Origin: Vibrio palustris
GTDB taxonomy: Bacteria; Pseudomonadota; Gammaproteobacteria; Enterobacterales; Vibrionaceae
Direction of reading: 5' to 3'
Length of the DNA: 64,000 bases
NCBI RefSeq assembly: GCF_024346995.1
Contig: NZ_AP024887.1
Span: 2,418,001 to 2,482,000, forward strand
The notes beneath the pieces were generated by a model that saw nothing but the letters and a program-made list of their open reading frames with translations, searched no databases and was not told where the DNA came from. A program made the translations under genes and the position numbers. Below, one piece after another: positions 1 to 64,000 of the stretch. Position 1 is the first letter of the stretch, and each line of letters starts with the position of its first letter.

Positions 1-181
1 CGCCTGTCGGACCAATCATCAAAATGTTTTTTGGGCTCACTTCTGAACGCAAGCTTTCATCAAGCTGCATGCGGCGCCAGCGGTTGCGTAGTGCTAAAGC
101 CACAGAACGTTTTGCTGTGTCTTGGCCAATAATATGACGGTTTAGTTCGTCAACAATTTCACGAGGTGTCATTTCAGACAT
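1..181 (-). CDS. hslU: HslU ATPase of the HslVU protease, N-terminal part (cut by window edge)
   Basis: Only the first 60 or so codons are present; the gene runs off the left edge. The visible protein begins [17 protein letters not shown] and reaches the start of a Walker A loop (MIGPTG) at the edge, which is the N-terminus expected of the AAA+ unfoldase HslU (ClpY). HslU unfolds substrates and feeds them to the HslV peptidase in the cytoplasm. It lies 44 bp downstream of hslV on the same strand, the usual hslVU operon. The ATG at 181 is followed directly by conserved HslU residues. The rest of the ATPase, the I domain and the C-terminal tail cannot be assessed. Confidence 0.95.
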
Positions 182-225
182 ATACATAATCCTTTTATTC
201 AGTGACAAATCACTATCTTGATTGA

Positions 226-789
226 TTACCCGTTCGGTAACGCCGCCACAGGTTGACCATCTTCGGTATATTCGAGTTCTTCGATCGTATGATTATGGTT
301 AGTGAAGACACAAATATCACCGGCAATATTTAATGATTTCTCACAGATAGTGCGTGCATCTAATTCGGTGTTTTCCAACAAGGCAATTGCCGCAGACTGA
401 GCAAAGTTACCGCCAGATCCAATCGCAATCAAATCGTTCTCTGGCTGCAGTACATCACCATTACCTGTAATAATAAGTGATGCCGTTTCATCAGCCACAG
501 CCAAAATCGCTTCTAGACGTCGCAGCGCGCGATCACTACGCCATTCTTTCGCCATTTCTACTGCCGCTTTCGTCAAGTGACCTTGATGCATCTGCAGTTT
601 GCTTTCAAACCGCTCAAACAGAGTAAACGCATCTGCTGTACCACCAGCAAAACCAGCCAGTACTTTGTTATTGTATAGACGACGAATTTTCTTCGCGTTG
701 CCCTTCATCACGGTATTACCCAGTGATACTTGTCCGTCACCAGCGATGACAACTTTATTATTACGGCGTACAGAAACGATGGTAGTCAC
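226..789 (-). CDS. hslV: HslV, threonine peptidase subunit of the HslVU protease
   Basis: 187-residue N-terminal-nucleophile hydrolase related to proteasome beta subunits. The protein starts MTTIVSVRR; removal of Met1 would expose Thr2 as the catalytic nucleophile, as known for HslV. The conserved GDGQVS and [15 protein letters not shown] segments are present. HslV forms a double hexameric ring capped by HslU and degrades misfolded or regulatory proteins. The protein is about ten residues longer than the E. coli form because of an acidic C-terminal extension. A sigma-32-like promoter lies just upstream (831-861) and a terminator separates it from ftsN, so hslVU appears to be its own heat-shock transcription unit. 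Confidence 0.97.
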
Positions 790-830
790 GTCAGAGCCTC
801 TTATCTTTTTTCACTATGGAGTTAGAACCT

Positions 831-861
831 ATATAGGGTTCATGATGCAAGAATTCAAGGG
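831..861 (-). promoter_or_regulatory. Sigma-32-like heat-shock promoter of hslVU
   Basis: On the minus strand a CCCCTTGAA element (-35, CTTGAA at 859-854) is followed after 15 bp by CCCTATAT (838-831). This matches the heat-shock consensus CTTGAAA / CCCCATNT at 6/6 and 6 or 7 of 8 positions. It lies about 40 bp upstream of the hslV start and downstream of the ftsN terminator, the expected place for the heat-shock start of this operon. Confidence 0.75.
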
Positions 862-864
862 GAG

Positions 865-904
865 AAAAAACAATGCCACGTCAAGAGTCTATGACGTGGC
901 ATTG
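865..904 (-). terminator. Intrinsic terminator of ftsN
   Basis: Perfect 13-bp inverted repeat CAATGCCACGTCA (871-883) / 892-904 with an 8-nt loop. On the minus strand it is followed by a six-T run (870-865). It lies immediately after the ftsN stop codon and before the hslV promoter, so it separates the two transcription units. Confidence 0.85.
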
Positions 905-909
905 TTAGA

Positions 910-1467
910 TTACTGTTGGTTATCTTTGAGGATAATGCAGGGTTCGATTTTAGCGCGTTGCAGCTTGTGACGATCACTCTCTGCTTCACGTTTAAATTTA
1001 TAAGGCCCAAGTACGATTCTAAACCAGCTACTGCCTTCACGTTTACGAATCAGGCTGCTCAAGCCTTGAAAGGCAATTTTTGCTTTGCGCTGCTGAGCTT
1101 GCTGCATAGTTTTAAATGCGCCACATTGCATCACATAAGGAATCTTAGACACTTTAAGCTCTTTCGGCACCACTTCAATCTCTCGACTTGGAAGAGAGTC
1201 CACGTAGTGCCACTTCTCCGTCGGCGGAGGAGGTAAAGTGCTTTCTTTATCTTTAACGACTTTTTGCGTTACAGGTTTAGGTACTGAAGTCTGCTTAGGT
1301 GGCGCTTTAGGCTCAGGATCTGAATTTAACACAGATAAACCATACCCAAAGGCACACACCGCTATCACAGCAATTAAACCACTGCGCCACGGCTTACGCT
1401 TTGGCGCCGTTTTTTTGGTCGGCTTACTTTGACTACGACCACGTCTTACATAATCTTTATTAGCCAC
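910..1467 (-). CDS. ftsN: Cell division protein FtsN
   Basis: 185-residue bitopic inner-membrane protein. A basic cytoplasmic N-terminus (MANKDYVRRGRSQSK), one transmembrane helix near residues 29-46, a proline-rich periplasmic linker and a C-terminal SPOR domain (about 105-183) are visible. FtsN activates septal peptidoglycan synthesis, and SPOR domains bind denuded glycan strands at the septum. The start MANKDYV matches the conserved FtsN beginning. The protein is much shorter than the E. coli protein (about 319 aa), mainly in the linker. It follows cytR on the same strand, the conserved cytR-ftsN-hslVU order, but with about 130 bp of spacer containing a hairpin and a tandem repeat. Confidence 0.92.
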   Translation of the reverse strand: MANKDYVRRGRSQSKPTKKTAPKRKPWRSGLIAVIAVCAFGYGLSVLNSDPEPKAPPKQTSVPKPVTQKVVKDKESTLPPPPTEKWHYVDSLPSREIEVVPKELKVSKIPYVMQCGAFKTMQQAQQRKAKIAFQGLSSLIRKREGSSWFRIVLGPYKFKREAESDRHKLQRAKIEPCIILKDNQQ

Positions 1468-1509
1468 AGGAATTCTAGAGTTAACAATTTATGTCACATG
1501 GTAATGCAG

Positions 1510-1554
1510 TTTTCTGGGATAGAACAGTATTGAAATACAAACTGTCCCAGAAAA
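1510..1554. other. Nested stem-loop between cytR and ftsN
   Basis: TTTTCTGGGATAG (1510-1522) pairs with CTGTCCCAGAAAA (1542-1554) over 13 positions; the only imperfect pair is a U-G wobble in plus-strand RNA and a C-A mismatch in minus-strand RNA. A small inner hairpin GTAT-TGAA-ATAC sits in the loop. No T-run follows it on the minus strand, so it is not a textbook terminator. It could be a terminator without U-tract, an RNA-stability structure, or an operator. Confidence 0.6.
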
Positions 1555-1558
1555 CATC

Positions 1559-1584
1559 ATTAAACGACGAAATTAAACGACGAA
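1559..1584. repeat. Perfect 13-bp tandem duplication
   Basis: ATTAAACGACGAA occurs twice head to tail (1559-1571 and 1572-1584), between the cytR stop codon and the hairpin. Probably a replication-slippage duplication; no function is evident. Confidence 0.9.
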
Positions 1585-1597
1585 AGCGCAATCGGCG

Positions 1598-2608
1598 TCA
1601 CTGTACTGAACGCGGCGGTGCCGTGCTTTCTCGCACGACTAAAGAAGCGTCCAGTAAACGTGAACCTGCTTGAACATCGTGGCCACGTAATACATCTAGC
1701 ATCATCAGCATGGCTTGGCGCCCAATTTCATAGCGCGGCTGAGAAATTGTCGTTAATGGTGGATCGCAATATTGTGCGAACTGAATATCGTCAAAGCCAA
1801 CCACCGATAAATCTTGTGGTACGCGCAAGCCAAGGCGTTTCGCTTTTTGAATTGCGCCAATCGCCATGGTGTCGTTATGACAAAAAATAGCCGTGGGGGC
1901 TTGGGGCAGCGCCAATAATTGCGTCACAATGTGCGCGCCAGCTTCAAACGAAAAATCACCTGACATACAATAATCTTCATTCATGGTTAATCCTGCGCGG
2001 CGTAATGCCTGCTGGTAACCTTGATGACGGAACGAGCATAGCGCCGCACTTTTGGGCCCTGCAATTTCAGCAATGCGCTTATGTCCCATCTGAGTCAAAT
2101 AGTTCACAGCCTCAAACGCAGACGTTAAGTTATCAATATGAACGGTTGGCAATTCAAGTTCGGGGGCAAACTCACACGCCATGACCATCGGCGGTAAATT
2201 TTTCTGCTCAGGTTTACTCACATCAAACGGCAGATCAGTACCAAGCAGTAACATGCCGTCCGCTTGTTTGGTAAAGACTAAATTGACGAATGAATGCTCT
2301 CGTTTCTTTTGCTGACCACTGTCGCCAAGTAACACAAGGTAACCATGCTCCATCGCGGCATCTTCAATACCACGAATAATTTCAGAGAAGTATGGATCGC
2401 AAATGTCAGGTACGATCGTCACGATCGTTTTTGATTCATTTCGGCGTAAGTTTCTCGCTAAAGAATTTGGAGAATAACCCGCTTCTAAAACCGCTTCTTC
2501 CACACGTTTACGCGTCGAAGAAGACACTTTTTCCGGGTTCATCAACGCACGAGAAACGGTGGCAGTTGATACGCCGGCAAGCTGGGCAACATCCTTCATT
2601 GTCGCCAT
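1598..2608 (-). CDS. cytR: LacI-family transcriptional repressor CytR
   Basis: 336-residue LacI/GalR regulator. Residues 1-25 form the helix-turn-helix (MKDVAQLAGVSTATVSRALM), followed by a hinge helix near 50-60 (SPNSLARNLRRNESK) and a periplasmic-binding-protein-like effector domain from about 62. In enterobacteria and vibrios CytR represses nucleoside uptake and catabolism genes together with CRP and is induced by cytidine; in Vibrio cholerae it also influences competence and biofilm (known from the literature, not from this sequence). The position upstream of ftsN and next to priA is the conserved cytR location. The ATG at 2608 precedes the conserved MATMKDVAQLAGVS. A CRP-like site lies about 240 bp upstream. 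Confidence 0.93.
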   Translation of the reverse strand: MATMKDVAQLAGVSTATVSRALMNPEKVSSSTRKRVEEAVLEAGYSPNSLARNLRRNESKTIVTIVPDICDPYFSEIIRGIEDAAMEHGYLVLLGDSGQQKKREHSFVNLVFTKQADGMLLLGTDLPFDVSKPEQKNLPPMVMACEFAPELELPTVHIDNLTSAFEAVNYLTQMGHKRIAEIAGPKSAALCSFRHQGYQQALRRAGLTMNEDYCMSGDFSFEAGAHIVTQLLALPQAPTAIFCHNDTMAIGAIQKAKRLGLRVPQDLSVVGFDDIQFAQYCDPPLTTISQPRYEIGRQAMLMMLDVLRGHDVQAGSRLLDASLVVRESTAPPRSVQ

Positions 2609-2910
2609 ACAAAAAACCCTCTTCTTAAAATCTGGATAGTGAATTCACTCTTTTTCATTGTTTATCATCCAATAAGACTTTCAGTAGAGGCCAGCCACAG
2701 AGTTCTTTTATTACACACTCTTAAACTATCCGTTAATAATTATGGATGAAATCATGGCGCGGATTCGCGCTTCACGATGAGTACTACTCAGTCTATGCAT
2801 TTCACTTTGACTGCATAAGGCTCAACATAACAAATTATACATGACTAGAGTGATATTAATCACACTTTCTTACATTACATTTTATAAGCCTAGCAAAGAT
2901 TTATAATTTT
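2609..2910. other. cytR-priA intergenic region
   Basis: 302 bp without a plausible gene. It holds the cytR upstream region, a small GC-rich hairpin GCGCG-GATT-CGCGC (2757-2770) and the CRP-like palindrome at 2849-2864. I see no clear terminator for priA, so some readthrough from priA into cytR is possible. Confidence 0.6.
2849..2864 (-). promoter_or_regulatory. CRP-like binding site upstream of cytR
   Basis: On the minus strand TGTGATTAATATCACT matches the CRP consensus TGTGA-N6-TCACA at 9 of 10 core positions. It lies about 240 bp upstream of the cytR start and 46 bp beyond the priA stop. CRP control of cytR is known in E. coli; its use here is inferred. Confidence 0.6.
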
Positions 2911-5115
2911 TCATGAAAGATCTTGTGGCTCAATATCTAAGGTCCATCTCACTTTCTTAGCTAAGGGTAATAAGTTAATCGCTGGCTTGGCGCTGCGCAG
3001 CAAAATTTGCATTAATGTACGAGACTCAGCCTGAATCAAAAGTTGCCAGCGAAACTTCCCCGCGCGTTTAGCTAAGGGAGCTGGCGTAGGCCCCAATACC
3101 ATACACGTATCATTAAATTGAGGATGGCTTTCAAAGGTATGTCTCATCTGTCGCAGAAAGTCTTCCACTTGCTGAGAGTCGTTCGCTTCAGCTCGTACTA
3201 ACGTTAGATAGCTGTATGGTGGCAAGGCCGCCATTTTACGTTCTTGCAGCGCCGTTTGGGCAAACTCGTTATAGCCTTTATTGAGCAATGCTTGTAATAA
3301 AGCATGTTCTGGATGATGAGTTTGCAAGAACACTTCTCCCGGCTTACTCGAACGTCCAGCCCTTCCTGAAACTTGAATAAAAAGCTGAGCAAAGCGCTCA
3401 GCGGCGCGAAAATCACTGCTATATAATGAACCATCAACATCTAATAGCCCCACCATAGTCACATCAGGAAAATGATGACCTTTAGCGAGCATTTGGGTAC
3501 CGATAAGAATTTGGTATTCCCCATTGCGAATTGCTTGAAGAGCCGTTTCTAAGCTGCCTTTACGGCGCGTACTGTCTCTATCAATACGAATCGATTTGTA
3601 CTCGGGGAATAACTCACTTAACTGGGTCTCTAACTGCTCGGTTCCCACCCCGACGGTCACTAAGTGAGTCGATCCGCACGAGCCGCACTGATGTAATACC
3701 GGATGTTGAGATCCACAATGGTGACAACGCATTTCTCGGCTATTTTGATGATAGGTATAGTATGCATCGCACCGTTTACAATCAGCAATCCAGCCGCATT
3801 CATGACACATTAAAGCCGGTGAAAAACCTCGCCGATTTAAAAACAATAATACTTGATTACCGGCCTGTAAGTGACGACGCATTTGGGCGATCAACGGCGC
3901 GGATAAACCACTTTCAAGGAACAGACCTTTCACATCGAGTACATGATTCGTTGTCGGTACTGATAGCCCCGCACGCTGCGTAAGGTGCAGGTGATGATAT
4001 TTTCCTGTTAGGGCATTATGTAATGTTTCTAAGGCCGGCGTTGCGGTGCCTAATACAATAGGAATGTTTTCTTTCGCCGCGCGCATTACGGCGACATCAC
4101 GAGCATGATAACGTAAGCTATCTTGCTGTTTATAAGAAGAGTCATGCTCCTCATCAACAATAATAATCCCGAGGTCTGCAAATGGGGCAAGCAAGGCTGA
4201 ACGGGTACCTATAATAATACCCGCCGCTTTATCCCGGGCACTCAACCATGCATTAAGCCGCTCAGTATCGTTAAGCCCTGAGTGGATGACCTCAATCGGA
4301 ACATTAAAACGGCGTTTAAATCGATTAATCGTTTGTGGTGTTAAACCAATTTCAGGCACTAAGACTAAAGCTTGCTTACCTTGCTCCAAAATAGGCTTAA
4401 TCATATTCAAGTAAACTTCTGTTTTTCCTGAACCGGTCACCCCTTGTAGTAAATAGCAAGCAAAGGTCGGCTCACTATTGACCGCAGCAATGGCAATCGC
4501 TTGCTCTCCACTTAGCTTAGGCTTATCAACATCAGCTTCTATCTGTTTTGGCCAAGGCTTAACCGAAGGCTGGCGTTCATGCATTTCTACCCAGCCCTTT
4601 TTTTCTAACGCTTTCAACGTCGTGGATGCAATATCTTCATCTAACAACATAGAGTGAGAAACGGGCCCACTTTCTAAGCGATACATCGCACGGTTTTGCT
4701 GCACCGCGCGCGCAGAGAGCCCCACCATAAATTGGTTACGCCCTTCTTCGGTTAAAGACCATTCTCGATAAGGACTAAAGCTCGCCGCTTTTCCTTGCCG
4801 AATAGCGGTTGGCATCGCATTCGCCAACGTATCTCCCAATGGGTGATGATAAAACTGACTGCACCAAAACAACAGTTGATATAGCGACTCAGGCCACACT
4901 GGCTGGCTATCTAATACCGCATAAATAGGTTTAAGCTGATCTTTAGGAAAATCCGACTCACTCACTAGTGCCGTCACGATCCCCACTAAAGTTTGCCGAC
5001 CAAAAGGTACAGAGACACGCCCACCTATAATCGGAAAAAGGTGGCTAGGAATGACATAGTCAAACTGCTTATCTAAAGGTACTGGTAACGCCACGCGGGC
5101 AATTGATGGGAGCAT
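2911..5115 (-). CDS. priA: Primosomal helicase PriA
   Basis: 734-residue superfamily-2 DNA helicase that recognises stalled forks and D-loops and reloads DnaB during replication restart. Visible in order: an N-terminal 3'-end-binding domain (MLPSIARVALPVPLDKQFDY), Walker A (GVTGSGKTEVY), the DEEH Walker B box, then the PriA zinc region with eight cysteines arranged as CHEC, CKRC, CHHC and CGSC, and C-terminal helicase motifs (QVSGRAGR). The length matches the family (about 732 aa). It is divergent from rpmE across a 303-bp region, the conserved priA/rpmE arrangement. A perfect 19-bp palindrome lies 28 bp upstream of the start. Confidence 0.97.
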   Translation of the reverse strand: MLPSIARVALPVPLDKQFDYVIPSHLFPIIGGRVSVPFGRQTLVGIVTALVSESDFPKDQLKPIYAVLDSQPVWPESLYQLLFWCSQFYHHPLGDTLANAMPTAIRQGKAASFSPYREWSLTEEGRNQFMVGLSARAVQQNRAMYRLESGPVSHSMLLDEDIASTTLKALEKKGWVEMHERQPSVKPWPKQIEADVDKPKLSGEQAIAIAAVNSEPTFACYLLQGVTGSGKTEVYLNMIKPILEQGKQALVLVPEIGLTPQTINRFKRRFNVPIEVIHSGLNDTERLNAWLSARDKAAGIIIGTRSALLAPFADLGIIIVDEEHDSSYKQQDSLRYHARDVAVMRAAKENIPIVLGTATPALETLHNALTGKYHHLHLTQRAGLSVPTTNHVLDVKGLFLESGLSAPLIAQMRRHLQAGNQVLLFLNRRGFSPALMCHECGWIADCKRCDAYYTYHQNSREMRCHHCGSQHPVLHQCGSCGSTHLVTVGVGTEQLETQLSELFPEYKSIRIDRDSTRRKGSLETALQAIRNGEYQILIGTQMLAKGHHFPDVTMVGLLDVDGSLYSSDFRAAERFAQLFIQVSGRAGRSSKPGEVFLQTHHPEHALLQALLNKGYNEFAQTALQERKMAALPPYSYLTLVRAEANDSQQVEDFLRQMRHTFESHPQFNDTCMVLGPTPAPLAKRAGKFRWQLLIQAESRTLMQILLRSAKPAINLLPLAKKVRWTLDIEPQDLS

Positions 5116-5142
5116 AAATACTATCGTTAGGGGAACTAAGAG

Positions 5143-5161
5143 CCAGTAAACAGTTTACTGG
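5143..5161. promoter_or_regulatory. Perfect 19-bp palindrome in the priA upstream region
   Basis: CCAGTAAAC-A-GTTTACTGG: nine base pairs around a single central A. It lies 28-46 bp upstream of the priA start. Size and symmetry fit a dimeric repressor operator; a 5'-UTR hairpin is sterically less likely with a 1-nt centre but could form with a larger loop. The binding protein is unknown. Confidence 0.5.
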
Positions 5162-5367
5162 ATGGCGGATATAAATTCGAATCAATATCAGGCGACTGGT
5201 TATATTCAGCTATCTATACAGACTATACCGTAGATACCCATTAGAATTCGACCAAAATAACAACAAACCAGTTGATCGTAAGACGGGGATTCTTTATCAT
5301 AGCGCGCCTTAACGTTCTGGCCTTTAATATAAGAGCCTAAACGTTTTTTACCATTAACTTACGTGTG

Positions 5368-5418
5368 GTGTCCAACTTAGATTTGGATAGCGACACGGCC
5401 TAATATTGAGGTTATCCC
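5368..5418 (+). ncRNA. Probable ribosomal protein L31 leader of rpmE
   Basis: The rpmE 5' region contains a stem-loop in which GTGTCCAA (5368-5375) faces TTGG (5383-5386) and GACAC (5392-5396), ending about 20 nt before the AUG. Gamma-proteobacterial rpmE genes are known to carry structured leaders that bind L31 for autoregulation. Assignment rests on position and on this hairpin, not on a covariance-model hit. Confidence 0.4.
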
Positions 5419-5634
5419 ATGAAGACTGGTATCCACCCAGAATACACAGACGTGAACGCAAGCTGTTCTTGTGGCAACACTTTCACGTTTAAATCAACAC
5501 TAAGCAAAGATACTCTACACCTAGACGTGTGTGACAAATGTCACCCATTCTACACAGGTAAGCAACGTATCGTTGATACCGGTGGTCGTGTTGATCGCTT
5601 CAACAAGCGTTTCGGTAGCCTTACAAGCAAATAA
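5419..5634 (+). CDS. rpmE: 50S ribosomal protein L31, zinc-binding form
   Basis: 71-residue L31. Cys16 and Cys18 (CSC) together with Cys38 and Cys41 (CDKC) form the zinc-ribbon set, so this is the C+ form rather than the zinc-free YkgM type. L31 bridges the two ribosomal subunits. The length and the opening MKTGIHPEY match the family. It is divergent from priA and has its own terminator at 5662-5687, so it is probably monocistronic. Its long upstream region probably contains an autoregulatory leader. Confidence 0.97.
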
Positions 5635-5661
5635 GCATGTTTGCTTTGTAAATACTGAAGT

Positions 5662-5687
5662 AAAAGGGCGCTGTATAGCGTCCTTTT
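5662..5687 (+). terminator. Intrinsic terminator of rpmE
   Basis: AAAAGGGCGCT (5662-5672) pairs with AGCGTCCTTTT (5677-5687) around a GTAT loop, with one G-U pair, ending in a T-run. It lies 28 bp after the rpmE stop. Confidence 0.75.
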
Positions 5688-5919
5688 CGATCCTATCCTG
5701 TTCTGCAAACTGTATTCACCGTCCAAATCTCCCTGTTTTCGTACCATTGTAAACCTCATAAATAAAGCAAACCTTTGCCTTACTCTCCGCTGGTCTTATC
5801 AGTAATTAACGCCATTAAAACTTCGCCATATTGCCTGTCGTCAACTAGGCACTGATAACATCCTGTTTTAGAATAATGCGCTTTCTACACCCCCTAAAAA
5901 AAACAATAGAGATCATCCA

Positions 5920-7188
5920 ATGTCCGATAACCAAGCAAACCTTAAAGAAGCTTTTCGCCAAGAAGCGCTCAAATATCACGCTTACCCGACTCCAGGTAAA
6001 ATTGCAGTCGCCCTCACTAAACCTGCAGATTCGGCGCATGACTTAGCGCTTGCTTATAGCCCAGGCGTTGCTGAACCTGTCCGTGAAATCGCACAAAATC
6101 CTGACAACATTTATAAGTATACTGGTAAAGGCAATACCGTTGCTGTCATTTCAAACGGTACGGCAATACTCGGTTTGGGTAACTTGGGACCACAAGCATC
6201 AAAACCTGTTATGGAAGGTAAAGCGCTGCTGTTCAAACGTTTTGCTGGTTTAGACTCTATCGACATTGAAGTAAAACACCGCACTACAGAAGAGTTCATT
6301 AATACTGTTGCCAGCATCGCTGATACGTTTGGTGGCATTAATCTTGAAGATATTAAAGCACCGGATTGTTTTGAAATTGAACGTCAATTGATTGAACGTT
6401 GTGACGTTCCAGTTTTCCATGATGACCAGCACGGAACAGCCATTGTCACTGCGGCAGGCATGTTGAACGCGATTGAACTGCAAGGTAAACAACTCGAAGA
6501 CTGCACGATTGTCTGCTTAGGTGCTGGCGCGGCCGCGATTGCCTGTATGGAATTATTAATTCAATGCGGCGCAATGCGCGAAAAAATCTACATGCTCGAT
6601 CGCAAAGGCGTCATCCATACTCGCCGTGACGACATCAACGAATACAAGCAGCGTTTTGCCAATAACACAGACAAACGTACTCTCGATGATGTGATTGCCG
6701 GCGCTGACCTGTTTTTAGGCGTATCGGGGCCAGATCTACTAACGAGCGAGCAACTTGCGTTGATGGCAGATAAACCTGTGGTGTTCGCTTGCTCGAACCC
6801 AGATCCAGAAATCAACCCTGAAGTGGCGCATAACACGCGTAACGATCTCATTATGGGAACGGGTCGTAGTGACTACCCTAACCAAGTGAATAATGTGTTG
6901 TGCTTCCCATTCATCTTCCGCGGGGCGCTGGATGTACGCGCGAGCGAAATCAACATTGAAATGAAATTGGCAGCCGTTGATGCTATCCGTCAACTAGCCA
7001 AAGAAACCGTACCGAGTGATGTATTGAAAGCGGCTGGGATTGATAACTTATCATTCGGTCCAGCTTACATTATTCCAAAACCAATGGACGCACGCTTACT
7101 GCCACGCGTTGCTCGTGCTGTTGCTGAAGCGGCCGTGGAATCGGGCGTCGCTCGCATTGATTTACCTGAAGGCTACATGGCCGACTAA
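5920..7188 (+). CDS. NAD(P)-dependent malic enzyme, short form without phosphotransacetylase domain
   Basis: 422-residue malate oxidoreductase that decarboxylates malate to pyruvate. An N-terminal malic domain (LAYSPGVAEPV; the FHDDQHGTA metal/substrate segment) is followed by an NAD(P)-binding Rossmann fold (VCLGAGAAAIACMELL) and the SNPDPEI loop. It resembles the malic half of MaeB but stops at about 420 aa and lacks the phosphotransacetylase domain of E. coli MaeB. Pyridine-nucleotide preference cannot be decided by eye. It is single-gene, preceded by 285 bp that hold the rpmE terminator, and ends in a terminator shared with metJ. Confidence 0.93.
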   Translation: MSDNQANLKEAFRQEALKYHAYPTPGKIAVALTKPADSAHDLALAYSPGVAEPVREIAQNPDNIYKYTGKGNTVAVISNGTAILGLGNLGPQASKPVMEGKALLFKRFAGLDSIDIEVKHRTTEEFINTVASIADTFGGINLEDIKAPDCFEIERQLIERCDVPVFHDDQHGTAIVTAAGMLNAIELQGKQLEDCTIVCLGAGAAAIACMELLIQCGAMREKIYMLDRKGVIHTRRDDINEYKQRFANNTDKRTLDDVIAGADLFLGVSGPDLLTSEQLALMADKPVVFACSNPDPEINPEVAHNTRNDLIMGTGRSDYPNQVNNVLCFPFIFRGALDVRASEINIEMKLAAVDAIRQLAKETVPSDVLKAAGIDNLSFGPAYIIPKPMDARLLPRVARAVAEAAVESGVARIDLPEGYMAD

Positions 7189-7224
7189 TGTATCTATATG
7201 TGTAAAACATCCTGTCAATAAAAC

Positions 7225-7252
7225 AAAAAGCCCAGCAATGCTGGGCTTTTTT
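7225..7252. terminator. Bidirectional terminator between malic enzyme and metJ
   Basis: AAAAAGCCCAGCA / TGCTGGGCTTTTTT is a perfect stem with A and T runs on either side, so it can end transcription from both convergent genes. Confidence 0.9.
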
Positions 7253-7286
7253 GTCTAACCAATCTTCCTACACGGCTCACGCGGAC

Positions 7287-7604
7287 TTAGTCGTCAAACG
7301 ACTCAAATTCAATCCCCATACGCGTCATCATTTCTTTTGCTTCAACGGGGATATCATCCGGCCCATCCTTGCGCAAGTCTTCATCGGTCGGCAATGGTTG
7401 ACCCGTGTAAGCATGTAAAAACGCTTCACACAATAGTTCACTGTTAGTGGCATGTCGTAAATTATTAATCTGGCGACGAGTACGCTCATCCGTCAGCACT
7501 TTTAGTACCTTAAGTGGAATGGATACGGTGATTTTTTTCACCTGTTCACTTTTTTTACCATGTTCCGCATAAGGGCTTATATAGTCGCCGCTCCAATCTG
7601 CCAT
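7287..7604 (-). CDS. metJ: Methionine repressor MetJ
   Basis: 105-residue ribbon-helix-helix repressor. The DNA-contacting beta strand ([15 protein letters not shown]) and the [23 protein letters not shown] segment are nearly identical to E. coli MetJ, and the length is the same as in E. coli. MetJ dimers use S-adenosylmethionine as corepressor and bind tandem 8-bp met boxes. It is divergent from metB with four recognisable met boxes in the gap, so it most likely represses metBL and possibly itself. The ATG at 7604 gives the conserved [16 protein letters not shown] start. Confidence 0.98.
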
Positions 7605-7680
7605 TGCGCACCTTCGTTCAGTCGTTCAGAAAATAAATAATCAGTAATGTAATTTTAACGGTATTTACTGCTATAAGCAA

Positions 7681-7712
7681 AGACATATAGATGGCTAGAT
7701 GTGTTGACGTCC
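7681..7712. promoter_or_regulatory. Four tandem met boxes (MetJ operator)
   Basis: Contiguous 8-mers AGACATAT, AGATGGCT, AGATGTGT and TGACGTCC fit the AGACGTCT consensus at 5, 5, 4 and 6 of 8 positions in perfect 8-bp register. The fourth box overlaps the metB -35. MetJ is known to bind cooperatively to two or more such boxes. Confidence 0.85.
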
Positions 7713-7732
7713 ACAAAAACACACAGTAAAGT
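7704..7732 (+). promoter_or_regulatory. Sigma-70 promoter of metBL
   Basis: TTGACG (7704-7709) and TAAAGT (7727-7732) are separated by 17 bp, 71 bp upstream of metB. The -35 lies inside met box 4, so MetJ binding would occlude RNA polymerase. Confidence 0.7.
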
Positions 7733-7803
7733 AGGTTGATAAACCTGCGCCTTGACGATAAGTTTGGTGACAGCAGCCCTCAGCGTTCAGGAAAGGATAC
7801 ATT

Positions 7804-8970
7804 ATGAACCAACATAAACCCGATACCATTGCCGTTCGAACAGGAATTGAATCTGATTCACAACATCACGCCGTTGTTCCCCCTATTTATTTATCCACGA
7901 ACTACGGCTTTCCAGCATTTGGGGAAGTTCCTACTTACGACTATACACGCTCTGGGAATCCCAACCGTAGTCTGTTAGAAGAGGCGCTGTCTGAATTAGA
8001 AGCTGGCGCAGGGGCCACGATTACTAACTGTGGTACCGCCGCCATCAATTTATGGATCACTGCTTTTCTTGGCCCCAATGATCTTATTATTGCCCCACAT
8101 GACTGCTATGGCGGAACCTATCGTTTACTGAATACTCGCGCGCAAAAAGGCGATTTCAAGGTTAAATTCATAGACCAAAGCAATGACTTACAAGTCCAAG
8201 AGGCACTGAGCCAACAGCCTAAATTACTGCTGATTGAAACGCCATCTAACCCATTGATTCGTGTGGTTGATATCAAGAAAGTATGCAATCAAGCAAAACA
8301 ACACGGCACGTTAGTCGCCGTGGATAACACATTTTTGACACCCGTATATCAACAACCCCTTACACTAGGCGCTGACTTTGTTATTCACTCGACCACCAAA
8401 TACATCAATGGACATTCTGATGTTATCGGCGGTGTGCTGATCAGCGGTACACAAGCACATGCCGAAAAAGTAGCGTGGTGGGGAAATTGTATTGGGGCAA
8501 CAGGTACGCCGTTTGATAGCTATCTCACTTTACGTGGCTTACGTACCTTGAGTGTACGTATGCGCCAGCACGAAGAAAGTGCCACTCGTCTACTGCAATA
8601 CTTAAATGAGCAAGAGCTGGTCGGCACGATTTATCACCCAAGCTTGCCTGACCACCCTGGGCATGAAATTGCACAACAGCAACAGCGTGGCTTCGGCAGC
8701 ATGCTAAGCTTCGAGGTGAATGCCACTTTTGAACAACTCAAAGTTTTCGTCAGCTCACTGAAACTGTTCTCATTGGCTGAATCTCTTGGGGGAGTAGAAA
8801 GTCTGATTTGTCACCCAGCTACAATGACACATCGCGCGATGGGTGAAGCTGCCCTAGCAGAAGCCGGCATTTCTCAACTATTGTTACGTGTTTCTGTCGG
8901 TTTAGAAGCAGCAGAAGATCTCATTGCCGATTTAGAACAAGCATTTACTATCGCGAAGGAGAGTTGTTAA
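7804..8970 (+). CDS. metB: Cystathionine gamma-synthase
   Basis: 388-residue PLP enzyme that joins O-succinylhomoserine and cysteine to give cystathionine in methionine biosynthesis. The PLP lysine is Lys199 in HSTTKYINGHSD, and the conserved ETPSNP and SLGGVESL segments of the Cys/Met-metabolism fold are present. The length matches E. coli MetB (386 aa). The stop codon abuts the metL ATG with no gap, so the two genes are translationally linked. Expression should be controlled by MetJ through the four met boxes upstream. Confidence 0.95.
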   Translation: MNQHKPDTIAVRTGIESDSQHHAVVPPIYLSTNYGFPAFGEVPTYDYTRSGNPNRSLLEEALSELEAGAGATITNCGTAAINLWITAFLGPNDLIIAPHDCYGGTYRLLNTRAQKGDFKVKFIDQSNDLQVQEALSQQPKLLLIETPSNPLIRVVDIKKVCNQAKQHGTLVAVDNTFLTPVYQQPLTLGADFVIHSTTKYINGHSDVIGGVLISGTQAHAEKVAWWGNCIGATGTPFDSYLTLRGLRTLSVRMRQHEESATRLLQYLNEQELVGTIYHPSLPDHPGHEIAQQQQRGFGSMLSFEVNATFEQLKVFVSSLKLFSLAESLGGVESLICHPATMTHRAMGEAALAEAGISQLLLRVSVGLEAAEDLIADLEQAFTIAKESC

Positions 8971-11382
8971 ATGACAACATCGCGCCAATTACATAAATTT
9001 GGTGGCAGCAGCCTAGCAGACGCTGAGTGTTATCAGCGTGTTGCACAGATCCTGTGTGATTATTCACACTCTAATGATCTCATTGTCGTATCGGCGGCAG
9101 GCAAAACAACCAACCGCTTAATTACCTTTATTGAAGAGTTAAGCAAAGATGGCCGTTTGGCCCATGAAACTTTATTAGCACTGAGACAGTACCAAAGCGA
9201 ACTGATTACGTCGTTGCTTGACGGTGAAGCGGCTGATCACCTGCTAAGTCAACTTAATGGCGAAATCAGTGAGCTAGGAGAGCTAACGGCACCAATCTCT
9301 AGTGAGACTCGTGCGAATATTCTCGGCCATGGTGAAATGTGGTCAGCGCGACTACTCGCCGCTGTCCTTATGGATAAGCAATTAGACTGTGTTATGCAGG
9401 ACGCGCGTACTTTCTTACGTGCAGAAGCCGGAATCCAACCCGAGGTAGATCGCGCCGCCTCACAACCTCTGCTCAATAACATTCTGGCTCAACACCCAAG
9501 TAAGCGCTTAGTCATCACCGGCTTTATGGCTCAAGATAAAGCCGGACATACTGTGTTATTGGGTCGTAATGGTTCAGATTATTCAGCAACGATTATTGGC
9601 GCATTAGCCAATGCCAGCTGCGTCACCATTTGGAGCGATGTTGCTGGTGTTTTCAGTGCCGATCCACGTTTAGTTGGCGATGCGTGCTTATTGCCTCTTT
9701 TACGTTTAGATGAAGCCAATGAACTGGCACGTTTAGCTGCCCCAGTTTTACATAGTCGCACCTTGCAGCCTGTTGCCCAAAGTACGATGGATTTACATCT
9801 ACGTTGTAGTTATCAGCCGGAAGCAGGATCGACACGTATTGAGCGGGTGCTTGCCTCTGGACGCGGCGCAAAGATTATCACCTCACTCGACGACGTTTTA
9901 CTCATCGAGCTGACCTTCGGCCGTCACCACTCATTCCAACAAATTCAACGGGACACGTTGCAACGCTTAAAGCGTATGCAATTAGAGCCACTCGCGTATG
10001 AGGCCTTAGAAGACCAATCGCTGCTGCGCTTAGCGTACACAGCAGAAATTACCTCAGGCGCACTCGAGTGTTTGCAAGATGCCGCGGTAGAAGCAGAAAT
10101 AAAACTCAAGGAAGGCTTCCAGCTTGTTGCTGCTGTCGGCGCAGGCGTGAGTAAAAATGCTAACCATAACTTCGGCTTCTACCAGCAACTCAAAAACCAC
10201 CCAGTCGAGTTTATCTCTACGACTGAGTCTGGTTTAAGTTTGGTTGCAGTCTTACGCAACACCGACTTACCACCGTTAGTACACAATATTCATACTCAGC
10301 TTTTCCAAGCGCAAAAACGCATTGCTTTAGTGTTATGCGGTAAAGGCAATATTGGCGCTAGTTGGCTGCGTTTGTTCTATCAAGAAAAAGCGGAGCTCGA
10401 AAAACGGCGTGGTATGAATTTCGAGTTGGTTGCTGTTGTGGATAGCCAGCGCTATGTGTTTAATGAGGCCGGATTAAACGAACAAGACGTTTTTGAACAT
10501 TACCAAGATAGTGCCATCAATCATGATGGACAAAACTGGTTAGCGTCTGTCGATAACTTACATCGCTATGATGATACGATTGTCTTAGATGTCACAGCAA
10601 GCCCTGAGGTAGCAACACAATATCTCGCGTTTGCTCAACATGGTATGCACCTTATTTCCGCTAACAAAGTCGCGGGATCCGCACCCAGTGATTATTACAA
10701 TCAAGTCAAAGATGCTTTTGCTAAAATTGGGCGTCACTGGTTCTATAATGCGACTGTCGGCGCCGGGCTTCCGATTAACCATACCGTCAGAGACCTACGT
10801 GAAAGTGGCGATGACATCACCGCTCTCTCGGGAATTTTCTCCGGTACGCTATCGTGGTTATTCCAGCAATATGATGGCAGTGTTCCATTCAGTCATCTGA
10901 TTGATCTGGCATGGCAACAGGGACTCACTGAACCCGACCCTCGCCATGATCTCGATGGCTCCGATGTGATGCGTAAACTGGTTATCTTAGCGCGAGAAGC
11001 CGGATTCCAGATTGAGCCTGAGACGATTAAAGTCGAGTCTCTAGTCTCGAAAACATTGGCTGACTTATCTTTAGATGCGTTTCTTGACCACAGTGATGAG
11101 CTCAATGAATTACTTGCGGAACGTCTTGAAAAAGCACAGCAAGAAGGCAAAGTGCTGCGTTATGTCGCGAGACTGGAAAAAAATGGCCAAGCCTCGGTTG
11201 GCGTAGAAGCCTTAGAAAAAGAGCATGCATTAGCGAACTTGTTACCATGCGATAATATTTTCGCCATTGAAAGTCGTTGGTATAAAGATAACCCGCTTGT
11301 CATTCGTGGACCTGGTGCAGGACGCGAAGTGACTGCAGGAGCGATTCAGTCGGATCTGAACTTATTATCTCACCTACTCTAA
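8971..11382 (+). CDS. metL: Bifunctional aspartokinase II / homoserine dehydrogenase II
   Basis: 803-residue fusion enzyme. The N-terminal aspartate kinase shows KFGGSSLAD near residue 8 and LGRNGSDYSA near 197. A regulatory linker follows, then a homoserine dehydrogenase from about residue 450 (LVLCGKGNIGASWLRLF as dinucleotide loop, SANKVAGS and GIFSGTLSWLF as catalytic segments). It catalyses the first and third steps of the pathway from aspartate to homoserine. E. coli MetL (810 aa) is the methionine-repressed isoform; being directly joined to metB under MetJ control supports MetL rather than ThrA. Confidence 0.95.
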   Translation: MTTSRQLHKFGGSSLADAECYQRVAQILCDYSHSNDLIVVSAAGKTTNRLITFIEELSKDGRLAHETLLALRQYQSELITSLLDGEAADHLLSQLNGEISELGELTAPISSETRANILGHGEMWSARLLAAVLMDKQLDCVMQDARTFLRAEAGIQPEVDRAASQPLLNNILAQHPSKRLVITGFMAQDKAGHTVLLGRNGSDYSATIIGALANASCVTIWSDVAGVFSADPRLVGDACLLPLLRLDEANELARLAAPVLHSRTLQPVAQSTMDLHLRCSYQPEAGSTRIERVLASGRGAKIITSLDDVLLIELTFGRHHSFQQIQRDTLQRLKRMQLEPLAYEALEDQSLLRLAYTAEITSGALECLQDAAVEAEIKLKEGFQLVAAVGAGVSKNANHNFGFYQQLKNHPVEFISTTESGLSLVAVLRNTDLPPLVHNIHTQLFQAQKRIALVLCGKGNIGASWLRLFYQEKAELEKRRGMNFELVAVVDSQRYVFNEAGLNEQDVFEHYQDSAINHDGQNWLASVDNLHRYDDTIVLDVTASPEVATQYLAFAQHGMHLISANKVAGSAPSDYYNQVKDAFAKIGRHWFYNATVGAGLPINHTVRDLRESGDDITALSGIFSGTLSWLFQQYDGSVPFSHLIDLAWQQGLTEPDPRHDLDGSDVMRKLVILAREAGFQIEPETIKVESLVSKTLADLSLDAFLDHSDELNELLAERLEKAQQEGKVLRYVARLEKNGQASVGVEALEKEHALANLLPCDNIFAIESRWYKDNPLVIRGPGAGREVTAGAIQSDLNLLSHLL

Positions 11383-11429
11383 GTTGTGATGCAAATAAAA
11401 GACTGCCAGTAGATGATCGGTCAGAAACC

Positions 11430-11460
11430 AAAAACGCCAGCATTATGCTGGCGTTTTTTT
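11430..11460. terminator. Bidirectional terminator between metBL and zapB
   Basis: ACGCCAGCAT-T-ATGCTGGCGT is a perfect stem bordered by five A and seven T residues. It sits between the convergent metL and zapB genes. Confidence 0.9.
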
Positions 11461-11477
11461 AAATCGATACATTGAAA

Positions 11478-11720
11478 TTATTCAACGTCATCCATTTTAC
11501 CAAGCAAGTTGCGAATGCGCTCTTGCCAAGCATCGTGTTCTTGCTGAACTTGAATCGCTTTTTGCTCTGATGCAGCACGCTCTTCTTTCAGTTCGCTGTT
11601 TTCGTTTTCTACTTGTTGCTTAGACTCTTTAAGCTCTTCTACTTCCATTTGTAGCAACGCAATGGTGTCTACGGCAGTCTGAATTTTTGCTTCTAGTTGT
11701 TCTAGTACTTCAAAAGACAT
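11478..11720 (-). CDS. zapB: Cell division protein ZapB
   Basis: 80-residue, acidic, almost entirely coiled-coil protein (heptad-like [19 protein letters not shown] followed by Glu/Gln-rich helices). It starts [14 protein letters not shown] as ZapB proteins do. ZapB works with ZapA to stabilise the FtsZ ring and link it to MatP. The glpX-zapB neighbourhood is conserved in E. coli and vibrios. It is divergent from glpX across a 316-bp gap. Confidence 0.93.
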
Positions 11721-12036
11721 GTTGTTTACCCTTTCATGAATCGTTCAACGTGACTCAAGCAGTCACTGTATGCGTCCTATTCTACTCAGCCACGCGTCGA
11801 TAAACACTCTCTATATTAGAGAAATTACGCTATTTGGTTAAAAAAAAGCCTCTCTTGGACAAAAAGTTAGCTTTTTCGGCGCGTTGTCGTGTGAATGTTA
11901 CTTATCCCTACCCTAATTTCTGAATCACTTTTGATCAAGCACAAATCTCACTCATGTGAAAACCCTGTCATAGAATGGATTATGTTAGAATTTTCTCAGA
12001 CTTTTCGTCCTTTTTAATCGTTTGTTTGGAGTAAAC
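11721..12036. other. zapB-glpX divergent intergenic region
   Basis: 316 bp that must hold both promoters. An imperfect AAAAAGC / GCTTTTT pair with a 20-nt loop is visible at 11843-11876. I see no operator I can name and no gene. Confidence 0.5.
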
Positions 12037-13044
12037 ATGAAACGTGATTTGGCTTTAGCGTTCTCTCGAGTGACAGAAGGTGCTGCATTAGCAGGACATA
12101 AATGGCTTGGGCGCGGTGATAAAAATACGGCTGATGGTGCCGCAGTGGAAGCGATGCGACTGTTACTAAATAGTACCGATATTTCCGGTGAAATTGTCAT
12201 TGGTGAAGGCGAAATTGATGAAGCCCCAATGCTCTACATTGGCGAAAAAGTCGGCCTAGGCGGTGATGGTGTCGATATCGCGGTGGATCCCATTGAAGGC
12301 ACACGCATGACCGCAATGGGTCAATCGAATGCCGTTGCCGTACTTGCTGCAGGTGAACAGGGGAGCTTTTTAAAAGCGCCAGACATGTACATGGAAAAGC
12401 TGGTCGTTGGGCCGGAAGCCAAAGGCAGTATCGACTTAGAGCAGCCTTTGGCGGTTAATTTATCGAATGTCGCGCAGGCGCTCAATAAACCGCTATCTGA
12501 ATTGGTTGTCGTCACACTAGCCAAGCCTCGTCATGATGCCATCATTACCGAAATGCAAACCATGGGCGTGCGTGTCTATGCGCTCCCCGATGGCGATGTT
12601 GCCGCATCTATCCTCACCTGCATGCCTGATAGCGATGTCGATATGATGTATTGTATCGGTGGGGCGCCAGAAGGCGTTATATCAGCTGCGGTTATTCGTG
12701 CTTTAGATGGCGACATGCAAGGCCGCTTACTGCCTCGTCATCAAGTCAAAGGCGAAACCGAAGACAACCGGATTTGGGGAGCAAAAGAACTACAACGCTG
12801 CCAAGAAATGGGCGTTGCCGCCAACACTGTCCTCACTCTCAATGACATGGCAAGCAGCGATAATGTTATTTTCTCGGCAACTGGCATCACCAAAGGTGAC
12901 TTAGTTGAAGGGATCAGTCGTAAGGGTAACATGGCCACCACCGAAACCTTATTAGTTCGTGGCCGTTGCCGTACCATCCGTCGGATTAAATCTACGCATT
13001 ACTTAGATAGAAAAGACGCCGCAGTTCGCGATCTCATCGTCTAG
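12037..13044 (+). CDS. glpX: Fructose-1,6-bisphosphatase class II
   Basis: 335-residue lithium-sensitive-phosphatase-fold enzyme that hydrolyses fructose-1,6-bisphosphate in gluconeogenesis. The metal-binding segments GEGEIDEAPMLYIGE and DPIEGTRMTAMGQS are present, and the length matches E. coli GlpX (336 aa). The ATG at 12037 is chosen because TTTGGAG lies 5-6 nt upstream and MKRDLALAFSRVTEG is the family start; an in-frame TTG at 12022 would lie across the ribosome-binding site. No glpFK genes are adjacent, so it stands alone next to zapB and convergent to pfkA, pairing opposing glycolytic enzymes side by side. Confidence 0.95.
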   Translation: MKRDLALAFSRVTEGAALAGHKWLGRGDKNTADGAAVEAMRLLLNSTDISGEIVIGEGEIDEAPMLYIGEKVGLGGDGVDIAVDPIEGTRMTAMGQSNAVAVLAAGEQGSFLKAPDMYMEKLVVGPEAKGSIDLEQPLAVNLSNVAQALNKPLSELVVVTLAKPRHDAIITEMQTMGVRVYALPDGDVAASILTCMPDSDVDMMYCIGGAPEGVISAAVIRALDGDMQGRLLPRHQVKGETEDNRIWGAKELQRCQEMGVAANTVLTLNDMASSDNVIFSATGITKGDLVEGISRKGNMATTETLLVRGRCRTIRRIKSTHYLDRKDAAVRDLIV

Positions 13045-13048
13045 ATAC

Positions 13049-13076
13049 AAAAAAGACCGCCACAGGCGGTCTTTTT
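13049..13076. terminator. Bidirectional terminator between glpX and pfkA
   Basis: GACCGCC-ACA-GGCGGTC stem flanked by six A and five T residues, between convergent genes. Confidence 0.9.
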
Positions 13077-13098
13077 AACAGTAATAGCAGCAGCTAAC

Positions 13099-14061
13099 TT
13101 AGGATAACTCGTCGGCTACTTTATAAAGGTCTTTACGCACAGGACGACGCATATTTTCAATCGCGTCAATGATATCGTGATGAATCAACTCTTCTTTTTG
13201 AATGCCCACACAACGTCCGCCGTGCCCCTCAATCAGCAAGTGTACAGCATAGTTACCCATACGAGAGGCTAAGATACGGTCAAACGCGGTTGGACAACCG
13301 CCACGTTGAATATGCCCCAATACGGTTGCACGAGTTTCACGTTCAGTCGCATCTTCAATTTTCTTCGCCAGCTCGTTGGCGTCCATCATCAATTCAGTCA
13401 ATGTGATAATGGCGTGTTTTTTCCCTCGGCGAATATCATTTTGCAAACTTTTGATAAGTTCGTCCATATTCAGTCCGGTTTCAGGAGAAATAACATACTC
13501 ACAGCCACCCGCAACCGCGGCCATCAAGGTCAAGTCACCACAATGGCGGCCCATGATCTCAACAATTGAAATACGTTGGTGTGAAGACGACGTATCACGT
13601 AAACGGTCAATCGCTTCAATCACGGTATTGAGAGCCGTGTAATAACCAATAGTGTAATCTGTCCCTGCAATATCATTATCAATCGTGCCAGGCAAACCAA
13701 TACATGGGTAACCCATTTCAGTTAGCTTTTTCGCCCCCATGTAGGAGCCATCACCACCAATAACAACTAAAGCATCAATACCGTGCTTTTGTAGATTTTC
13801 GATCGCAACTTGACGTACAGCCTCTTCTTTAAACTCAGGAAAACGAGCTGAACCTAAAAAAGTACCGCCACGGTTAATCACATCAGACACACTGGAACGA
13901 TCTAATTTTTCGATACGGTCTTCATATAGGCCTAAATAACCGTCAAATACACCGTAAACTTCTAGATCTGCGCCTAATGCTGTTCGTACCACACCGCGAA
14001 TCGCTGCATTCATGCCAGGTGCATCACCGCCACTGGTCAAAACCCCGATTTTTTTAATCAT
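13099..14061 (-). CDS. pfkA: ATP-dependent 6-phosphofructokinase
   Basis: 320-residue PfkA, same length as E. coli. The ATP-binding [18 protein letters not shown], the catalytic [16 protein letters not shown] loop and the effector/substrate segment [12 protein letters not shown] are all present. It phosphorylates fructose-6-phosphate in glycolysis. The ATG at 14061 is preferred over an in-frame GTG at 14067, because the GAGG ribosome-binding site is 7 nt from the ATG and almost touches the GTG. fieF lies upstream on the same strand with about 200 bp between them, as in other gamma-proteobacteria. Confidence 0.97.
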
Positions 14062-14267
14062 GCTCACCCTCTACATGTTGGAAACTCATCCAATTATTTT
14101 TACGTTACTCAAACTTTACGCTAAGTAACAAAATTCTTATTGTTGGTATATGTTACCTTTCTCCAACGAGAATACTACTATAAAACCATTTTCATGATGG
14201 TATGATGAAACGCAAGTATCTCATTCATGCGACCTGCGATTGTTGATACATATCAGAATCGGTCCAC

Positions 14268-15203
14268 TTATTCTGAACGGATTGCGGATGTTCCATACCA
14301 ATCTTGCGGCTTCACCTCTCCTTGCGCATTCAAAACCACAGATAATGGATCTTGATGGATTAATATATCCGAGTCCGGAAAGGCCGCCCTTAATTTCGAC
14401 TCCACCATATCAGAAAGCTCATGGGCTTCAAGCAATGGCATCTCATCTTGCAACTCAATATGTAATTGAATGAAACGAATAGGCCCAGACATACGAGTGC
14501 GTAATTGATGCATGCCCAATACTCCCTCAACTGACAGCACAATCTCGATAATACGGTGATTATCTTCTTCAGGTAATGAGCGGTCTAATAACGTTTGTAT
14601 CGCCGTGTTCGCCATTTTTATAGCGCAGTAAGAAATGTAGATTCCAATCACTATCGCAAAGATCGCATCCGCCTGCTGCATCCCAAACCAACTTAACCCC
14701 AATGCAAACGCTATCGCGATATTCATGTATAAATCGGTTTGATAGTGCAAGGAATCCGCCGCGATCGCTTGGCTACCGGTTTTCTTAACCACATACTTTT
14801 GAAATTGCACCAACCCTGAGGTGGCAATAATCGCTATAATACTGACGTATACCCCCCACTGCGGCGAGACAAGCGCTTGTGGATGAAAAAACCGTTGAAC
14901 ACCATTAAGAATCAAAAAAATCGCAGACCCCGATATAAACATCGCTTGTGCCAAAGCGGCTAACGATTCGGCTTTGCCATGACCAAACTTGTGTTCTTTA
15001 TCTGCTGGCTGTAAGGCGTATTTTAAAACAATGAGATTGACAACCGAAGCGGCTATATCAATCATGGAATCTATCAAAGACGCTAATAGACTAACGGACC
15101 CTGTCATCCACCACGCGATCACTTTAATAATAAGCAACACACTGGCGACAAACGTTGCTAGCCATGCGGCAGCGGTGACTAAACGTGCATAGTCATGTTT
15201 CAT
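14268..15203 (-). CDS. fieF: Cation-efflux pump FieF (YiiP), CDF family
   Basis: 311-residue cation diffusion facilitator that exports Zn(II), Fe(II) or Cd(II) in exchange for protons. Six transmembrane helices occupy roughly residues 8-205; the metal site in TM2 (SLIDSMIDIAAS) and TM5 (HYQTD) shows the D-D / H-D tetrad of the YiiP type. A cytoplasmic C-terminal domain (IEIVLSVEGVLGMHQLRTR) follows. It is divergent from cpxR and upstream of pfkA. In E. coli cpxP lies between fieF and cpxR; here no cpxP is present. Confidence 0.95.
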   Translation of the reverse strand: MKHDYARLVTAAAWLATFVASVLLIIKVIAWWMTGSVSLLASLIDSMIDIAASVVNLIVLKYALQPADKEHKFGHGKAESLAALAQAMFISGSAIFLILNGVQRFFHPQALVSPQWGVYVSIIAIIATSGLVQFQKYVVKKTGSQAIAADSLHYQTDLYMNIAIAFALGLSWFGMQQADAIFAIVIGIYISYCAIKMANTAIQTLLDRSLPEEDNHRIIEIVLSVEGVLGMHQLRTRMSGPIRFIQLHIELQDEMPLLEAHELSDMVESKLRAAFPDSDILIHQDPLSVVLNAQGEVKPQDWYGTSAIRSE

Positions 15204-15290
15204 CTTCTTTCCCTGATAAAATATAGAGTTGTTTATCTTATTGCATTATTGCAGCCGTTACGCACTTCCACAAGCCAATCACAGTGCTGC

Positions 15291-15305
15291 GTAAATGAAC
15301 GTAAA
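15291..15305 (+). promoter_or_regulatory. CpxR binding box upstream of cpxRA
   Basis: GTAAATGAACGTAAA is an exact match to the CpxR consensus GTAAA-N5-GTAAA. It lies 77 bp upstream of the cpxR start chosen here and 88 bp from the divergent fieF start. It implies positive autoregulation of cpxRA and perhaps control of fieF. Confidence 0.85.
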
Positions 15306-15381
15306 TACTGATATTAGGACTAAGGACATCAGCACAATCAGGATAAAATACCGACAGGAAATGAATAAAAGTGAGAACAGT

Positions 15382-16071
15382 ATGCCCCATATTTTATTAA
15401 TCGATGATGATAATGAACTAACCGCGTTACTCCAAGAGGTGCTCAGTTATGAAGGGTTCACCGTCTCAGAAGCCCATGATGGCGAAACTGGTCTATCGCT
15501 CATTGATGATAGCATCGACCTCATTTTATTAGACGTCATGATGCCAAACCTCAATGGTACAGAAACACTCAAAAAACTGCGTGAGCAATGGGAAACACCC
15601 GTCCTTATGCTGACGGCGAAAGGCGAAGAAGTCGACCGCGTTATCGGCTTAGAGCTAGGGGCTGACGACTACCTACCTAAACCGTTTAGTGATCGAGAGT
15701 TATTAGCACGTATTCGTGCAATTTTACGCCGTACTCAAGGACATACCGAACAACCCAAAGCTCAAAGTTTTCTAGAGTACGATGACATTAAAATTAATAT
15801 CGGTAAGCAAGAAGCTTATTGTCAAAACGAATTACTCGAGCTCACCACAACAGAGTTTGCACTGCTCACTCTCTTTATCGAAAACCCCGGCAGTACGTTA
15901 TCAAAAGAAGCGTTAAGCATGGATGTACTTGGTAAACATTTGTCGGCATTTGATCGAGCGATTGATATGCATGTATCAAATTTAAGAAAAAAACTGCCAG
16001 CACGCCAAGACGATAAGCCTAGAATAAAAACTCTGCGTGGCCGTGGCTACATGTTTCTACTGGAGAATTAA
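15382..16071 (+). CDS. cpxR: Envelope-stress response regulator CpxR
   Basis: 229-residue OmpR-family regulator. The receiver domain has the acidic pocket D8-D10, phospho-acceptor Asp51 (LLLDVMMPN in context) and a conserved Lys in the PKPF motif; a winged helix-turn-helix domain follows (ETLTT-type hinge, DMHVSNLRKKL recognition region). It responds to misfolded envelope proteins together with CpxA. The ATG at 15382 puts the phospho-Asp at residue 51 as in E. coli CpxR and has GTGAG six bases upstream; in-frame starts further upstream (15361, 15295) would run into the CpxR box. cpxA follows after 5 bp. Confidence 0.92.
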   Translation: MPHILLIDDDNELTALLQEVLSYEGFTVSEAHDGETGLSLIDDSIDLILLDVMMPNLNGTETLKKLREQWETPVLMLTAKGEEVDRVIGLELGADDYLPKPFSDRELLARIRAILRRTQGHTEQPKAQSFLEYDDIKINIGKQEAYCQNELLELTTTEFALLTLFIENPGSTLSKEALSMDVLGKHLSAFDRAIDMHVSNLRKKLPARQDDKPRIKTLRGRGYMFLLEN

Positions 16072-16076
16072 TTACC

Positions 16077-17456
16077 GTGCCCAAATTCAATAGCCTCTAT
16101 GGTCGTATTTTTGCCATTTTCTGGCTGACAATTGCGATTATTGTGGTGGGAGTACTGGCGATCCCCAATCTTGATCCACGAAAATCCAAAGAGATCCCGT
16201 CAGACATGTATCAAAGCATGCTCGATGCTCGTGACATGATTGAAAATCGGTACTCGTACGATCGTAACCTCACTTTTATACTACAAGATCTTGATCGTCA
16301 CCGTATGCAGCCACATCGCGATAGCAGCCGACCCGACTTTTTCATTACAACGCAAAGTGGCAAAATTCTTTCCAGCCATATTTCCTCCGTTGACACCTTT
16401 AGAGCCTTAAAAAACTTTACTTCAAGTATTGATTACTCTGATGCAGCGACACAAAGAGCTTATGGTAAATATCGTATTTCTGGCCCCATCCCTATTGTCC
16501 TCGCACAACAACCTTTACTGCTATTTGTGGGTTTTGATTGGAATGGACCGCCCCCTTTTGTGATTCATATGCTCGACCACCCTATTCAATTATTGCTCGT
16601 GATTATGCTAATTAGTACCCCTCTTCTTCTATGGCTAGCATGGGCTCTGAGTAAACCAGCACAATATTTGGCACAAGCTGCTAATCGTGTCGCACGCGGT
16701 AACTTTATTCCCGAACCCGAACTCGAAAAAGGCACCGATGAGTTTCAGACAGCAGGCAAAAGCTTTAATCAAATGGTGCAAGCGGTGAATACCATGATTT
16801 CAGGACAACAGCGTTTACTCTCTGACATCTCCCATGAGTTGCGTTCACCTCTCACCCGCTTAAGAATGGCAACAGGGTTGGCGGTACGTAAACAAGGATC
16901 AAGCTCAGAGCTCGAACGTATTGATACCGAAGCACAGCGCTTAGAACACATGATCAGTGAACTACTGGAATTATCGCGAGTACAAACCGATAGCCACCTA
17001 CAACGAGAAACGCAGCCGCTGACTAGCTTGTGGGAAGAATTACTCGATGATGCACAGTTCGAAGCCGAACAACTCAATAAGGTGCTGTCTTTCAACGCCA
17101 TCCCCGATGTTGTCATTACGGGAAGCCCAAAGCTACTTATGAGCGCACTCGAAAATATTGTTCGGAATGCGATTAAATATGGTCACTCACACGTACAGGT
17201 TCAATTTCAGTTGGATAACCACACATTGACTGTCGCCGTAGAGGATGACGGCCCAGGCGTTCCACCATTACAACGACAAGATATCTTCAGACCATTTTAT
17301 CGGGTCTCAGAAGCTCGAGATCGAGACAGTGGTGGAACAGGATTAGGGCTAGCCATTACTGAAAGTGCCATTCGCCAGCATAACGGACAAATTGTGGCTC
17401 ATGAAAGCTCGCTTGGCGGACTGTTGATAACCTTTACTTTACCGATTGGTGCTTAA
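16077..17456 (+). CDS. cpxA: Envelope-stress sensor kinase CpxA
   Basis: 459-residue histidine kinase starting with GTG. TM1 lies at about residues 8-28, a periplasmic sensor of about 135 residues follows, TM2 is near 170-192, then a HAMP domain, the dimerisation/phospho-acceptor helix (DISHELRSPLTRLR, His253) and an ATPase domain with N box (ENIVRNAIKYG), G1 (EDDGPGV) and G2 (GGTGLGLAI). It phosphorylates and dephosphorylates CpxR. The GTG is 5 bp after the cpxR stop, so the pair is co-transcribed. No cpxP for the periplasmic inhibitor is found nearby. Confidence 0.92.
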   Translation: MPKFNSLYGRIFAIFWLTIAIIVVGVLAIPNLDPRKSKEIPSDMYQSMLDARDMIENRYSYDRNLTFILQDLDRHRMQPHRDSSRPDFFITTQSGKILSSHISSVDTFRALKNFTSSIDYSDAATQRAYGKYRISGPIPIVLAQQPLLLFVGFDWNGPPPFVIHMLDHPIQLLLVIMLISTPLLLWLAWALSKPAQYLAQAANRVARGNFIPEPELEKGTDEFQTAGKSFNQMVQAVNTMISGQQRLLSDISHELRSPLTRLRMATGLAVRKQGSSSELERIDTEAQRLEHMISELLELSRVQTDSHLQRETQPLTSLWEELLDDAQFEAEQLNKVLSFNAIPDVVITGSPKLLMSALENIVRNAIKYGHSHVQVQFQLDNHTLTVAVEDDGPGVPPLQRQDIFRPFYRVSEARDRDSGGTGLGLAITESAIRQHNGQIVAHESSLGGLLITFTLPIGA

Positions 17457-17476
17457 AAACCACACAAAGAGTACAG

Positions 17477-17505
17477 TTGATAATGAGAATGATTTTCAAT
17501 AATAT
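17477..17505 (+). promoter_or_regulatory. sodA promoter with embedded Fur box
   Basis: TTGATA (17477-17482) and TAATAT (17500-17505) are spaced by 17 bp. The spacer is filled by GATAATGAGAATGATTTTC (17479-17497), which matches the 19-bp Fur box at 16 positions. Fur-iron would occlude the promoter; known Mn-SOD genes are derepressed by iron limitation. Confidence 0.85.
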
Positions 17506-17533
17506 TTAATTTCTTCTCAAGGAGGGTTATATT

Positions 17534-18139
17534 ATGTCACATTCATTTCCAGAGTTACCGTATGCCTATAATGCGTTAGAACCCTACATCGATGCACAAA
17601 CGATGGAAGTTCATTACAGTAAACATCATCGTACTTACTTTGATAAATTTATCGCTGCGATTGCTGATACTGAGGATGCAAATTCGTCATTAGAGACAAT
17701 TTTTTCCAAAATATCGACATTACCTGCCGCGATACGCAACAACGGGGGTGGCTATTACAACCATATGCTCTATTGGGAATGTATGAGTCCCAATGGTGGC
17801 GGCGAGCCACACGGTGAGCTAGCGGATGCCATTAACCAAAAATTTGGCAGTTTTGCACAGTTCCAAGAAGCATTTACACAAGCCGCAATCAATACGTTCG
17901 GTTCGGGTTTTGCTTGGTTGGTCGTCGTGGATGGTGAACTAGAAATTGTGTCGACGAGTAATCAAGACAATCCATTAATGGATGTGTGTCCTATCAATGG
18001 CACGCCAATTCTCGCATTAGATGTGTGGGAGCATGCTTATTACTTGAGTTACCGTAACCGTCGTCCTGACTATATTGAAGCATGGTGGAATGTCGTGCAT
18101 TGGCCGACGATTGCTCAATACTACCAAAACGCCAAATAA
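17534..18139 (+). CDS. sodA: Superoxide dismutase, Mn type
   Basis: 201-residue Fe/Mn superoxide dismutase, converting superoxide to oxygen and hydrogen peroxide in the cytoplasm. Metal ligands are His27, His77, Asp163 and His167 (DVWEHAYY). The Gln in SNQDNPLM (residue 144) replaces the Fe-SOD Gln near residue 69, which favours manganese. AAGGAGG ribosome-binding sequence precedes the ATG. A Fur box inside the promoter suggests iron-repressed expression, consistent with SodA acting when iron is scarce. It follows cpxA in the conserved vibrio order and ends in its own terminator. Confidence 0.95.
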   Translation: MSHSFPELPYAYNALEPYIDAQTMEVHYSKHHRTYFDKFIAAIADTEDANSSLETIFSKISTLPAAIRNNGGGYYNHMLYWECMSPNGGGEPHGELADAINQKFGSFAQFQEAFTQAAINTFGSGFAWLVVVDGELEIVSTSNQDNPLMDVCPINGTPILALDVWEHAYYLSYRNRRPDYIEAWWNVVHWPTIAQYYQNAK

Positions 18140-18145
18140 CCCCTG

Positions 18146-18178
18146 AAGGCATTGCGGTAAACGTAATGCCTTGCTTTT
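18146..18178 (+). terminator. Intrinsic terminator of sodA
   Basis: AAGGCATTGCG (18146-18156) pairs with CGTAATGCCTT (18162-18172), one G-U pair, loop GTAAA, followed by GCTTTT. Confidence 0.75.
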
Positions 18179-18247
18179 CTCCCTCTGTACACTGAAGCCT
18201 ATCGCGTTATACTTTGAGCCCTATCTTTTTAAGGACACTCAAAAGTT

Positions 18248-18724
18248 ATGTTTGATATCGCTCTATACGAACCAGAAATCGCACCGAATACAGGTAATAT
18301 TATTCGCCTATGTGCAAACTGCGGTGCGAACCTACACTTAATTGAACCATTAGGATTTGATTTAGAAGAGAAAAAAGTTCGTCGCGCGGGGCTGGACTAT
18401 CATGATCTTGCTCGAGTGACACGCCACAAGGATTACCCAGCATTTATTGAATACCTAGAAAGTGAGCGTGAACACTATCGCATTTTTGCCTGCACAACCA
18501 AAACCACAGGCCACCATGTCGATGCCCGCTATCAACGGGGCGATGTTTTACTCTTTGGGCCAGAGACCCGCGGGCTACCTGCAGATTTAATCGACGCACT
18601 ACCAATGTCACAACGCATTCGCATTCCTATGATGGCCGATGCGCGCAGCTTAAACCTATCTAATTCGGTGGCGATCATTGCTTATGAAGCATGGCGTCAA
18701 TTTGATTTTCAAGGTGGGCAATAA
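18248..18724 (+). CDS. trmL: tRNA (cytidine/uridine-34-2'-O)-methyltransferase TrmL
   Basis: 158-residue SPOUT-family methyltransferase (formerly YibK). It begins [21 protein letters not shown] and contains the trefoil-knot cofactor segment ([11 protein letters not shown]) and the C-terminal RIPM...[10 protein letters not shown] motif. It 2'-O-methylates the wobble nucleotide of tRNA-Leu. Length and start match E. coli TrmL (157 aa). It is separated from sodA by a terminator and is convergent with fxsA. Confidence 0.95.
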
Positions 18725-18757
18725 TCCCACCTTGAGATGAAACGATGAATGCAGAGA

Positions 18758-19246
18758 TTACTTTAAGCGATGATGATCATCTTTGTGCTGGTCATCATCA
18801 GTATCTTTGGTCTCAAACTCCCCATCGAAAGTACGGCCTTGTTCAGAGCTGTCACGATAAAATCCACCTTGAAAAGACTGACCATTCGACTTCACTACGA
18901 CTTTAGTCAACAAATAAGCCGCCAGTTTTTGGCGTGGTATCGGTAATAGGACCGCCATACCTAGAATATCGGTCATAAACCCAGGCGTCAGTAACAACAC
19001 ACCAGCAACGGCTAGTAGGACGCCTTCCAAGATTTGTTGTGCCGGAATTTCTCCCTGCTGAACGCGCTGTTGTACCGTCATTAAAGTTTGAATACCTTGG
19101 CTACGTACTAAAGACGCCCCAACAAAAGCCGTCACTAACACTAAACCAATAGTTGGCCATAAGCCGATAAATCCACCAACCTGAATAAACAAACCAATTT
19201 CAATAATCGGAACAGCAATAAATAATAGTAAGATAATTGGGAACAC
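18758..19246 (-). CDS. fxsA: FxsA-family inner-membrane protein
   Basis: 162-residue membrane protein of the FxsA family. Hydrophobic segments near residues 2-22, 27-45 and 75-100 surround the conserved LLLTPGFMTDILG motif. A hydrophilic, His/Asp-rich C-terminus (TDDDQHKDDHH) could bind metal but is typical low complexity. FxsA in E. coli influences F-plasmid exclusion of phage T7 when overproduced; its normal role is unknown. It lies convergent to trmL and divergent from the diguanylate cyclase gene. The neighbourhood with aspA and dsbD recalls the E. coli fxsA-aspA region. Confidence 0.88.
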   Translation of the reverse strand: MFPIILLLFIAVPIIEIGLFIQVGGFIGLWPTIGLVLVTAFVGASLVRSQGIQTLMTVQQRVQQGEIPAQQILEGVLLAVAGVLLLTPGFMTDILGMAVLLPIPRQKLAAYLLTKVVVKSNGQSFQGGFYRDSSEQGRTFDGEFETKDTDDDQHKDDHHRLK

Positions 19247-19440
19247 ACGCCCTCCTCAGTCAGAACACCACCATAGCGCCTCACCTAAATAGGTGCAAGA
19301 TATCCCGTCTCAATGAGATATGCATAAATGTTGCAAGCTATTACGATCTTACCGCAACTCCTTCACATCCTTTATAAATCAAGTGGCAAAATTAGGGCTT
19401 CTACACTACTTTTTATATAGTCTATCATCTAGGGATTACA

Positions 19441-21348
19441 TTGCTTATGAAGCGCTTAAGCCAAACCTTATCCAAAGGCGTTCTCATCTGGATTATTTGT
19501 TCACTTATCCCGATAGGCTACTACTTATATCAAACGAATAAAGTGTCACAATTCATCGTAGAACAATTGGAATCTCAAGGGTTTCAATTTTTATCGTTTG
19601 TCGAAACTCAGGCACATAACACAGCTGCGCGTCTTCAACAAAGTGTCGACCAGCTAAGCCATTCTTCTTTACTGAATCAATACGCGAAAAATGAACAATC
19701 GACACTGAAAGAGTACATTGAAAATCAATGGTATATAACATCTTTTACGTCACAACTATTTTATCAACTGCGTTATATTGATATTCATGGTAACGAGCGT
19801 ATTCGAGTCAATTACGATCTCGAAAAACCTTTCCCTGAGATCGTACCGGATAGTGAACTACAAAATAAAAGCACGCGGGATTATTTTCGTTATGCGACAA
19901 CTCTCAAGCCTAATGAGCAGGGAGAATTTGGGATTGATATAGAATATGAAAATCATAAACCCGTCATTCCCTACAAGCCTGGCCTACGTATCATTGTCCC
20001 CATTAACTCCGACACCCAACGCTTCGGGTATTTTGTTGCTAACTTAAATGTTTTACCCATCATTAAAAAAATGACCGATAACAATCAAGAATTGACGGTG
20101 GATTTTGTTGATCGTAATGGTTTTTATATCATAAGTAGTAATCCTAATAAGTTATTTGGCGATCTTATTTCTGAACGCTCTCAGTTTAATATCCCAACTG
20201 AGTACCCAATGTTGTGGAAAACAATTTCTCAGCACCCTAATAAAAAAAATGTCGTGCTTACAAGTAAAGGTTTATTTTTCTATCAACCTTTTGTGAATAC
20301 AGTCTTCGCCAATTCTGGGCCGCTCATCATGATTTCGCACTTTCCAGCCGCACGCTTGAAGCAAATTTTAAGTTCCCGAGATAGCATGATTTTATCGCAG
20401 AGTGTGATTATTTGGCTGGTCTTAGGGCTCATCAGTATTTTGGGGTCATTAGTCTGGAATCACCTGCAAGTCAGTAAGCAAAGTAAAATGTTTGCAAAGT
20501 TCATTATGGAAAATGGAATGGCGGCAGTCATTACCAATAAAAATCATGACATTATCCAATGTAATCACAAATTCAGTAAACTTTTCCTTATCGACCCCAA
20601 ACATTTAATGGGTAAAAACCTGCTGCATTTTATCACCGAGTCTCAAGATTTAGAGCAGGTCATATTTGCCCTAGACACGAATAACGAATGGTCAGGCGAC
20701 CTAGCTTTACTTTCGCCTAACGGCGAACAACTTGTCTGTCAAACGTCCATTCAAGCCCATATGGATAAGCGTCAAAAACGGGTGGAAAACTATATTTACT
20801 CCTTTGCCGATGTTTCCAACCATCATCAAGTGATCGAATCATTAACGGATAAAAACCATAGAGATCCAATGACGTCGTTATGGAATAAAGCAAAATTTGA
20901 GGACATTCTTGAAATCATGGCGCGCCATCAGCCGACTCAAGTAGACAATGACATTATTAGCAACTATTTGGCGATCATCGATATTGATTCATTCAAAACA
21001 CTCAATGATACTCATGGACACCGTGTTGGTGATGAAGTCATCATGTATATTGCTCTGCAACTGACCTCATTGCTCAGGCAATCAGATTTTATTGCTCGGA
21101 TTGGCGGTGATGAGTTCGCAGTCATTATCCAAAGCGAGAGTATCGATACTGTATGCCATATGATGAACCGTGTACGTGTCTCGATTGCTAGTTGGCCAGA
21201 ATATAACGCCAGTATAAGTATCGGTATCGCCACTATCTCGGAGGATCCAATCATCAGTTTCACTCATGCTGATCAAGCACTTTATCGAGCGAAACGGAAA
21301 GGTAGAAACTGTATATCAACCCACAATGACAACATTTCACCGACCTAA
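19441..21348 (+). CDS. Membrane-anchored diguanylate cyclase with extracytoplasmic sensor and PAS domain
   Basis: 635-residue signalling protein. TM1 spans about residues 13-31, a periplasmic Cache-like sensor of about 280 residues follows, TM2 lies near 320-340, then a PAS-like domain (about 350-465) and a C-terminal GGDEF domain. The active-site GGDEF is intact at residues 555-559 and an RQSD inhibitory I-site sits five residues before it, so synthesis of cyclic di-GMP with product inhibition is expected. No EAL domain is present. AGGGA lies 5 bp before TTG 19441; ATG 19447 is the alternative start. It lies alone between fxsA and aspA. The ligand of the sensor domain is not evident. Confidence 0.88.
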   Translation: MLMKRLSQTLSKGVLIWIICSLIPIGYYLYQTNKVSQFIVEQLESQGFQFLSFVETQAHNTAARLQQSVDQLSHSSLLNQYAKNEQSTLKEYIENQWYITSFTSQLFYQLRYIDIHGNERIRVNYDLEKPFPEIVPDSELQNKSTRDYFRYATTLKPNEQGEFGIDIEYENHKPVIPYKPGLRIIVPINSDTQRFGYFVANLNVLPIIKKMTDNNQELTVDFVDRNGFYIISSNPNKLFGDLISERSQFNIPTEYPMLWKTISQHPNKKNVVLTSKGLFFYQPFVNTVFANSGPLIMISHFPAARLKQILSSRDSMILSQSVIIWLVLGLISILGSLVWNHLQVSKQSKMFAKFIMENGMAAVITNKNHDIIQCNHKFSKLFLIDPKHLMGKNLLHFITESQDLEQVIFALDTNNEWSGDLALLSPNGEQLVCQTSIQAHMDKRQKRVENYIYSFADVSNHHQVIESLTDKNHRDPMTSLWNKAKFEDILEIMARHQPTQVDNDIISNYLAIIDIDSFKTLNDTHGHRVGDEVIMYIALQLTSLLRQSDFIARIGGDEFAVIIQSESIDTVCHMMNRVRVSIASWPEYNASISIGIATISEDPIISFTHADQALYRAKRKGRNCISTHNDNISPT

Positions 21349-21414
21349 AAGTGTTAGATTATCGCGCCGTTAAGAAATGTAAAAAATTGATCATCCTACT
21401 TATTTTTCTAAGCG

Positions 21415-21442
21415 ATGTTCAGTATCATCCAATACTGAACAT
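21415..21442. other. Perfect 11-bp inverted repeat upstream of aspA
   Basis: ATGTTCAGTAT (21415-21425) and ATACTGAACAT (21432-21442) flank a 6-bp centre. It is 66 bp after the diguanylate cyclase stop and 95 bp before aspA. No T-run follows, so an operator or RNA hairpin is as likely as a terminator. Confidence 0.6.
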
Positions 21443-21536
21443 TCAGGGCGTGCTAAACCTCTAATACCCAAAAATCTTGCTCATTGAGGTCTAGTCTGCG
21501 TTCTGAATTTAGCAGTAGACTACCAGAGGATCTTCA

Positions 21537-22988
21537 ATGACTACCGAAATAATGACCGCACCAATGCATCTAACTCCCACGCGGCTAGAAGAAGACTTGC
21601 TGGGTCAAAGAGAAGTTCCTGCCAGCGCCTATTACGGCATCCATACACTCCGTGCCATGGAAAACTTTCAAATTTCTAGTATGACCATTTCTGATGTTCC
21701 AGAATTTATTCGTGGCATGGTCATGACCAAAAAAGCAGCGGCACTAGCTAACCATGAACTAGGCGTTATCCCAAAAGATGTCGCGGCAGCGATCATTCAA
21801 GCGTGTGATACCATTTTAACCACAGGCAAATGCATGGATCAGTTTCCTTCTGATGTTTTTCAGGGTGGCGCCGGTACCTCAGTAAACATGAACACCAATG
21901 AAGTGATTGCTAACCTAGCCCTCGAAATCATGGGCCATGAGAAAGGCCGTTACGACATCATAAACCCTAATGATCATGTAAACCGCAGCCAATCAACTAA
22001 TTGTGCTTACCCTACTGGCTTTCGAATTGCAGTCTACAACAGCATTAAGCAGCTAATTCAATCCATTAATTATTTAAAAGCCGAGTTTGCTGCAAAAAGT
22101 GCTGAGTTTGACCATATTTTAAAAATGGGCCGCACCCAGTTACAAGATGCGGTTCCTATGACAGTTGGCCAAGAGTTTCACGCTTGGTCTGTGACGCTCA
22201 ATGAAGAAATTCGTGCATTAGAATATACCTCTAAACTCCTTCTCGAAGTCAACTTAGGAGCAACTGCAATCGGTACCGGTCTTAATGCTGCTCCGGGTTA
22301 TCAGCAAATGGCCGTCCGACACCTTGCTGAGGTCACCGACCTCCCTGTGGTTCCTGCCGAAGATTTGATTGAAGCCACATCTGACTGTGGTGCCTATGTC
22401 ATGGCACATGGCGCGCTCAAACGCCTAGCAGTAAAAATGTCTAAGATCTGTAATGACTTACGCTTACTATCATCAGGCCCTCGAGCGGGATTCAATGAAT
22501 TAAACTTGCCAGAGTTACAAGCGGGTTCATCCATCATGCCTGCGAAAGTGAACCCTGTCGTTCCTGAAGTGGTTAACCAAGTGTGTTTTAAAGTAATGGG
22601 GAACGACAACACGATTTCAATTGCAGCCGAAGGCGGACAATTACAATTGAACGTGATGGAACCTGTCATTGCGCAATGTATGTTTGAGTCTATTTCTCTA
22701 CTTTCAAATGCGTGCATTAATCTAAGTGATAAATGCATTCACGGCATCACAGCAAATAAAGATGTGTGTGAGAATTATGTCTTTAATTCTATTGGTATCG
22801 TCACCTATTTAAACCCATACATTGGCCACCATGAAGGTGACATTGTCGGTAAAATCTGTGCCGAAACAGGTAAGAGTGTACGTGAAGTCGTGCTTGAACG
22901 TGGCTTACTAACCAGTGAACAGTTGGACGAGATATTCTCATCAGGTAATTTAATGAATCCATCTTACAAAGGAAAACGCTACAACTAA
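21537..22988 (+). CDS. aspA: Aspartate ammonia-lyase (aspartase)
   Basis: 483-residue member of the fumarase/aspartase superfamily, deaminating L-aspartate to fumarate. The signature [11 protein letters not shown] is present, as are the substrate-binding [14 protein letters not shown] and [11 protein letters not shown] segments. The length is close to E. coli AspA (478 aa). In E. coli and many vibrios aspA is followed by the C4-dicarboxylate transporter gene dcuA; here a terminator and then dsbD follow. Regulation may involve the inverted repeat 95 bp upstream; I found no convincing CRP or FNR site. Confidence 0.96.
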
Positions 22989-23034
22989 GTGTTACCCGCT
23001 AAAGCAATGAGATAGCGCACCAAACACCGATAAG

Positions 23035-23059
23035 AAAAGCTTCCGTCAGGGAGCTTTTT
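23035..23059 (+). terminator. Intrinsic terminator of aspA
   Basis: AAAAGCTTCC-GTCA-GGGAGCTTTTT, one U-G pair in the stem, T-run at the end, 46 bp after the aspA stop. Confidence 0.85.
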
Positions 23060-23179
23060 ATTGACGGTGCTTTTTCAACTATGCTTAACTAAATTCAAGC
23101 GCCATTCATGAACATTGGCTTGTACTGTGGCGATAAATCATGAACCCGACTCTATTTCTATCAAGGCTAGCCAACCACC

Positions 23180-24952
23180 ATGATCATACGTTGTTTCGCG
23201 ATTCTTTTCTGGGCACTCTTACACCTGACCTCAGCACATGCGGCGCTATCCAAAAGTTCGTTTTCCCTTTCTTCGCAAGATCAGCAATTTGTTCCAGTCA
23301 ACCAAGCTTTTCCATTTAGCTCTTATCAACAAGCGGATCAAATCTATATAGATTGGCAAGTAAAGCCAGGCTATTACCTTTATCAAGAACGTATTCAAAT
23401 ACAAGGTGAACAGTTGATATTGGGCGACTATTCTCTCCCAAAAGCGATGCCACATCATGATGAGTTTATGGGCGATGTCCACATATACTCACACCCAACA
23501 TCACTGCGTATTCCTGTTAACAATGTCGGTCAGCAAGCCAGTATTACTATTCGCTATCAAGGTTGCGCCAAGGCGGGCTTTTGTTATCCGCCGGAAACTC
23601 GCGTTATCAAGGTTGCTCCCCCGACGAAGATAACCTCTGAGCAAGCCAAATCCACTGTCGAACAGCACTCTGAACCGAGTCAGCCAAACCACGGTTCATC
23701 GTCTCTTACTCAACAACTTGCCGATCACTGGTGGACACCACTGATTTTCTTGCTGTTAGGTATTGGCTTGGCATTCACACCTTGTGTGCTGCCCATGTAC
23801 CCTATTTTAAGCAGTATTGTACTGGGCAATCGCCAGCAAAGTACTAAGCGTACTTTAATGTTGAGCCTTTTATATGTACAAGGTATGGCTTTAACGTACA
23901 CCTTATTAGGTTTACTCGTCGCTTCTGCTGGCATGCAGTTTCAAGCAGCCTTACAACAACCGGCCGTTCTTATTACCATCAGTCTTATCTTTGTGTTGCT
24001 CGCGGCCTCTATGTTTGGGCTGTTCACTCTTCAGTTACCGAGTGCTTTGCAAACGCGCTTAAATCAACTCAGTGACGAACAACGCGGTGGCCATGGTGTC
24101 GGGGTATTTATGATGGGCGCTATTTCTGGGTTAGTCTGTTCCCCCTGTACGACAGCGCCTTTATCTGGCGCGCTGCTATACGTTTCACAAACGGGAGATT
24201 TATTAACGGGCGCCGTCACTCTGTATGCTTTATCAATTGGCATGGGAATCCCGCTCATTATCGTCGCCGTATTCGGACAAAAATTACTGCCACAAGCTGG
24301 ACAGTGGATGACGCACGTTAAAACACTCTTTGGCTTTATTCTGCTCGCGGCGCCGCTTTTACTCCTTGAGCGTATTATTCCAGCGGCTTGGAGCGAATGG
24401 CTATGGCTGACACTCGGTCTTGTCAGTTTTGGCTGGCTTTATCACATACACCATAGCGCGCCAATAAAAACGTGGAAAAACAGCGTCCTTGGGATTATTG
24501 CTATTTTAGGTCTGAGTGCCTGCGTAATGCCAATGCTTAGCAGTCAGTTAACTTTGCACAATTCAACGCACACCAAGCCATCAGCGACGCTCACTAAGAT
24601 ACCGGTTCGTAATATTACTGAACTCAAAGCTCAGCTCACTAAAGCCAAAGCACAACAGAAACCTGTGATGTTGGATTTATATGCAGACTGGTGTGTCGCC
24701 TGTAAGGAATATGAAAAATACACCTTTCACAACCCAGCGGTCGTGAAACATCTTAGTGACTTTGTGGTATTGCAGGCGGATGTTACCCAAAATACACCAA
24801 CCGATATCGCCTTACTTAAACACTTAAACGTACTCGGTTTACCCACGATCGATTTTTGGAATGCACAAGGTGACTTAGTCCCCACGGCAAGAATCACTGG
24901 TTATAAAAATGCAGGGCGTTTTCTCGAGCACTTAACCGATAACGCTTTATAA
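23180..24952 (+). CDS. dsbD: Thiol:disulfide interchange protein DsbD
   Basis: 590-residue three-part electron carrier. A signal peptide (residues 1-22, cut after AHA) leads an N-terminal periplasmic immunoglobulin-like domain with Cys residues in KAGFCYPPE. The central domain has about eight membrane helices, with cysteines in FTPCVLPM and [10 protein letters not shown]. The C-terminal thioredoxin-like domain carries Cys505-Val-Ala-Cys508. DsbD moves reducing power from cytoplasmic thioredoxin to periplasmic DsbC, DsbG and cytochrome maturation proteins. In related genomes cutA and dcuA lie between aspA and dsbD; both are missing here. Confidence 0.95.
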
Positions 24953-24956
24953 AATT

Positions 24957-24992
24957 CGTCGTGCGACCTCTCAACTTGCTAGGTCGCCGACG
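24957..24992. other. Long stem-loop after dsbD
   Basis: CGTCG-T-GCGACCT (24957-24969) pairs with AGGTCGC-CGACG (24981-24992): 12 pairs with a single bulged T and an 11-nt loop. It begins 4 bp after the dsbD stop. No T-run follows, so termination is uncertain; it may protect the mRNA 3' end. Confidence 0.6.
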
Positions 24993-25095
24993 ACAAAATC
25001 AGAGCTAGAGCAGACTTTTCAGCCTTACATATTGTTCCCAGTGACAAAGCGCAACATACTGGAACACCTAGGATTAGTCATCAGTACATCACATC

Positions 25096-25725
25096 ATGAA
25101 CGCGACCTACTCTATTCTCATTGCCGACGATCATCCGCTGTTTCGCACGGCGTTATTGCAATCCATTCAAATGGCGTTCAATCATACCCAATTACTCGAA
25201 GCAGACTCACTCGATACGTTATTGCGCTTATTAAACCAAGACGAAGAGATTGATTTATTGCTGTTGGATTTAAAAATGCCGGGGACAAATGGAATGTCTG
25301 GATTAATTCAATTACGTTCTGAGTACCCAGACCTCCCCATTGTGGTCATTTCCGCCAGTGAGGAAATCGCCATAGTGTCGCAAGTCAAACACTATGGCGC
25401 ATTTGGATTTATTCCTAAGTCGAGCGATATGAAAACACTCATCGCCGCCTTGAAACAAGTTCTTGAAGGTTCGCCTTACTTTCCGGAAAGTGCGTTAATC
25501 GATACGCCATCATTTGATGATGTTGCCGAGCGTATTGCCTCTCTCACCCCACAGCAATACAAGGTTCTCAGCATGCTTTCTGATGGCTTATTGAATAAGC
25601 AGATCGCCTACGAGCTACATGTCTCTGAAGCCACTATTAAAGCGCATTTAACCGCAATATTTCGTAAGTTAGACGTAAAAAACCGGACTCAAGCTGTCAT
25701 TCTTCTACAAGAACATCACAGTTAA
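25096..25725 (+). CDS. crbR: NarL/LuxR-type response regulator, CrbR/ErdR-like
   Basis: 209-residue two-domain regulator. The receiver domain has D11-D12 and phospho-acceptor Asp58 (LLLDLKMPG); a LuxR-type helix-turn-helix follows (LTPQQYKVLSMLSDGLLNKQIAYELHVSEATIKAHLT). No sensor kinase is adjacent, so it is an orphan regulator. The gene downstream of dsbD in Vibrio cholerae is, from memory, crbR, which with the unlinked kinase CrbS activates acetyl-CoA synthetase (acetate switch); ErdR of Pseudomonas is the counterpart. The symbol rests on this neighbourhood and family resemblance, so the response-regulator call is firm while the CrbR identity is an inference. Confidence 0.7.
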   Translation: MNATYSILIADDHPLFRTALLQSIQMAFNHTQLLEADSLDTLLRLLNQDEEIDLLLLDLKMPGTNGMSGLIQLRSEYPDLPIVVISASEEIAIVSQVKHYGAFGFIPKSSDMKTLIAALKQVLEGSPYFPESALIDTPSFDDVAERIASLTPQQYKVLSMLSDGLLNKQIAYELHVSEATIKAHLTAIFRKLDVKNRTQAVILLQEHHS

Positions 25726-25743
25726 AGTAGCAAGCATTGCCTT

Positions 25744-26415
25744 TTATTTGCTCGGCGCCGTGACCAAACCTGGCTGGCTCACTGTGGTGATTTTACGAAT
25801 TAAGAAATTCAGCAATACCCCATACATAGGCACAAACAGGCCAAGGCTAATGATAAGCTTAACGCTATAATCAACTAACGCGATTTCCGTCCAATGCTCG
25901 GCCATAAACGCATTAGGGCTTTGATAAAAAGCAATAGCGAAAAAAGCGATAGTATCAAGCGCATTACCAAACAATGTGGATGCTGTTGGCGCTATCCACC
26001 ACTGTTTCATTTGGCGTAGGCGGTTAAAGACATGAATATCCATGATTTGCCCCAATAGATATGCCATAAAACTCGCGGCAGCAATGCGCGCTACAAAGAC
26101 ATCAAACGTACCAATACCCTCAAAGCCTTGATAACTACCATGAGCAAATACGATCGACAGTAAGTATGAGATCATCAAAGCAGGTAACATCACAAACAAG
26201 ATAATACGGCGAGCCAAAAGCGCCCCGTAAATCCGAACCGTCAGATCAGTCGCTAAAAAGATAAAAGGAAAGGTAAATGCGCCCCAAGTGGTATGCAAGG
26301 AGAACAGCGTAAACGGAATTTGCACCAAATAGTTACTTGAGGCAATCACCAGTAGGTGAAAAAAAACTAGGTATGTCAGCGCTTTGCGCTGTTGTGCAGC
26401 AGAAAAAGAAGTCAT
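25744..26415 (-). CDS. yhhQ: Queuosine-precursor (preQ0) transporter YhhQ
   Basis: 223-residue integral membrane protein with about six hydrophobic helices, very close to E. coli YhhQ (221 aa). Shared segments include HLLVIASSNYLVQ, FIFLATDLTVRIYG, FMAYLLGQIMDIHVFNRLRQ and APTASTLFGNALDT. YhhQ imports 7-cyano-7-deazaguanine for queuosine modification of tRNA. The ATG at 26415 is chosen for similarity to the E. coli start and for an AAGG ribosome-binding site 6 nt upstream; an upstream in-frame start at 26499 would read through the riboswitch. A preQ1-I riboswitch aptamer immediately precedes it, independent support for the function. Confidence 0.94.
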   Translation of the reverse strand: MTSFSAAQQRKALTYLVFFHLLVIASSNYLVQIPFTLFSLHTTWGAFTFPFIFLATDLTVRIYGALLARRIILFVMLPALMISYLLSIVFAHGSYQGFEGIGTFDVFVARIAAASFMAYLLGQIMDIHVFNRLRQMKQWWIAPTASTLFGNALDTIAFFAIAFYQSPNAFMAEHWTEIALVDYSVKLIISLGLFVPMYGVLLNFLIRKITTVSQPGLVTAPSK

Positions 26416-26421
26416 TATGAG

Positions 26422-26457
26422 CCTTTTTAGTTTGATTTGGGGGTGAGGGAACCCAAA
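26422..26457 (-). ncRNA. preQ1-I riboswitch controlling yhhQ
   Basis: On the minus strand UUUGGG (26457-26452) pairs with CCCAAA (26441-26436) around the loop UUCCCUCACC, followed by an A-rich tail AUCAAACUAAAAAGG. This is the compact H-type pseudoknot layout of preQ1-I aptamers: P1 of 5-6 bp, a UUC start to the loop, and an AAACUAA-like tail. Loop CCU (26448-26446) can pair with AGG (26424-26422), which is the yhhQ ribosome-binding site, giving ligand-dependent block of translation. The gene served transports a queuosine precursor, as expected for this class. Confidence 0.82.
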
Positions 26458-26794
26458 TAGAAAAATGGTTTTTATGCTAATTTTTGCAAATATCAGCATA
26501 GAGTATAGGGTCGCGAATTATACGCGTCTATTCGCAAGGTTCAAGATGCTAAAAAATAGCAAACGGTTCCCTTGCAAACTTTTTTGCTGGTTTGTTAATC
26601 AGCTCTCTTACGTTATTTCCCCGACATGGATGACGCTTTTTCTTGAGAAGATCGCTAGGATCGTGGTAATCTTCGCGTCCATTTTTCTGACTGACAGGGC
26701 GTTCTCTACGACGTTTTTATACAGTCAGTGCTATCTTTAAGGTGTAGTAAATCACCTTATGACACGCAATCACAACCAACGTGGAACCGAGCAG
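26458..26794. other. yhhQ-gmk divergent intergenic region
   Basis: 337 bp holding the promoters of yhhQ (minus) and gmk (plus). A nested inverted repeat is visible: GCAAGG near 26532 faces CCTTGC near 26572, with TGCTA-AAAAA-TAGCA in between. Short reading frames here have no ribosome-binding site or recognisable product and are not called. Confidence 0.5.
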
Positions 26795-27418
26795 ATGAGC
26801 AAAGGCACGCTTTATATCGTTTCAGCGCCAAGTGGTGCTGGTAAATCGAGTTTAATTGCCGCTTTGTTGGAGCGTAACCCAACTTATGCAATGAAAGTTT
26901 CTGTATCACATACCACTCGTGATATGCGACCTGGCGAGCAAGATGGCAAACATTATCACTTTGTAGACAAAGCACATTTTGAAACGTTAATTGCCAAAGG
27001 CGAATTCTTAGAATATGCCGAAGTATTTGGTAATTATTACGGTACATCACGGGTTTGGATTGAAGACAACCTCAATCAAGGCGTCGATATCTTTTTAGAT
27101 ATTGACTGGCAGGGTGCCCGCCAAATTCGTCAGCAAATGCCGCAGGCACAAAGTTTGTTTATTCTGCCTCCATCGCGAGAAGAATTACAACGGCGTCTAA
27201 CCACTCGTGGTCAAGACAGCCAAGACATCATTAGTGCGCGTATGAGCAAAGCTCAAGCGGAAATTTCACACTATGATGAATACGACTATGTCATTGTAAA
27301 TGATGACTTTGACCTCGCAATTATGGATTTTAAAGCCATTCTTCGCGCGGAAAGATTGAAGCAAGATAAACAAGCTGCTAAATATGGTGCTATGTTTGCT
27401 GCTCTATTGGCCGACTAA
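26795..27418 (+). CDS. gmk: Guanylate kinase
   Basis: 207-residue Gmk, same length as E. coli. The P-loop [11 protein letters not shown], the [11 protein letters not shown] substrate loop, [15 protein letters not shown] and [13 protein letters not shown] are all conserved. It phosphorylates GMP and dGMP to the diphosphates. The ATG at 26795 gives [17 protein letters not shown], the family start; an in-frame ATG at 26759 would add 12 residues without precedent. It heads the gmk-rpoZ-spoT-trmH cluster, linking guanine nucleotide supply to (p)ppGpp metabolism. Confidence 0.97.
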
Positions 27419-27535
27419 ACCCATTGTTTGGTCACCATTAAAAATACACACTGTGTGATGCTAGTATATCGGTAGTTTAGACTGTATACTTTCTCGTCAT
27501 TCAATATTTTAGTTAACTATATATTTGGAGTTCCC

Positions 27536-27808
27536 ATGGCACGCGTAACTGTTCAAGACGCTGTTGAAAAAGTTGGTAACCGTTTCGACTTAGTTCTTAT
27601 TGCGGCTCGCCGCGCACGTCAAATTCAAACTGGCGGCAAAGATGCATTAGTGCCGGAAGAGAATGATAAGCAAACCGTTATTGCTCTACGTGAGATTGAA
27701 GAAGGTCTGATCACAAAAGACGTACTTGATGCACGTGCACGCCAAGAGCAGCAAGAACAAGAAGCAGCAGAATTGGCCGCTGTAAGCAGCATCGTTCACA
27801 ACCGTTAA
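27536..27808 (+). CDS. rpoZ: RNA polymerase omega subunit
   Basis: 90-residue omega subunit beginning [29 protein letters not shown], nearly identical to E. coli RpoZ. It assists assembly of the beta-prime subunit and forms part of ppGpp site 1 on RNA polymerase. TTTGGAG precedes the ATG. It lies between gmk and spoT in the conserved order, 37 bp before spoT. Confidence 0.98.
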
Positions 27809-27845
27809 TTCTGCACTGGCATCAATTAACACTCGGGCCTGAAAT

Positions 27846-29972
27846 TTGTATCTATTTGATAGTCTCAAGGACGTTGCCCAAGAGTACCTGACAGAGCCTC
27901 AAGTTGAGGCTCTACGTCGCTCTTATCAGGTAGCAAGAGATGCCCATGAAGGGCAAAACCGCTCAAGCGGAGAACCGTACATCATCCACCCTGTTGCTGT
28001 TGCTAGGATCCTCGCGGAAATGCGTTTGGATTTAGAAACATTGCAAGCGGCGTTGTTGCATGATGTCATCGAAGATACTGACGTCAGTAAAGAAGAACTC
28101 GAAGGTGAGTTTGGACATGCTGTGGCTGAACTCGTCGATGGAGTATCAAAACTCGATAAGTTGAAGTTTCGCGATCGCAAAGAGGCGCAGGCAGAAAACT
28201 TTCGTAAAATGATCCTCGCGATGGTTCAAGATATCCGCGTCATTCTTATCAAACTGTCCGATCGTACCCATAACATGCGTACTTTAGGCGCTTTACGCCC
28301 AGATAAACGTCGTCGTATTGCCCGAGAAACGCTGGAAATTTACGCTCCCCTTGCTCACCGCTTAGGTATTCACAACATTAAAACCGAACTCGAAGAGCTT
28401 GGTTTCGAAGCCTTATACCCTAATCGTTATCGCGTTCTTAAACGCGTGGTAAAAACCGCTCGCGGTAACCGCAAGGAAATGATTCAACGCATCCATGACG
28501 AAATTGAAGGTCGCATCGAAGAAGCAGGCTTACCAGCACGTGTCGTGGGTCGTGAAAAGAATTTGTACTCCATCTATAACAAGATGAAGACGAAAGAGCA
28601 GCGCTTCCATACCATCATGGATATCTACGCTTTCCGAGTTATAGTGGATACCGCCGATACTTGCTATCGCGCGCTCGGTCAAGTTCATAGTCTATATAAG
28701 CCACGTCCTGGCCGTATGAAAGATTACATCGCCGTGCCAAAAGCGAACGGCTACCAATCGATTCATACCTCTATGGTGGGGCCGCATGGCGTGCCAGTTG
28801 AAGTACAAATTCGTACTGAAGACATGGATCAAATGGCCGACAAAGGTGTCGCCGCTCACTGGGCTTATAAGTCCGATGGTGAGCGTGGCGGAACGACAGC
28901 ACAAATCAAAGCACAGCGCTGGATGCAAAGCTTACTTGAGTTACAACAAAGTGCTGGCAACTCGTTTGAATTCATCGAAAATGTTAAATCGGATTTATTC
29001 CCTGACGAAATTTTTGTCTTCACACCAAAAGGTCGTATTGTTGAGCTCCCCGCGGGTGCCACTGCCGTCGATTTTGCGTACGCAGTACACACCGATATTG
29101 GTAACTCTTGTGTTGGCGCGCGTGTTGATCGCCTGCCGTATCCACTGAGCAAGCCGCTGAAAAGTGGCCAAGCGGTTGAAGTCATCAACGCACCGGGCGC
29201 TCGTCCGAATGCGGCATGGCTTAACTATGTCGTGACGTCACGTGCGCGCACCAAAATTCGTCAAGTACTAAAAACCATGCGTCGTGAAGATTCAGTCATG
29301 CTGGGTCGTCGCCTCTTAAATCATGCTTTGGGTGAATACACGTTAAGTGACATCAGCGAAGACAGTATTCAACAAGTACTGACTGGATTAAAAGTTCATT
29401 CGATTGATGAAATGCTGGCATCGATAGGACTCGGTGAGTTAATGAGCATTGTGATTGCTCGTCGCTTACTGGGTGATGTCGAAGAATTGGCGCATAACGG
29501 CACCGAAAAAATGGTGGCGACGTCAAAACATAAAATGCCAATCCGCGGCGCGGAAGGTATTTTGCTCACCTTTGCGAAATGTTGTCACCCTATCCCCGAT
29601 GATTCCATCATTGCTCACGTGTCACCAGGGCGTGGTCTTGTGGTACACCGGGAAACCTGTCCAAATATTCGTGGCTATCAACGTGAGCCTGAAAAATACA
29701 TGGCGGTGGAATGGAGTGATGATTATGAGCAGGAGTTTATTGCCGAATTAACCGTCGATATTCTTAATCGTCAAGGGGTATTGGCTGAGTTGACTAACGT
29801 CATTTCTCAGACCGGCTCTAACATTCAAGGCTTATCGACCGAAGAGCGCGACGGTAGACTTTATACTGTCACCATTCTTCTTACGACGCAGCATCGCGTA
29901 CATTTAGCGAATATTATGCGTCGTATTCGTTTAATGCCTAATGCCCTCAAAGTAAGACGTAAAAAGCATTAA
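27846..29972 (+). CDS. spoT: Bifunctional (p)ppGpp synthetase/hydrolase SpoT
   Basis: 708-residue RelA/SpoT homologue. The N-terminal HD hydrolase domain is intact (HDVIEDT; SDRTHNMRT), followed by the synthetase domain (YSIYNKMKTKEQRF, AVPKANGYQSIH), a TGS domain (DEIFVFTPKGRIVELPAGATAVDFAYAVHTD), a zinc-finger-like helical region and a C-terminal ACT domain (AELTVDILNRQGVLAELTNVI). Both activities should be functional, with hydrolysis predominating as in SpoT. The start is TTG, giving MYLFDSLKDVAQEYL, which matches the TTG-initiated E. coli SpoT. No better ATG exists near the N-terminus. Confidence 0.96.
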   Translation: MYLFDSLKDVAQEYLTEPQVEALRRSYQVARDAHEGQNRSSGEPYIIHPVAVARILAEMRLDLETLQAALLHDVIEDTDVSKEELEGEFGHAVAELVDGVSKLDKLKFRDRKEAQAENFRKMILAMVQDIRVILIKLSDRTHNMRTLGALRPDKRRRIARETLEIYAPLAHRLGIHNIKTELEELGFEALYPNRYRVLKRVVKTARGNRKEMIQRIHDEIEGRIEEAGLPARVVGREKNLYSIYNKMKTKEQRFHTIMDIYAFRVIVDTADTCYRALGQVHSLYKPRPGRMKDYIAVPKANGYQSIHTSMVGPHGVPVEVQIRTEDMDQMADKGVAAHWAYKSDGERGGTTAQIKAQRWMQSLLELQQSAGNSFEFIENVKSDLFPDEIFVFTPKGRIVELPAGATAVDFAYAVHTDIGNSCVGARVDRLPYPLSKPLKSGQAVEVINAPGARPNAAWLNYVVTSRARTKIRQVLKTMRREDSVMLGRRLLNHALGEYTLSDISEDSIQQVLTGLKVHSIDEMLASIGLGELMSIVIARRLLGDVEELAHNGTEKMVATSKHKMPIRGAEGILLTFAKCCHPIPDDSIIAHVSPGRGLVVHRETCPNIRGYQREPEKYMAVEWSDDYEQEFIAELTVDILNRQGVLAELTNVISQTGSNIQGLSTEERDGRLYTVTILLTTQHRVHLANIMRRIRLMPNALKVRRKKH

Positions 29973-29982
29973 TCTGTGTCTG

Positions 29983-30005
29983 GTTCCCTGCTCATAGCAG
30001 GGAAC
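29983..30005. terminator. Stem-loop between spoT and trmH
   Basis: GTTCCCTGCT-CAT-AGCAGGGAAC, a perfect 10-bp stem 11 bp after the spoT stop and 25 bp before trmH. Only a weak T-run (ACCCTTTCT) follows, so it may attenuate rather than fully stop transcription into trmH. Confidence 0.5.
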
Positions 30006-30030
30006 ACCCTTTCTCAGGAACATCCGTGTT

Positions 30031-30717
30031 ATGAATCCAGAACGTTATGCCCGAATTCAAGATGTACTGCGCGCACGTCAAACTGATCTCACTCTGTGCT
30101 TAGAAGAAGTGCATAAGCCCAACAATGTCTCGGCGATCATCCGCAGTGCCGATGCCACAGGCTTACATCGTATTCATGCTGTATGGCCAAATCAGCAGAT
30201 GAAAACCCTCGCCCACACTTCGGCAGGCGCACGCAACTGGGTGGAAGTCGATACTCACGATACCATTCAAGCCGCCGTGAGTGAGCTAAAGAACCAAGGC
30301 ATGCAAGTGTTAATTACCAACCTTTCCGATACCGCTGTCGATTTTCGCGATGTTGATTACACTCAGCCCACTGCGATTATCCTCGGTAGTGAAAAAACGG
30401 GGATCACTCCAGAAGCACTTGCGCTTGCCGATCAGGACATCGTTATTCCTATGGTTGGCATGGTACAGTCGCTCAATGTGTCGGTTGCGAGTGCGCTCAT
30501 TTTGTATGAAGCACAACGTCAACGTCAAATTGCTGGAATGTATGACAGAAGTGAAAGCCGACTGTCACCAGAAACCATTCAGCGTATTCTATTTGAACGC
30601 GGCCATCCGGTACTTGCCAAAGTCGCCAAACGTAAAGGATTGCCTTACCCACCTTTAGATGATGAAGGGCAAATTCTCGCGGATCCAGCATGGTGGCAAG
30701 AGATGCAACGTGCTTAA
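30031..30717 (+). CDS. trmH: tRNA (guanosine-18-2'-O)-methyltransferase TrmH
   Basis: 228-residue SPOUT methyltransferase (formerly SpoU). It begins MNPERYARIQDVLRARQTDL; conserved motif 1 (NNVSAIIRSADATG), motif 2 (LGSEKTGIT) and motif 3 (IPMVGMVQSLNVSVASALIL) form the knotted cofactor site. It methylates G18 in the D loop of tRNAs. It follows spoT after 58 bp with a stem-loop in the gap, as in the E. coli spoT-trmH-recG order, and ends in its own terminator. Confidence 0.96.
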   Translation: MNPERYARIQDVLRARQTDLTLCLEEVHKPNNVSAIIRSADATGLHRIHAVWPNQQMKTLAHTSAGARNWVEVDTHDTIQAAVSELKNQGMQVLITNLSDTAVDFRDVDYTQPTAIILGSEKTGITPEALALADQDIVIPMVGMVQSLNVSVASALILYEAQRQRQIAGMYDRSESRLSPETIQRILFERGHPVLAKVAKRKGLPYPPLDDEGQILADPAWWQEMQRA

Positions 30718-30746
30718 TCGTTACGCAAAATTCGAGAAAAGCGTCT

Positions 30747-30782
30747 AAACCGCACTATTTATCGCGAATAGCGCGGTTTTTT
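30747..30782 (+). terminator. Intrinsic terminator of the gmk-trmH cluster
   Basis: AAACCGC-A-CTATT (30747-30759) pairs with AATAG-C-GCGGTT with one internal mismatch, followed by six T residues. Confidence 0.8.
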
Positions 30783-30847
30783 GCTGTACAAAAACACAGT
30801 CTGGTGTTTGAATAAATAGCAGTATAGTGCGTAAAGAGCTCGATAAT

Positions 30848-32926
30848 ATGTCTCAATTACTTTCTGCTGTTCCCCTAACCTCTTTATCTGGTGTTGGCGC
30901 TAAAGTCGCTGAAAAGCTAGAAAAAGTCGGCTTAGTGACCGTGCAAGATTTACTTTTTCACTTACCACTGCGTTACGAAGATAGAACCCGTATCTATCCG
31001 GTCGCAAAGTTGCACCCTGGTATCTGGGTGGCTGTGCAGGGGAAAGTAACGAGTGTCGATACCACTTTTGGTCGCCGCAAAATGTTAACGGTCAAACTGA
31101 GCGATGGTAACGGCTCGATCACGCTGCGCTTTTTTAACTTCAACGCTGGCATGAAAAACACCTTTACTGATGAGCGAATGGTGTATGCCTATGGAGAGAT
31201 CAAACGCGGGCAGTATGGCCTCGAAATGGTGCATCCTGACTATAAGTTTTTCACTCCGGCAACGCAGCCCGATGTCGAACCAAACCTCACACCTGTTTAC
31301 CCTACCACTGATGGTTTACGCCAAGCCACACTGCGTAATTTAACAGACCAAGCTCTAGCTCTACTAGACAAAGCAGCAGTACAAGAATTACTGCCCTCAG
31401 GGTTATATGATCATCAAATGACCTTGGGACAAGCTCTGCATATTATCCATCGTCCCGCGACTGATATTGATATTTCGCTCTTTGATGATGGTCGACATCC
31501 AGCGCAACTACGCTTAATCATGGAAGAATTGTTAGCGCAAAACCTTTCCATGCTCGCAGTACGTAGCCAAGGGCAACAAGATAAAGCATTACCTATTCCC
31601 ACGTCTTTGGAGTGGAAAGCAGCACTATTAAATCAGTTACCTTTTACCCCCACTAACGCGCAAGATCGCGTGGTGAAAGAAATTGAAGCCGATTTAGTCC
31701 AGCCTTACCCTATGATGCGCTTAGTACAAGGCGATGTCGGATCAGGTAAAACCTTAGTTGCTGCATTGGCGGCCGTACATGCGATCGCGAGTGGCTATCA
31801 AGTTGCCCTTATGGCCCCAACCGAATTACTGGCCGAGCAACATGCGCTGAATTTTTCTGGCTGGTTTGCTTCCATGAACATCCAAGTGGGGTGGCTTGCC
31901 GGTAAGTTAAAAGGCAAAGCGAGAGACACTGAATTAGCGCGCATTGCCAGTGGTGAAGCGCAAATGGTCGTTGGTACTCACGCTCTGTTTCAAGAGCATG
32001 TGACATTTAATAATCTCGCATTAGTGATTATTGATGAGCAACACCGCTTTGGCGTCCACCAGCGCTTAGAACTACGTGAAAAAGGCATTCAGCAAGGTGC
32101 TTTTCCCCACCAGTTGATCATGACTGCCACCCCGATTCCACGGACATTAGCCATGACAGCGTATGCAGATCTCGAAACCTCCATCATCGATGAACTGCCA
32201 CCAGGGCGAACACCCATACAAACCGTGGCTATTCCTGATACCAAGCGGGATACGATTATTGAGCGAGTTCGCCACGCCTGCCTTACGGAAGGGAAGCAAG
32301 CCTACTGGGTTTGCACTTTAATTGATGAATCTGAAGTTTTAGAAGCCCAAGCCGCCGCTGATATTGCCGAGGAACTACAAACAGCCCTGCCTGATGTCAA
32401 AATAGGTTTAGTTCACGGCCGCATGAAAGCCGCTGAAAAACAAGCCGTCATGCAAGCCTTTAAAAATAACGAACTCAACTTATTGGTCGCCACAACGGTC
32501 ATTGAAGTTGGGGTAGATGTTCCTAATGCCAGTTTAATGATAATCGAAAACCCTGAGCGCTTAGGTCTTGCGCAGTTACATCAGTTGCGTGGTCGTGTCG
32601 GTCGTGGTTCCGTGGCTAGCCACTGTGTTCTGCTCTATCACGCCCCATTGTCCAAGACGGCGCAAAAACGCTTAGCGGTATTACGTGAAAGTAACGATGG
32701 TTTCGTGATTGCGCAGCGTGATTTAGACATTCGTGGTCCGGGCGAATTACTCGGGACTAAACAAACCGGCATCGCCGACTTTAAGATTGCCGATTTGTTA
32801 CGAGATCAACCACTAATTCCCGAGGTTCAACGCATAGCTCGCTATATTCACGATCAATACCCTCAAAATGCTCATGCAATTATCGAGCGTTGGTTAGGAA
32901 GCCGAGAACATTATTCACATGCTTAG
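30848..32926 (+). CDS. recG: ATP-dependent DNA helicase RecG
   Basis: 692-residue branch-migration helicase. An N-terminal wedge/OB-fold domain (LPLRYEDRTRIYP) precedes superfamily-2 helicase motifs: Walker A GDVGSGKT, DEQH box (IIDEQHRFG), TATPIPRT, and the C-terminal QLRGRVGRG and TRG-type hook (DLDIRGPGELLGTKQTG). RecG reverses stalled forks and processes recombination junctions. The ATG at 30848 (MSQLLSAVPLTSLSGVG) is preferred over GTG 30827 because the E. coli protein (693 aa) starts at the equivalent position. Confidence 0.96.
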   Translation: MSQLLSAVPLTSLSGVGAKVAEKLEKVGLVTVQDLLFHLPLRYEDRTRIYPVAKLHPGIWVAVQGKVTSVDTTFGRRKMLTVKLSDGNGSITLRFFNFNAGMKNTFTDERMVYAYGEIKRGQYGLEMVHPDYKFFTPATQPDVEPNLTPVYPTTDGLRQATLRNLTDQALALLDKAAVQELLPSGLYDHQMTLGQALHIIHRPATDIDISLFDDGRHPAQLRLIMEELLAQNLSMLAVRSQGQQDKALPIPTSLEWKAALLNQLPFTPTNAQDRVVKEIEADLVQPYPMMRLVQGDVGSGKTLVAALAAVHAIASGYQVALMAPTELLAEQHALNFSGWFASMNIQVGWLAGKLKGKARDTELARIASGEAQMVVGTHALFQEHVTFNNLALVIIDEQHRFGVHQRLELREKGIQQGAFPHQLIMTATPIPRTLAMTAYADLETSIIDELPPGRTPIQTVAIPDTKRDTIIERVRHACLTEGKQAYWVCTLIDESEVLEAQAAADIAEELQTALPDVKIGLVHGRMKAAEKQAVMQAFKNNELNLLVATTVIEVGVDVPNASLMIIENPERLGLAQLHQLRGRVGRGSVASHCVLLYHAPLSKTAQKRLAVLRESNDGFVIAQRDLDIRGPGELLGTKQTGIADFKIADLLRDQPLIPEVQRIARYIHDQYPQNAHAIIERWLGSREHYSHA

Positions 32927-33016
32927 TATGCATATTGAATAATCTTAGCGAAATTCTGATGGGGCTGGACGGTGAAATGCGTACAATGAACATGAAATAC
33001 ATTATTTGAGGATGCT

Positions 33017-33583
33017 ATGAATACCGCCACACTGATTAATGAGATCAAACAACGTATCGCTGAGGGCGAGAGCAAAGAGAAAATTTTTTCAAAGTATCGC
33101 TCGAACGTAGATAAAGAAAGCCGATTAGCGTTTCTGATTGCTTCCGTTGCCTCTCCTGAGCGCGTTGCAGAACATCGTAAATCCCATCTAACTTTAGTCA
33201 GCTTGGTATTCTTGCTAACTTTACCGATGATGTGGCTAGCCCATTACTTTGTGACGGAAATTCAACAACAAGGTGGCCCACTAGAATGGTTTTTCACCGC
33301 CTGTATTGGCTTATTATTTCCTGTCATTAATGGTTTTGGTATGTGGCGATTACGCTTGCACGCCTTCACCAACTTTTTAACTTTTGGTTTCTTGTTCATT
33401 GTCATGACAGTGATCACGATGCAACAGCATGCTATCTCACTGTCGCTGGGGATTGTCGCTGGTCTTCTCGCCGCCATCGCATTACTGACTTACTGTGTCT
33501 ATGTACGTTCACTCCTTTACCCTAGCGTATCTTTAACTGGTTCTGTCAAAAAATCAGTCAACGGCAAATATCGCTTCGATTAA
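33017..33583 (+). CDS. Uncharacterised four-helix membrane protein
   Basis: 188-residue protein that I cannot assign to a family. The first 55 residues are hydrophilic and helical (basic and acidic, KQRIAEGESKEKIFSKYRSN), followed by four probable transmembrane segments at about 58-78, 90-108, 116-135 and 140-165, and a short basic tail ending in KSVNGKYRFD. A GAGGATG-like ribosome-binding site lies before the ATG. It stands alone after recG and ends in an unusually strong AT-rich terminator. No enzymatic motif is visible. The soluble N-terminal part resembles a cytoplasmic regulatory or oligomerisation segment, but this is only a guess. Confidence 0.75.
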   Translation: MNTATLINEIKQRIAEGESKEKIFSKYRSNVDKESRLAFLIASVASPERVAEHRKSHLTLVSLVFLLTLPMMWLAHYFVTEIQQQGGPLEWFFTACIGLLFPVINGFGMWRLRLHAFTNFLTFGFLFIVMTVITMQQHAISLSLGIVAGLLAAIALLTYCVYVRSLLYPSVSLTGSVKKSVNGKYRFD

Positions 33584-33588
33584 CCATT

Positions 33589-33628
33589 ATGAAAAATATT
33601 AATAATTGAATTTATTAATATTTTTCAT
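33589..33628 (+). terminator. AT-rich terminator with a perfect 17-bp stem
   Basis: ATGAAAAATATTAATAA (33589-33605) and its exact complement (33612-33628) flank a 6-nt loop, 6 bp after the stop of the membrane-protein gene. A U-rich stretch lies in and after the 3' arm (TTTTTCATCTCTTCTTTTCC). Confidence 0.7.
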
Positions 33629-33670
33629 CTCTTCTTTTCCTTTTTTTGAGAAAGTTATTTTTAACTCAAT

Positions 33671-33708
33671 TAGCAAACGTTTGCTTTTGTTGCTAAAGAC
33701 TCTATAAT
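33671..33708 (+). promoter_or_regulatory. xanP promoter with PurR-type operator
   Basis: AGCAAACGTTTGCT (33672-33685) is a perfect palindrome that matches the core of the PurR operator ACGCAAACGTTTGCGT. It covers the -35 element TTTGCT (33680-33685), which lies 17 bp before a consensus -10 TATAAT (33703-33708). Purine-dependent repression of the permease gene is the natural reading; PurR itself is not in the window. Confidence 0.8.
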
Positions 33709-33748
33709 TTCGCCCTTAATTTGGTGGCACGTCCACCCATACCAATCT

Positions 33749-33794
33749 CGAACAGACTCTGACTAACAGCAATCACAGAGACTGTGTCTGTTCG
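33749..33794 (+). other. Stem-loop in the xanP leader
   Basis: CGAACAGAC (33749-33757) pairs exactly with GTCTGTTCG (33786-33794); an inner TCTG/CAGA stem (33758-33761 / 33776-33779) continues it with a 6-nt bulge. It is transcribed, starting about 35 nt downstream of the predicted start site and ending 35 nt before the first AUG. No known riboswitch class was recognised. Confidence 0.55.
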
Positions 33795-33829
33795 ACTTTG
33801 TTTACCCATTCAGCGTAAGCAAAGGAATT

Positions 33830-35230
33830 ATGATAACTAGCAGGACACAACAGAAGATTATGACGACCAAAACCACCCCACGCAAAACTGAGTTGGTGTA
33901 TCAATTGAATGATAAGCCGCCGATTCCACAAACCATCTTTGCTGCTATCCAGCATTTATTGGCAATGTTTGTCGCCGTTATCACACCAGCATTAATCATC
34001 TGTCAGTCTTTGGGAGTTCCCGCTGCAGAAACCAACACCATCATCAGTATGTCTTTGTTTGCTTCCGGAGTGTCTTCTTTTATTCAAATTCGGACAATCG
34101 GCCCAATTGGCTCAGGTCTGCTATCGATTCAAGGCACTAGCTTTAACTTTTTAGGTCCGATTATTGGGGCTGGTATGTCGTTAAAAGCAGGCGGGGCTGA
34201 TGTACCAACCATGATGGCAGCAATCTTTGGAACCATTTTAGTCGCGTCATCGGCGGAAATTTTATTATCTCGCGTGCTGCAATATGCACAGAAAGTCATT
34301 ACGCCACTCGTTTCTGGTATTGTGGTGACACTGATTGGTCTCACGCTTATCCAAGTCGGGTTGATTTCAATGGGCGGCGGATACGCAGCGATGGATAATC
34401 ATACCTTTGGTAGCCTCTCAAACTTGGCGCTCGCCGGCGTCGTACTTGGGCTCATTGTCTTACTAAACCGCTCACGTAACCCATACATCCGTGTCTCTTC
34501 CATTGTCATTGCTATGCTAGTCGGGTACGTAATGGCGTACATGATGGGCATGGTAGATACATCAGCAACATCGAACAGTGACTGGGTTGCCTTGCCGATT
34601 CCAATGCAATTTGGTTTAAGTTTTGATTGGTCGCTCTTTATCCCACTGGTTCTGATTTTCTTCATTACTGCACTAGAAGCCATTGGTGATATTACGGCTA
34701 CATCTGAAGTGTCTGGTGAGCCAGTCAAAGGGCCGGTGTACATGAAACGTATTAAAGGCGGTGTTTTAGCCGATGGTATTAATTCAGCATTAGCCGCGGT
34801 ACTTAATAGCTTTCCAAACTCAACATTCAGCCAAAACAACGGCATAATCTTGCTCACCGGTGTGGCAAGCCGCTACGTCGGTTATTTTATTGCTGGTATG
34901 CTGGTTTTACTTGGCTTATTTCCAGGCGTCGCCAATTTTGTACAAATGATTCCAGAGCCTGTTTTGGGCGGCGCAACTATTGTTATGTTCGGTACGATCG
35001 CCGCAGCGGGAGTACGTATTATTTCTCGCGTAGACTTGGATCGCCGTGCCGTACTCATTATGGCACTGTCCTTTTCAATGGGATTAGGCATTGCACAAAA
35101 ACCTGAAATTCTGCAATTTATGCCTGAATTTGTGAAAAACCTATTCTCCACGGGAATTGCGGCAGGTGGCATTACCGCCATCATTATGAACCTTATTTTA
35201 CCTGCTCATAATGATGACGAAGAGGCTTAA
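33830..35230 (+). CDS. xanP: Xanthine permease, NCS2 family
   Basis: 466-residue nucleobase:cation symporter-2 with about 14 membrane segments. Alignment by eye to E. coli XanP (463 aa) is close throughout: [26 protein letters not shown] start, [14 protein letters not shown], the signature region [19 protein letters not shown], and [13 protein letters not shown]. It should import xanthine with protons. The start is taken at 33830 (AAGGAA ribosome-binding site); the ATG at 33860 ([16 protein letters not shown]) is a reasonable alternative. A PurR-type operator covers its promoter, and a terminator shared with envZ follows. Confidence 0.9.
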
Positions 35231-35241
35231 GCTTATACGCC

Positions 35242-35284
35242 TTACTGACGTTAATCACGTCACAGCATAGATAAACGTCAGTAA
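35242..35284 (+). other. 11-bp inverted repeat after xanP
   Basis: TTACTGACGTT (35242-35252) and AACGTCAGTAA (35274-35284) are exact complements separated by 21 bp, immediately before the terminator at 35295. It may form a 3'-UTR hairpin stabilising the xanP mRNA. Confidence 0.55.
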
Positions 35285-35294
35285 ACATGTCACT

Positions 35295-35320
35295 AACGGG
35301 AAGCTTAGCTTCCCGTTTTT
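35295..35320. terminator. Terminator overlapping the 3' end of envZ
   Basis: AACGGGAAGCT-T-AGCTTCCCGTT followed by TTT ends xanP transcription. Its 3' half encodes the last codons and stop of the convergent envZ gene (stop at 35305-35307). Confidence 0.85.
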
Positions 35321-36630
35321 GTATCGGCAGGAAAGCTAATCTGCACTTTTAATCCGCCTGAGGAACGATTACTCATCAGTACACGCCCCTGATGCTGACC
35401 AACAATGCGTTTAACGATCGCTAAGCCTAGCCCCGTACCTTCACTGCCGCGCGCGCGGTCACCACGGGTAAAAGGTTCAAATAGCGTCGCCACTTGCTCT
35501 TCAGGGATCCCTGGCCCATCATCTTCAACCGTCAGCCATACCATTTTACGATCAGCAGTCATACCGGATGACAAACGTACCCAACCATTGCCATAGCGGT
35601 AGGCATTGACAACTAAATTGGTCACGGCGCGCTTAATACCAATAGGGTTACCCCGCGCATTTAATATCGAGTCATTCAGCTCCCACCCTACGGTGTTTTC
35701 TCCTGCGAATGTCTCAGCAGTGGCAATTTCATTCGCAATATCGTTCAAATTCACCGCTTCAAAAGAGTCCACATTAATCGGTTTCAAGTAGTCCATGAAC
35801 TGGCTAATGATCTCATTACACTCTTCAGTATCGCTGATAATGCCTTCAGCTAAATAACTGTCTTGTGGAGACATCATTTCCGTCGCTAAACGAATCCGTG
35901 TTAACGGCGTGCGCAAATCATGACTAATCCCTGCCATCAACAGCGCGCGATCTTCTTCCAAAGCCTGAATACCTTTCGACATTTGGTTAAAGGAGCGAGT
36001 GACTGACCGAATTTCAGTCGCTCCCTTCTCAGGAAGAGCCTCAGGAAACTCACCCTTACCGACTTGCTTAGCCGCTTTCTCTAACGCCAGTAATGGCCTA
36101 TTTTGCAATCGAATGAATAACCAACCACCAGCCACAATCAAAAAAGCCATGATGATGCTGTTACGAAAGAGCGGAGCAAAATCTTTCTCACGTAGCTCTG
36201 ATAACGGAATACGAATGAGCTGCCCAGGAAGCTCTTCAATACGAATCCACAATACATAGCTTTCTTTGCCCAGAGCCATGCGTACTTCGGTTGGTGAACC
36301 CAAATCTTGGGTCATTTCGTCACTCATTAGATCAATACTCACACCGCGCTTAAACTCTTGTGCTGCTGGGCTATGCTGAGAATGAATCGTCACTCCCAAC
36401 TGCTCTAGCACTCTTTGGCGCTGCGGGGCATCTAATGCAATATGATTATTGCGGATCGAGTCATCCAACATCAGGTTAATTTCATGACCAAGAATTTTAT
36501 TAAACTGCTGTAAGCTCGGCATTAAAGCGTAATTAAACACCGCGTAAAACGAGTACAGTTGGCTGGCAATCAATAACGAGAGAAATAACAGGATAGACTG
36601 AGTGAAGGAACTGCGAATTTTAATGCGCAT
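35305..36630 (-). CDS. envZ: Osmosensor histidine kinase EnvZ
   Basis: 441-residue EnvZ (E. coli 450 aa). TM1 lies near residues 10-32, a periplasmic domain with the conserved [13 protein letters not shown] follows, TM2 near 155-175 ([13 protein letters not shown]), then HAMP, the phospho-acceptor helix [17 protein letters not shown] (His237) and the ATPase domain (N box [13 protein letters not shown]1 EDDGPGI, G2 GTGLGLAI). It controls OmpR phosphorylation and porin expression. ATG 36630 gives MRIKIRSSF with AAAGAG 7 nt upstream. ompR lies 66 bp upstream in the same operon. Its last codons form part of a terminator. Confidence 0.95.
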
Positions 36631-36696
36631 AAGCACTCTTTAGTTGCAGATAAGGAAGAACACGAGCAGTGGCAGAGCACTGCTCGTCGTAACACA

Positions 36697-37416
36697 TTAT
36701 TTTAATTGGCCATCAGGGACAAATACATAACCCAAACCCCAAACGGTTTGAATGTACCGAGGTTTGCTTGGATCTTCTTCTAACATGCGGCGTAAACGCG
36801 AGATTTGCACATCAATCGAACGTTCCATTGCTGAATACTCACGACCGCGTGCCATGTTCATTAACTTGTCACGAGACAGTGGCTCACGCGCATTTAAGAC
36901 TAACGCCTTCAACACCGCGAACTCGCCAGAGGTAAGCGGCATCGGCTCATCATTACGGTACATTTCACGGGTACCTAAGTTGAGGCGAAACTCACCAAAT
37001 TCGACCATCGACTCTTCTGCACTCGGCGCGCCCGGCGCCTCAATCACTTGACGACGCAATACCGCTTTAATTCGTGCCAGTAGTTCACGAGGATTAAATG
37101 GCTTAGGCAAATAGTCATCCGCTCCGACTTCAAGCCCAACAATGCGATCAATTTCATCGCCTTTGGCGGTCAGCATCAATATTGGCAACATATTATTGGC
37201 ATTGCGTAAGCGGCGACAAATCGATAGCCCATCTTCTCCCGGTAACATCAAATCCAAGACCATAAGATGGAAAGTTTCACGCGTAAGCAATCGATCCATT
37301 TGCTCACTATTAGCGACACTACGGACTTGAAAACCTTGCTCGGAGAGATAACGCTCGAGCAAAGAGCGTAGACGGGCGTCATCATCAACAACCAGAACTT
37401 TATAACTTTCTTGCAT
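36697..37416 (-). CDS. ompR: Response regulator OmpR
   Basis: 239-residue OmpR, same length as E. coli and nearly identical in the receiver (VVDDDARLRSLLERYLSEQG; phospho-acceptor Asp55; PKPFNPRELLARI) and in the winged-helix DNA-binding domain (MERSIDVQISRLRRMLEEDP, YIQTVWGLGYVFVPDG). It regulates porin and osmotic-response genes with EnvZ. ATG 37416 (MQESYKVLVVDDD) has GAGG 7 nt upstream and matches the E. coli start; an in-frame start at 37428 is less likely. It is the first gene of ompR-envZ. Confidence 0.97.
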   Translation of the reverse strand: MQESYKVLVVDDDARLRSLLERYLSEQGFQVRSVANSEQMDRLLTRETFHLMVLDLMLPGEDGLSICRRLRNANNMLPILMLTAKGDEIDRIVGLEVGADDYLPKPFNPRELLARIKAVLRRQVIEAPGAPSAEESMVEFGEFRLNLGTREMYRNDEPMPLTSGEFAVLKALVLNAREPLSRDKLMNMARGREYSAMERSIDVQISRLRRMLEEDPSKPRYIQTVWGLGYVFVPDGQLK

Positions 37417-37579
37417 GGGATCCCTCATTGACTCACGCCAATTTATTTTTCTATTGTTATCAATGTATCACCAAGCGCCATGCAGGGTAATAAACAATTG
37501 TTAACGTTTGTGTCTTTACATTAAAACCTCGGTGATAGTCTCAGGTATACCCTACTCAACACCGGTCATATATGCCGAT

Positions 37580-38065
37580 TTAAAGCTTACTTGGCGTATA
37601 GTCAATGCGATTAATGAACCACGTTTTTTTGCCTTGTGGCGTGACGACTTCAACATCATCATCCACCTCACGTTTGAGTAGCGCCCTCGCCATTGGTGAA
37701 TCAATCGAAATGTAGTCTTTTTTATCGCCGTAAATTTCTTCCGGGCCAACAATGCGAAATCGTTTGATTTCCCCTTCTTCATTTTCAATTTCAACCCACG
37801 CCCCAAAGAAAACTTTACCATCTTGTTGAGGGGAATAATCCACAATGGTTAAGTCTGGCAGTAACTTACGTAAAAACCGCACGCGGCGATCGATTTGTCT
37901 CAACAGGCGTTTATTAAATGTGTAATCTGCATTTTCTGAACGGTCACCAAGACTCGCCGCCCAAGTGACAATTTTAGTGACTTCTGGGCGACGTTCATGC
38001 CAAAGATAATCATGTTCTTCTTTGAGCTGTTGATAGCCTTCTCGCGTAATCAGCTTCGTTTTCAC
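37580..38065 (-). CDS. greB: Transcription elongation factor GreB
   Basis: 161-residue Gre factor. The N-terminal coiled-coil hairpin contains ERRPEVTKIVTWAASLGDRSENADYTFNKR with the tip acidic residues, and the C-terminal FKBP-like domain begins near VDYSPQQDGKVFFGAWVEIE. The WAASLGDRSENADY motif is diagnostic for GreB rather than GreA. It rescues backtracked RNA polymerase by stimulating transcript cleavage. The placement between ompR and tex, divergent from tex, matches E. coli. Confidence 0.97.
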   Translation of the reverse strand: MKTKLITREGYQQLKEEHDYLWHERRPEVTKIVTWAASLGDRSENADYTFNKRLLRQIDRRVRFLRKLLPDLTIVDYSPQQDGKVFFGAWVEIENEEGEIKRFRIVGPEEIYGDKKDYISIDSPMARALLKREVDDDVEVVTPQGKKTWFINRIDYTPSKL

Positions 38066-38461
38066 TGCAATACCCCACGCTTGTTTACCCTATTATTCAG
38101 TGGCGAAAATAGCGTTTTTCCAGCGTATTTTCTAGTCCATAATAAAACCAAATACGTACTCAGACCGAGCGGCAGTTTATTGTAGCTTATCAGAGTGTTA
38201 TTAAAACCACCTACCAGACACTTTGCTCCAACCATGCGCTCACCATCCTGTGACTGTCGGCGTTATAAAAAGCCTATCATGTGCCATCTTGTACCGTGCT
38301 TTTTCACCATATTACTGCCGCCTTTTGGTTAACGTGCGGCAAAACCATGAAAATTTGGGTTTAACAACACAAAATCACAGAAAGTATGAGCTCTGCTCTA
38401 GAAAATTGCACTTATACCCCCCATAAATAGAGCTGAATTTAAAAAACAAAGAGTGACACGG
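38066..38461. other. greB-tex divergent intergenic region
   Basis: 396 bp, longer than usual for this pair, with no supported gene. It must hold both promoters. A 67-codon frame at 38223-38426 lacks a ribosome-binding site and any recognisable product. No named operator was seen. Confidence 0.5.
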
Positions 38462-40783
38462 ATGAGCAAAGCTATCTGTCAATTGATTGCCCAAGAACTG
38501 AATGTTCGTACAGAGCAAGTCAATGCAGCCGTAACCTTAATTGATGACGGAAATACCGTTCCTTTTATCGCACGTTACCGTAAAGAAGTAACCGGAGGAC
38601 TCGACGATACGCAACTGCGTACCTTGGATAGTCGACTCACCTATTTACGGGAACTGGAAGAACGTCGTCAAACCATTGTCAAATCGATTGATGACCAAGG
38701 AAAATTGACGCCAGAATTAACTGAAGCCATTCAAAAAGCAGATAGCAAAACGCGCCTCGAAGATCTTTACTTACCCTATAAACCTAAGCGTCGAACTAAA
38801 GGGCAGATTGCTATCGAAGCTGGCTTAGAGCCGTTAGCCGTGACGCTATGGAATCATCCAGAAACCGATCCTGAAAACGAAGCGCACCGCTATCTTAATC
38901 CTGACCATAAAATTGACGATACCAAAGCAGCGTTGGATGGTGCCCGTTCTATCATGATGGAACGCATTGCAGAAGATGCCGATTTACTGGAGAAAATTCG
39001 CCATTACCTCAATCGTCATGCCGAAATAGTGTCACGCGTGATTGGTGGTAAAGAAGTCGCTGGTGAAAAATTTAAAGACTACTTCGAGCATAATGAAGCA
39101 ATTGCCAAGGTGCCTTCACACCGTGCACTGGCGATGTTACGTGGCCGCAATGAAGGTTTCTTGTCCTTGAGCATGAATGCCGATCCTGGGCAAGAGGACT
39201 CCGTACGCCAATCTCATTGTGAAAACCTGATTACCGAACACTACGCTATTCACCTCAATAATGCGCCAGCCGATGCGTGGCGTAAGCAAGTGATTAGCTG
39301 GGCATGGCGTATTAAGATTGCGATGCACATGGAAACCGAGTTGATGGGCGCGATGAAAGAGCGTGCTGAGATCGACGCGATTGATGTCTTTGCTACCAAC
39401 CTCAAAGATTTGCTTATGGCGGCCCCAGCAGGTCCAAAAGCCACGTTAGGTTTGGACCCAGGCTTGCGTACGGGCTGTAAAGTCGCGGTTGTCGACGCAA
39501 CGGGCAAAGTACTTGCCACAGATACCATTTATCCACACCAACCGCAAAAGCAATACGATAAAGCGATGCATTCTGTCACGCAATTAATCCAACGTCATAA
39601 TGTGGATTTAATTGCCATTGGTAACGGCACGGCTTCACGAGAAACCGATGCGTTCGCTGCTGATTTATTAAAGCGTGCCAATCTTAAAGTACAAAAAATC
39701 ACCGTCAGTGAAGCAGGTGCGTCGGTGTACTCTGCATCTGAATTGGCGGCGAATGAATTCCCAAACATGGATGTATCTTTGCGCGGCGCAGTCTCTATTG
39801 CTCGACGCCTACAAGATCCACTGGCTGAATTAGTCAAAATTGACCCTAAGTCGATTGGAGTGGGCCAATACCAGCACGACGTCAGTCAATCATTGCTCTC
39901 TAAACGTCTTGATGCAGTGGTCGAAGACTGTGTAAACGCCGTCGGCGTTGATTTAAATATGGCATCAGCAGCGCTGTTGACGCGAGTCGCCGGTTTATCG
40001 ACCACGCTCGCCGATAACATCGTCAAATACCGCGATGAGAATGGCCGTTTTAATGCACGTACTGAACTCAAAAAAGTAGCGCGATTAGGTCCGAAGGCAT
40101 TTGAGCAATGTGCGGGTTTCCTACGCATCATGGAAGGGAAAAATCCATTAGATGCTTCTGCCGTTCACCCTGAGGCTTATCCGGTAGTGAAAACGATTGC
40201 CGAGAAAAACCAACAAAATATTCAACACCTAATTGGCAACACCGAATTTTTGCGTGGCTTGAAAGCTTCTGAATATACAGATGACAACTTTGGTGTCCCA
40301 ACGGTAACTGACATCATCAAAGAGCTGGATAAACCGGGGCGCGATCCCCGTCCTGAGTTTAAAACAGCGACGTTTGCCGACGGCATTACCGAGGTGTCAG
40401 ATCTTGAGCCGGGCATGGTACTAGAAGGGGTGGTCTCTAACGTCGCCAACTTTGGTGCCTTCGTCGATATCGGCGTACACCAAGATGGGTTAGTTCATAT
40501 TTCTGCCCTATCTGATAGCTTTGTCTCTGACCCACGAGAAGTCGTTAAAGCGGGTGATATTGTGAAGATTAAAGTTATGGAAGTGGATGTGCAGCGTAAA
40601 CGTATTGCTTTGTCGATGCGTTTGACTGATGAGCCGGGCCAAGATAATCGCACTAGCCGCCATAACGCGCCAAGTAAAGCGAGCGTTAAACCAAAAGCGA
40701 AAAACTCACCGAAAAAAACCGATGATTCCAATGGAGCCATGGGTGGTGCGTTCGCCGCCGCGTTTGCTAAAGCAAAACGTTAA
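38462..40783 (+). CDS. tex: Tex family RNA-binding transcription accessory protein
   Basis: 773-residue Tex (YhgF), same length as E. coli. In order: an N-terminal helical Tex domain ([19 protein letters not shown]), a YqgF/RNase H-like domain ([18 protein letters not shown]), helix-hairpin-helix repeats ([28 protein letters not shown]), and a C-terminal S1 RNA-binding domain ([31 protein letters not shown]). The Lys/Ala-rich tail is typical. Tex binds RNA and affects transcription and toxin expression in other bacteria; its precise role is unclear. ATG 38462 is preferred to GTG 38453. Confidence 0.95.
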
Positions 40784-40790
40784 ACGATAA

Positions 40791-40820
40791 AAAAATCCCC
40801 ACATCGCTGTGGGGATTTTT
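40791..40820. terminator. Bidirectional terminator after tex
   Basis: AAAAATCCCCACA-TCGC-TGTGGGGATTTTT, perfect 13-bp stem between convergent genes. Confidence 0.93.
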
Positions 40821-40864
40821 ATATCGCCGTCTTTATCTAGGGAAGCTTGCACCTCTTAAGACTG

Positions 40865-41338
40865 CTACAAGATGGCTATCACTTCAGAGGGGGTGTTAGG
40901 AGCAATAGATTGACCATAATGAAATTTAATCACAGTCCTTCTTTGCGCCATTTGCCCTTCTGAGATCACCGCATCAATAATGCGCCGAGGGAGACGATAA
41001 CGCATAGCATACCCTTTCCCCTGACTTTCACTGTAAGACGCCAAAGATAACAACTCGAACAACTTTTCTAAGTCACTCAGCGGAGCTTCTTCATTACGCT
41101 CCTCATGCGCAAGTTCCTCATGAGGATCCTCGTAACTCGGATGCTCAGCCGGATCCCAAGCTGATTGTTGACGCCGTTTATCATCTTCTTTTAGCTTACG
41201 ATCTGCTGCTGCTTTTGCCATTTGCTCAGTGGCAGCCACAGGCTCCTTAACACGATTATCTCGTGTAACTTGCTCTGTATGCACATTCACCGATGGGGCG
41301 ATCAGTGGTACACTGACATTGGTCGGTGACACAACCAT
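40865..41338 (-). CDS. Uncharacterised charged soluble protein
   Basis: 157-residue protein of unknown function. Residues 1-40 are polar with many Val/Thr, 41-80 are highly charged and probably disordered (KLKEDDKRRQQSAWDPAEHPSYEDP), 80-105 form a possible helix (LSDLEKLFELLSLASYSES), and the C-terminus is basic and aromatic. No signal peptide, membrane helix or catalytic motif is seen. A ribosome-binding site GGAGGA precedes the ATG. It lies alone between tex and bioH. I believe similar genes sit here in other vibrios, but I cannot name a family; annotations as a Lon-like protease would not be supported because no AAA+ or protease motif exists. Confidence 0.7.
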   Translation of the reverse strand: MVVSPTNVSVPLIAPSVNVHTEQVTRDNRVKEPVAATEQMAKAAADRKLKEDDKRRQQSAWDPAEHPSYEDPHEELAHEERNEEAPLSDLEKLFELLSLASYSESQGKGYAMRYRLPRRIIDAVISEGQMAQRRTVIKFHYGQSIAPNTPSEVIAIL

Positions 41339-41455
41339 GGCAATATCCTCCCCGTTTCGCCCAACCCAATAGATGCCTAAATTAAGCGTTTATTGGGACA
41401 GTATTTGTATCGGCCAAATCGTTAAAAATATAAGTGATTACGATAAATTAGTTCG

Positions 41456-42259
41456 TCAAACCGTGCGGGCATGCCGGTTATGCTCAATGAACTCAATCAC
41501 TTCTTTAACAAATAACTGAGGCTCGGTAATGAAAGGAGCGTGAGAGGAGTGCGTCATAATAACGCTAGAGCTATGAGGCAAGTGGCGATCAAGATCTGCG
41601 GCAACTTTCACCGGCACCAGACCATCTAAGCGACCATAAATGCGCAGAAAAGGTTGTTCTATAGCGATTAAATCTTGTCTTAAATCGCACTGCGCTAATA
41701 AGTTCAGCCCATAGTGCAGCGCATCTGAATTGGGCGTAGGACGCGATAATACCGCCTGCTTTAATGCCTGAACATCCTCGCGAGCGGAGGGACTCCCCAT
41801 AACCTGAAGCGCCATAAATTGCTCGATAGTGTTATTGAAATCCTTTTTTAGCTGCTGGGTAAACTCCGCAAGCACCTTAGACTGAATACCGCGCCACGGG
41901 CGGCCGCCGACCATGTTCTCCGCAGAAAATTTAGGCGATGAAGCTACCGTGATTAATTGGCTCACACGTTGCGGATAATAAAGCGCTAAATGCGAAGCAA
42001 TCAAGCCTCCCATAGACCAGCCAATCCACACCGCTGTCTGCGGAGCTTGAGCCATCAACAATTCTGCCATTGCCGCTAAATCGTCAGCGTGAGTATCCCG
42101 GCTATGTCCATAACCGGGTAAATCGACCACGTGGACACAGCAATACTGACTCAATTGCTCTACCGTTTGCTGCCAAATAGCGCCATTCATTCCCCAGCCA
42201 TGCAGTAATACAACATCGGGCCCACTTCCGCTGGTTTGCCAATATAATGGTGAAGACAT
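41456..42259 (-). CDS. bioH: Pimeloyl-ACP methyl ester carboxylesterase BioH
   Basis: 267-residue alpha/beta hydrolase that removes the methyl ester of pimeloyl-ACP, closing the first stage of biotin synthesis. The oxyanion segment LLHGWGMN, the nucleophile elbow GWSMGG, the acid in YGRLDGLVP and the catalytic His in SSHAPFI are visible and match E. coli BioH (256 aa). ATG 42259 has GAGG 7 nt upstream; an in-frame ATG at 42307 would overlap the divergent comF start. The bioH / comF(gntX) / nfuA arrangement is conserved with E. coli. Confidence 0.95.
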   Translation of the reverse strand: MSSPLYWQTSGSGPDVVLLHGWGMNGAIWQQTVEQLSQYCCVHVVDLPGYGHSRDTHADDLAAMAELLMAQAPQTAVWIGWSMGGLIASHLALYYPQRVSQLITVASSPKFSAENMVGGRPWRGIQSKVLAEFTQQLKKDFNNTIEQFMALQVMGSPSAREDVQALKQAVLSRPTPNSDALHYGLNLLAQCDLRQDLIAIEQPFLRIYGRLDGLVPVKVAADLDRHLPHSSSVIMTHSSHAPFITEPQLFVKEVIEFIEHNRHARTV

Positions 42260-42301
42260 ATCACTACCTCTACGACTTTTTTCATCCCTTTTACAAGAGA
42301 T

Positions 42302-43054
42302 ATGCATCCATACTTTGGCGATGCGATGATAAACGTGATGCTTATGTTAGCGAATTGGTTACAAAAAAACATTAAAAGACAGATACCGCAATGCTGTCAT
42401 TTATGCGGTTTATCTCTCGACAGTCCTCACGCGCTATCACTGTGCTCTGCGTGTCGATTAGCCTTACAGCCCACTCCCCGCTGTCAACGCTGCGGCTTAA
42501 CGACCGCCATACCAACTAAACAATGCGGACGCTGCCTAAAAGAGCCACCATGGTGGCAGGCGCTGTATTGCATCGGTGACTACCGCTACCCGCTCACTCA
42601 GTACATTCATCAACTCAAATATCAGCGGCAATTTTGGTTAGCCAAGCCGCTCGCTCAGCAACTCTCCACTGTGATTACTGAACCCGCTCCTGTTTTATGC
42701 GCCGTTCCTATGCATTGGCGGCGTTACCTTTGGCGCGGATTTAATCAAAGCGATCAACTCGCCAAGCAATTAGCGCAACATTTACAAGTACAATATTGGC
42801 CGCATTTATTTCATCGCCAGCGGGCTACCGCACCGCAAAAAGGCTTACATCGAAAGCAAAGGCGACACAATTTGTATGGCGCGTTTGGCTTTACCACACC
42901 GATTTATGCCTTAGGGTCTCATGTTGCAATTATTGATGATGTTGTCACGACTGGCAGCACTCTAAAGCCACTTTGCCAGCTACTTACCAAGGTTGGAGTG
43001 ACTCAGATTGATGTCTATTGCCTATGCAGAACGCCAGAACCCAGCGAACCTTGA
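42302..43054 (+). CDS. comF: ComF/GntX-type phosphoribosyltransferase-like competence protein
   Basis: 250-residue ComF-family protein. Cysteine pairs near the N-terminus (CCHLCG, CSAC, CQRCG, CGRC) form a zinc-ribbon-like region, and the C-terminal phosphoribosyltransferase fold contains the PRPP loop [12 protein letters not shown]. Members are needed for DNA uptake during natural transformation in Vibrio and Haemophilus; the E. coli counterpart is GntX. The start is uncertain: ATG at 42302, 42326, 42338 or 42344 is possible, and homology starts only around LANWLQ, so the true protein may be 14 residues shorter. It overlaps no neighbour and precedes nfuA. Confidence 0.88.
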
Positions 43055-43148
43055 TCACGTACAAAAGTGCGATAAAAAGGACTGGATCATGCGTAAGACA
43101 AGAGTACAATATCGACAAATAGCCTACAAATTTACTCAGGTATTCGTC

Positions 43149-43736
43149 GTGTCAGAAATTATTACTATTACAGAAGAAGCCCAAAAACACTTTGGAAAAC
43201 TACTGGGACAACAGCCAGAAGGAACGAACATTCGTGTGTTTGTGGTTAACCCAGGAACACAAAATGCTGAGTGCGGTGTCTCTTACTGTCCACCAGAAGC
43301 TGTCGAAGCCTCTGACACAGAGATCCCGCTCGAACAGTTCTCTGCCTATGTTGATGAGCTTAGCTTGCCATTCCTTGATGAAGCCGTCATTGACTTCGTT
43401 ACCGATAAGCTAGGATCGCAGCTTACACTGAAAGCGCCTAATGCAAAAATGCGCAAAGTGTCAGATGATGCTCCGCTATTAGAGCGTTTAGAATATGCCA
43501 TCCAAACGCAAGTGAATCCTCAGTTGGCAAGCCATGGTGGACACATTAGTTTGCTTGAAATCACTGAAGATGGCATTGCTATCATTCAATTCGGTGGCGG
43601 TTGTAATGGTTGCTCTCAGGTGGATATCACACTAAAAGATGGTATCGAAAAACAACTGTTAGAACAGTTCTCTGGTGAACTTAACGGCATTAAAGACTCA
43701 ACAGAACATGCGCGTGGCGATCACTCTTACTTCTAA
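43149..43736 (+). CDS. nfuA: Fe-S biogenesis protein NfuA
   Basis: 195-residue carrier of [4Fe-4S] clusters. The N-terminal domain is a degenerate A-type carrier ([25 protein letters not shown]) and the C-terminal NifU-like domain holds the cluster ligands in [11 protein letters not shown]. The GTG at 43149 ([19 protein letters not shown]) is chosen since the family is about 191-195 aa and AGG lies about 9 nt upstream; upstream in-frame starts from 43008 would overlap comF and add 47 unrelated residues. It supports Fe-S proteins under oxidative stress or iron limitation. A strong terminator follows. Confidence 0.95.
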
Positions 43737-43743
43737 GATCGCT

Positions 43744-43775
43744 AAAAAAGCTGATGACTTGTCATCAGCTTTTTT
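43744..43775 (+). terminator. Intrinsic terminator of nfuA
   Basis: AAAAAAGCTGATGAC-TT-GTCATCAGCTTTTTT, a perfect 15-bp stem 8 bp after the stop. Confidence 0.93.
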
Positions 43776-43818
43776 CTTCATCGCTGCTTTCAAATATTCA
43801 TTCGATTAGGATCCCGCT

Positions 43819-44376
43819 ATGGCCGTGAAACAACCTCCTCAAATTCTCGCAAAAGACACCGTCGCACGCTCAAAGCTATTCGCCATTGAATCACTCGATT
43901 TACGGTTTTCTAATGGTGTTGAACGCACTTATGAGCGTATGAAACCGACGGGTCGTAACGCTGTGATGATGGTACCAGTGACTAAAGACGGCGATTTATT
44001 ATTGATTCGTGAATACGGGGCTGGCACAGAAAACTATGAACTCGGCTTTCCTAAAGGGTTGATAGATCCAGGCGAAACCCCTGAAGTGGCGGCCGTGCGT
44101 GAGCTAAAAGAAGAAATTGGCTTTGGCGCGAATAAGCTGACAACACTTAAAGAAGTGATTCTTGCGCCGTCGTATTTTTCCAGCCGTATGACACTTTTTA
44201 TTGCAGAAGATCTATACTCAGAAAAGCTAGAAGGCGATGAACCAGAGCCTTTAGACATTGTGCGCTGGCCCATAAGCCAAGCGGAAGAGCTGCTCACTCA
44301 CCTTGATTTTAGTGAAGCTCGCTGTATCACGGCCTTACTGCTTGCCTTGAAAGTGTTAAATACTTCTCAGGCTTAA
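43819..44376 (+). CDS. nudE: ADP-compounds hydrolase NudE
   Basis: 185-residue Nudix hydrolase. The Nudix box GLIDPGETPEVAAVRELKEEIGF shows the required G-x5-E-x7-REL-x-EE-x-G pattern. The N-terminal domain (FAIESLDLRFSNGVERTYERMKP) matches NudE, which cleaves ADP-ribose, NADH and Ap3A. The length equals E. coli NudE (186 aa). It is followed after 27 bp by cysQ, the conserved nudE-cysQ pair, so both probably form a small operon dealing with nucleotide by-products. Confidence 0.93.
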   Translation: MAVKQPPQILAKDTVARSKLFAIESLDLRFSNGVERTYERMKPTGRNAVMMVPVTKDGDLLLIREYGAGTENYELGFPKGLIDPGETPEVAAVRELKEEIGFGANKLTTLKEVILAPSYFSSRMTLFIAEDLYSEKLEGDEPEPLDIVRWPISQAEELLTHLDFSEARCITALLLALKVLNTSQA

Positions 44377-44403
44377 TTTCTAATAAAAATAGGAATATCG
44401 TCT

Positions 44404-45231
44404 ATGCCGACAGCAAAAGATCTTTCTCATTTGCTTCCTGATATTATCGCGATAGCGCGCAGTGCGGGGCAGATCATTCTCGATATTTATGAAAATCACG
44501 ACTATGAAGCGTTTATTAAAAGCGACGACACCCCAGTAACGAGCGCCGATTATGCCGCTCATAAGCTCATTGTCGAGAAACTTCAAGAACTGACGCCTGA
44601 TATTCCTATTTTGTCAGAAGAAGCCGCGAATATCGATTTAGCAACGCGTGAACAATGGGATCGCTATTGGCTCGTCGATCCGCTTGATGGTACACAAGAA
44701 TTTATTGCACGCAGTGGTGATTTTGCTACTGTCATTGCCTTGGTTGAATATAATCATCCCGTAATGGGCGTAGTTTATGGCCCGGTGTCTGGTGTCACTT
44801 ATTATGCTTACTCAGGTAAAGGCGCTTGGAAAATTCCGGATATGTCAGATAATATCCGCATTCAAACCCACCAGCATGAAACCCCCAACCAGTCGATTGC
44901 GATTGCGATTAGCCGTCGTCAAAACATTAACCGTATTACCGATAAGCTCAGTATTAATTGGAATTACGATTTGGTGCCACTTGGCTCAGCGGCTCTCAAA
45001 GCGTGCTTAGTCGCCGAGGGAGCTGTCGATTGTTATCTACGCCTAGGGCCTACGGGTGAATGGGATACTGCAGCCACACAATGCATTGTAGAAGAAGCTG
45101 GCGGTCGAATTTTAAATACGCGACTCGACCCATTGTCTTACAACGAACGTGACACGCTTGAAAATCCTAATTTCATTGTCCTTGGCGATCACTCCTTGCC
45201 GTGGAATCAAATATTAGATCGCGCTTGTTAA
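44404..45231 (+). CDS. cysQ: 3'(2'),5'-bisphosphate nucleotidase CysQ
   Basis: 275-residue inositol-monophosphatase-fold enzyme that removes the 3'-phosphate of PAP, a by-product of sulfate assimilation. Metal and phosphate ligands are seen in LSEEA, DPLDGTQEFIARSG and GEWDTAATQCI. E. coli CysQ is 246 aa; the additional residues are mostly in the loop around residues 140-165. It is the second gene of nudE-cysQ and is convergent with the secretion operon, sharing a terminator with gspN. Confidence 0.94.
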   Translation: MPTAKDLSHLLPDIIAIARSAGQIILDIYENHDYEAFIKSDDTPVTSADYAAHKLIVEKLQELTPDIPILSEEAANIDLATREQWDRYWLVDPLDGTQEFIARSGDFATVIALVEYNHPVMGVVYGPVSGVTYYAYSGKGAWKIPDMSDNIRIQTHQHETPNQSIAIAISRRQNINRITDKLSINWNYDLVPLGSAALKACLVAEGAVDCYLRLGPTGEWDTAATQCIVEEAGGRILNTRLDPLSYNERDTLENPNFIVLGDHSLPWNQILDRAC

Positions 45232-45243
45232 GCTTGGTGTAAT

Positions 45244-45276
45244 AAAAAAGGAAAGCCATGATGCTTTCCTTTTTTT
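45244..45276. terminator. Bidirectional terminator between cysQ and the T2SS operon
   Basis: AAAAAAGGAAAGC-CATGAT-GCTTTCCTTTTTTT; the A and T runs allow it to end cysQ on one strand and gspN on the other. Confidence 0.92.
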
Positions 45277-45296
45277 ATGTATCAGGCATTGACTGA

Positions 45297-46055
45297 CTAG
45301 AACTGTCCTGACCGATTAAAGTGGTAACGCCCTTGCCCATCGGGATCGGGTAGGCGCTTGAGCCATTTCGCTAACTCGGCTGGAAATTCAGCTTCTGGCT
45401 TAAACCATGACGTCACTTTATAGTTGGATGGCTGATTAAGGGTTACCGAAAATGAGCTGCTAACTTGCGCCGTCTTTTGAGTCCCTTGTACCGCAACGCG
45501 ATTCTCCTCACAGCTTAGCTTCGCTACCACTTGTCCAAGCTTAAGCGGACTCACTGGCGTCGTCATTGAAGCCCCCGACCAGACTAGGCTACCAGTGGCA
45601 CTTTTACACCACGGCTTAGCGTAATAAAACTCTTTTAGAGATAATTCCAGTTGACCTTTCACAGATACTGGGAGGGGTTGCGGGCTGTATTGTAGGACAT
45701 GGCGCGCTGGCAATGACACAATCAAATTTTTGGCATAAGCGCCGTTGAAACCATAACCAACAACCCCACGACCATGCAGTTGCACTGCACTACCACGACC
45801 AAATCGTGTCGTCGCCTCAATGTTGCCAGCAAACAAGGCCGCTAGGCTTATATCCCAATCGAGCGCACCTAAGCCTTGGTTTTGCCAATGAACTTGTGAG
45901 GCGTGGCCATTCCATACACTACCACTAACCCCTGCGATTTGCAGTTGGGGTGGTATGGATACAAACTTCAACACCAATGCGGCAGGTAAATGCACAATGG
46001 CGCTAACTAGGAACACACTGACAAATAAGGCGATGAAGCTTATCTTCAATTTCAT
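45297..46055 (-). CDS. gspN: Type II secretion protein GspN
   Basis: 252-residue single-pass inner-membrane protein (TM at about 8-28) with a periplasmic beta-rich domain, matching EpsN/GspN in length and position as last gene of the operon. GspN is present in only some T2SS and is often dispensable; its role is unclear. The ATG follows the gspM stop after a single base, indicating coupled translation. A Trp-rich N-terminal segment (GSVWNGHASQVHWQNQGLGALDW) is typical of the family. Confidence 0.9.
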   Translation of the reverse strand: MKLKISFIALFVSVFLVSAIVHLPAALVLKFVSIPPQLQIAGVSGSVWNGHASQVHWQNQGLGALDWDISLAALFAGNIEATTRFGRGSAVQLHGRGVVGYGFNGAYAKNLIVSLPARHVLQYSPQPLPVSVKGQLELSLKEFYYAKPWCKSATGSLVWSGASMTTPVSPLKLGQVVAKLSCEENRVAVQGTQKTAQVSSSFSVTLNQPSNYKVTSWFKPEAEFPAELAKWLKRLPDPDGQGRYHFNRSGQF

Positions 46056-46056
46056 A

Positions 46057-46569
46057 CTAAGCGCCTCGCTTTAATTGCAGGCGTTTAACGTCGACCAAAC
46101 CTGGTTTTGCGCCTTTATCAATATCGAGATACTCAACGTCAATACCTTGCTTTTCTTTTAAGAACGCAATCCAATCTAGTAAATGAGAAAACGGCAATGG
46201 CTGTACCCACACTTGCATTTTGTTATCGCCTCGCGGCTGTACACGTATTAAGCCAATATTAAAATCGTTCGATGAGTTCGCAATAACGCGGTTTAACGGT
46301 TCTAACGCAGCTGTTTGCCCGCCTTGTTTGCGCAGAGCAACAATATGATCAGCTTTATCAGAGACCCAATTTAACAGCTGTTTTTCTGAATGTACGCGTG
46401 TTTTCGCCATGCTAATTCTTTGGTTCAGCGGTTGATAGAATCCCCAATACACGATACCTACGACCAAACATACAGCGGCGATAATCACGAGTCGCTGTTC
46501 GCGTTGCGTGATGCTACTCCACCACTGCTTAAGTTGTACCTGTAACGGCCCGGTTATGTTTGCCATCAT
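46057..46569 (-). CDS. gspM: Type II secretion protein GspM
   Basis: 170-residue bitopic inner-membrane protein. A short cytoplasmic N-terminus (SSITQREQRL) leads a TM helix at about 27-46, then a periplasmic ferredoxin-like domain. GspM pairs with GspL and supports the inner-membrane assembly platform. It lies 6 bp downstream of gspL and one base before gspN. Sequence conservation in this family is low, so the call uses position, topology and the TQREQRL motif. Confidence 0.92.
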   Translation of the reverse strand: MMANITGPLQVQLKQWWSSITQREQRLVIIAAVCLVVGIVYWGFYQPLNQRISMAKTRVHSEKQLLNWVSDKADHIVALRKQGGQTAALEPLNRVIANSSNDFNIGLIRVQPRGDNKMQVWVQPLPFSHLLDWIAFLKEKQGIDVEYLDIDKGAKPGLVDVKRLQLKRGA

Positions 46570-46575
46570 TTGCTC

Positions 46576-47790
46576 CTACTTCGCCTTCAGTACAAAAGAG
46601 CCGAGAACCGTATCTCCGTCTTTATTCAATTGACCTTGCTCGACGCTAAATGCCTGCTCTAATTTAACCCGTGCTTTCTCAAAGCTTTGGAAATCTTTGC
46701 TGGTTGCATCCACTCTTAGCTGTCCTTTATCAGCATCATATTTAAGGCTGATTACCGTCATATCCTCGACAGAACCAATGGTTGTTGGCAGTTGGCGTAT
46801 CCATTCAAGCACCCCTTCTTGAGTACTCGATCCAGAGAGAACATTTATCTCACTGGTAAATTGGCGCTTGAGATAACTCACGGTCGGCACTCGGTGCTTA
46901 GCAGGGAAAACAGTTCTAAAAATATGTTTACTCTCTTGGCGATAAGCCTGTGCTTGTTCCTCATACTTATTGGCTTGTATGGCGCTATAGGCCAAGGAAA
47001 GTACGAGCAGAGCCACGGCCGAGTAAACAGGTAAACGCCATACTTGCCAATATTTATGCCAAGACGAGCTCGGTTTAAAGGCCCCTGTTAATAAATTCAA
47101 ACGTGACGCTATCGCCCCTTGAGCGAGTAACTGCATTATCATATCAGATGGCTGCACATGCCATGGCTGGTTGTCATGCAAGCTTAAAGCAGGTAGAGGC
47201 GTATAAGAGGTTAATGCTAAAAATTCTTGATCATCACGCACCCAATCTGACTCGACTAATAATGGCAGCCAGTCAGCTTCCATCACCATACCGCTCCACG
47301 TACCTTTACGAACTAACCAACGCGCGCCCAGTTGCGCAGCAACCAATGGGGTGTCACTCGTGGGTAGTGCAAGCACATCAGGCATAACACGTTTAATCTC
47401 AATGCCTGCATCGTGAAAATCCGCTAAGCATTGTCTAAACCATTGACGGTCAATACCGGCAACATGGGCAATACCATCACGTTTATTCAGTACCGTAAAA
47501 TGCAGATCATCCACATCTTGGGCGATTTCATCTTCCAATAAATAAGGCAGCATTGATTCAAACTGGCGAGACCCACCAGCGGGGATCTCTACTTGAGTCA
47601 GCACTAAATCACTCGCCGATAATAAAACGATCGTGGTGCGCTGATCGGCATAAGCAGCCAGCTCACTTAATTCACTGCGAGACGCCAATTCACCACTGGC
47701 AATAATATCGTGTTGTTCCGTAGACCACACCAACCATTCGATCGGTGCATCTAATTGACTACTCAGTCGAACGGTCAGAAATTCGTTCAC
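46576..47790 (-). CDS. gspL: Type II secretion protein GspL
   Basis: 404-residue inner-membrane platform protein that anchors the GspE ATPase. An actin-like cytoplasmic domain (about 1-240: [35 protein letters not shown]) is followed by one TM helix (about 258-275) and a periplasmic ferredoxin-like domain. The start is GTG 47790, with a strong GGAGG five bases upstream lying inside the gspK coding sequence; this gives [10 protein letters not shown] at the N-terminus as in Vibrio EpsL (about 403 aa). It overlaps gspK by 32 bp. Confidence 0.94.
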
Positions 47791-48814
47791 TGATTCCTCC
47801 ATAGCGGCGGCGAATGACCGCAGCATTACTTTTATCTTCGTTGTGGATCAAACTGCGCACTCTTATTCGCGATTTATCCACGAGCACTTGCGCATCTAAT
47901 TCAAAGTAGTGACTATTGACCGTTAAATGCTGGCGGGCATTGTTCGCCGTACCAACCGATGCTGATTGCGTTCCAGCTTGCTGCTGAGCTTGGCGGCTTT
48001 GTGCCATTTGTGGCTCACTCATAAAATCAGCCACACTGCTCCACCCTTGTTTAGGACGATTTTTGATCAGAGCTTTGGCTCCATCTTCACTCAAATTAGG
48101 GCTAAACATCGCCACCAGCAGCAAGGCTTGTTGCTGTGTAATCGTATTAATATTCAGCTTCCACTCCGCGGTTGGAAGTGCGCACACATAGGGTTTAAGT
48201 TGCTGCATAACTTTACCACTCACCCCTTGTACGGCGCGTAGTTCGCTCGCATCCGCCATCATACCGTTGGGGGGTAAATAGGCAGGAGATAAAGAGTCAT
48301 AGTAACTGTCTTCGACGCCATAATTGGTATTCACTGTATTGTTAGTATCGACATACTCCCACAGCGAATCTCTTATCACATTCGCCTTATTGCTATCGAC
48401 ATTCAAATACTGCAATAAATCCGTTAACACTTGCGCTGAATAAGGCGATATCGAAACACCTGGCGCACTAACAAGGCCTGCAAAAACATTCAAATTAAAA
48501 CACGCTTGTTTGTCATTTATCTGCCCTGACACACTGCCATAATCTAACGGAAAGGTACGCTTCTTAGCGGCCCAAACTTGACTTAAATTAATCGTTTTAC
48601 TGTCTTCTTGGCGAGTCTGTTTTAATAACGATGTGGCTAACCCTTCCACACCAACACTATACCAATACGCTTGCTGATAATTGATTTGGTGTGTAGCGCG
48701 CTGGAATTGCGTAAACATTCGTTCAGACATTGCGGCAGCTAATGAAACCATGACAGCAACAATCAGCAAAATCACAATTAAAGCAACACCTTGCTGAGAG
48801 CGTTTAGTTTTCAT
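47759..48814 (-). CDS. gspK: Type II secretion minor pseudopilin GspK
   Basis: 351-residue large minor pseudopilin at the tip of the pseudopilus. It has the prepilin leader KRSQQG followed by the hydrophobic helix [20 protein letters not shown]; position +5 is Val instead of Glu, the known peculiarity of GspK. A helical insertion domain and Cys-containing loops follow. The ATG overlaps gspJ by 11 bp, and its 3' end carries the gspL ribosome-binding site, showing tight coupling. Confidence 0.94.
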
Positions 48815-49520
48815 TTTTTACTCCCGGCACGACCATTTCAGGATCTTTTTTGGATGTTTCGTGGGCAATGAGATAGGTCCGAGAGATCTTGCCGTAGTCC
48901 TTTAGCGTCACCATCACTTTAACGGCTTGTGGTAAACCGGCCTGTTTTTCCCATTCATCTGTCCACTTTTTATTGGTATAAAAACGTAACGACCAATCAG
49001 TAACATCAGTGAGTAATGGTTGAGACACCCCCGAATCAGCACGAGTAGTATCAGGATAGCGCCACCATACTCGCTCAAGCACCTTATCTTTAATACGATA
49101 GCCAATTTTTGCCACATTCCCACGCGGAAAGCGCTCTTGTGGATTGGCCCAGCCCAGCCGAGTGAACATCACGCCAAAGCCGTCGGAATCTAGCAGGTAA
49201 TTTTTATAGATCAATGAACCGCGCTGTGGCGCTTGACCATTAGTACGAAAACGTCGCGTCGCCATTTGGCGAAAATCCGAGTCCATAATGACCAGCGCAC
49301 GTTGTAGCTCACTGATCCGCGCGGTACGCTCTTGCGACGCCTCATTACTGCGCTGCACTTGATTTAAAACTTGGTAAGCGGCAATACTCATGCTGGCAAA
49401 AATGGCCATAGCTACCAACACTTCAATCAATGTGAAGCCTAGTTGACGACAGACATTTCTCTGCATCGGCCTGCGATAAGACATCACTCGATTTGAGTCC
49501 CTCGGTTTAGTTGGCAACAT
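48804..49520 (-). CDS. gspJ: Type II secretion minor pseudopilin GspJ
   Basis: Minor pseudopilin with the prepilin peptidase site before [20 protein letters not shown], including Glu+5. A conserved [11 protein letters not shown] segment and C-terminal beta domain follow. The longest form (238 aa from 49520) overlaps gspI by 14 bp; ATG 49484 or 49466 would give a leader of more usual length (15 or 9 residues). GspJ forms the pseudopilus tip complex with GspI and GspK. Confidence 0.92.
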
Positions 49521-49866
49521 AACTACGCACCGTCACTATTGGGCTGGCTTTTTTATCTTTCGCAACCATCACATCAAATGCTTGCAACGTATCATTGCTG
49601 GTTTTTACTGGCTTCACTTGCCAATACCACTCTTGATGTGCCATTTTTGTCGTGCCAGTACGAGCCGTTAATGGTTGGTCAAGCAACATGGTGCTCGCCA
49701 TTTGATTGTCTGCCACCATCGAGGCAAACATTTTTTCTTCTAGGTAATTAAGCGTATTAATGTGCTGTGTGACCGAGCGCATCACACTGATCGCGGCAAT
49801 GGCAAAAATAGCGAGTGCGACTAAGACCTCTAATAAAGTAAATCCGCAAGAGCGTCGTTTAGTCAT
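49507..49866 (-). CDS. gspI: Type II secretion minor pseudopilin GspI
   Basis: 119-residue minor pseudopilin: short leader MTKRRSCG, then FTLLEVLVALAIFAIAAISVMRS with Glu+5, then a compact beta domain (WYWQVKPVKTSNDTLQAFDV). ATG 49866 is chosen because GAGGAAGAG lies upstream and it gives the length of Vibrio EpsI (about 117 aa); it overlaps the gspH stop by 8 bp (ATGACTAA). An upstream frame from 49905 would add unconvincing residues. Confidence 0.93.
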   Translation of the reverse strand: MTKRRSCGFTLLEVLVALAIFAIAAISVMRSVTQHINTLNYLEEKMFASMVADNQMASTMLLDQPLTARTGTTKMAHQEWYWQVKPVKTSNDTLQAFDVMVAKDKKASPIVTVRSYVAN

Positions 49867-50449
49867 TCTCTTCCTCTCCCGGTTGATGCAATACGATCTG
49901 CCCATTCTCTTTCGCTGTCACACTCCAAGCTTGCTCGGCATTTTGATCGCTTAAATAAAAATTCACGGTAAACGGTGTGGTTTCACCACTGGAGAGAATA
50001 TCGACTTGTGGAGGTAACGTTTGTTTTTTCTTTTGTTCTTTTTTCGCGAACATGTTTTTATCAAACAGCGGTTTTTCATCAAACAGCCGATCATCATCTT
50101 GATGCCAAACACTACTACCAATTTGAAAATCAACACTTAAACGTTCATCTATTTTTAGTTTCGATTTAAACTGCGCACGCTTAACTTCTTGCCAGCCTTC
50201 GGCGGTTAACTGCAAAAAGGTTAACGTTGGAGGTGATGCTTTCGCATCCACTCGCAATCCATAGTCAACACCAGAGAGTACCGACTCTTCATCCATCAGT
50301 TGCACGCGCTGATAGAAACTACGCGCAGTTTTTTCCGCCAAATCATTTTTACTACTCGGTAACGTCGAAATCACAGCGACCGAGCCAAGCGCTAAAAGCA
50401 CAAGAACTAGCATGATTTCGATAAGAGTAAAACCGCGCGCTGACTGCAT
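49859..50449 (-). CDS. gspH: Type II secretion minor pseudopilin GspH
   Basis: 196-residue minor pseudopilin, close in length to Vibrio EpsH (about 194). Leader MQSARG, then FTLIEIMLVLVLLALGSVAVI with Glu+5; residues such as SFYQRVQLMDEESVLSGVDYGLR are typical. ATG 50449 gives the short prepilin leader; a longer in-frame form from 50578 would overlap gspG by more than 90 bp and is rejected. The gap to gspG is 37 bp. GspH sits near the top of the pseudopilus, linking the tip complex to GspG. Confidence 0.92.
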   Translation of the reverse strand: MQSARGFTLIEIMLVLVLLALGSVAVISTLPSSKNDLAEKTARSFYQRVQLMDEESVLSGVDYGLRVDAKASPPTLTFLQLTAEGWQEVKRAQFKSKLKIDERLSVDFQIGSSVWHQDDDRLFDEKPLFDKNMFAKKEQKKKQTLPPQVDILSSGETTPFTVNFYLSDQNAEQAWSVTAKENGQIVLHQPGEEEND

Positions 50450-50486
50450 AGGAACCAATCGGGCGAGAGAGTCTCGCCCTTGCTGT

Positions 50487-50933
50487 TTATTGATAATCTT
50501 GAATATTCCAGTTACCGATGTCGGCATTAATACCGTCGCCACCTTCTTGGCCATCCGCACCCAGTGTAAAGACGTCAATGGTGCCTTTATCGCCAGGGCT
50601 TAAGTACTGGTAATCGTTACCCCAAGGGTCTTGCGGTAGACGTTTGATATAACCGCCGTTACGGTAGTTACGTGGCTCAGGACTGCTTGGTTTTTTTACC
50701 AGCGCATCTAAGCCTTGATCCGTGGTTGGGTACACGCTGTTATCAAGTTTGTACATATCCAACGCATTCTCTAAGGCCACAATATCAGTAATCGCTTTTT
50801 GTTGGTCAGCTTTCTCTTTATTCCCTAGCAAGTTAGGAACAACGACACTCGCCAAAATCCCCAAAATAACGACAACAACCATAACTTCTAAAAGGGTAAA
50901 ACCGGATTGTTTCGCTGCTGTTCTCTGTTTCAT
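50487..50933 (-). CDS. gspG: Type II secretion major pseudopilin GspG
   Basis: 148-residue major pseudopilin. The prepilin peptidase site is after Gly11 (KQSG), with Phe+1 and Glu+5 in FTLLEVMVVVVILGILASVVVP. The mature domain holds the conserved KADQQKAITDIVALENALDMYKLDN helix and the calcium-site loop around LGADGQEGGDGINADIGNW. It polymerises into the pseudopilus that pushes substrates through GspD. Spacing to gspF is 42 bp, the widest gap in this part of the operon. Confidence 0.97.
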   Translation of the reverse strand: MKQRTAAKQSGFTLLEVMVVVVILGILASVVVPNLLGNKEKADQQKAITDIVALENALDMYKLDNSVYPTTDQGLDALVKKPSSPEPRNYRNGGYIKRLPQDPWGNDYQYLSPGDKGTIDVFTLGADGQEGGDGINADIGNWNIQDYQ

Positions 50934-50975
50934 ACTTACTCCATTTTATTTGGTTCTTGAACGATTCAAGCGCAC

Positions 50976-52205
50976 TTACTGACTTACTAAATTATTCATT
51001 TCTAAAATTGGCATTAACGTTGCCATCACAATAAACAACACCAAACCTGCCATTAAAGCAATGAGTACGGGGGTGAAAATCCCCAATGCAATATTGATTG
51101 CCGACTCAAAGTTAGCATCTTGATTATCCGCCGCCCGCGTTAACATTGCTTCTAACTCACCACTTTGTTCACCACTGGCGATCATATGCAGCATCATCGG
51201 TGGGAATAGTTTAGTTTGATCAAGAGATTTGCGCAGGCTTGCCCCTTCACGAATATTCTCAGCGGCTTCCCGTACTTTTTGTTTTACAAATCGGTTGCTC
51301 ATTACATCCACCGCGACATGCATACCATCTAAAATAGGGATAGCACTTGAGGTACAGATTGCTAATGTTCGTGCAAAACGTGAGGTATTTAAACCGCGAG
51401 CAATTTTGCCCACGACCGGCATATAAATGACTTTCTCATCCCACTTCATCCGTAAATTCGGGTTACTCAGTAAACGTTGCACCACAAATATACTCACCAC
51501 CAGACAAACGAGAATGACTAACCCCCATTGCTGGATAAAGGCGCTTGCCGCCAAAAGAATTTCGGTTGATTGCGGTAGCTTTTGCCCCATCTGCACAAAT
51601 TGCCCAACAATTTTCGGGACAACGGCGGCCAACAAAAATGACACGATAGCGACTGCGAATACCACGAGAACAATTGGATAAATCATAGCTTGCAGTAATT
51701 TCGAGCGCATTTTTTGGCGGTTTTCCGCATAATCAGCCAAACGTTCTAATACAGCATCAAGATGACCGGATTTTTCTCCTGCCGCCACCATAGAGCGAAA
51801 CAGTTCATCGAAAATATGAGGGTAATCTCCAAAGCTATCCGATAAGGTATAGCCTTCGGTCACTTTCGAGCGGACCGCCGCCATCATCGAGCGAATACGC
51901 GGCTTCTCTGATTGTTCAGAAACAGCTCGCAAACATTCTTCCAATGGCATTCCCGATTGCACGAGTGTCGAGAGCTGACGCGTTATTAATGCTAAATCCG
52001 GTGTGCTAATACCGCGCTGTAACGTAAACGCCGGTTGTGTCGTGCCCGGCTTGCCTTTCTGCTTGCCTCGATTCTCAATCACATCAATCGGTATCAAATC
52101 TTGTTCTTTCAAGCGCTGGCGTACTTGGCGAGCATTGTCTCCTTCTATCACCCCTTTCTTTTGGCGACCTGATTTATCCAGTGCTTTATAATCAAATGCC
52201 GCCAT
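50976..52205 (-). CDS. gspF: Type II secretion inner-membrane platform protein GspF
   Basis: 409-residue polytopic membrane protein with two homologous cytoplasmic GspF domains (about 70-195 and 270-395) and three membrane helices (near 170-192, 215-240 and 375-400). Conserved features are LIPIDV near the N-terminus, ALITRQLSTLVQSGMPLEECL and its second copy FARTLAICTSSAIPILDGM. It couples the GspE motor to the pseudopilus. The ATG shares its A with the gspE stop (TAATG). Confidence 0.97.
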   Translation of the reverse strand: MAAFDYKALDKSGRQKKGVIEGDNARQVRQRLKEQDLIPIDVIENRGKQKGKPGTTQPAFTLQRGISTPDLALITRQLSTLVQSGMPLEECLRAVSEQSEKPRIRSMMAAVRSKVTEGYTLSDSFGDYPHIFDELFRSMVAAGEKSGHLDAVLERLADYAENRQKMRSKLLQAMIYPIVLVVFAVAIVSFLLAAVVPKIVGQFVQMGQKLPQSTEILLAASAFIQQWGLVILVCLVVSIFVVQRLLSNPNLRMKWDEKVIYMPVVGKIARGLNTSRFARTLAICTSSAIPILDGMHVAVDVMSNRFVKQKVREAAENIREGASLRKSLDQTKLFPPMMLHMIASGEQSGELEAMLTRAADNQDANFESAINIALGIFTPVLIALMAGLVLFIVMATLMPILEMNNLVSQ

Positions 52206-53716
52206 TAGGACTCCTTGGTCACTCGCATGACTTCTTCTAACGAGGTGATACCTTGCTGCACTTTGTCGAGACCATCTTGACGAATGCTGGGCGTATGAGC
52301 TCGAATGGCATCTTCAATCTCTTGTTCGCCAGCTTCTCGGTGAATCAAGGCCTGAACGCTTTCATCGACAATAAGCAGTTCATGAATCCCTGTTCGGCCT
52401 TGGTAGCCTTTATGGCTACAGTGTTCACAACCAGATGGGCGATACAACGTACAAGGTTCGTGTGCGGCAAGGCCAAAGAATTTTTTCTGTTCTACATTCG
52501 CTTCATAAGGCTCTCGGCAGTGAGCGCATAAAGTACGCACCAAACGCTGCGCTAAAACACCAAGCAATGAAGAGGAAATCAAGAAAGGTTCTATCCCCAT
52601 GTCACGCATCCGTGTTACTGCACCGACCGCCGTGTTGGTATGGAGCGTCGACATGACTAAGTGACCCGTTAAAGAAGCCTGCACTGCAATTTGCGCCGTT
52701 TCTAAATCACGAATCTCACCGACCATGACCACATCGGGATCTTGACGCAAAATGGCCCGCAAACCGCGAGCAAACGTCATATCTACTTTCGGATTAACTT
52801 GAGTTTGGCCGATCCCCGCAATATCAAATTCAATCGGGTCTTCAACCGTCAGAATATTACGCTCTGAACTATTCAGCTCTTGTAGGCCAGCGTATAACGT
52901 CGTTGATTTACCAGACCCTGTCGGACCGGTAACGAGCAATACGCCATGTGGACGTTCAATCAGCCTTTGGAAGCGTTTATGCACAACCTCATTCATTCCC
53001 AAGCTAAATAAATCGAGCTGGGTCGCGTTTTTATCCAACAAACGCATCACGACTCGTTCGCCATGAGATGACGGCATCGTCGACACACGTACGTCCACCG
53101 CACGACCACCAATACGCAAGGAGATTCGTCCATCTTGCGGCACACGTTTTTCAGCAATATCCATTTTCGACATGACTTTCACCCGAGAAACCAGCAGCGG
53201 CGCAAGCTTACGGCTTGGCTCCAGTACCTCACGTAACACACCATCGACCCGAAAACGAATTGATAACACTTTTTCGAAGGTCTCAATATGAATATCAGAC
53301 GCCCCTTCTTTAATGGCTTCGCCTAACATCGCATTAATCAATTTAATGATCGGAGCATCATCTTCGGATTCAAGCAAATCTTCGTTTTGTGGTAACTCTT
53401 CCGCTAAAGAGAAGAAATCATCACTCTCGATACCAATGGTTTCCATTAACTGGCGGGCTTCTGACGAATCTCGCTGATACACCACGGTGAGTTTGCTCTC
53501 AAACTCCTCACTCGACAGCGCATGCAATACAAACTCGGTTTTCGCCACTCGCTTGACTTCCATCAGTGCCGCTATCGGAATAGGCGGCACATAATATAAA
53601 TGGCATTGCGAGAAGTCTTCGTTCCACTCTAAAACCACGTTAAAGCGATTGGCAAAACTGAATGGTAAACGACGCAGCGTCGGTTGAGCGACGTCGTCCG
53701 ACACAATCTCACTCAT
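52205..53716 (-). CDS. gspE: Type II secretion ATPase GspE
   Basis: 503-residue secretion ATPase. An N-terminal GspL-binding domain is followed by the ATPase core: Walker [10 protein letters not shown], Asp box (DIHIETFE and TVEDPIEFD), Walker B ([19 protein letters not shown]) and His box. A tetracysteine zinc motif is present as CAHC and CEHC. It powers pseudopilus assembly from the cytoplasmic face. Start and stop are each coupled by TAATG overlap to gspD and gspF. Confidence 0.97.
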
Positions 53717-55737
53717 TATTTGTTCTCTTCCATTTGATCAATAAAGGCTTGTAGCTCCGCAGCATGCTGGCGATCATCACCAAATTTAGGCAATACAGGG
53801 ATGTTGGCATCATCCATTAACTTCATGCCTTTCTGTGACTTATACAATTGCTCAGCACGAATATAGTTGTACTTACGTTGCGTCACACCATCGGCGGTCA
53901 TTCCCTCACGTAAAATCGTAGGCTTGATGAACACCATCAAGTTTTTCTTTTCAGACTGAGAGCTGGTTGAACGGAAAAGCTGTCCAAGAATAGGAATATC
54001 GCCCAGCAGTGGCACTTTCGATTCACTTTCCGCAGTACGGTTATCAATCAAACCACCGAGCACAAGCATTTGCCCATCTTTTACCATGACTGAGGTATTA
54101 AGCTGACGTTTCGCAAAACGCACATCAACCGCGCCATCTGCACCGAGCACATTCGACACTTCTTGTTCAATATGCAGTTGAACAGAGTCGCCTTCATTGA
54201 TTTGTGGCACGACTTTAAGTTTGATACCCACTTCTTTACGATCAACCGTTTGGAACGGGTTGTCGTTATTTGAGCCCGCAGTAGAGCCTGTAATTACCGG
54301 CACTTCTTCACCCACAATGAATGAGGCTTCACCGTTATCCATCACCGTAATACTCGGTGAAGATAGAATATTCGTACTCGAGTCACTGGCGACCGCATTG
54401 ATTAATGCAGTCCAATCGCCTTTCATGATACTGACAGCGGCGCCATTAATACCAGAAAGCGCGTTGGCAAGCGTGCCATAATCTCCCGATTCTTTATTGG
54501 TTTGTGCACGGCGTACGCCGTTGGCATCGTTATAATACGTGGTATTTTCTTTATCTTTGGCTTCTTCTAGGCCAACCATCACATTACCAATGGATGCACC
54601 GGTATTGTTATATTGAATCGCTGAACCACTTTCTAGCGAGCCCCACTGAACACCGAGTTTAATACCATCACTTTCCGACATTTCGACGATTAACGCTTCA
54701 ATAAGTACCTGTGCTCGGCGAATATCTAGCTGATCGATAATATTCAATAACGATTTCATGATGTCTTTCGGCGCACTGATGACGAGCGAGTTGGTCTCTT
54801 TATGTGCCGCAATCACGACATCATTGCGAGAGCTTGACGAGTTTTTACCATCGCCTTTGCTCTTCATCATGCTATCAGACACGCCTTTAAGCACATCGAC
54901 TAAGTCTTTAGCTTTAGCGTACTTTAAGTAGACGACGCGGCTATTACCTTTTACGGCCATTTCGACATCAAGCTTAGTGATCAGCTTTTTCATGCGTTGA
55001 CGCACTTTAGGGTCACCGGAGATCAAAATGGAGTTGGTACGTTCATCGGCTACAAACTTAGGCTGTAAGTATTCTGGGGTATTTTTACGATCATTGTTTT
55101 TACTCAATGACTGAACAATACGAACCATTTCAGACGCAGACGCGTTCTTCAGTTCAACCACATCGACGTCTTTATCACCGACTTGATCAACACGATGGAC
55201 AATCTCGGCTAAACGGTTAACAACCGCCGCACGCCCAGTCAGTAGGATGATATTGGCTGGGTCGTAGTGCACCACGTTACCAGCTCCAGCATTATCAATC
55301 AGTTGGCGTAGCAGTGGAGACAGTTCACGTACTGAGACATTTTTCACCGAGACCACTTGAGTAATCACGTTGTCTCCAGTGGCATGCTGGCCATCACCAA
55401 GAACAGGAATCGCGGCAGTTTTCGCATCCTTAGACTTAATAACTTTGAGCACTCCGTTATCCATAGGTACGACAGCAAAGCCGTATACCTGTAAGACATT
55501 GAGAAAGAAGCTGTAATATTGCTTATCGTCTAACGTATCGTAACTACGTACATCGATCTTGCCACGCACCGATGGATCAACAATGATCGTTTTGTCCAAG
55601 TTACGGCCGACAATATTGATGAACTCTTGAATGTCTGTTCCTTTAAAACTGGCACTAAATTCACTTGCCGAAACGGCAGGTGCAAACAAAGTGGCCGCGA
55701 CTAGTAGCCACGTGCTTTTCTTAAGCCAATGCTTCAC
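53716..55737 (-). CDS. gspD: Type II secretion outer-membrane secretin GspD
   Basis: 673-residue secretin forming the multimeric outer-membrane channel. A signal peptide (residues 1-24, cut at VSA) precedes N0 ([19 protein letters not shown]), three N1-N3 ring domains and the C-terminal secretin domain ([72 protein letters not shown]). The length matches Vibrio EpsD (674). No pilotin gene lies nearby. It lies 29 bp after gspC. Confidence 0.97.
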
Positions 55738-55766
55738 TGAATACTCCTAAACTTGATGCATCAGAT

Positions 55767-56678
55767 TTATAATGCGAACTCAATAGTACGTACTTGATTA
55801 TCACGTTCGACGGTAAGGTTAATTTCTTTGGTATTCGATAATGCACTCATGACTTTCGTCAGTGCATCCTGTGCCGTTAAGTCTATGCCATTAATTTTCG
55901 TGGCGACGTCTCCAGCCTGCAGGCCTACCGATTCAAATAAGGCTTTGTTTGCCCCTGGTTTAAGCCGATACCCCATAATGACGGGGCCCTGCTTCAATTG
56001 CGACATATGAACATATTTCAGAATCGCACTCGGGCTTTTCTGAATCTCGTTACGAATCGCGCGTAATTGTTGCTGAGTTGCTTGGGTTGACTGTGTCAAC
56101 GTATTGCTCGTCTTATTGATTGTTGGCTTAGTATAATCTAAACCATTTAGCATCACAGTTTCATCACGCCCGCCATTATTGATAATTACTCTATCTGGCA
56201 GAACAGCTTTCAGCTTGACGGAAGTCCCATCGATGGTTTCGTCAATACCATACGTATCTTGAGAACCTTGATGTGAAATTACAGCAAGACTTGAATGAGA
56301 GTTAGAACTAGACACCACACCAACTAAGAGTAAGTTTAAGCGAGTTTTAGGTGCATCAACCGCCACCGAACGAGAAGGCTCCTTCACCGGTTGTGCGGTG
56401 TAATGACCAAATAAATCGGCTTTTTTCAGATCGGTAATATCTAAGTTAGACGGCTTACTGCTGACGGTGACATGCGCTGCCGTCCACGCTGGAATACTAT
56501 GCTCTTGCTCTGGAATTAACCATACAGTTTCCCCTAATAGCCATGCACAGCTGGCAATAAACGCCACACTACATCCTAAACTCGCAGGCCGATGCCAACG
56601 CTGTCCTTTGAGGTATGTGATCGCCGAGGTTAGACGAGTCGATGATGCTAAATTCAAATCTATCCGCTCCACGAACAA
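55767..56678 (-). CDS. gspC: Type II secretion protein GspC
   Basis: 303-residue bitopic protein linking inner membrane and secretin. One TM helix lies at about 34-50, followed by a periplasmic homology region (LLLVGVVSSSNSHSSLAVISHQGSQDTYGIDETI) that binds GspD N0, and a C-terminal PDZ domain (GYRLKPGANKALFESVGLQAGDVATKINGIDLT). The start is TTG 56678, with AAGGA five bases upstream; GTG 56672 is the alternative. The length agrees with Vibrio EpsC (305 aa). It is the first gene of the gspCDEFGHIJKLMN operon; prepilin peptidase is not in the window. Confidence 0.93.
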   Translation of the reverse strand: MFVERIDLNLASSTRLTSAITYLKGQRWHRPASLGCSVAFIASCAWLLGETVWLIPEQEHSIPAWTAAHVTVSSKPSNLDITDLKKADLFGHYTAQPVKEPSRSVAVDAPKTRLNLLLVGVVSSSNSHSSLAVISHQGSQDTYGIDETIDGTSVKLKAVLPDRVIINNGGRDETVMLNGLDYTKPTINKTSNTLTQSTQATQQQLRAIRNEIQKSPSAILKYVHMSQLKQGPVIMGYRLKPGANKALFESVGLQAGDVATKINGIDLTAQDALTKVMSALSNTKEINLTVERDNQVRTIEFAL

Positions 56679-56801
56679 AAATATCCTTATGAGGGAAGGT
56701 TAATAAAAAGGAAACCAAAGCAACTTGAAATGTTACAAGGCGCAATAATATAACATAGCCTCATGACATATTCATGTAAGGTGATTAATTCATCAACACT
56801 G

Positions 56802-56830
56802 CTTGAAAACATGTGTGTCAGACTCCATTG
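56802..56830 (+). promoter_or_regulatory. Sigma-32-like promoter of hslR-hslO
   Basis: CTTGAAA (56802-56808), an exact heat-shock -35, is followed after 14 bp by CTCCATTG (56823-56830), which resembles CCCCATNT. It is 50 bp upstream of hslR, a known heat-shock gene. The -10 is imperfect at two positions. Confidence 0.65.
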
Positions 56831-56879
56831 TTAACATTAATATACGTAACAAAACAAATGTTAGAGGAAATTTGCCGAC

Positions 56880-57269
56880 ATGAGTTCCAATTCTGAGGCT
56901 ATAAGGCTCGATAAATGGCTGTGGGCCGCGAGGTTTTATAAAACCCGTTCCGTTGCTAGGAATATGGTCGACGGGGGCAAAGTCCATTATAATGGCCAGC
57001 GCAGTAAACCCAGTAAAGTGGTAGAACTGGGCGCACATATTACACTTCGCCAAGGGCACGAAGAAAAAACGGTTGTGATTGAAAGCATTACTTCACAACG
57101 ACGTGGCGCGCCTGAAGCTCAAGCACTATACAATGAAACGTCCGAGAGCATTGCAAAACGTGAGCGGCGCGCGCTAGAGCGTAAGTTAAATGCGCACAAC
57201 CCTAGCCCAGATCGTCGCCCCGATAAAAAGCAGCGACGAGATATCATTAGATTCAAAAACCAAAATTAA
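56880..57269 (+). CDS. hslR: Heat shock protein 15 (ribosome-associated HslR)
   Basis: 129-residue RNA-binding protein with an S4 domain ([32 protein letters not shown]) and a basic helical tail ([27 protein letters not shown]). Hsp15 rescues stalled 50S subunits carrying nascent chains with tRNA. It matches E. coli HslR (133 aa) in length and layout. A sigma-32-like promoter lies upstream; hslO follows after 8 bp in the same operon. Confidence 0.95.
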
Positions 57270-57277
57270 AAGGCGGA

Positions 57278-58165
57278 ATGTCCTCCATGGCAAATAACAT
57301 GCTTAATCGCTACCTATTCGAGAACTTATCAGTGCGTGGCGAGCTGGTACAACTGGATGAAACGTACCAGAAAATTATTACCAGTAAGGAATACCCAGCT
57401 GCCGTACAACGCCTACTTGGCGAATTGGTTGTTGCCACTACATTGTTAACAGCCACATTGAAGTTTGAAGGCTCTATCACCGTGCAACTGCAAGGGGATG
57501 GCCCACTGACTCTTGCGGTGATTAATGGTGATAATCACCATAATGTTCGTGGGGTTGCTCGTTGTAGCGATGATATAGCCGACGATGCCACTATTCATGA
57601 CATGCTAGGCAAAGGGCATATTGTGATTACCGTCGAGCCAAAAGATGGCGAACGCTATCAGGGTGTGGTCGGACTGGAAGGTAAAGATCTCGCAGAAATC
57701 ATTGAAAACTACTTCGATCGTTCTGAACAACTGAAAACACGCATGTGGTTACGTGTGGGTGAGCAAGACGGTCATCCTCATGCCGCAGGTATGCTGATTC
57801 AGGTCATGCCGGATGGGACTGGCACACCAGAAGATTTTGAACGCTTAGAACAACTCACCGATACCATTAAAGACGAAGAACTATTCACGCTAGAAGCCAA
57901 TGAATTGCTCTACCGTTTATACAATCAAGAAACCGTCAACCTGTACGAACCAAAGCCTGTTACGTTTTTCTGTAGCTGCTCTCGGGAACGCAGCGCAGCG
58001 GCCATCATGACGGTTGATCGCCAAGAAGTAGACAACATCTTGGCAGAAGAAGGACATATATCTCTACATTGCGATTATTGCGGCTCAAACTACACCTTTG
58101 ATCCAATGCAAGTAGCGGAAATGTTCGTTGAATCTTCTCAACAAGGCAGTCAACACACACATTAA
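57278..58165 (+). CDS. hslO: Redox-regulated chaperone Hsp33
   Basis: 295-residue Hsp33. The N-terminal dimerising domain contains [23 protein letters not shown], and the C-terminal redox switch carries four zinc cysteines as CSC (in FFCSCSRER) and CDYC. Oxidation releases zinc and activates the holdase in the cytoplasm. Three N-terminal residues are uncertain: ATG 57278 or ATG 57287 ([11 protein letters not shown]) may be used, AAGGCGGA lying just before the first. It is the second gene of hslRO and is followed by a terminator. Confidence 0.95.
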
Positions 58166-58186
58166 TCTCAGTGTGTTATAAATCGC

Positions 58187-58219
58187 AAAGCCAGCATAAT
58201 ATAGTATGCTGGCTTTTTT
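58187..58219 (+). terminator. Intrinsic terminator of hslRO
   Basis: AAAGCCAGCATA-ATATAG-TATGCTGGCTTTTTT, perfect 12-bp stem with T-run. Confidence 0.92.
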
Positions 58220-58484
58220 ATTGTCTCATCAAAAACTCAAACACGCTGTCGTAACCTTTGCCGATGGCCATACCGCAACGACTCCGACTAACGCACCACA
58301 TTAAGCATCCTACCGATTCGACTAGGGCTGAACAGAAATGATGACATATGTCTATTGTCCTTAATTTCTTTCTGGTTTTTTGAAGAAGCACTCTGTTTTA
58401 TTTTTATTACGTTGCTACCATGAATATTATAAAAATAACTAACATCTTGATAAAAAACCCTACAATATTCTACAAGGAGCACCT
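58220..58484. other. Upstream region of pckA
   Basis: 265 bp after the hslO terminator. It contains a 10-bp palindrome GACATATGTC (58343-58352) and AT-rich DNA toward pckA with AAGGAG before the ATG. No clear CRP site or gene is visible. Confidence 0.5.
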
Positions 58485-60113
58485 ATGACCACTGAAAACC
58501 ATGCCAAGGTTGCAAACCTAGATCTGACTGAATACGGCATTTCTGACGTTGCTGAAATTCTTCATAACCCCAGCTACGAACAGCTCTTTATCGAAGAAAC
58601 CGCGCCAAATTTAGCGGGGTGTGAAAAAGGGATTGTCACCAACCTTGGTGCCGTAGCGGTCGATACAGGAATTTTTACAGGTCGCTCCCCAAAAGATAAA
58701 TACATAGTTGAAGATGATACAACTCGAGACACGCTGTGGTGGACATCTTCTCAGGCTAAAAACGACAATAAACCCATGTCCCAATCCGTTTGGGATGATC
58801 TCAAAGCCACGGTTGCCAAGCAGTTATCCCATAAACGCTTATTTGTCATCGATGGGTATTGTGGAGCGAATCCTGATACTCGTCTGTGCGTCCGCTTTAT
58901 TACCGAAGTCGCTTGGCAAGCCCACTTTGTAAAAAATATGTTCATTCGTCCATCGGCTGAAGAATTACAGCAATTCACCCCTGACTTTGTCGTAATGAAT
59001 GCCGCCAAATGCACCAATTCTCAGTGGCAGCAACATGGGCTAAATTCTGAAAATTTCACTGCATTTCACCTTACTGAAAAAATGCAGCTCATTGGTGGAA
59101 CATGGTACGGCGGTGAAATGAAAAAAGGCATTTTCGCCATGATGAATTATTTCTTGCCTTTGCAGGGTATTGCGGCAATGCATTGCTCGGCCAATCAAGG
59201 AAAAAATGGCGATGTGGCGGTGTTCTTCGGTTTATCCGGCACAGGGAAAACGACGTTATCAACCGATCCTAAACGTGCGTTAATTGGTGACGATGAGCAT
59301 GGTTGGGACAACGAAGGGGTGTTTAACTTTGAAGGTGGCTGCTATGCCAAAACCATCAAGTTATCGAAAGAGGCCGAGCCGGATATTTATCACGCGATTC
59401 GTCGGGATGCACTACTCGAGAACGTGGTCGTCAATGCCCATGGCGTAATTGATTTCGATGACAGTTCCAAAACAGAAAACACCCGTGTCTCTTATCCAAT
59501 TCATCATATCGATAATATCGTCAAACCAATCTCTAAGGGTGGCCATGCACAAAAAGTTATTTTTCTCTCTGCGGATGCGTTTGGCGTATTACCTCCTGTC
59601 TCAAAATTAACGCCAGAGCAAACCAAATACCATTTCTTATCCGGTTTTACCGCCAAATTAGCGGGAACTGAACGTGGTATTACCGAGCCGACTCCCACCT
59701 TCTCCGCGTGTTTTGGCGCCGCTTTTTTAACGCTGCACCCAACACAATATGCTGAAGTTTTAGTCAAACGCATGGAGGCAGCTGGAGCGCAAGCCTACCT
59801 TGTGAATACCGGGTGGAACGGAACTGGTAAAAGAATTTCGATTCAGGATACTCGCGCGATTATCGACGCGATCTTAGATGGCTCAATTGAACAAGCCCCA
59901 ACCAAAACCGTGCCGATATTTAACTTTGAAATTCCGACTCACCTACACGATGTCGATAGTGAGATCTTGGATCCTCGTGATACCTATGTCGACCCACTAC
60001 AATGGGAAAGCAAAGCGCACGATCTCGCGGCACGATTTATTGATAATTTTGCCAAGTATACGGATACCGCAGAAGGTCAATCACTCCTGAGCGCTGGCCC
60101 ACAACTTAAATAA
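58485..60113 (+). CDS. pckA: Phosphoenolpyruvate carboxykinase (ATP)
   Basis: 542-residue PckA converting oxaloacetate and ATP to phosphoenolpyruvate, the entry step of gluconeogenesis. The N-terminal region ([13 protein letters not shown]) carries the substrate Arg; the P-loop GLSGTGKTT is at residues 249-257 and the metal site in IGDDEHGW follows, with [12 protein letters not shown] and the C-terminal adenine-binding [11 protein letters not shown]. The length equals the E. coli/Vibrio enzyme (540-542 aa). AAGGAG lies 6-7 nt before the ATG. It is a single gene with its own terminator. Confidence 0.97.
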
Positions 60114-60126
60114 TCAAAGCAGATTC

Positions 60127-60154
60127 AAAAAGCCTCTAATTTTAGGGGCTTTTT
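60127..60154 (+). terminator. Intrinsic terminator of pckA
   Basis: AAAAAGCCTCTAA-TT-TTAGGGGCTTTTT, 13-position stem with one U-G pair and a T-run, 13 bp after the stop. Confidence 0.88.
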
Positions 60155-60227
60155 CTTGTATTTAGGTTGAATAGAACTCAGATTTACTACAATCTGTTAT
60201 CAGGTTGACTACGGTTCTTAATTCCCT

Positions 60228-62114
60228 ATGAAAAAGCTACTTACTGTTATTATCTCGTTGTTGTTACTGCTGGTAATCATCATCGCGACTCTATTTGGTT
60301 TATTAAATACATCCTACGCCACCCCCGTAGTGCAATGGGTTAATCAACTCTTTGGTGATCCGCGTTTATCGTTCTCTAAAGCCGAATATAACTATCCTCT
60401 GCATGTGCGTCTAACGCAGCCGACAATTGCATTAGATAATTCCTCGCTGAGCTTCCAGCATCTCGATATTTGGTTCAATGATGCCGTGTATGATGACGAC
60501 CAATGGCAAATTGATAGTATGTTATTCGATGGGATTAGCGTTTATAACACGTTGCCACATTTTGTAGAGCCTACCAACTTTAAGATCCACCAGCTTGCGG
60601 TGCATAACCTCTCGATCCATCATGATAATATCGATGCCTCTCACGTTAACTTTCAAGTCAAAGAGCCGCACTGGTATCATCGTGAACAATGGCTACCTTA
60701 TGGAAAAATGCAACTCTCTGCTGGAGAAATACAATGGCAGGGTGAACACTTCGATACTTTGTTAGTTGATATGAATCATCAACTAACAGACAGTACAATT
60801 AATGGGTTTTCTTTTCATTGGCGTAATGGATTGGTGACTGGACAAGCAGAGCATTATCCGAGTGGCTGGTCACTGGTTAATGTTACTATGAATCATCTCG
60901 CGCTAACGCAAAATATTATCGACCAATTACGCTACAAATGGGAAACGCTCCCGCCACGCGTGATCACGCACATCAACAGTCTCGATATCCTCAACAGCCA
61001 GCTAGAATTTGGAACAGTGACACTCAATAACGCTGACATTTCAATTGAAAACTGGACACTCAATTCATTATGGCAAACTCAAGGCATGCTCTCTTTACAT
61101 GCTGATAACGCCAAATGGCAAGACATGACATGGATAGAACCCGATTTGGACGTCACCCTTGTGCCTGGGAAAATCACCATCAATGATTTTATCGCCGATG
61201 TTTGGCAAGGCCAGTTACAGTTGAAAGGCTCGGTGACCCCTAAAAAATTACACCTCTCCCAATTCAATGTTGCTGGTATTCGCTGGTATGGCGAGCATGA
61301 AAAGGACTTCCCTACGCTATCGCTCGATGATCTACCGTGGTCAACAATTCAAGTGGATCAGTTAGCAATAAATAATGCTCAGCTTATTCAGCTGAAACAA
61401 AAGCCTTTCTGGCAGTTATCTGGATTTAGCATTAATGGGCAAGATCTCACATTACGCCGCGATAAGCAGTTTGGATTATGGCAGGGCAATATCAATCTGG
61501 GCGCGAACAGCGCCAGTATAGGGAAACTCCATACTAGCCAAGCAATAATTGAAATGAGTAACGATAATCAGGTGTGGTCACTGACCCGTGCATTCTTACC
61601 ACTCAAGCATGGTTATTTCAAAGCACAAGGCACATGGCCAATGACTAACCAAGATACGCCGTGGTCATTACATATCCAAGCCGACGGTCTACCGCTTGAC
61701 CCACTGAATCAATGGTTATCATTACCTATTTGGCTAAGCGGCTTTGCCGATACCGACGCTTCTTTCTCAGGGATGGCGGGAAACCCAACTATTATTAAGC
61801 ATACCCTAAGTGGTAGTGCGAAAACGAATATCTATCATGGCGTTATGACAATGCAGCACGATAACACCACCACGATTCAGCCATTTGGTATCGACGATCT
61901 CCATATAACCGCCGACCGTGGACGTATTGCTATTCCTCAAACCCCCATCCAAGGCACCACGCTTGATGCTGAGTTATCCGCAAAGTTCGATTTGGTTGAC
62001 TATCAATCTGGCCACTTAGACATGACGGTTACCAACCAAGATAAAAGCACACGTTATGACCTACTCCATGCTAATCACGAAAAACCGCCAGAAAAATCAG
62101 AGTCGGTGAATTAA
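60228..62114 (+). CDS. AsmA-family envelope protein
   Basis: 628-residue protein with an N-terminal membrane anchor (MKKLLTVIISLLLLLVIII, about residues 4-25) and a long periplasmic beta-rich region containing repeated short hydrophobic strands, as in AsmA-like proteins now thought to form lipid-conducting grooves between membranes. The C-terminal AsmA-type segment (about 470-610: GYFKAQGTWPM, DTDASFSGMAGNP, IDDLHITADRGRIAIPQTPI, LDAELSAKFDLV) is the recognisable part. Which AsmA paralogue it represents cannot be said. It follows pckA after a terminator and its stop overlaps the convergent fabY stop by 4 bp. Confidence 0.8.
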   Translation: MKKLLTVIISLLLLLVIIIATLFGLLNTSYATPVVQWVNQLFGDPRLSFSKAEYNYPLHVRLTQPTIALDNSSLSFQHLDIWFNDAVYDDDQWQIDSMLFDGISVYNTLPHFVEPTNFKIHQLAVHNLSIHHDNIDASHVNFQVKEPHWYHREQWLPYGKMQLSAGEIQWQGEHFDTLLVDMNHQLTDSTINGFSFHWRNGLVTGQAEHYPSGWSLVNVTMNHLALTQNIIDQLRYKWETLPPRVITHINSLDILNSQLEFGTVTLNNADISIENWTLNSLWQTQGMLSLHADNAKWQDMTWIEPDLDVTLVPGKITINDFIADVWQGQLQLKGSVTPKKLHLSQFNVAGIRWYGEHEKDFPTLSLDDLPWSTIQVDQLAINNAQLIQLKQKPFWQLSGFSINGQDLTLRRDKQFGLWQGNINLGANSASIGKLHTSQAIIEMSNDNQVWSLTRAFLPLKHGYFKAQGTWPMTNQDTPWSLHIQADGLPLDPLNQWLSLPIWLSGFADTDASFSGMAGNPTIIKHTLSGSAKTNIYHGVMTMQHDNTTTIQPFGIDDLHITADRGRIAIPQTPIQGTTLDAELSAKFDLVDYQSGHLDMTVTNQDKSTRYDLLHANHEKPPEKSESVN

Positions 62115-63037
62115 TGAGGCATACCTTCTAACGTCGCCTTGTAATCAGGCATCAACATGTAGGTACCAAAGAAGTCGACGGCTTCATGACCATCACTGGT
62201 GATCGAGACTTGGACCACAATCCGAGCTTTACGCCCCGCGGCTAAGCGATCTAAATCACCACTAATGCCATCCATCGAAGTTGATGCAAGCGGATTAGAA
62301 AATAGAGGTTGATGATAACGAATATGGCTATCTACCAGTACAATATCACCGGATAAATCCCGCTCCTTCATCAATAGCCACGCCATCCCCCAACCCGTTA
62401 AGGTCGCTAGAGTAAATGCCGATCCGGCGAACATCGTATTATGTGGATTTAGATTAGGGTTAAGAGGGGCACTACACTGGAATTGATAACCAGTATACTC
62501 TTGAATTTTTATCCCCATTTTTTCGCAAATAGGAATTTGCTCTTGCCAGCGATCTTGCAACTCTGCGCACCATTCAGGCTTACGCAGTACCGTTGAGCGC
62601 ACATCTAATGGCTTGACCATCTGCTGATGCAATAAAGGGCCACGGCCACTCACAAGCTCACCACGGCACTCAAAACCATTGCTTTGGTAGAACGGTACCG
62701 CGGCTTCACGCGCTCGACACACGAGACGCTTAGCGCCTTCTTGACGTGCAAACGATTCTAGCGCGACCATTAACAATGAGCCCATACCTTTACCGCGTCG
62801 GTTGGCTTTTACGGCCATATAGCGAATCTGACCTTCACAGTCAGGCGTAATATACAAACGCCCTATGGCAATAGGACGACCACGACCATCAACAATCATA
62901 CGATGGTGACTCATGCCATCGAACTCATCCCTTTCAGATCCTAATGGCATCTGCCAGGGTTCACGCAGCATTTGCCAGCGAAACTGATAATACTTTTTGA
63001 TTTGGTTTTCCGTGCGCGGCGTAATCAGTTTAAACAT
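62111..63037 (-). CDS. fabY: FabY (YiiD): GNAT plus hotdog thioesterase-like bifunctional protein
   Basis: 308-residue two-domain protein. Residues about 1-150 form a GNAT acetyltransferase domain (IRYMAVKANRRGKGMGSLLM acetyl-CoA loop; FYQSNGF), and about 165-305 form a hotdog/YiiD-type thioesterase domain (NPHNTMFAGSAFTLATLTGWGMAWLL). The E. coli counterpart YiiD/FabY is known to supply an acetoacetyl-ACP synthase activity that starts fatty-acid synthesis when FabH is absent. The order fabY-dtd-yihY matches E. coli. The stop overlaps the convergent AsmA-family gene by 4 bp. Confidence 0.9.
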   Translation of the reverse strand: MFKLITPRTENQIKKYYQFRWQMLREPWQMPLGSERDEFDGMSHHRMIVDGRGRPIAIGRLYITPDCEGQIRYMAVKANRRGKGMGSLLMVALESFARQEGAKRLVCRAREAAVPFYQSNGFECRGELVSGRGPLLHQQMVKPLDVRSTVLRKPEWCAELQDRWQEQIPICEKMGIKIQEYTGYQFQCSAPLNPNLNPHNTMFAGSAFTLATLTGWGMAWLLMKERDLSGDIVLVDSHIRYHQPLFSNPLASTSMDGISGDLDRLAAGRKARIVVQVSITSDGHEAVDFFGTYMLMPDYKATLEGMPH

Positions 63038-63139
63038 ACAAACTTCCGGTTAAGTATCCATTTAACTCGATGGGGTCGATCCTATACTAGATTGAAAGCC
63101 ACGCCTACTCTTTCCTCAACGCGGCTTGAATCCACTACT

Positions 63140-63574
63140 CTATACCTGCAACCAAAACGTCACTGGACCATCATTCACTAATGAAACCTTCATATCGGCG
63201 GCAAAACGCCCACACTCAGTCGGTAACTGTTCTGCACACAATTGGGAAAAGACGTCATACAAACGGCGGGCTTCATCAGGCGCAGCTCCTTTAGAAAAGC
63301 CAGCCCGAGTGCCTTTTTTGGTATCGGCTGGCAAAGTGAACTGTGAGACAACTAAAACGCTTCCGCCCACATCCTTGACGCTCAGGTTCATTTTCCCTGC
63401 ATCATCTTCAAATACTCGGTATTGAGTAACACGCTCCATAAGACGCTTAGCTTTGGCGTCATCATCCCCTTTTTCGACACCAAGCAGTACTAATAGGCCC
63501 TGCTCAATGGCTCCAACGGTTTCATCCTCAACACGTACCGCCGCCTCACTCACTCTTTGAATTAACGCTATCAC
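63140..63574 (-). CDS. dtd: D-aminoacyl-tRNA deacylase
   Basis: 144-residue Dtd that hydrolyses D-amino acids from mischarged tRNA. It contains the conserved SQFTL motif ([16 protein letters not shown]) and the cross-subunit GP motif ([11 protein letters not shown]) at the C-terminus. GTG 63574 ([15 protein letters not shown]) is chosen because AAGGA lies 8 bases upstream and the E. coli protein (145 aa) starts identically; a TTG at 63598 would add eight non-conserved residues. The start lies 29 bp inside the 3' end of the upstream brkB gene, so the two are translationally coupled. Confidence 0.95.
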
Positions 63575-64000
63575 TCTCTTTTTCCTTAACTTGAACAATG
63601 TCTTCTATCGCTTCTTGATACCGAGAGCGCCACTGAACATCTTCACCAAGTCCAGCGGTAATCTCAGCACCGAACAATACTATCAACCAACATAAGTACA
63701 CCCAAACAAACAAAATAGGAATGGCTGCTAATGCGCCATAAATCAGTTGGTAGGAAGGAAAGTGAGTGATGTAAAAAGCAAAGCCTTTTTTACTCAACTC
63801 AAACAACACAGCGGCCGCTAATGCGCCAGTAAACGCATGCGGTAGTTTGATTTTCTTATTAGGAACTAACAAATACAACACGGTAAAAGCCAGAAAGGAT
63901 AATAATACCGGTAACCAACGCAAGAACAGATTATAGGCTCCGGTTAGTGTCTCATTATCGATCACTTTCAAAGAGGTAATATAAGAACTTAACGCAATAC
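63546..64000 (-). CDS. YihY/BrkB-family inner-membrane protein, C-terminal part (cut by window edge)
   Basis: The frame stays open to the right edge, so only the last 151 codons are present. Visible are several membrane helices ([69 protein letters not shown]) and a hydrophilic acidic tail, the layout of the YihY/BrkB (formerly RNase BN) family. Function is unknown; earlier claims of RNase BN activity belong to another gene. It precedes dtd and fabY as yihY does in E. coli. Confidence 0.9.

Follow-up and report, generated by a model that had tools for sequence, protein, structure and literature searches.

Here we report an element on the minus strand directly before yhhQ in the window, the stretch of 64,000 nucleotides of Vibrio palustris DNA that we analysed, and we are highly confident that it is a class I type III preQ1 (preQ1-I_III) riboswitch controlling yhhQ translation. 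We observed its sequence, conservation, covariation in P1 and P2, homology to the E. coli leader, target gene and uniqueness, together with homologs of QueC, QueF and Tgt in the same genome; the ligand, the contacts and the OFF-switching proposed for it are taken from the E. coli structure and would apply here by analogy. If they do, a compact preQ1 OFF-switch would stand before a queuosine-precursor importer in almost every Vibrionaceae genome of the sample. An earlier note on this DNA had described a preQ1-I riboswitch; its class, coordinates, P1, loop and A-rich tail agree with the sequence, and to the class we add the subtype (class I type III), which the note had not named. A literature search covering preQ1, queuosine and Vibrio or Vibrionaceae in titles and the starts of abstracts returned no paper on the element in Vibrio, the 2014 paper defining type III lying outside its scope. 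Type III preQ1 riboswitches were reportedly defined by McCown in 2014.

From 26457 to 26422 the minus strand reads UUUGGG UUCCCUCACC CCCAAA UCAAACU AAAAAGG, then CUCAUA and, from 26415, the AUG (start codon 26415-26413), and the Shine-Dalgarno (SD) AAAAAGG ends 6 nt ahead of this start. The loop between the P1 strands is UUCCCUCACC (26451-26442). Within it, C26448-C26447-U26446 is the anti-SD strand of pseudoknot P2, complementary to AGG 26424-26422, and U26451 and U26450 are the counterparts of E. coli (Eco) U6 and U7, whose roles are described in PMC10622847. By the same analogy C26442 would be the preQ1 specificity base. P1 could be lengthened through an extra pair, A26458-U26435. The window thus carries features by which type III is recognised: a short P1 with three G-C pairs adjoining the loop (UUUGGG/CCCAAA), a pyrimidine-rich loop beginning with UU (UUCCCU), four to five adenines followed by an SD AAGG that pairs with the loop (AAAAAGG; CCU/AGG), and occurrence before yhhQ that is almost confined to gammaproteobacteria (from NF008406 and the pattern samples).

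Table 1. Features of the yhhQ leader and gene in the window, with the evidence for each.
Feature	Position	Strand	Details	Evidence
preQ1-I type III riboswitch (probable), aptamer and expression platform in one	26422..26457	-	36 nt	Sequence; genome uniqueness; E. coli yhhQ leader homology
P1 5' strand	26452..26457	-	UUUGGG	Sequence; P1 covariation, 86 distinct cores
P1 3' strand	26436..26441	-	CCCAAA	Sequence; covariation
Pyrimidine loop	26446..26451	-	UUCCCU	Conserved in parsed loci; roles as described in PMC10622847
L2 loop	26442..26445	-	CACC, 4 nt	Parsed-locus comparison
Variable L3 linker	26429..26435	-	UCAAACU, 7 nt	Sequence
A-rich L3 end, Shine-Dalgarno and P2 3' strand	26422..26428	-	AAAAAGG; P2 3' strand A26424, G26423, G26422	Sequence; conservation; roles as described in PMC10622847
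yhhQ, 7-cyano-7-deazaguanine/preQ1 transporter, presumed regulated gene	25744..26415	-	223 aa	NF008406, 359.2 bits (cut-off 252); TIGR00697
Likely sigma-70 promoter of yhhQ mRNA	26517..26544	-	TTGAAC-16-TATAAT	Consensus scan; conserved TATAAT

The gene downstream, which the earlier note took to be a queuosine-precursor transporter, is indeed yhhQ by its NF008406 match. A longer open reading frame in the same frame begins at 26499 and runs through the element; the start at 26415 was preferred because it aligns with relatives and is preceded by an SD. Of 116 Vibrionaceae loci, 105 have 6 nt between SD and AUG and the other 11 have 7 nt. A consensus scan of the window for promoters is not significant alone (2 found versus 2.1 expected); TATAAT, however, recurs upstream in 98 of the 107 distinct Vibrionaceae stretches, where 50 shuffles average 9.5 and reach 15 at most, and the element is thus expected to lie within the yhhQ mRNA leader.

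Based on searches of its own genome, the element is unique. The pattern GGGTTCCCT-N1..6-CCC-N4..30-AAGG occurs once in 3.74 Mb, and the reversed-pattern control does not occur in the same 3.74 Mb. A covariance model trained on 22 gap-free Vibrionaceae cores out of 65, the window's own core included, gave one strong match in the genome, the site itself (E 1.1e-13), the next best match having an E-value of 0.82. The folding energy of the element is not above chance (-7 kcal/mol, z -0.11; 88 of 200 shuffled sequences are at least as stable). The case for the element rests on conservation and covariation, and stability contributes nothing to it. In the MFE fold of window 26422-26468 (minus strand), an extra pairing joins CC.UUUU, 5' of P1, to AAAA.GG of the SD; the upstream strand is absent by eye from the leaders of relatives, so this pairing is probably not functional.

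An alignment of 65 cores was made with MAFFT, and base pairs were counted with our own parser because MAFFT misaligned the tail. The parsed set holds 184 loci (124 Vibrionaceae and 60 others, many of the latter from family f25), which reduce to 86 distinct cores. Omitted from it were L191, L194, L210-L213, L227 and L228, which have no yhhQ directly downstream, as well as L001-L008, L120, L170-L174 and L230-L232 (own-genome duplicates, weak matches and E. coli gene stretches); L233-L247 stand outside the set, L233-L235 being unparsed and L236-L247 having been fetched later. P1 pairs 1 and 3 are G-C in 86 of 86 distinct cores, as imposed by the search pattern, and at pair 2, which the pattern limits to G/A with C/U, 83 cores have G-C and 3 have A-U. 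Pair 4 can form in 85 of 86 cores versus a shuffle mean of 70.6 (U-A 72, C-G 6, A-U 5, U-G 2, A-A 1) and pair 5 in 76 of 86 versus 42.4, figures that are tilted toward structure because the pattern fixed or limited pairs 1-3 and the parser picked the best-pairing L2 length; kinship among loci also inflates the shuffle tests of both P1 and P2 pairing.

The pairing of loop CCU with the SD AGG that the earlier note had proposed was borne out, both by complementarity and by covariation at P2 pair 9-30, and it is the mechanism published for E. coli (PMC10622847). Pair 9-30 is C-G in 77 cores, U-A in 5, U-G in 3 and C-A in 1, being paired in 85 of 86 versus a shuffle mean of 80.6; the C-A cell is an artefact of L214/L215, where the parser halted at a preceding AAAAGA. 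Families f10 and f21 account for the U-A type (7 loci: L153, L160, L216-L220) and family f207 for the U-G type (L222-L224), and these types provide phylogenetic support for loop-to-SD pairing. Pairs 10-29 and 11-28 show no variation among the cores and are uninformative, because the search pattern fixes both.

P1 doubles as an inverted repeat in DNA, and YhhQ has been reported as a member of the PurR regulon (PMC5372724), which would suit a DNA operator or protein-binding repeat before yhhQ with no RNA switch at all. We regard this as extremely improbable for several reasons: conservation is higher in the loop and A-rich tail than in the arms, which themselves covary; 6 or 7 nt separate the element from the start codon at every one of the 116 Vibrionaceae loci; the conserved TATAAT sits upstream of the element; and binding of preQ1 in vitro is reported for its E. 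coli homolog (PMC10622847).

Conservation in related vibrios, the lack of which the earlier note would have counted against its reading, is extensive. In the window's genus, 36 of 37 genomes (own included) have a yhhQ match, and the element is directly before yhhQ in 36 of 36; the sole genome without yhhQ match and element is G026, and the yhhQ of G010 has an internal TGA. Among named loci the element precedes yhhQ in 80 of 80, a set biased to close kin because it comprises the best 80 of 569 relatives. By title these are Vibrio, Aliivibrio, Photobacterium, Salinivibrio, Veronia and a few broader Vibrionaceae or Vibrionales names, and from them family set f1 was taken to be Vibrionaceae. Counted anywhere in the genome, regardless of position relative to yhhQ, the pattern is present in 240 of 247 family genomes; the other 7 gave no yhhQ match either, with a query that had a positive control, and two of the 7 (G849, G907) are contaminated or incomplete assemblies.

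Farther out, the pattern is present in 230 of 394 order genomes, and other same-order genomes with a yhhQ match have the element in 13 of 15 cases, the exceptions being G038 and G050 (distant, 26% match). In the class sample, the element accompanies 9 of 14 yhhQ matches of at least 50% identity (own included) but none of the 16 remoter yhhQ matches fetched. Class yhhQ homologs at 52-60% identity without a type III leader, as judged by pattern, are found at L122, L123, L124, L126 and L133. The phylum sample has the pattern in 58 of 398 genomes, 8 of the 58 outside the class; five of these 8 share a GC-rich stretch unlike a riboswitch, and the 3 of the 8 matches that were fetched (L236-L238) have no yhhQ downstream. 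For loci fetched by pattern or region (L175-L229, L236-L247), yhhQ is directly downstream in 56 of 67. The 11 loci without it (L191, L194, L210-L213, L227, L228, L236-L238) lack leader context and were set aside as chance or coding matches; at L210-L213, a conserved GGGTTCTCTAACCC...AAAAGG found in several vibrios away from yhhQ is coding-like and represents a chance pattern match. The loop is UUCCCU in 124 of 124 parsed Vibrionaceae loci and in 50 of 60 others, with UUCUCU in the remaining 10, under a search pattern that permitted these two forms only.

The window departs from the described subtype at L2, and the assignment to type III, made from the sequence, relies on the other features. 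L2 is 4 nt long in 120 of 124 parsed Vibrionaceae loci and in 6 of 60 others, while 54 of the 60 have 3 nt. The 4-nt forms in Vibrionaceae are CACC (58), CGCC (46), CAAC (12), CCAC (3) and CTCC (1). According to a review consensus, the specificity base of type III belongs to an 'AC' that comes ahead of the P1 3' strand (PMC11625349); the window has CC. The base preceding the specificity C is C in 106 and A in 18 of the 124 Vibrionaceae loci, and A in 54 and C in 6 of the 60 non-Vibrionaceae loci. Shifting the register so as to retain AC, at the price of a bulged C in P1, is 3.7 kcal/mol worse by a nearest-neighbour model. Genus g389, barely sampled in the 124 parsed loci, has L2 without any A (CTCC; 3-nt CCC) among the matches listed. 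Relative to E. coli, L2 of Vibrionaceae is mostly one base longer, and the ceiling adenine (the Eco A13 counterpart) would be mostly replaced or shifted.

The P1 loop of the T. tengcongensis (Tte) type II aptamer is 10 nt. The 10-nt loop of the window with its 4-nt L2 equals this length, and L2 is CAAC in 12 of 124 Vibrionaceae loci, so that the element might be a type II-like class I aptamer, to be filed as type II. This is highly unlikely, because the pyrimidine-only UUCCCU, the UU after P1 and the pairing of AAGG with the loop are type III traits (PMC10622847, PMC11625349), gene and position are identical to those of Eco type III, and a guanine occupies the corresponding place in the Tte and Can loops (PMC10622847).

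A second question raised by L2 is that of ligand selectivity, given the preference of YhhQ for preQ0. E. coli incorporates preQ0 in preference to preQ1 at 10 nM (PMC5372724), and the phosphate of Eco C12, which discriminates against preQ0, belongs to L2 (PMC10622847), the part altered here. Sensing of preQ0 by the RNA, alone or together with preQ1, is nevertheless very unlikely: the affinity of Eco type III for preQ0 is 133-fold weaker than for preQ1 (PMC10622847), and the remaining contact bases are conserved. In families f10 and f21 the loop is UUCUCU and the tail AAAAAGA, the pseudoknot strand being AGA with an AGG 0-3 nt downstream (the 7 fetched loci that carry the U-A type); the core SD would thus lie at least partly outside the knot. 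One f10 genome, G584, retains the usual AAAAAGG. We consider it unlikely that Vibrionaceae form a type III branch of their own, with an altered L2 that would hold the ligand differently and permit a response to preQ0 too, and that occlusion in f10 and f21 would be partly indirect. Since anti-preQ0 selectivity in E. coli comes from L2, such a branch may respond to preQ0 as well, and, if true, a response to both preQ0 and preQ1 would fit the two substrates of YhhQ. Natural variation in L2 and in SD spacing offers a ready series on preQ1/preQ0 selectivity and on the degree of RBS burial needed.

For the type III riboswitch that we favour, the E. coli structure suggests the following mechanism. 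When preQ1 is scarce, the tail would be free and the ribosome would bind AAAAAGG. When preQ1 is present, it would be read by C26442 in L2, by U26451 and U26450 and by the first SD adenine, A26425, and would stack on the top P1 pair, G26452-C26441. Loop C26448-C26447-U26446 would then pair with A26424-G26423-G26422, burying the ribosome-binding site and turning off synthesis of the YhhQ transporter, a feedback on uptake. The feedback put forward in the earlier note holds as logic, the ligand response being by analogy. The genome contains homologs of the E. coli proteins QueF (65% identity), QueC (68%) and Tgt (80%), so the cell can make preQ1 itself and put it to use.

The earlier note had proposed a covariance-model search with Rfam and had named the lack of a match above threshold as evidence against its reading. 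RF00522 (PreQ1) indeed gave no match at the site, either at its gathering score (39 bits) or at relaxed E-values, and the element is not a member of that family by this test. The E. coli K-12 yhhQ leader (L039 5100-5240), the RNA that was crystallised, equally gave no Rfam match up to E 10, and the miss is therefore uninformative. The RF00522 cut-off was exceeded in only 1 of 14 control genomes. A weak PreQ1 match at 26342-26376 (plus strand, E 5.1) lies on the opposite strand within yhhQ and was taken as chance. Elsewhere in the window, positions 5362-5412 (plus strand) match RF03157, the L31-Gammaproteobacteria ribosomal protein leader, with 63.7 bits, a known leader type. A 2013 survey using RF00522 recorded one or two proteobacterial lineages with preQ1 motifs, although the groups it covered included Vibrionales (PMC3766115); its sparse proteobacterial motifs, as given in that source, are consistent with a blind spot of RF00522. 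That the standard Rfam model overlooks type III, the crystallised E. coli example included, is a gap in the library, and annotation resting on RF00522 alone will miss the element in these gammaproteobacteria.

By comparison with known systems, RF00522 is nominally the family of class I preQ1 riboswitches, yet it recognises neither the window element nor E. coli type III. The Tte class I type II riboswitch shares with the window an H-type pseudoknot and a C as specificity base, but differs in its loop purines, in burying only the first two SD bases and in governing queT-type genes (PMC10622847, PMC11625349). Type III has been described from 293 sequences, almost exclusively from Pseudomonadota (PMC11625349), and yhhQ stands under various preQ1 riboswitch classes in different bacteria (Zallot et al. 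2017, PMC5372724).

The closest system is the E. coli K-12 yhhQ leader, AUUGGG UUCCCUCAC CCCAAU GGUUAAUC AAAAAGG ahead of the start codon, whose GGUUAAUC linker agrees with that of the crystallised RNA (PMC10622847), which PMC11625349 names as PDB 8fza. A Vibrionaceae-only model (R1), with E. coli outside its training, finds this leader at the right place with an E-value of 0.0012 in 150,795 bases, which argues for the window element as a member of type III. In this run, 27 of 37 sources were matched at E 1 or better, L153, L155 and L160 in part only; 10 of the 37 were missed, three of them motif-bearing (L125, L128, L129). As reported in PMC10622847, the E. coli RNA binds preQ1 with a KD of 57.9 nM by ITC and acts as a switch on a reporter in living E. 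coli cells; its loop CCU forms Watson-Crick pairs with the RBS AGG (U11-A28, C10-G29, C9-G30), and the first SD adenine touches preQ1 directly. The window differs from it in L2 (CACC versus CAC, one base fewer in E. coli), in the linker (UCAAACU, 7 nt, versus GGUUAAUC, 8 nt) and in the P1 5' strand (UUUGGG versus AUUGGG). Common to both are the gene, the site before the start codon, the GGG-UUCCCUCAC-CCC core, the A-rich L3, the AAAAAGG tail and the loop-SD pseudoknot. The mechanism is already known, and the element is a well-conserved, ordinary member of the subtype solved in E. coli.
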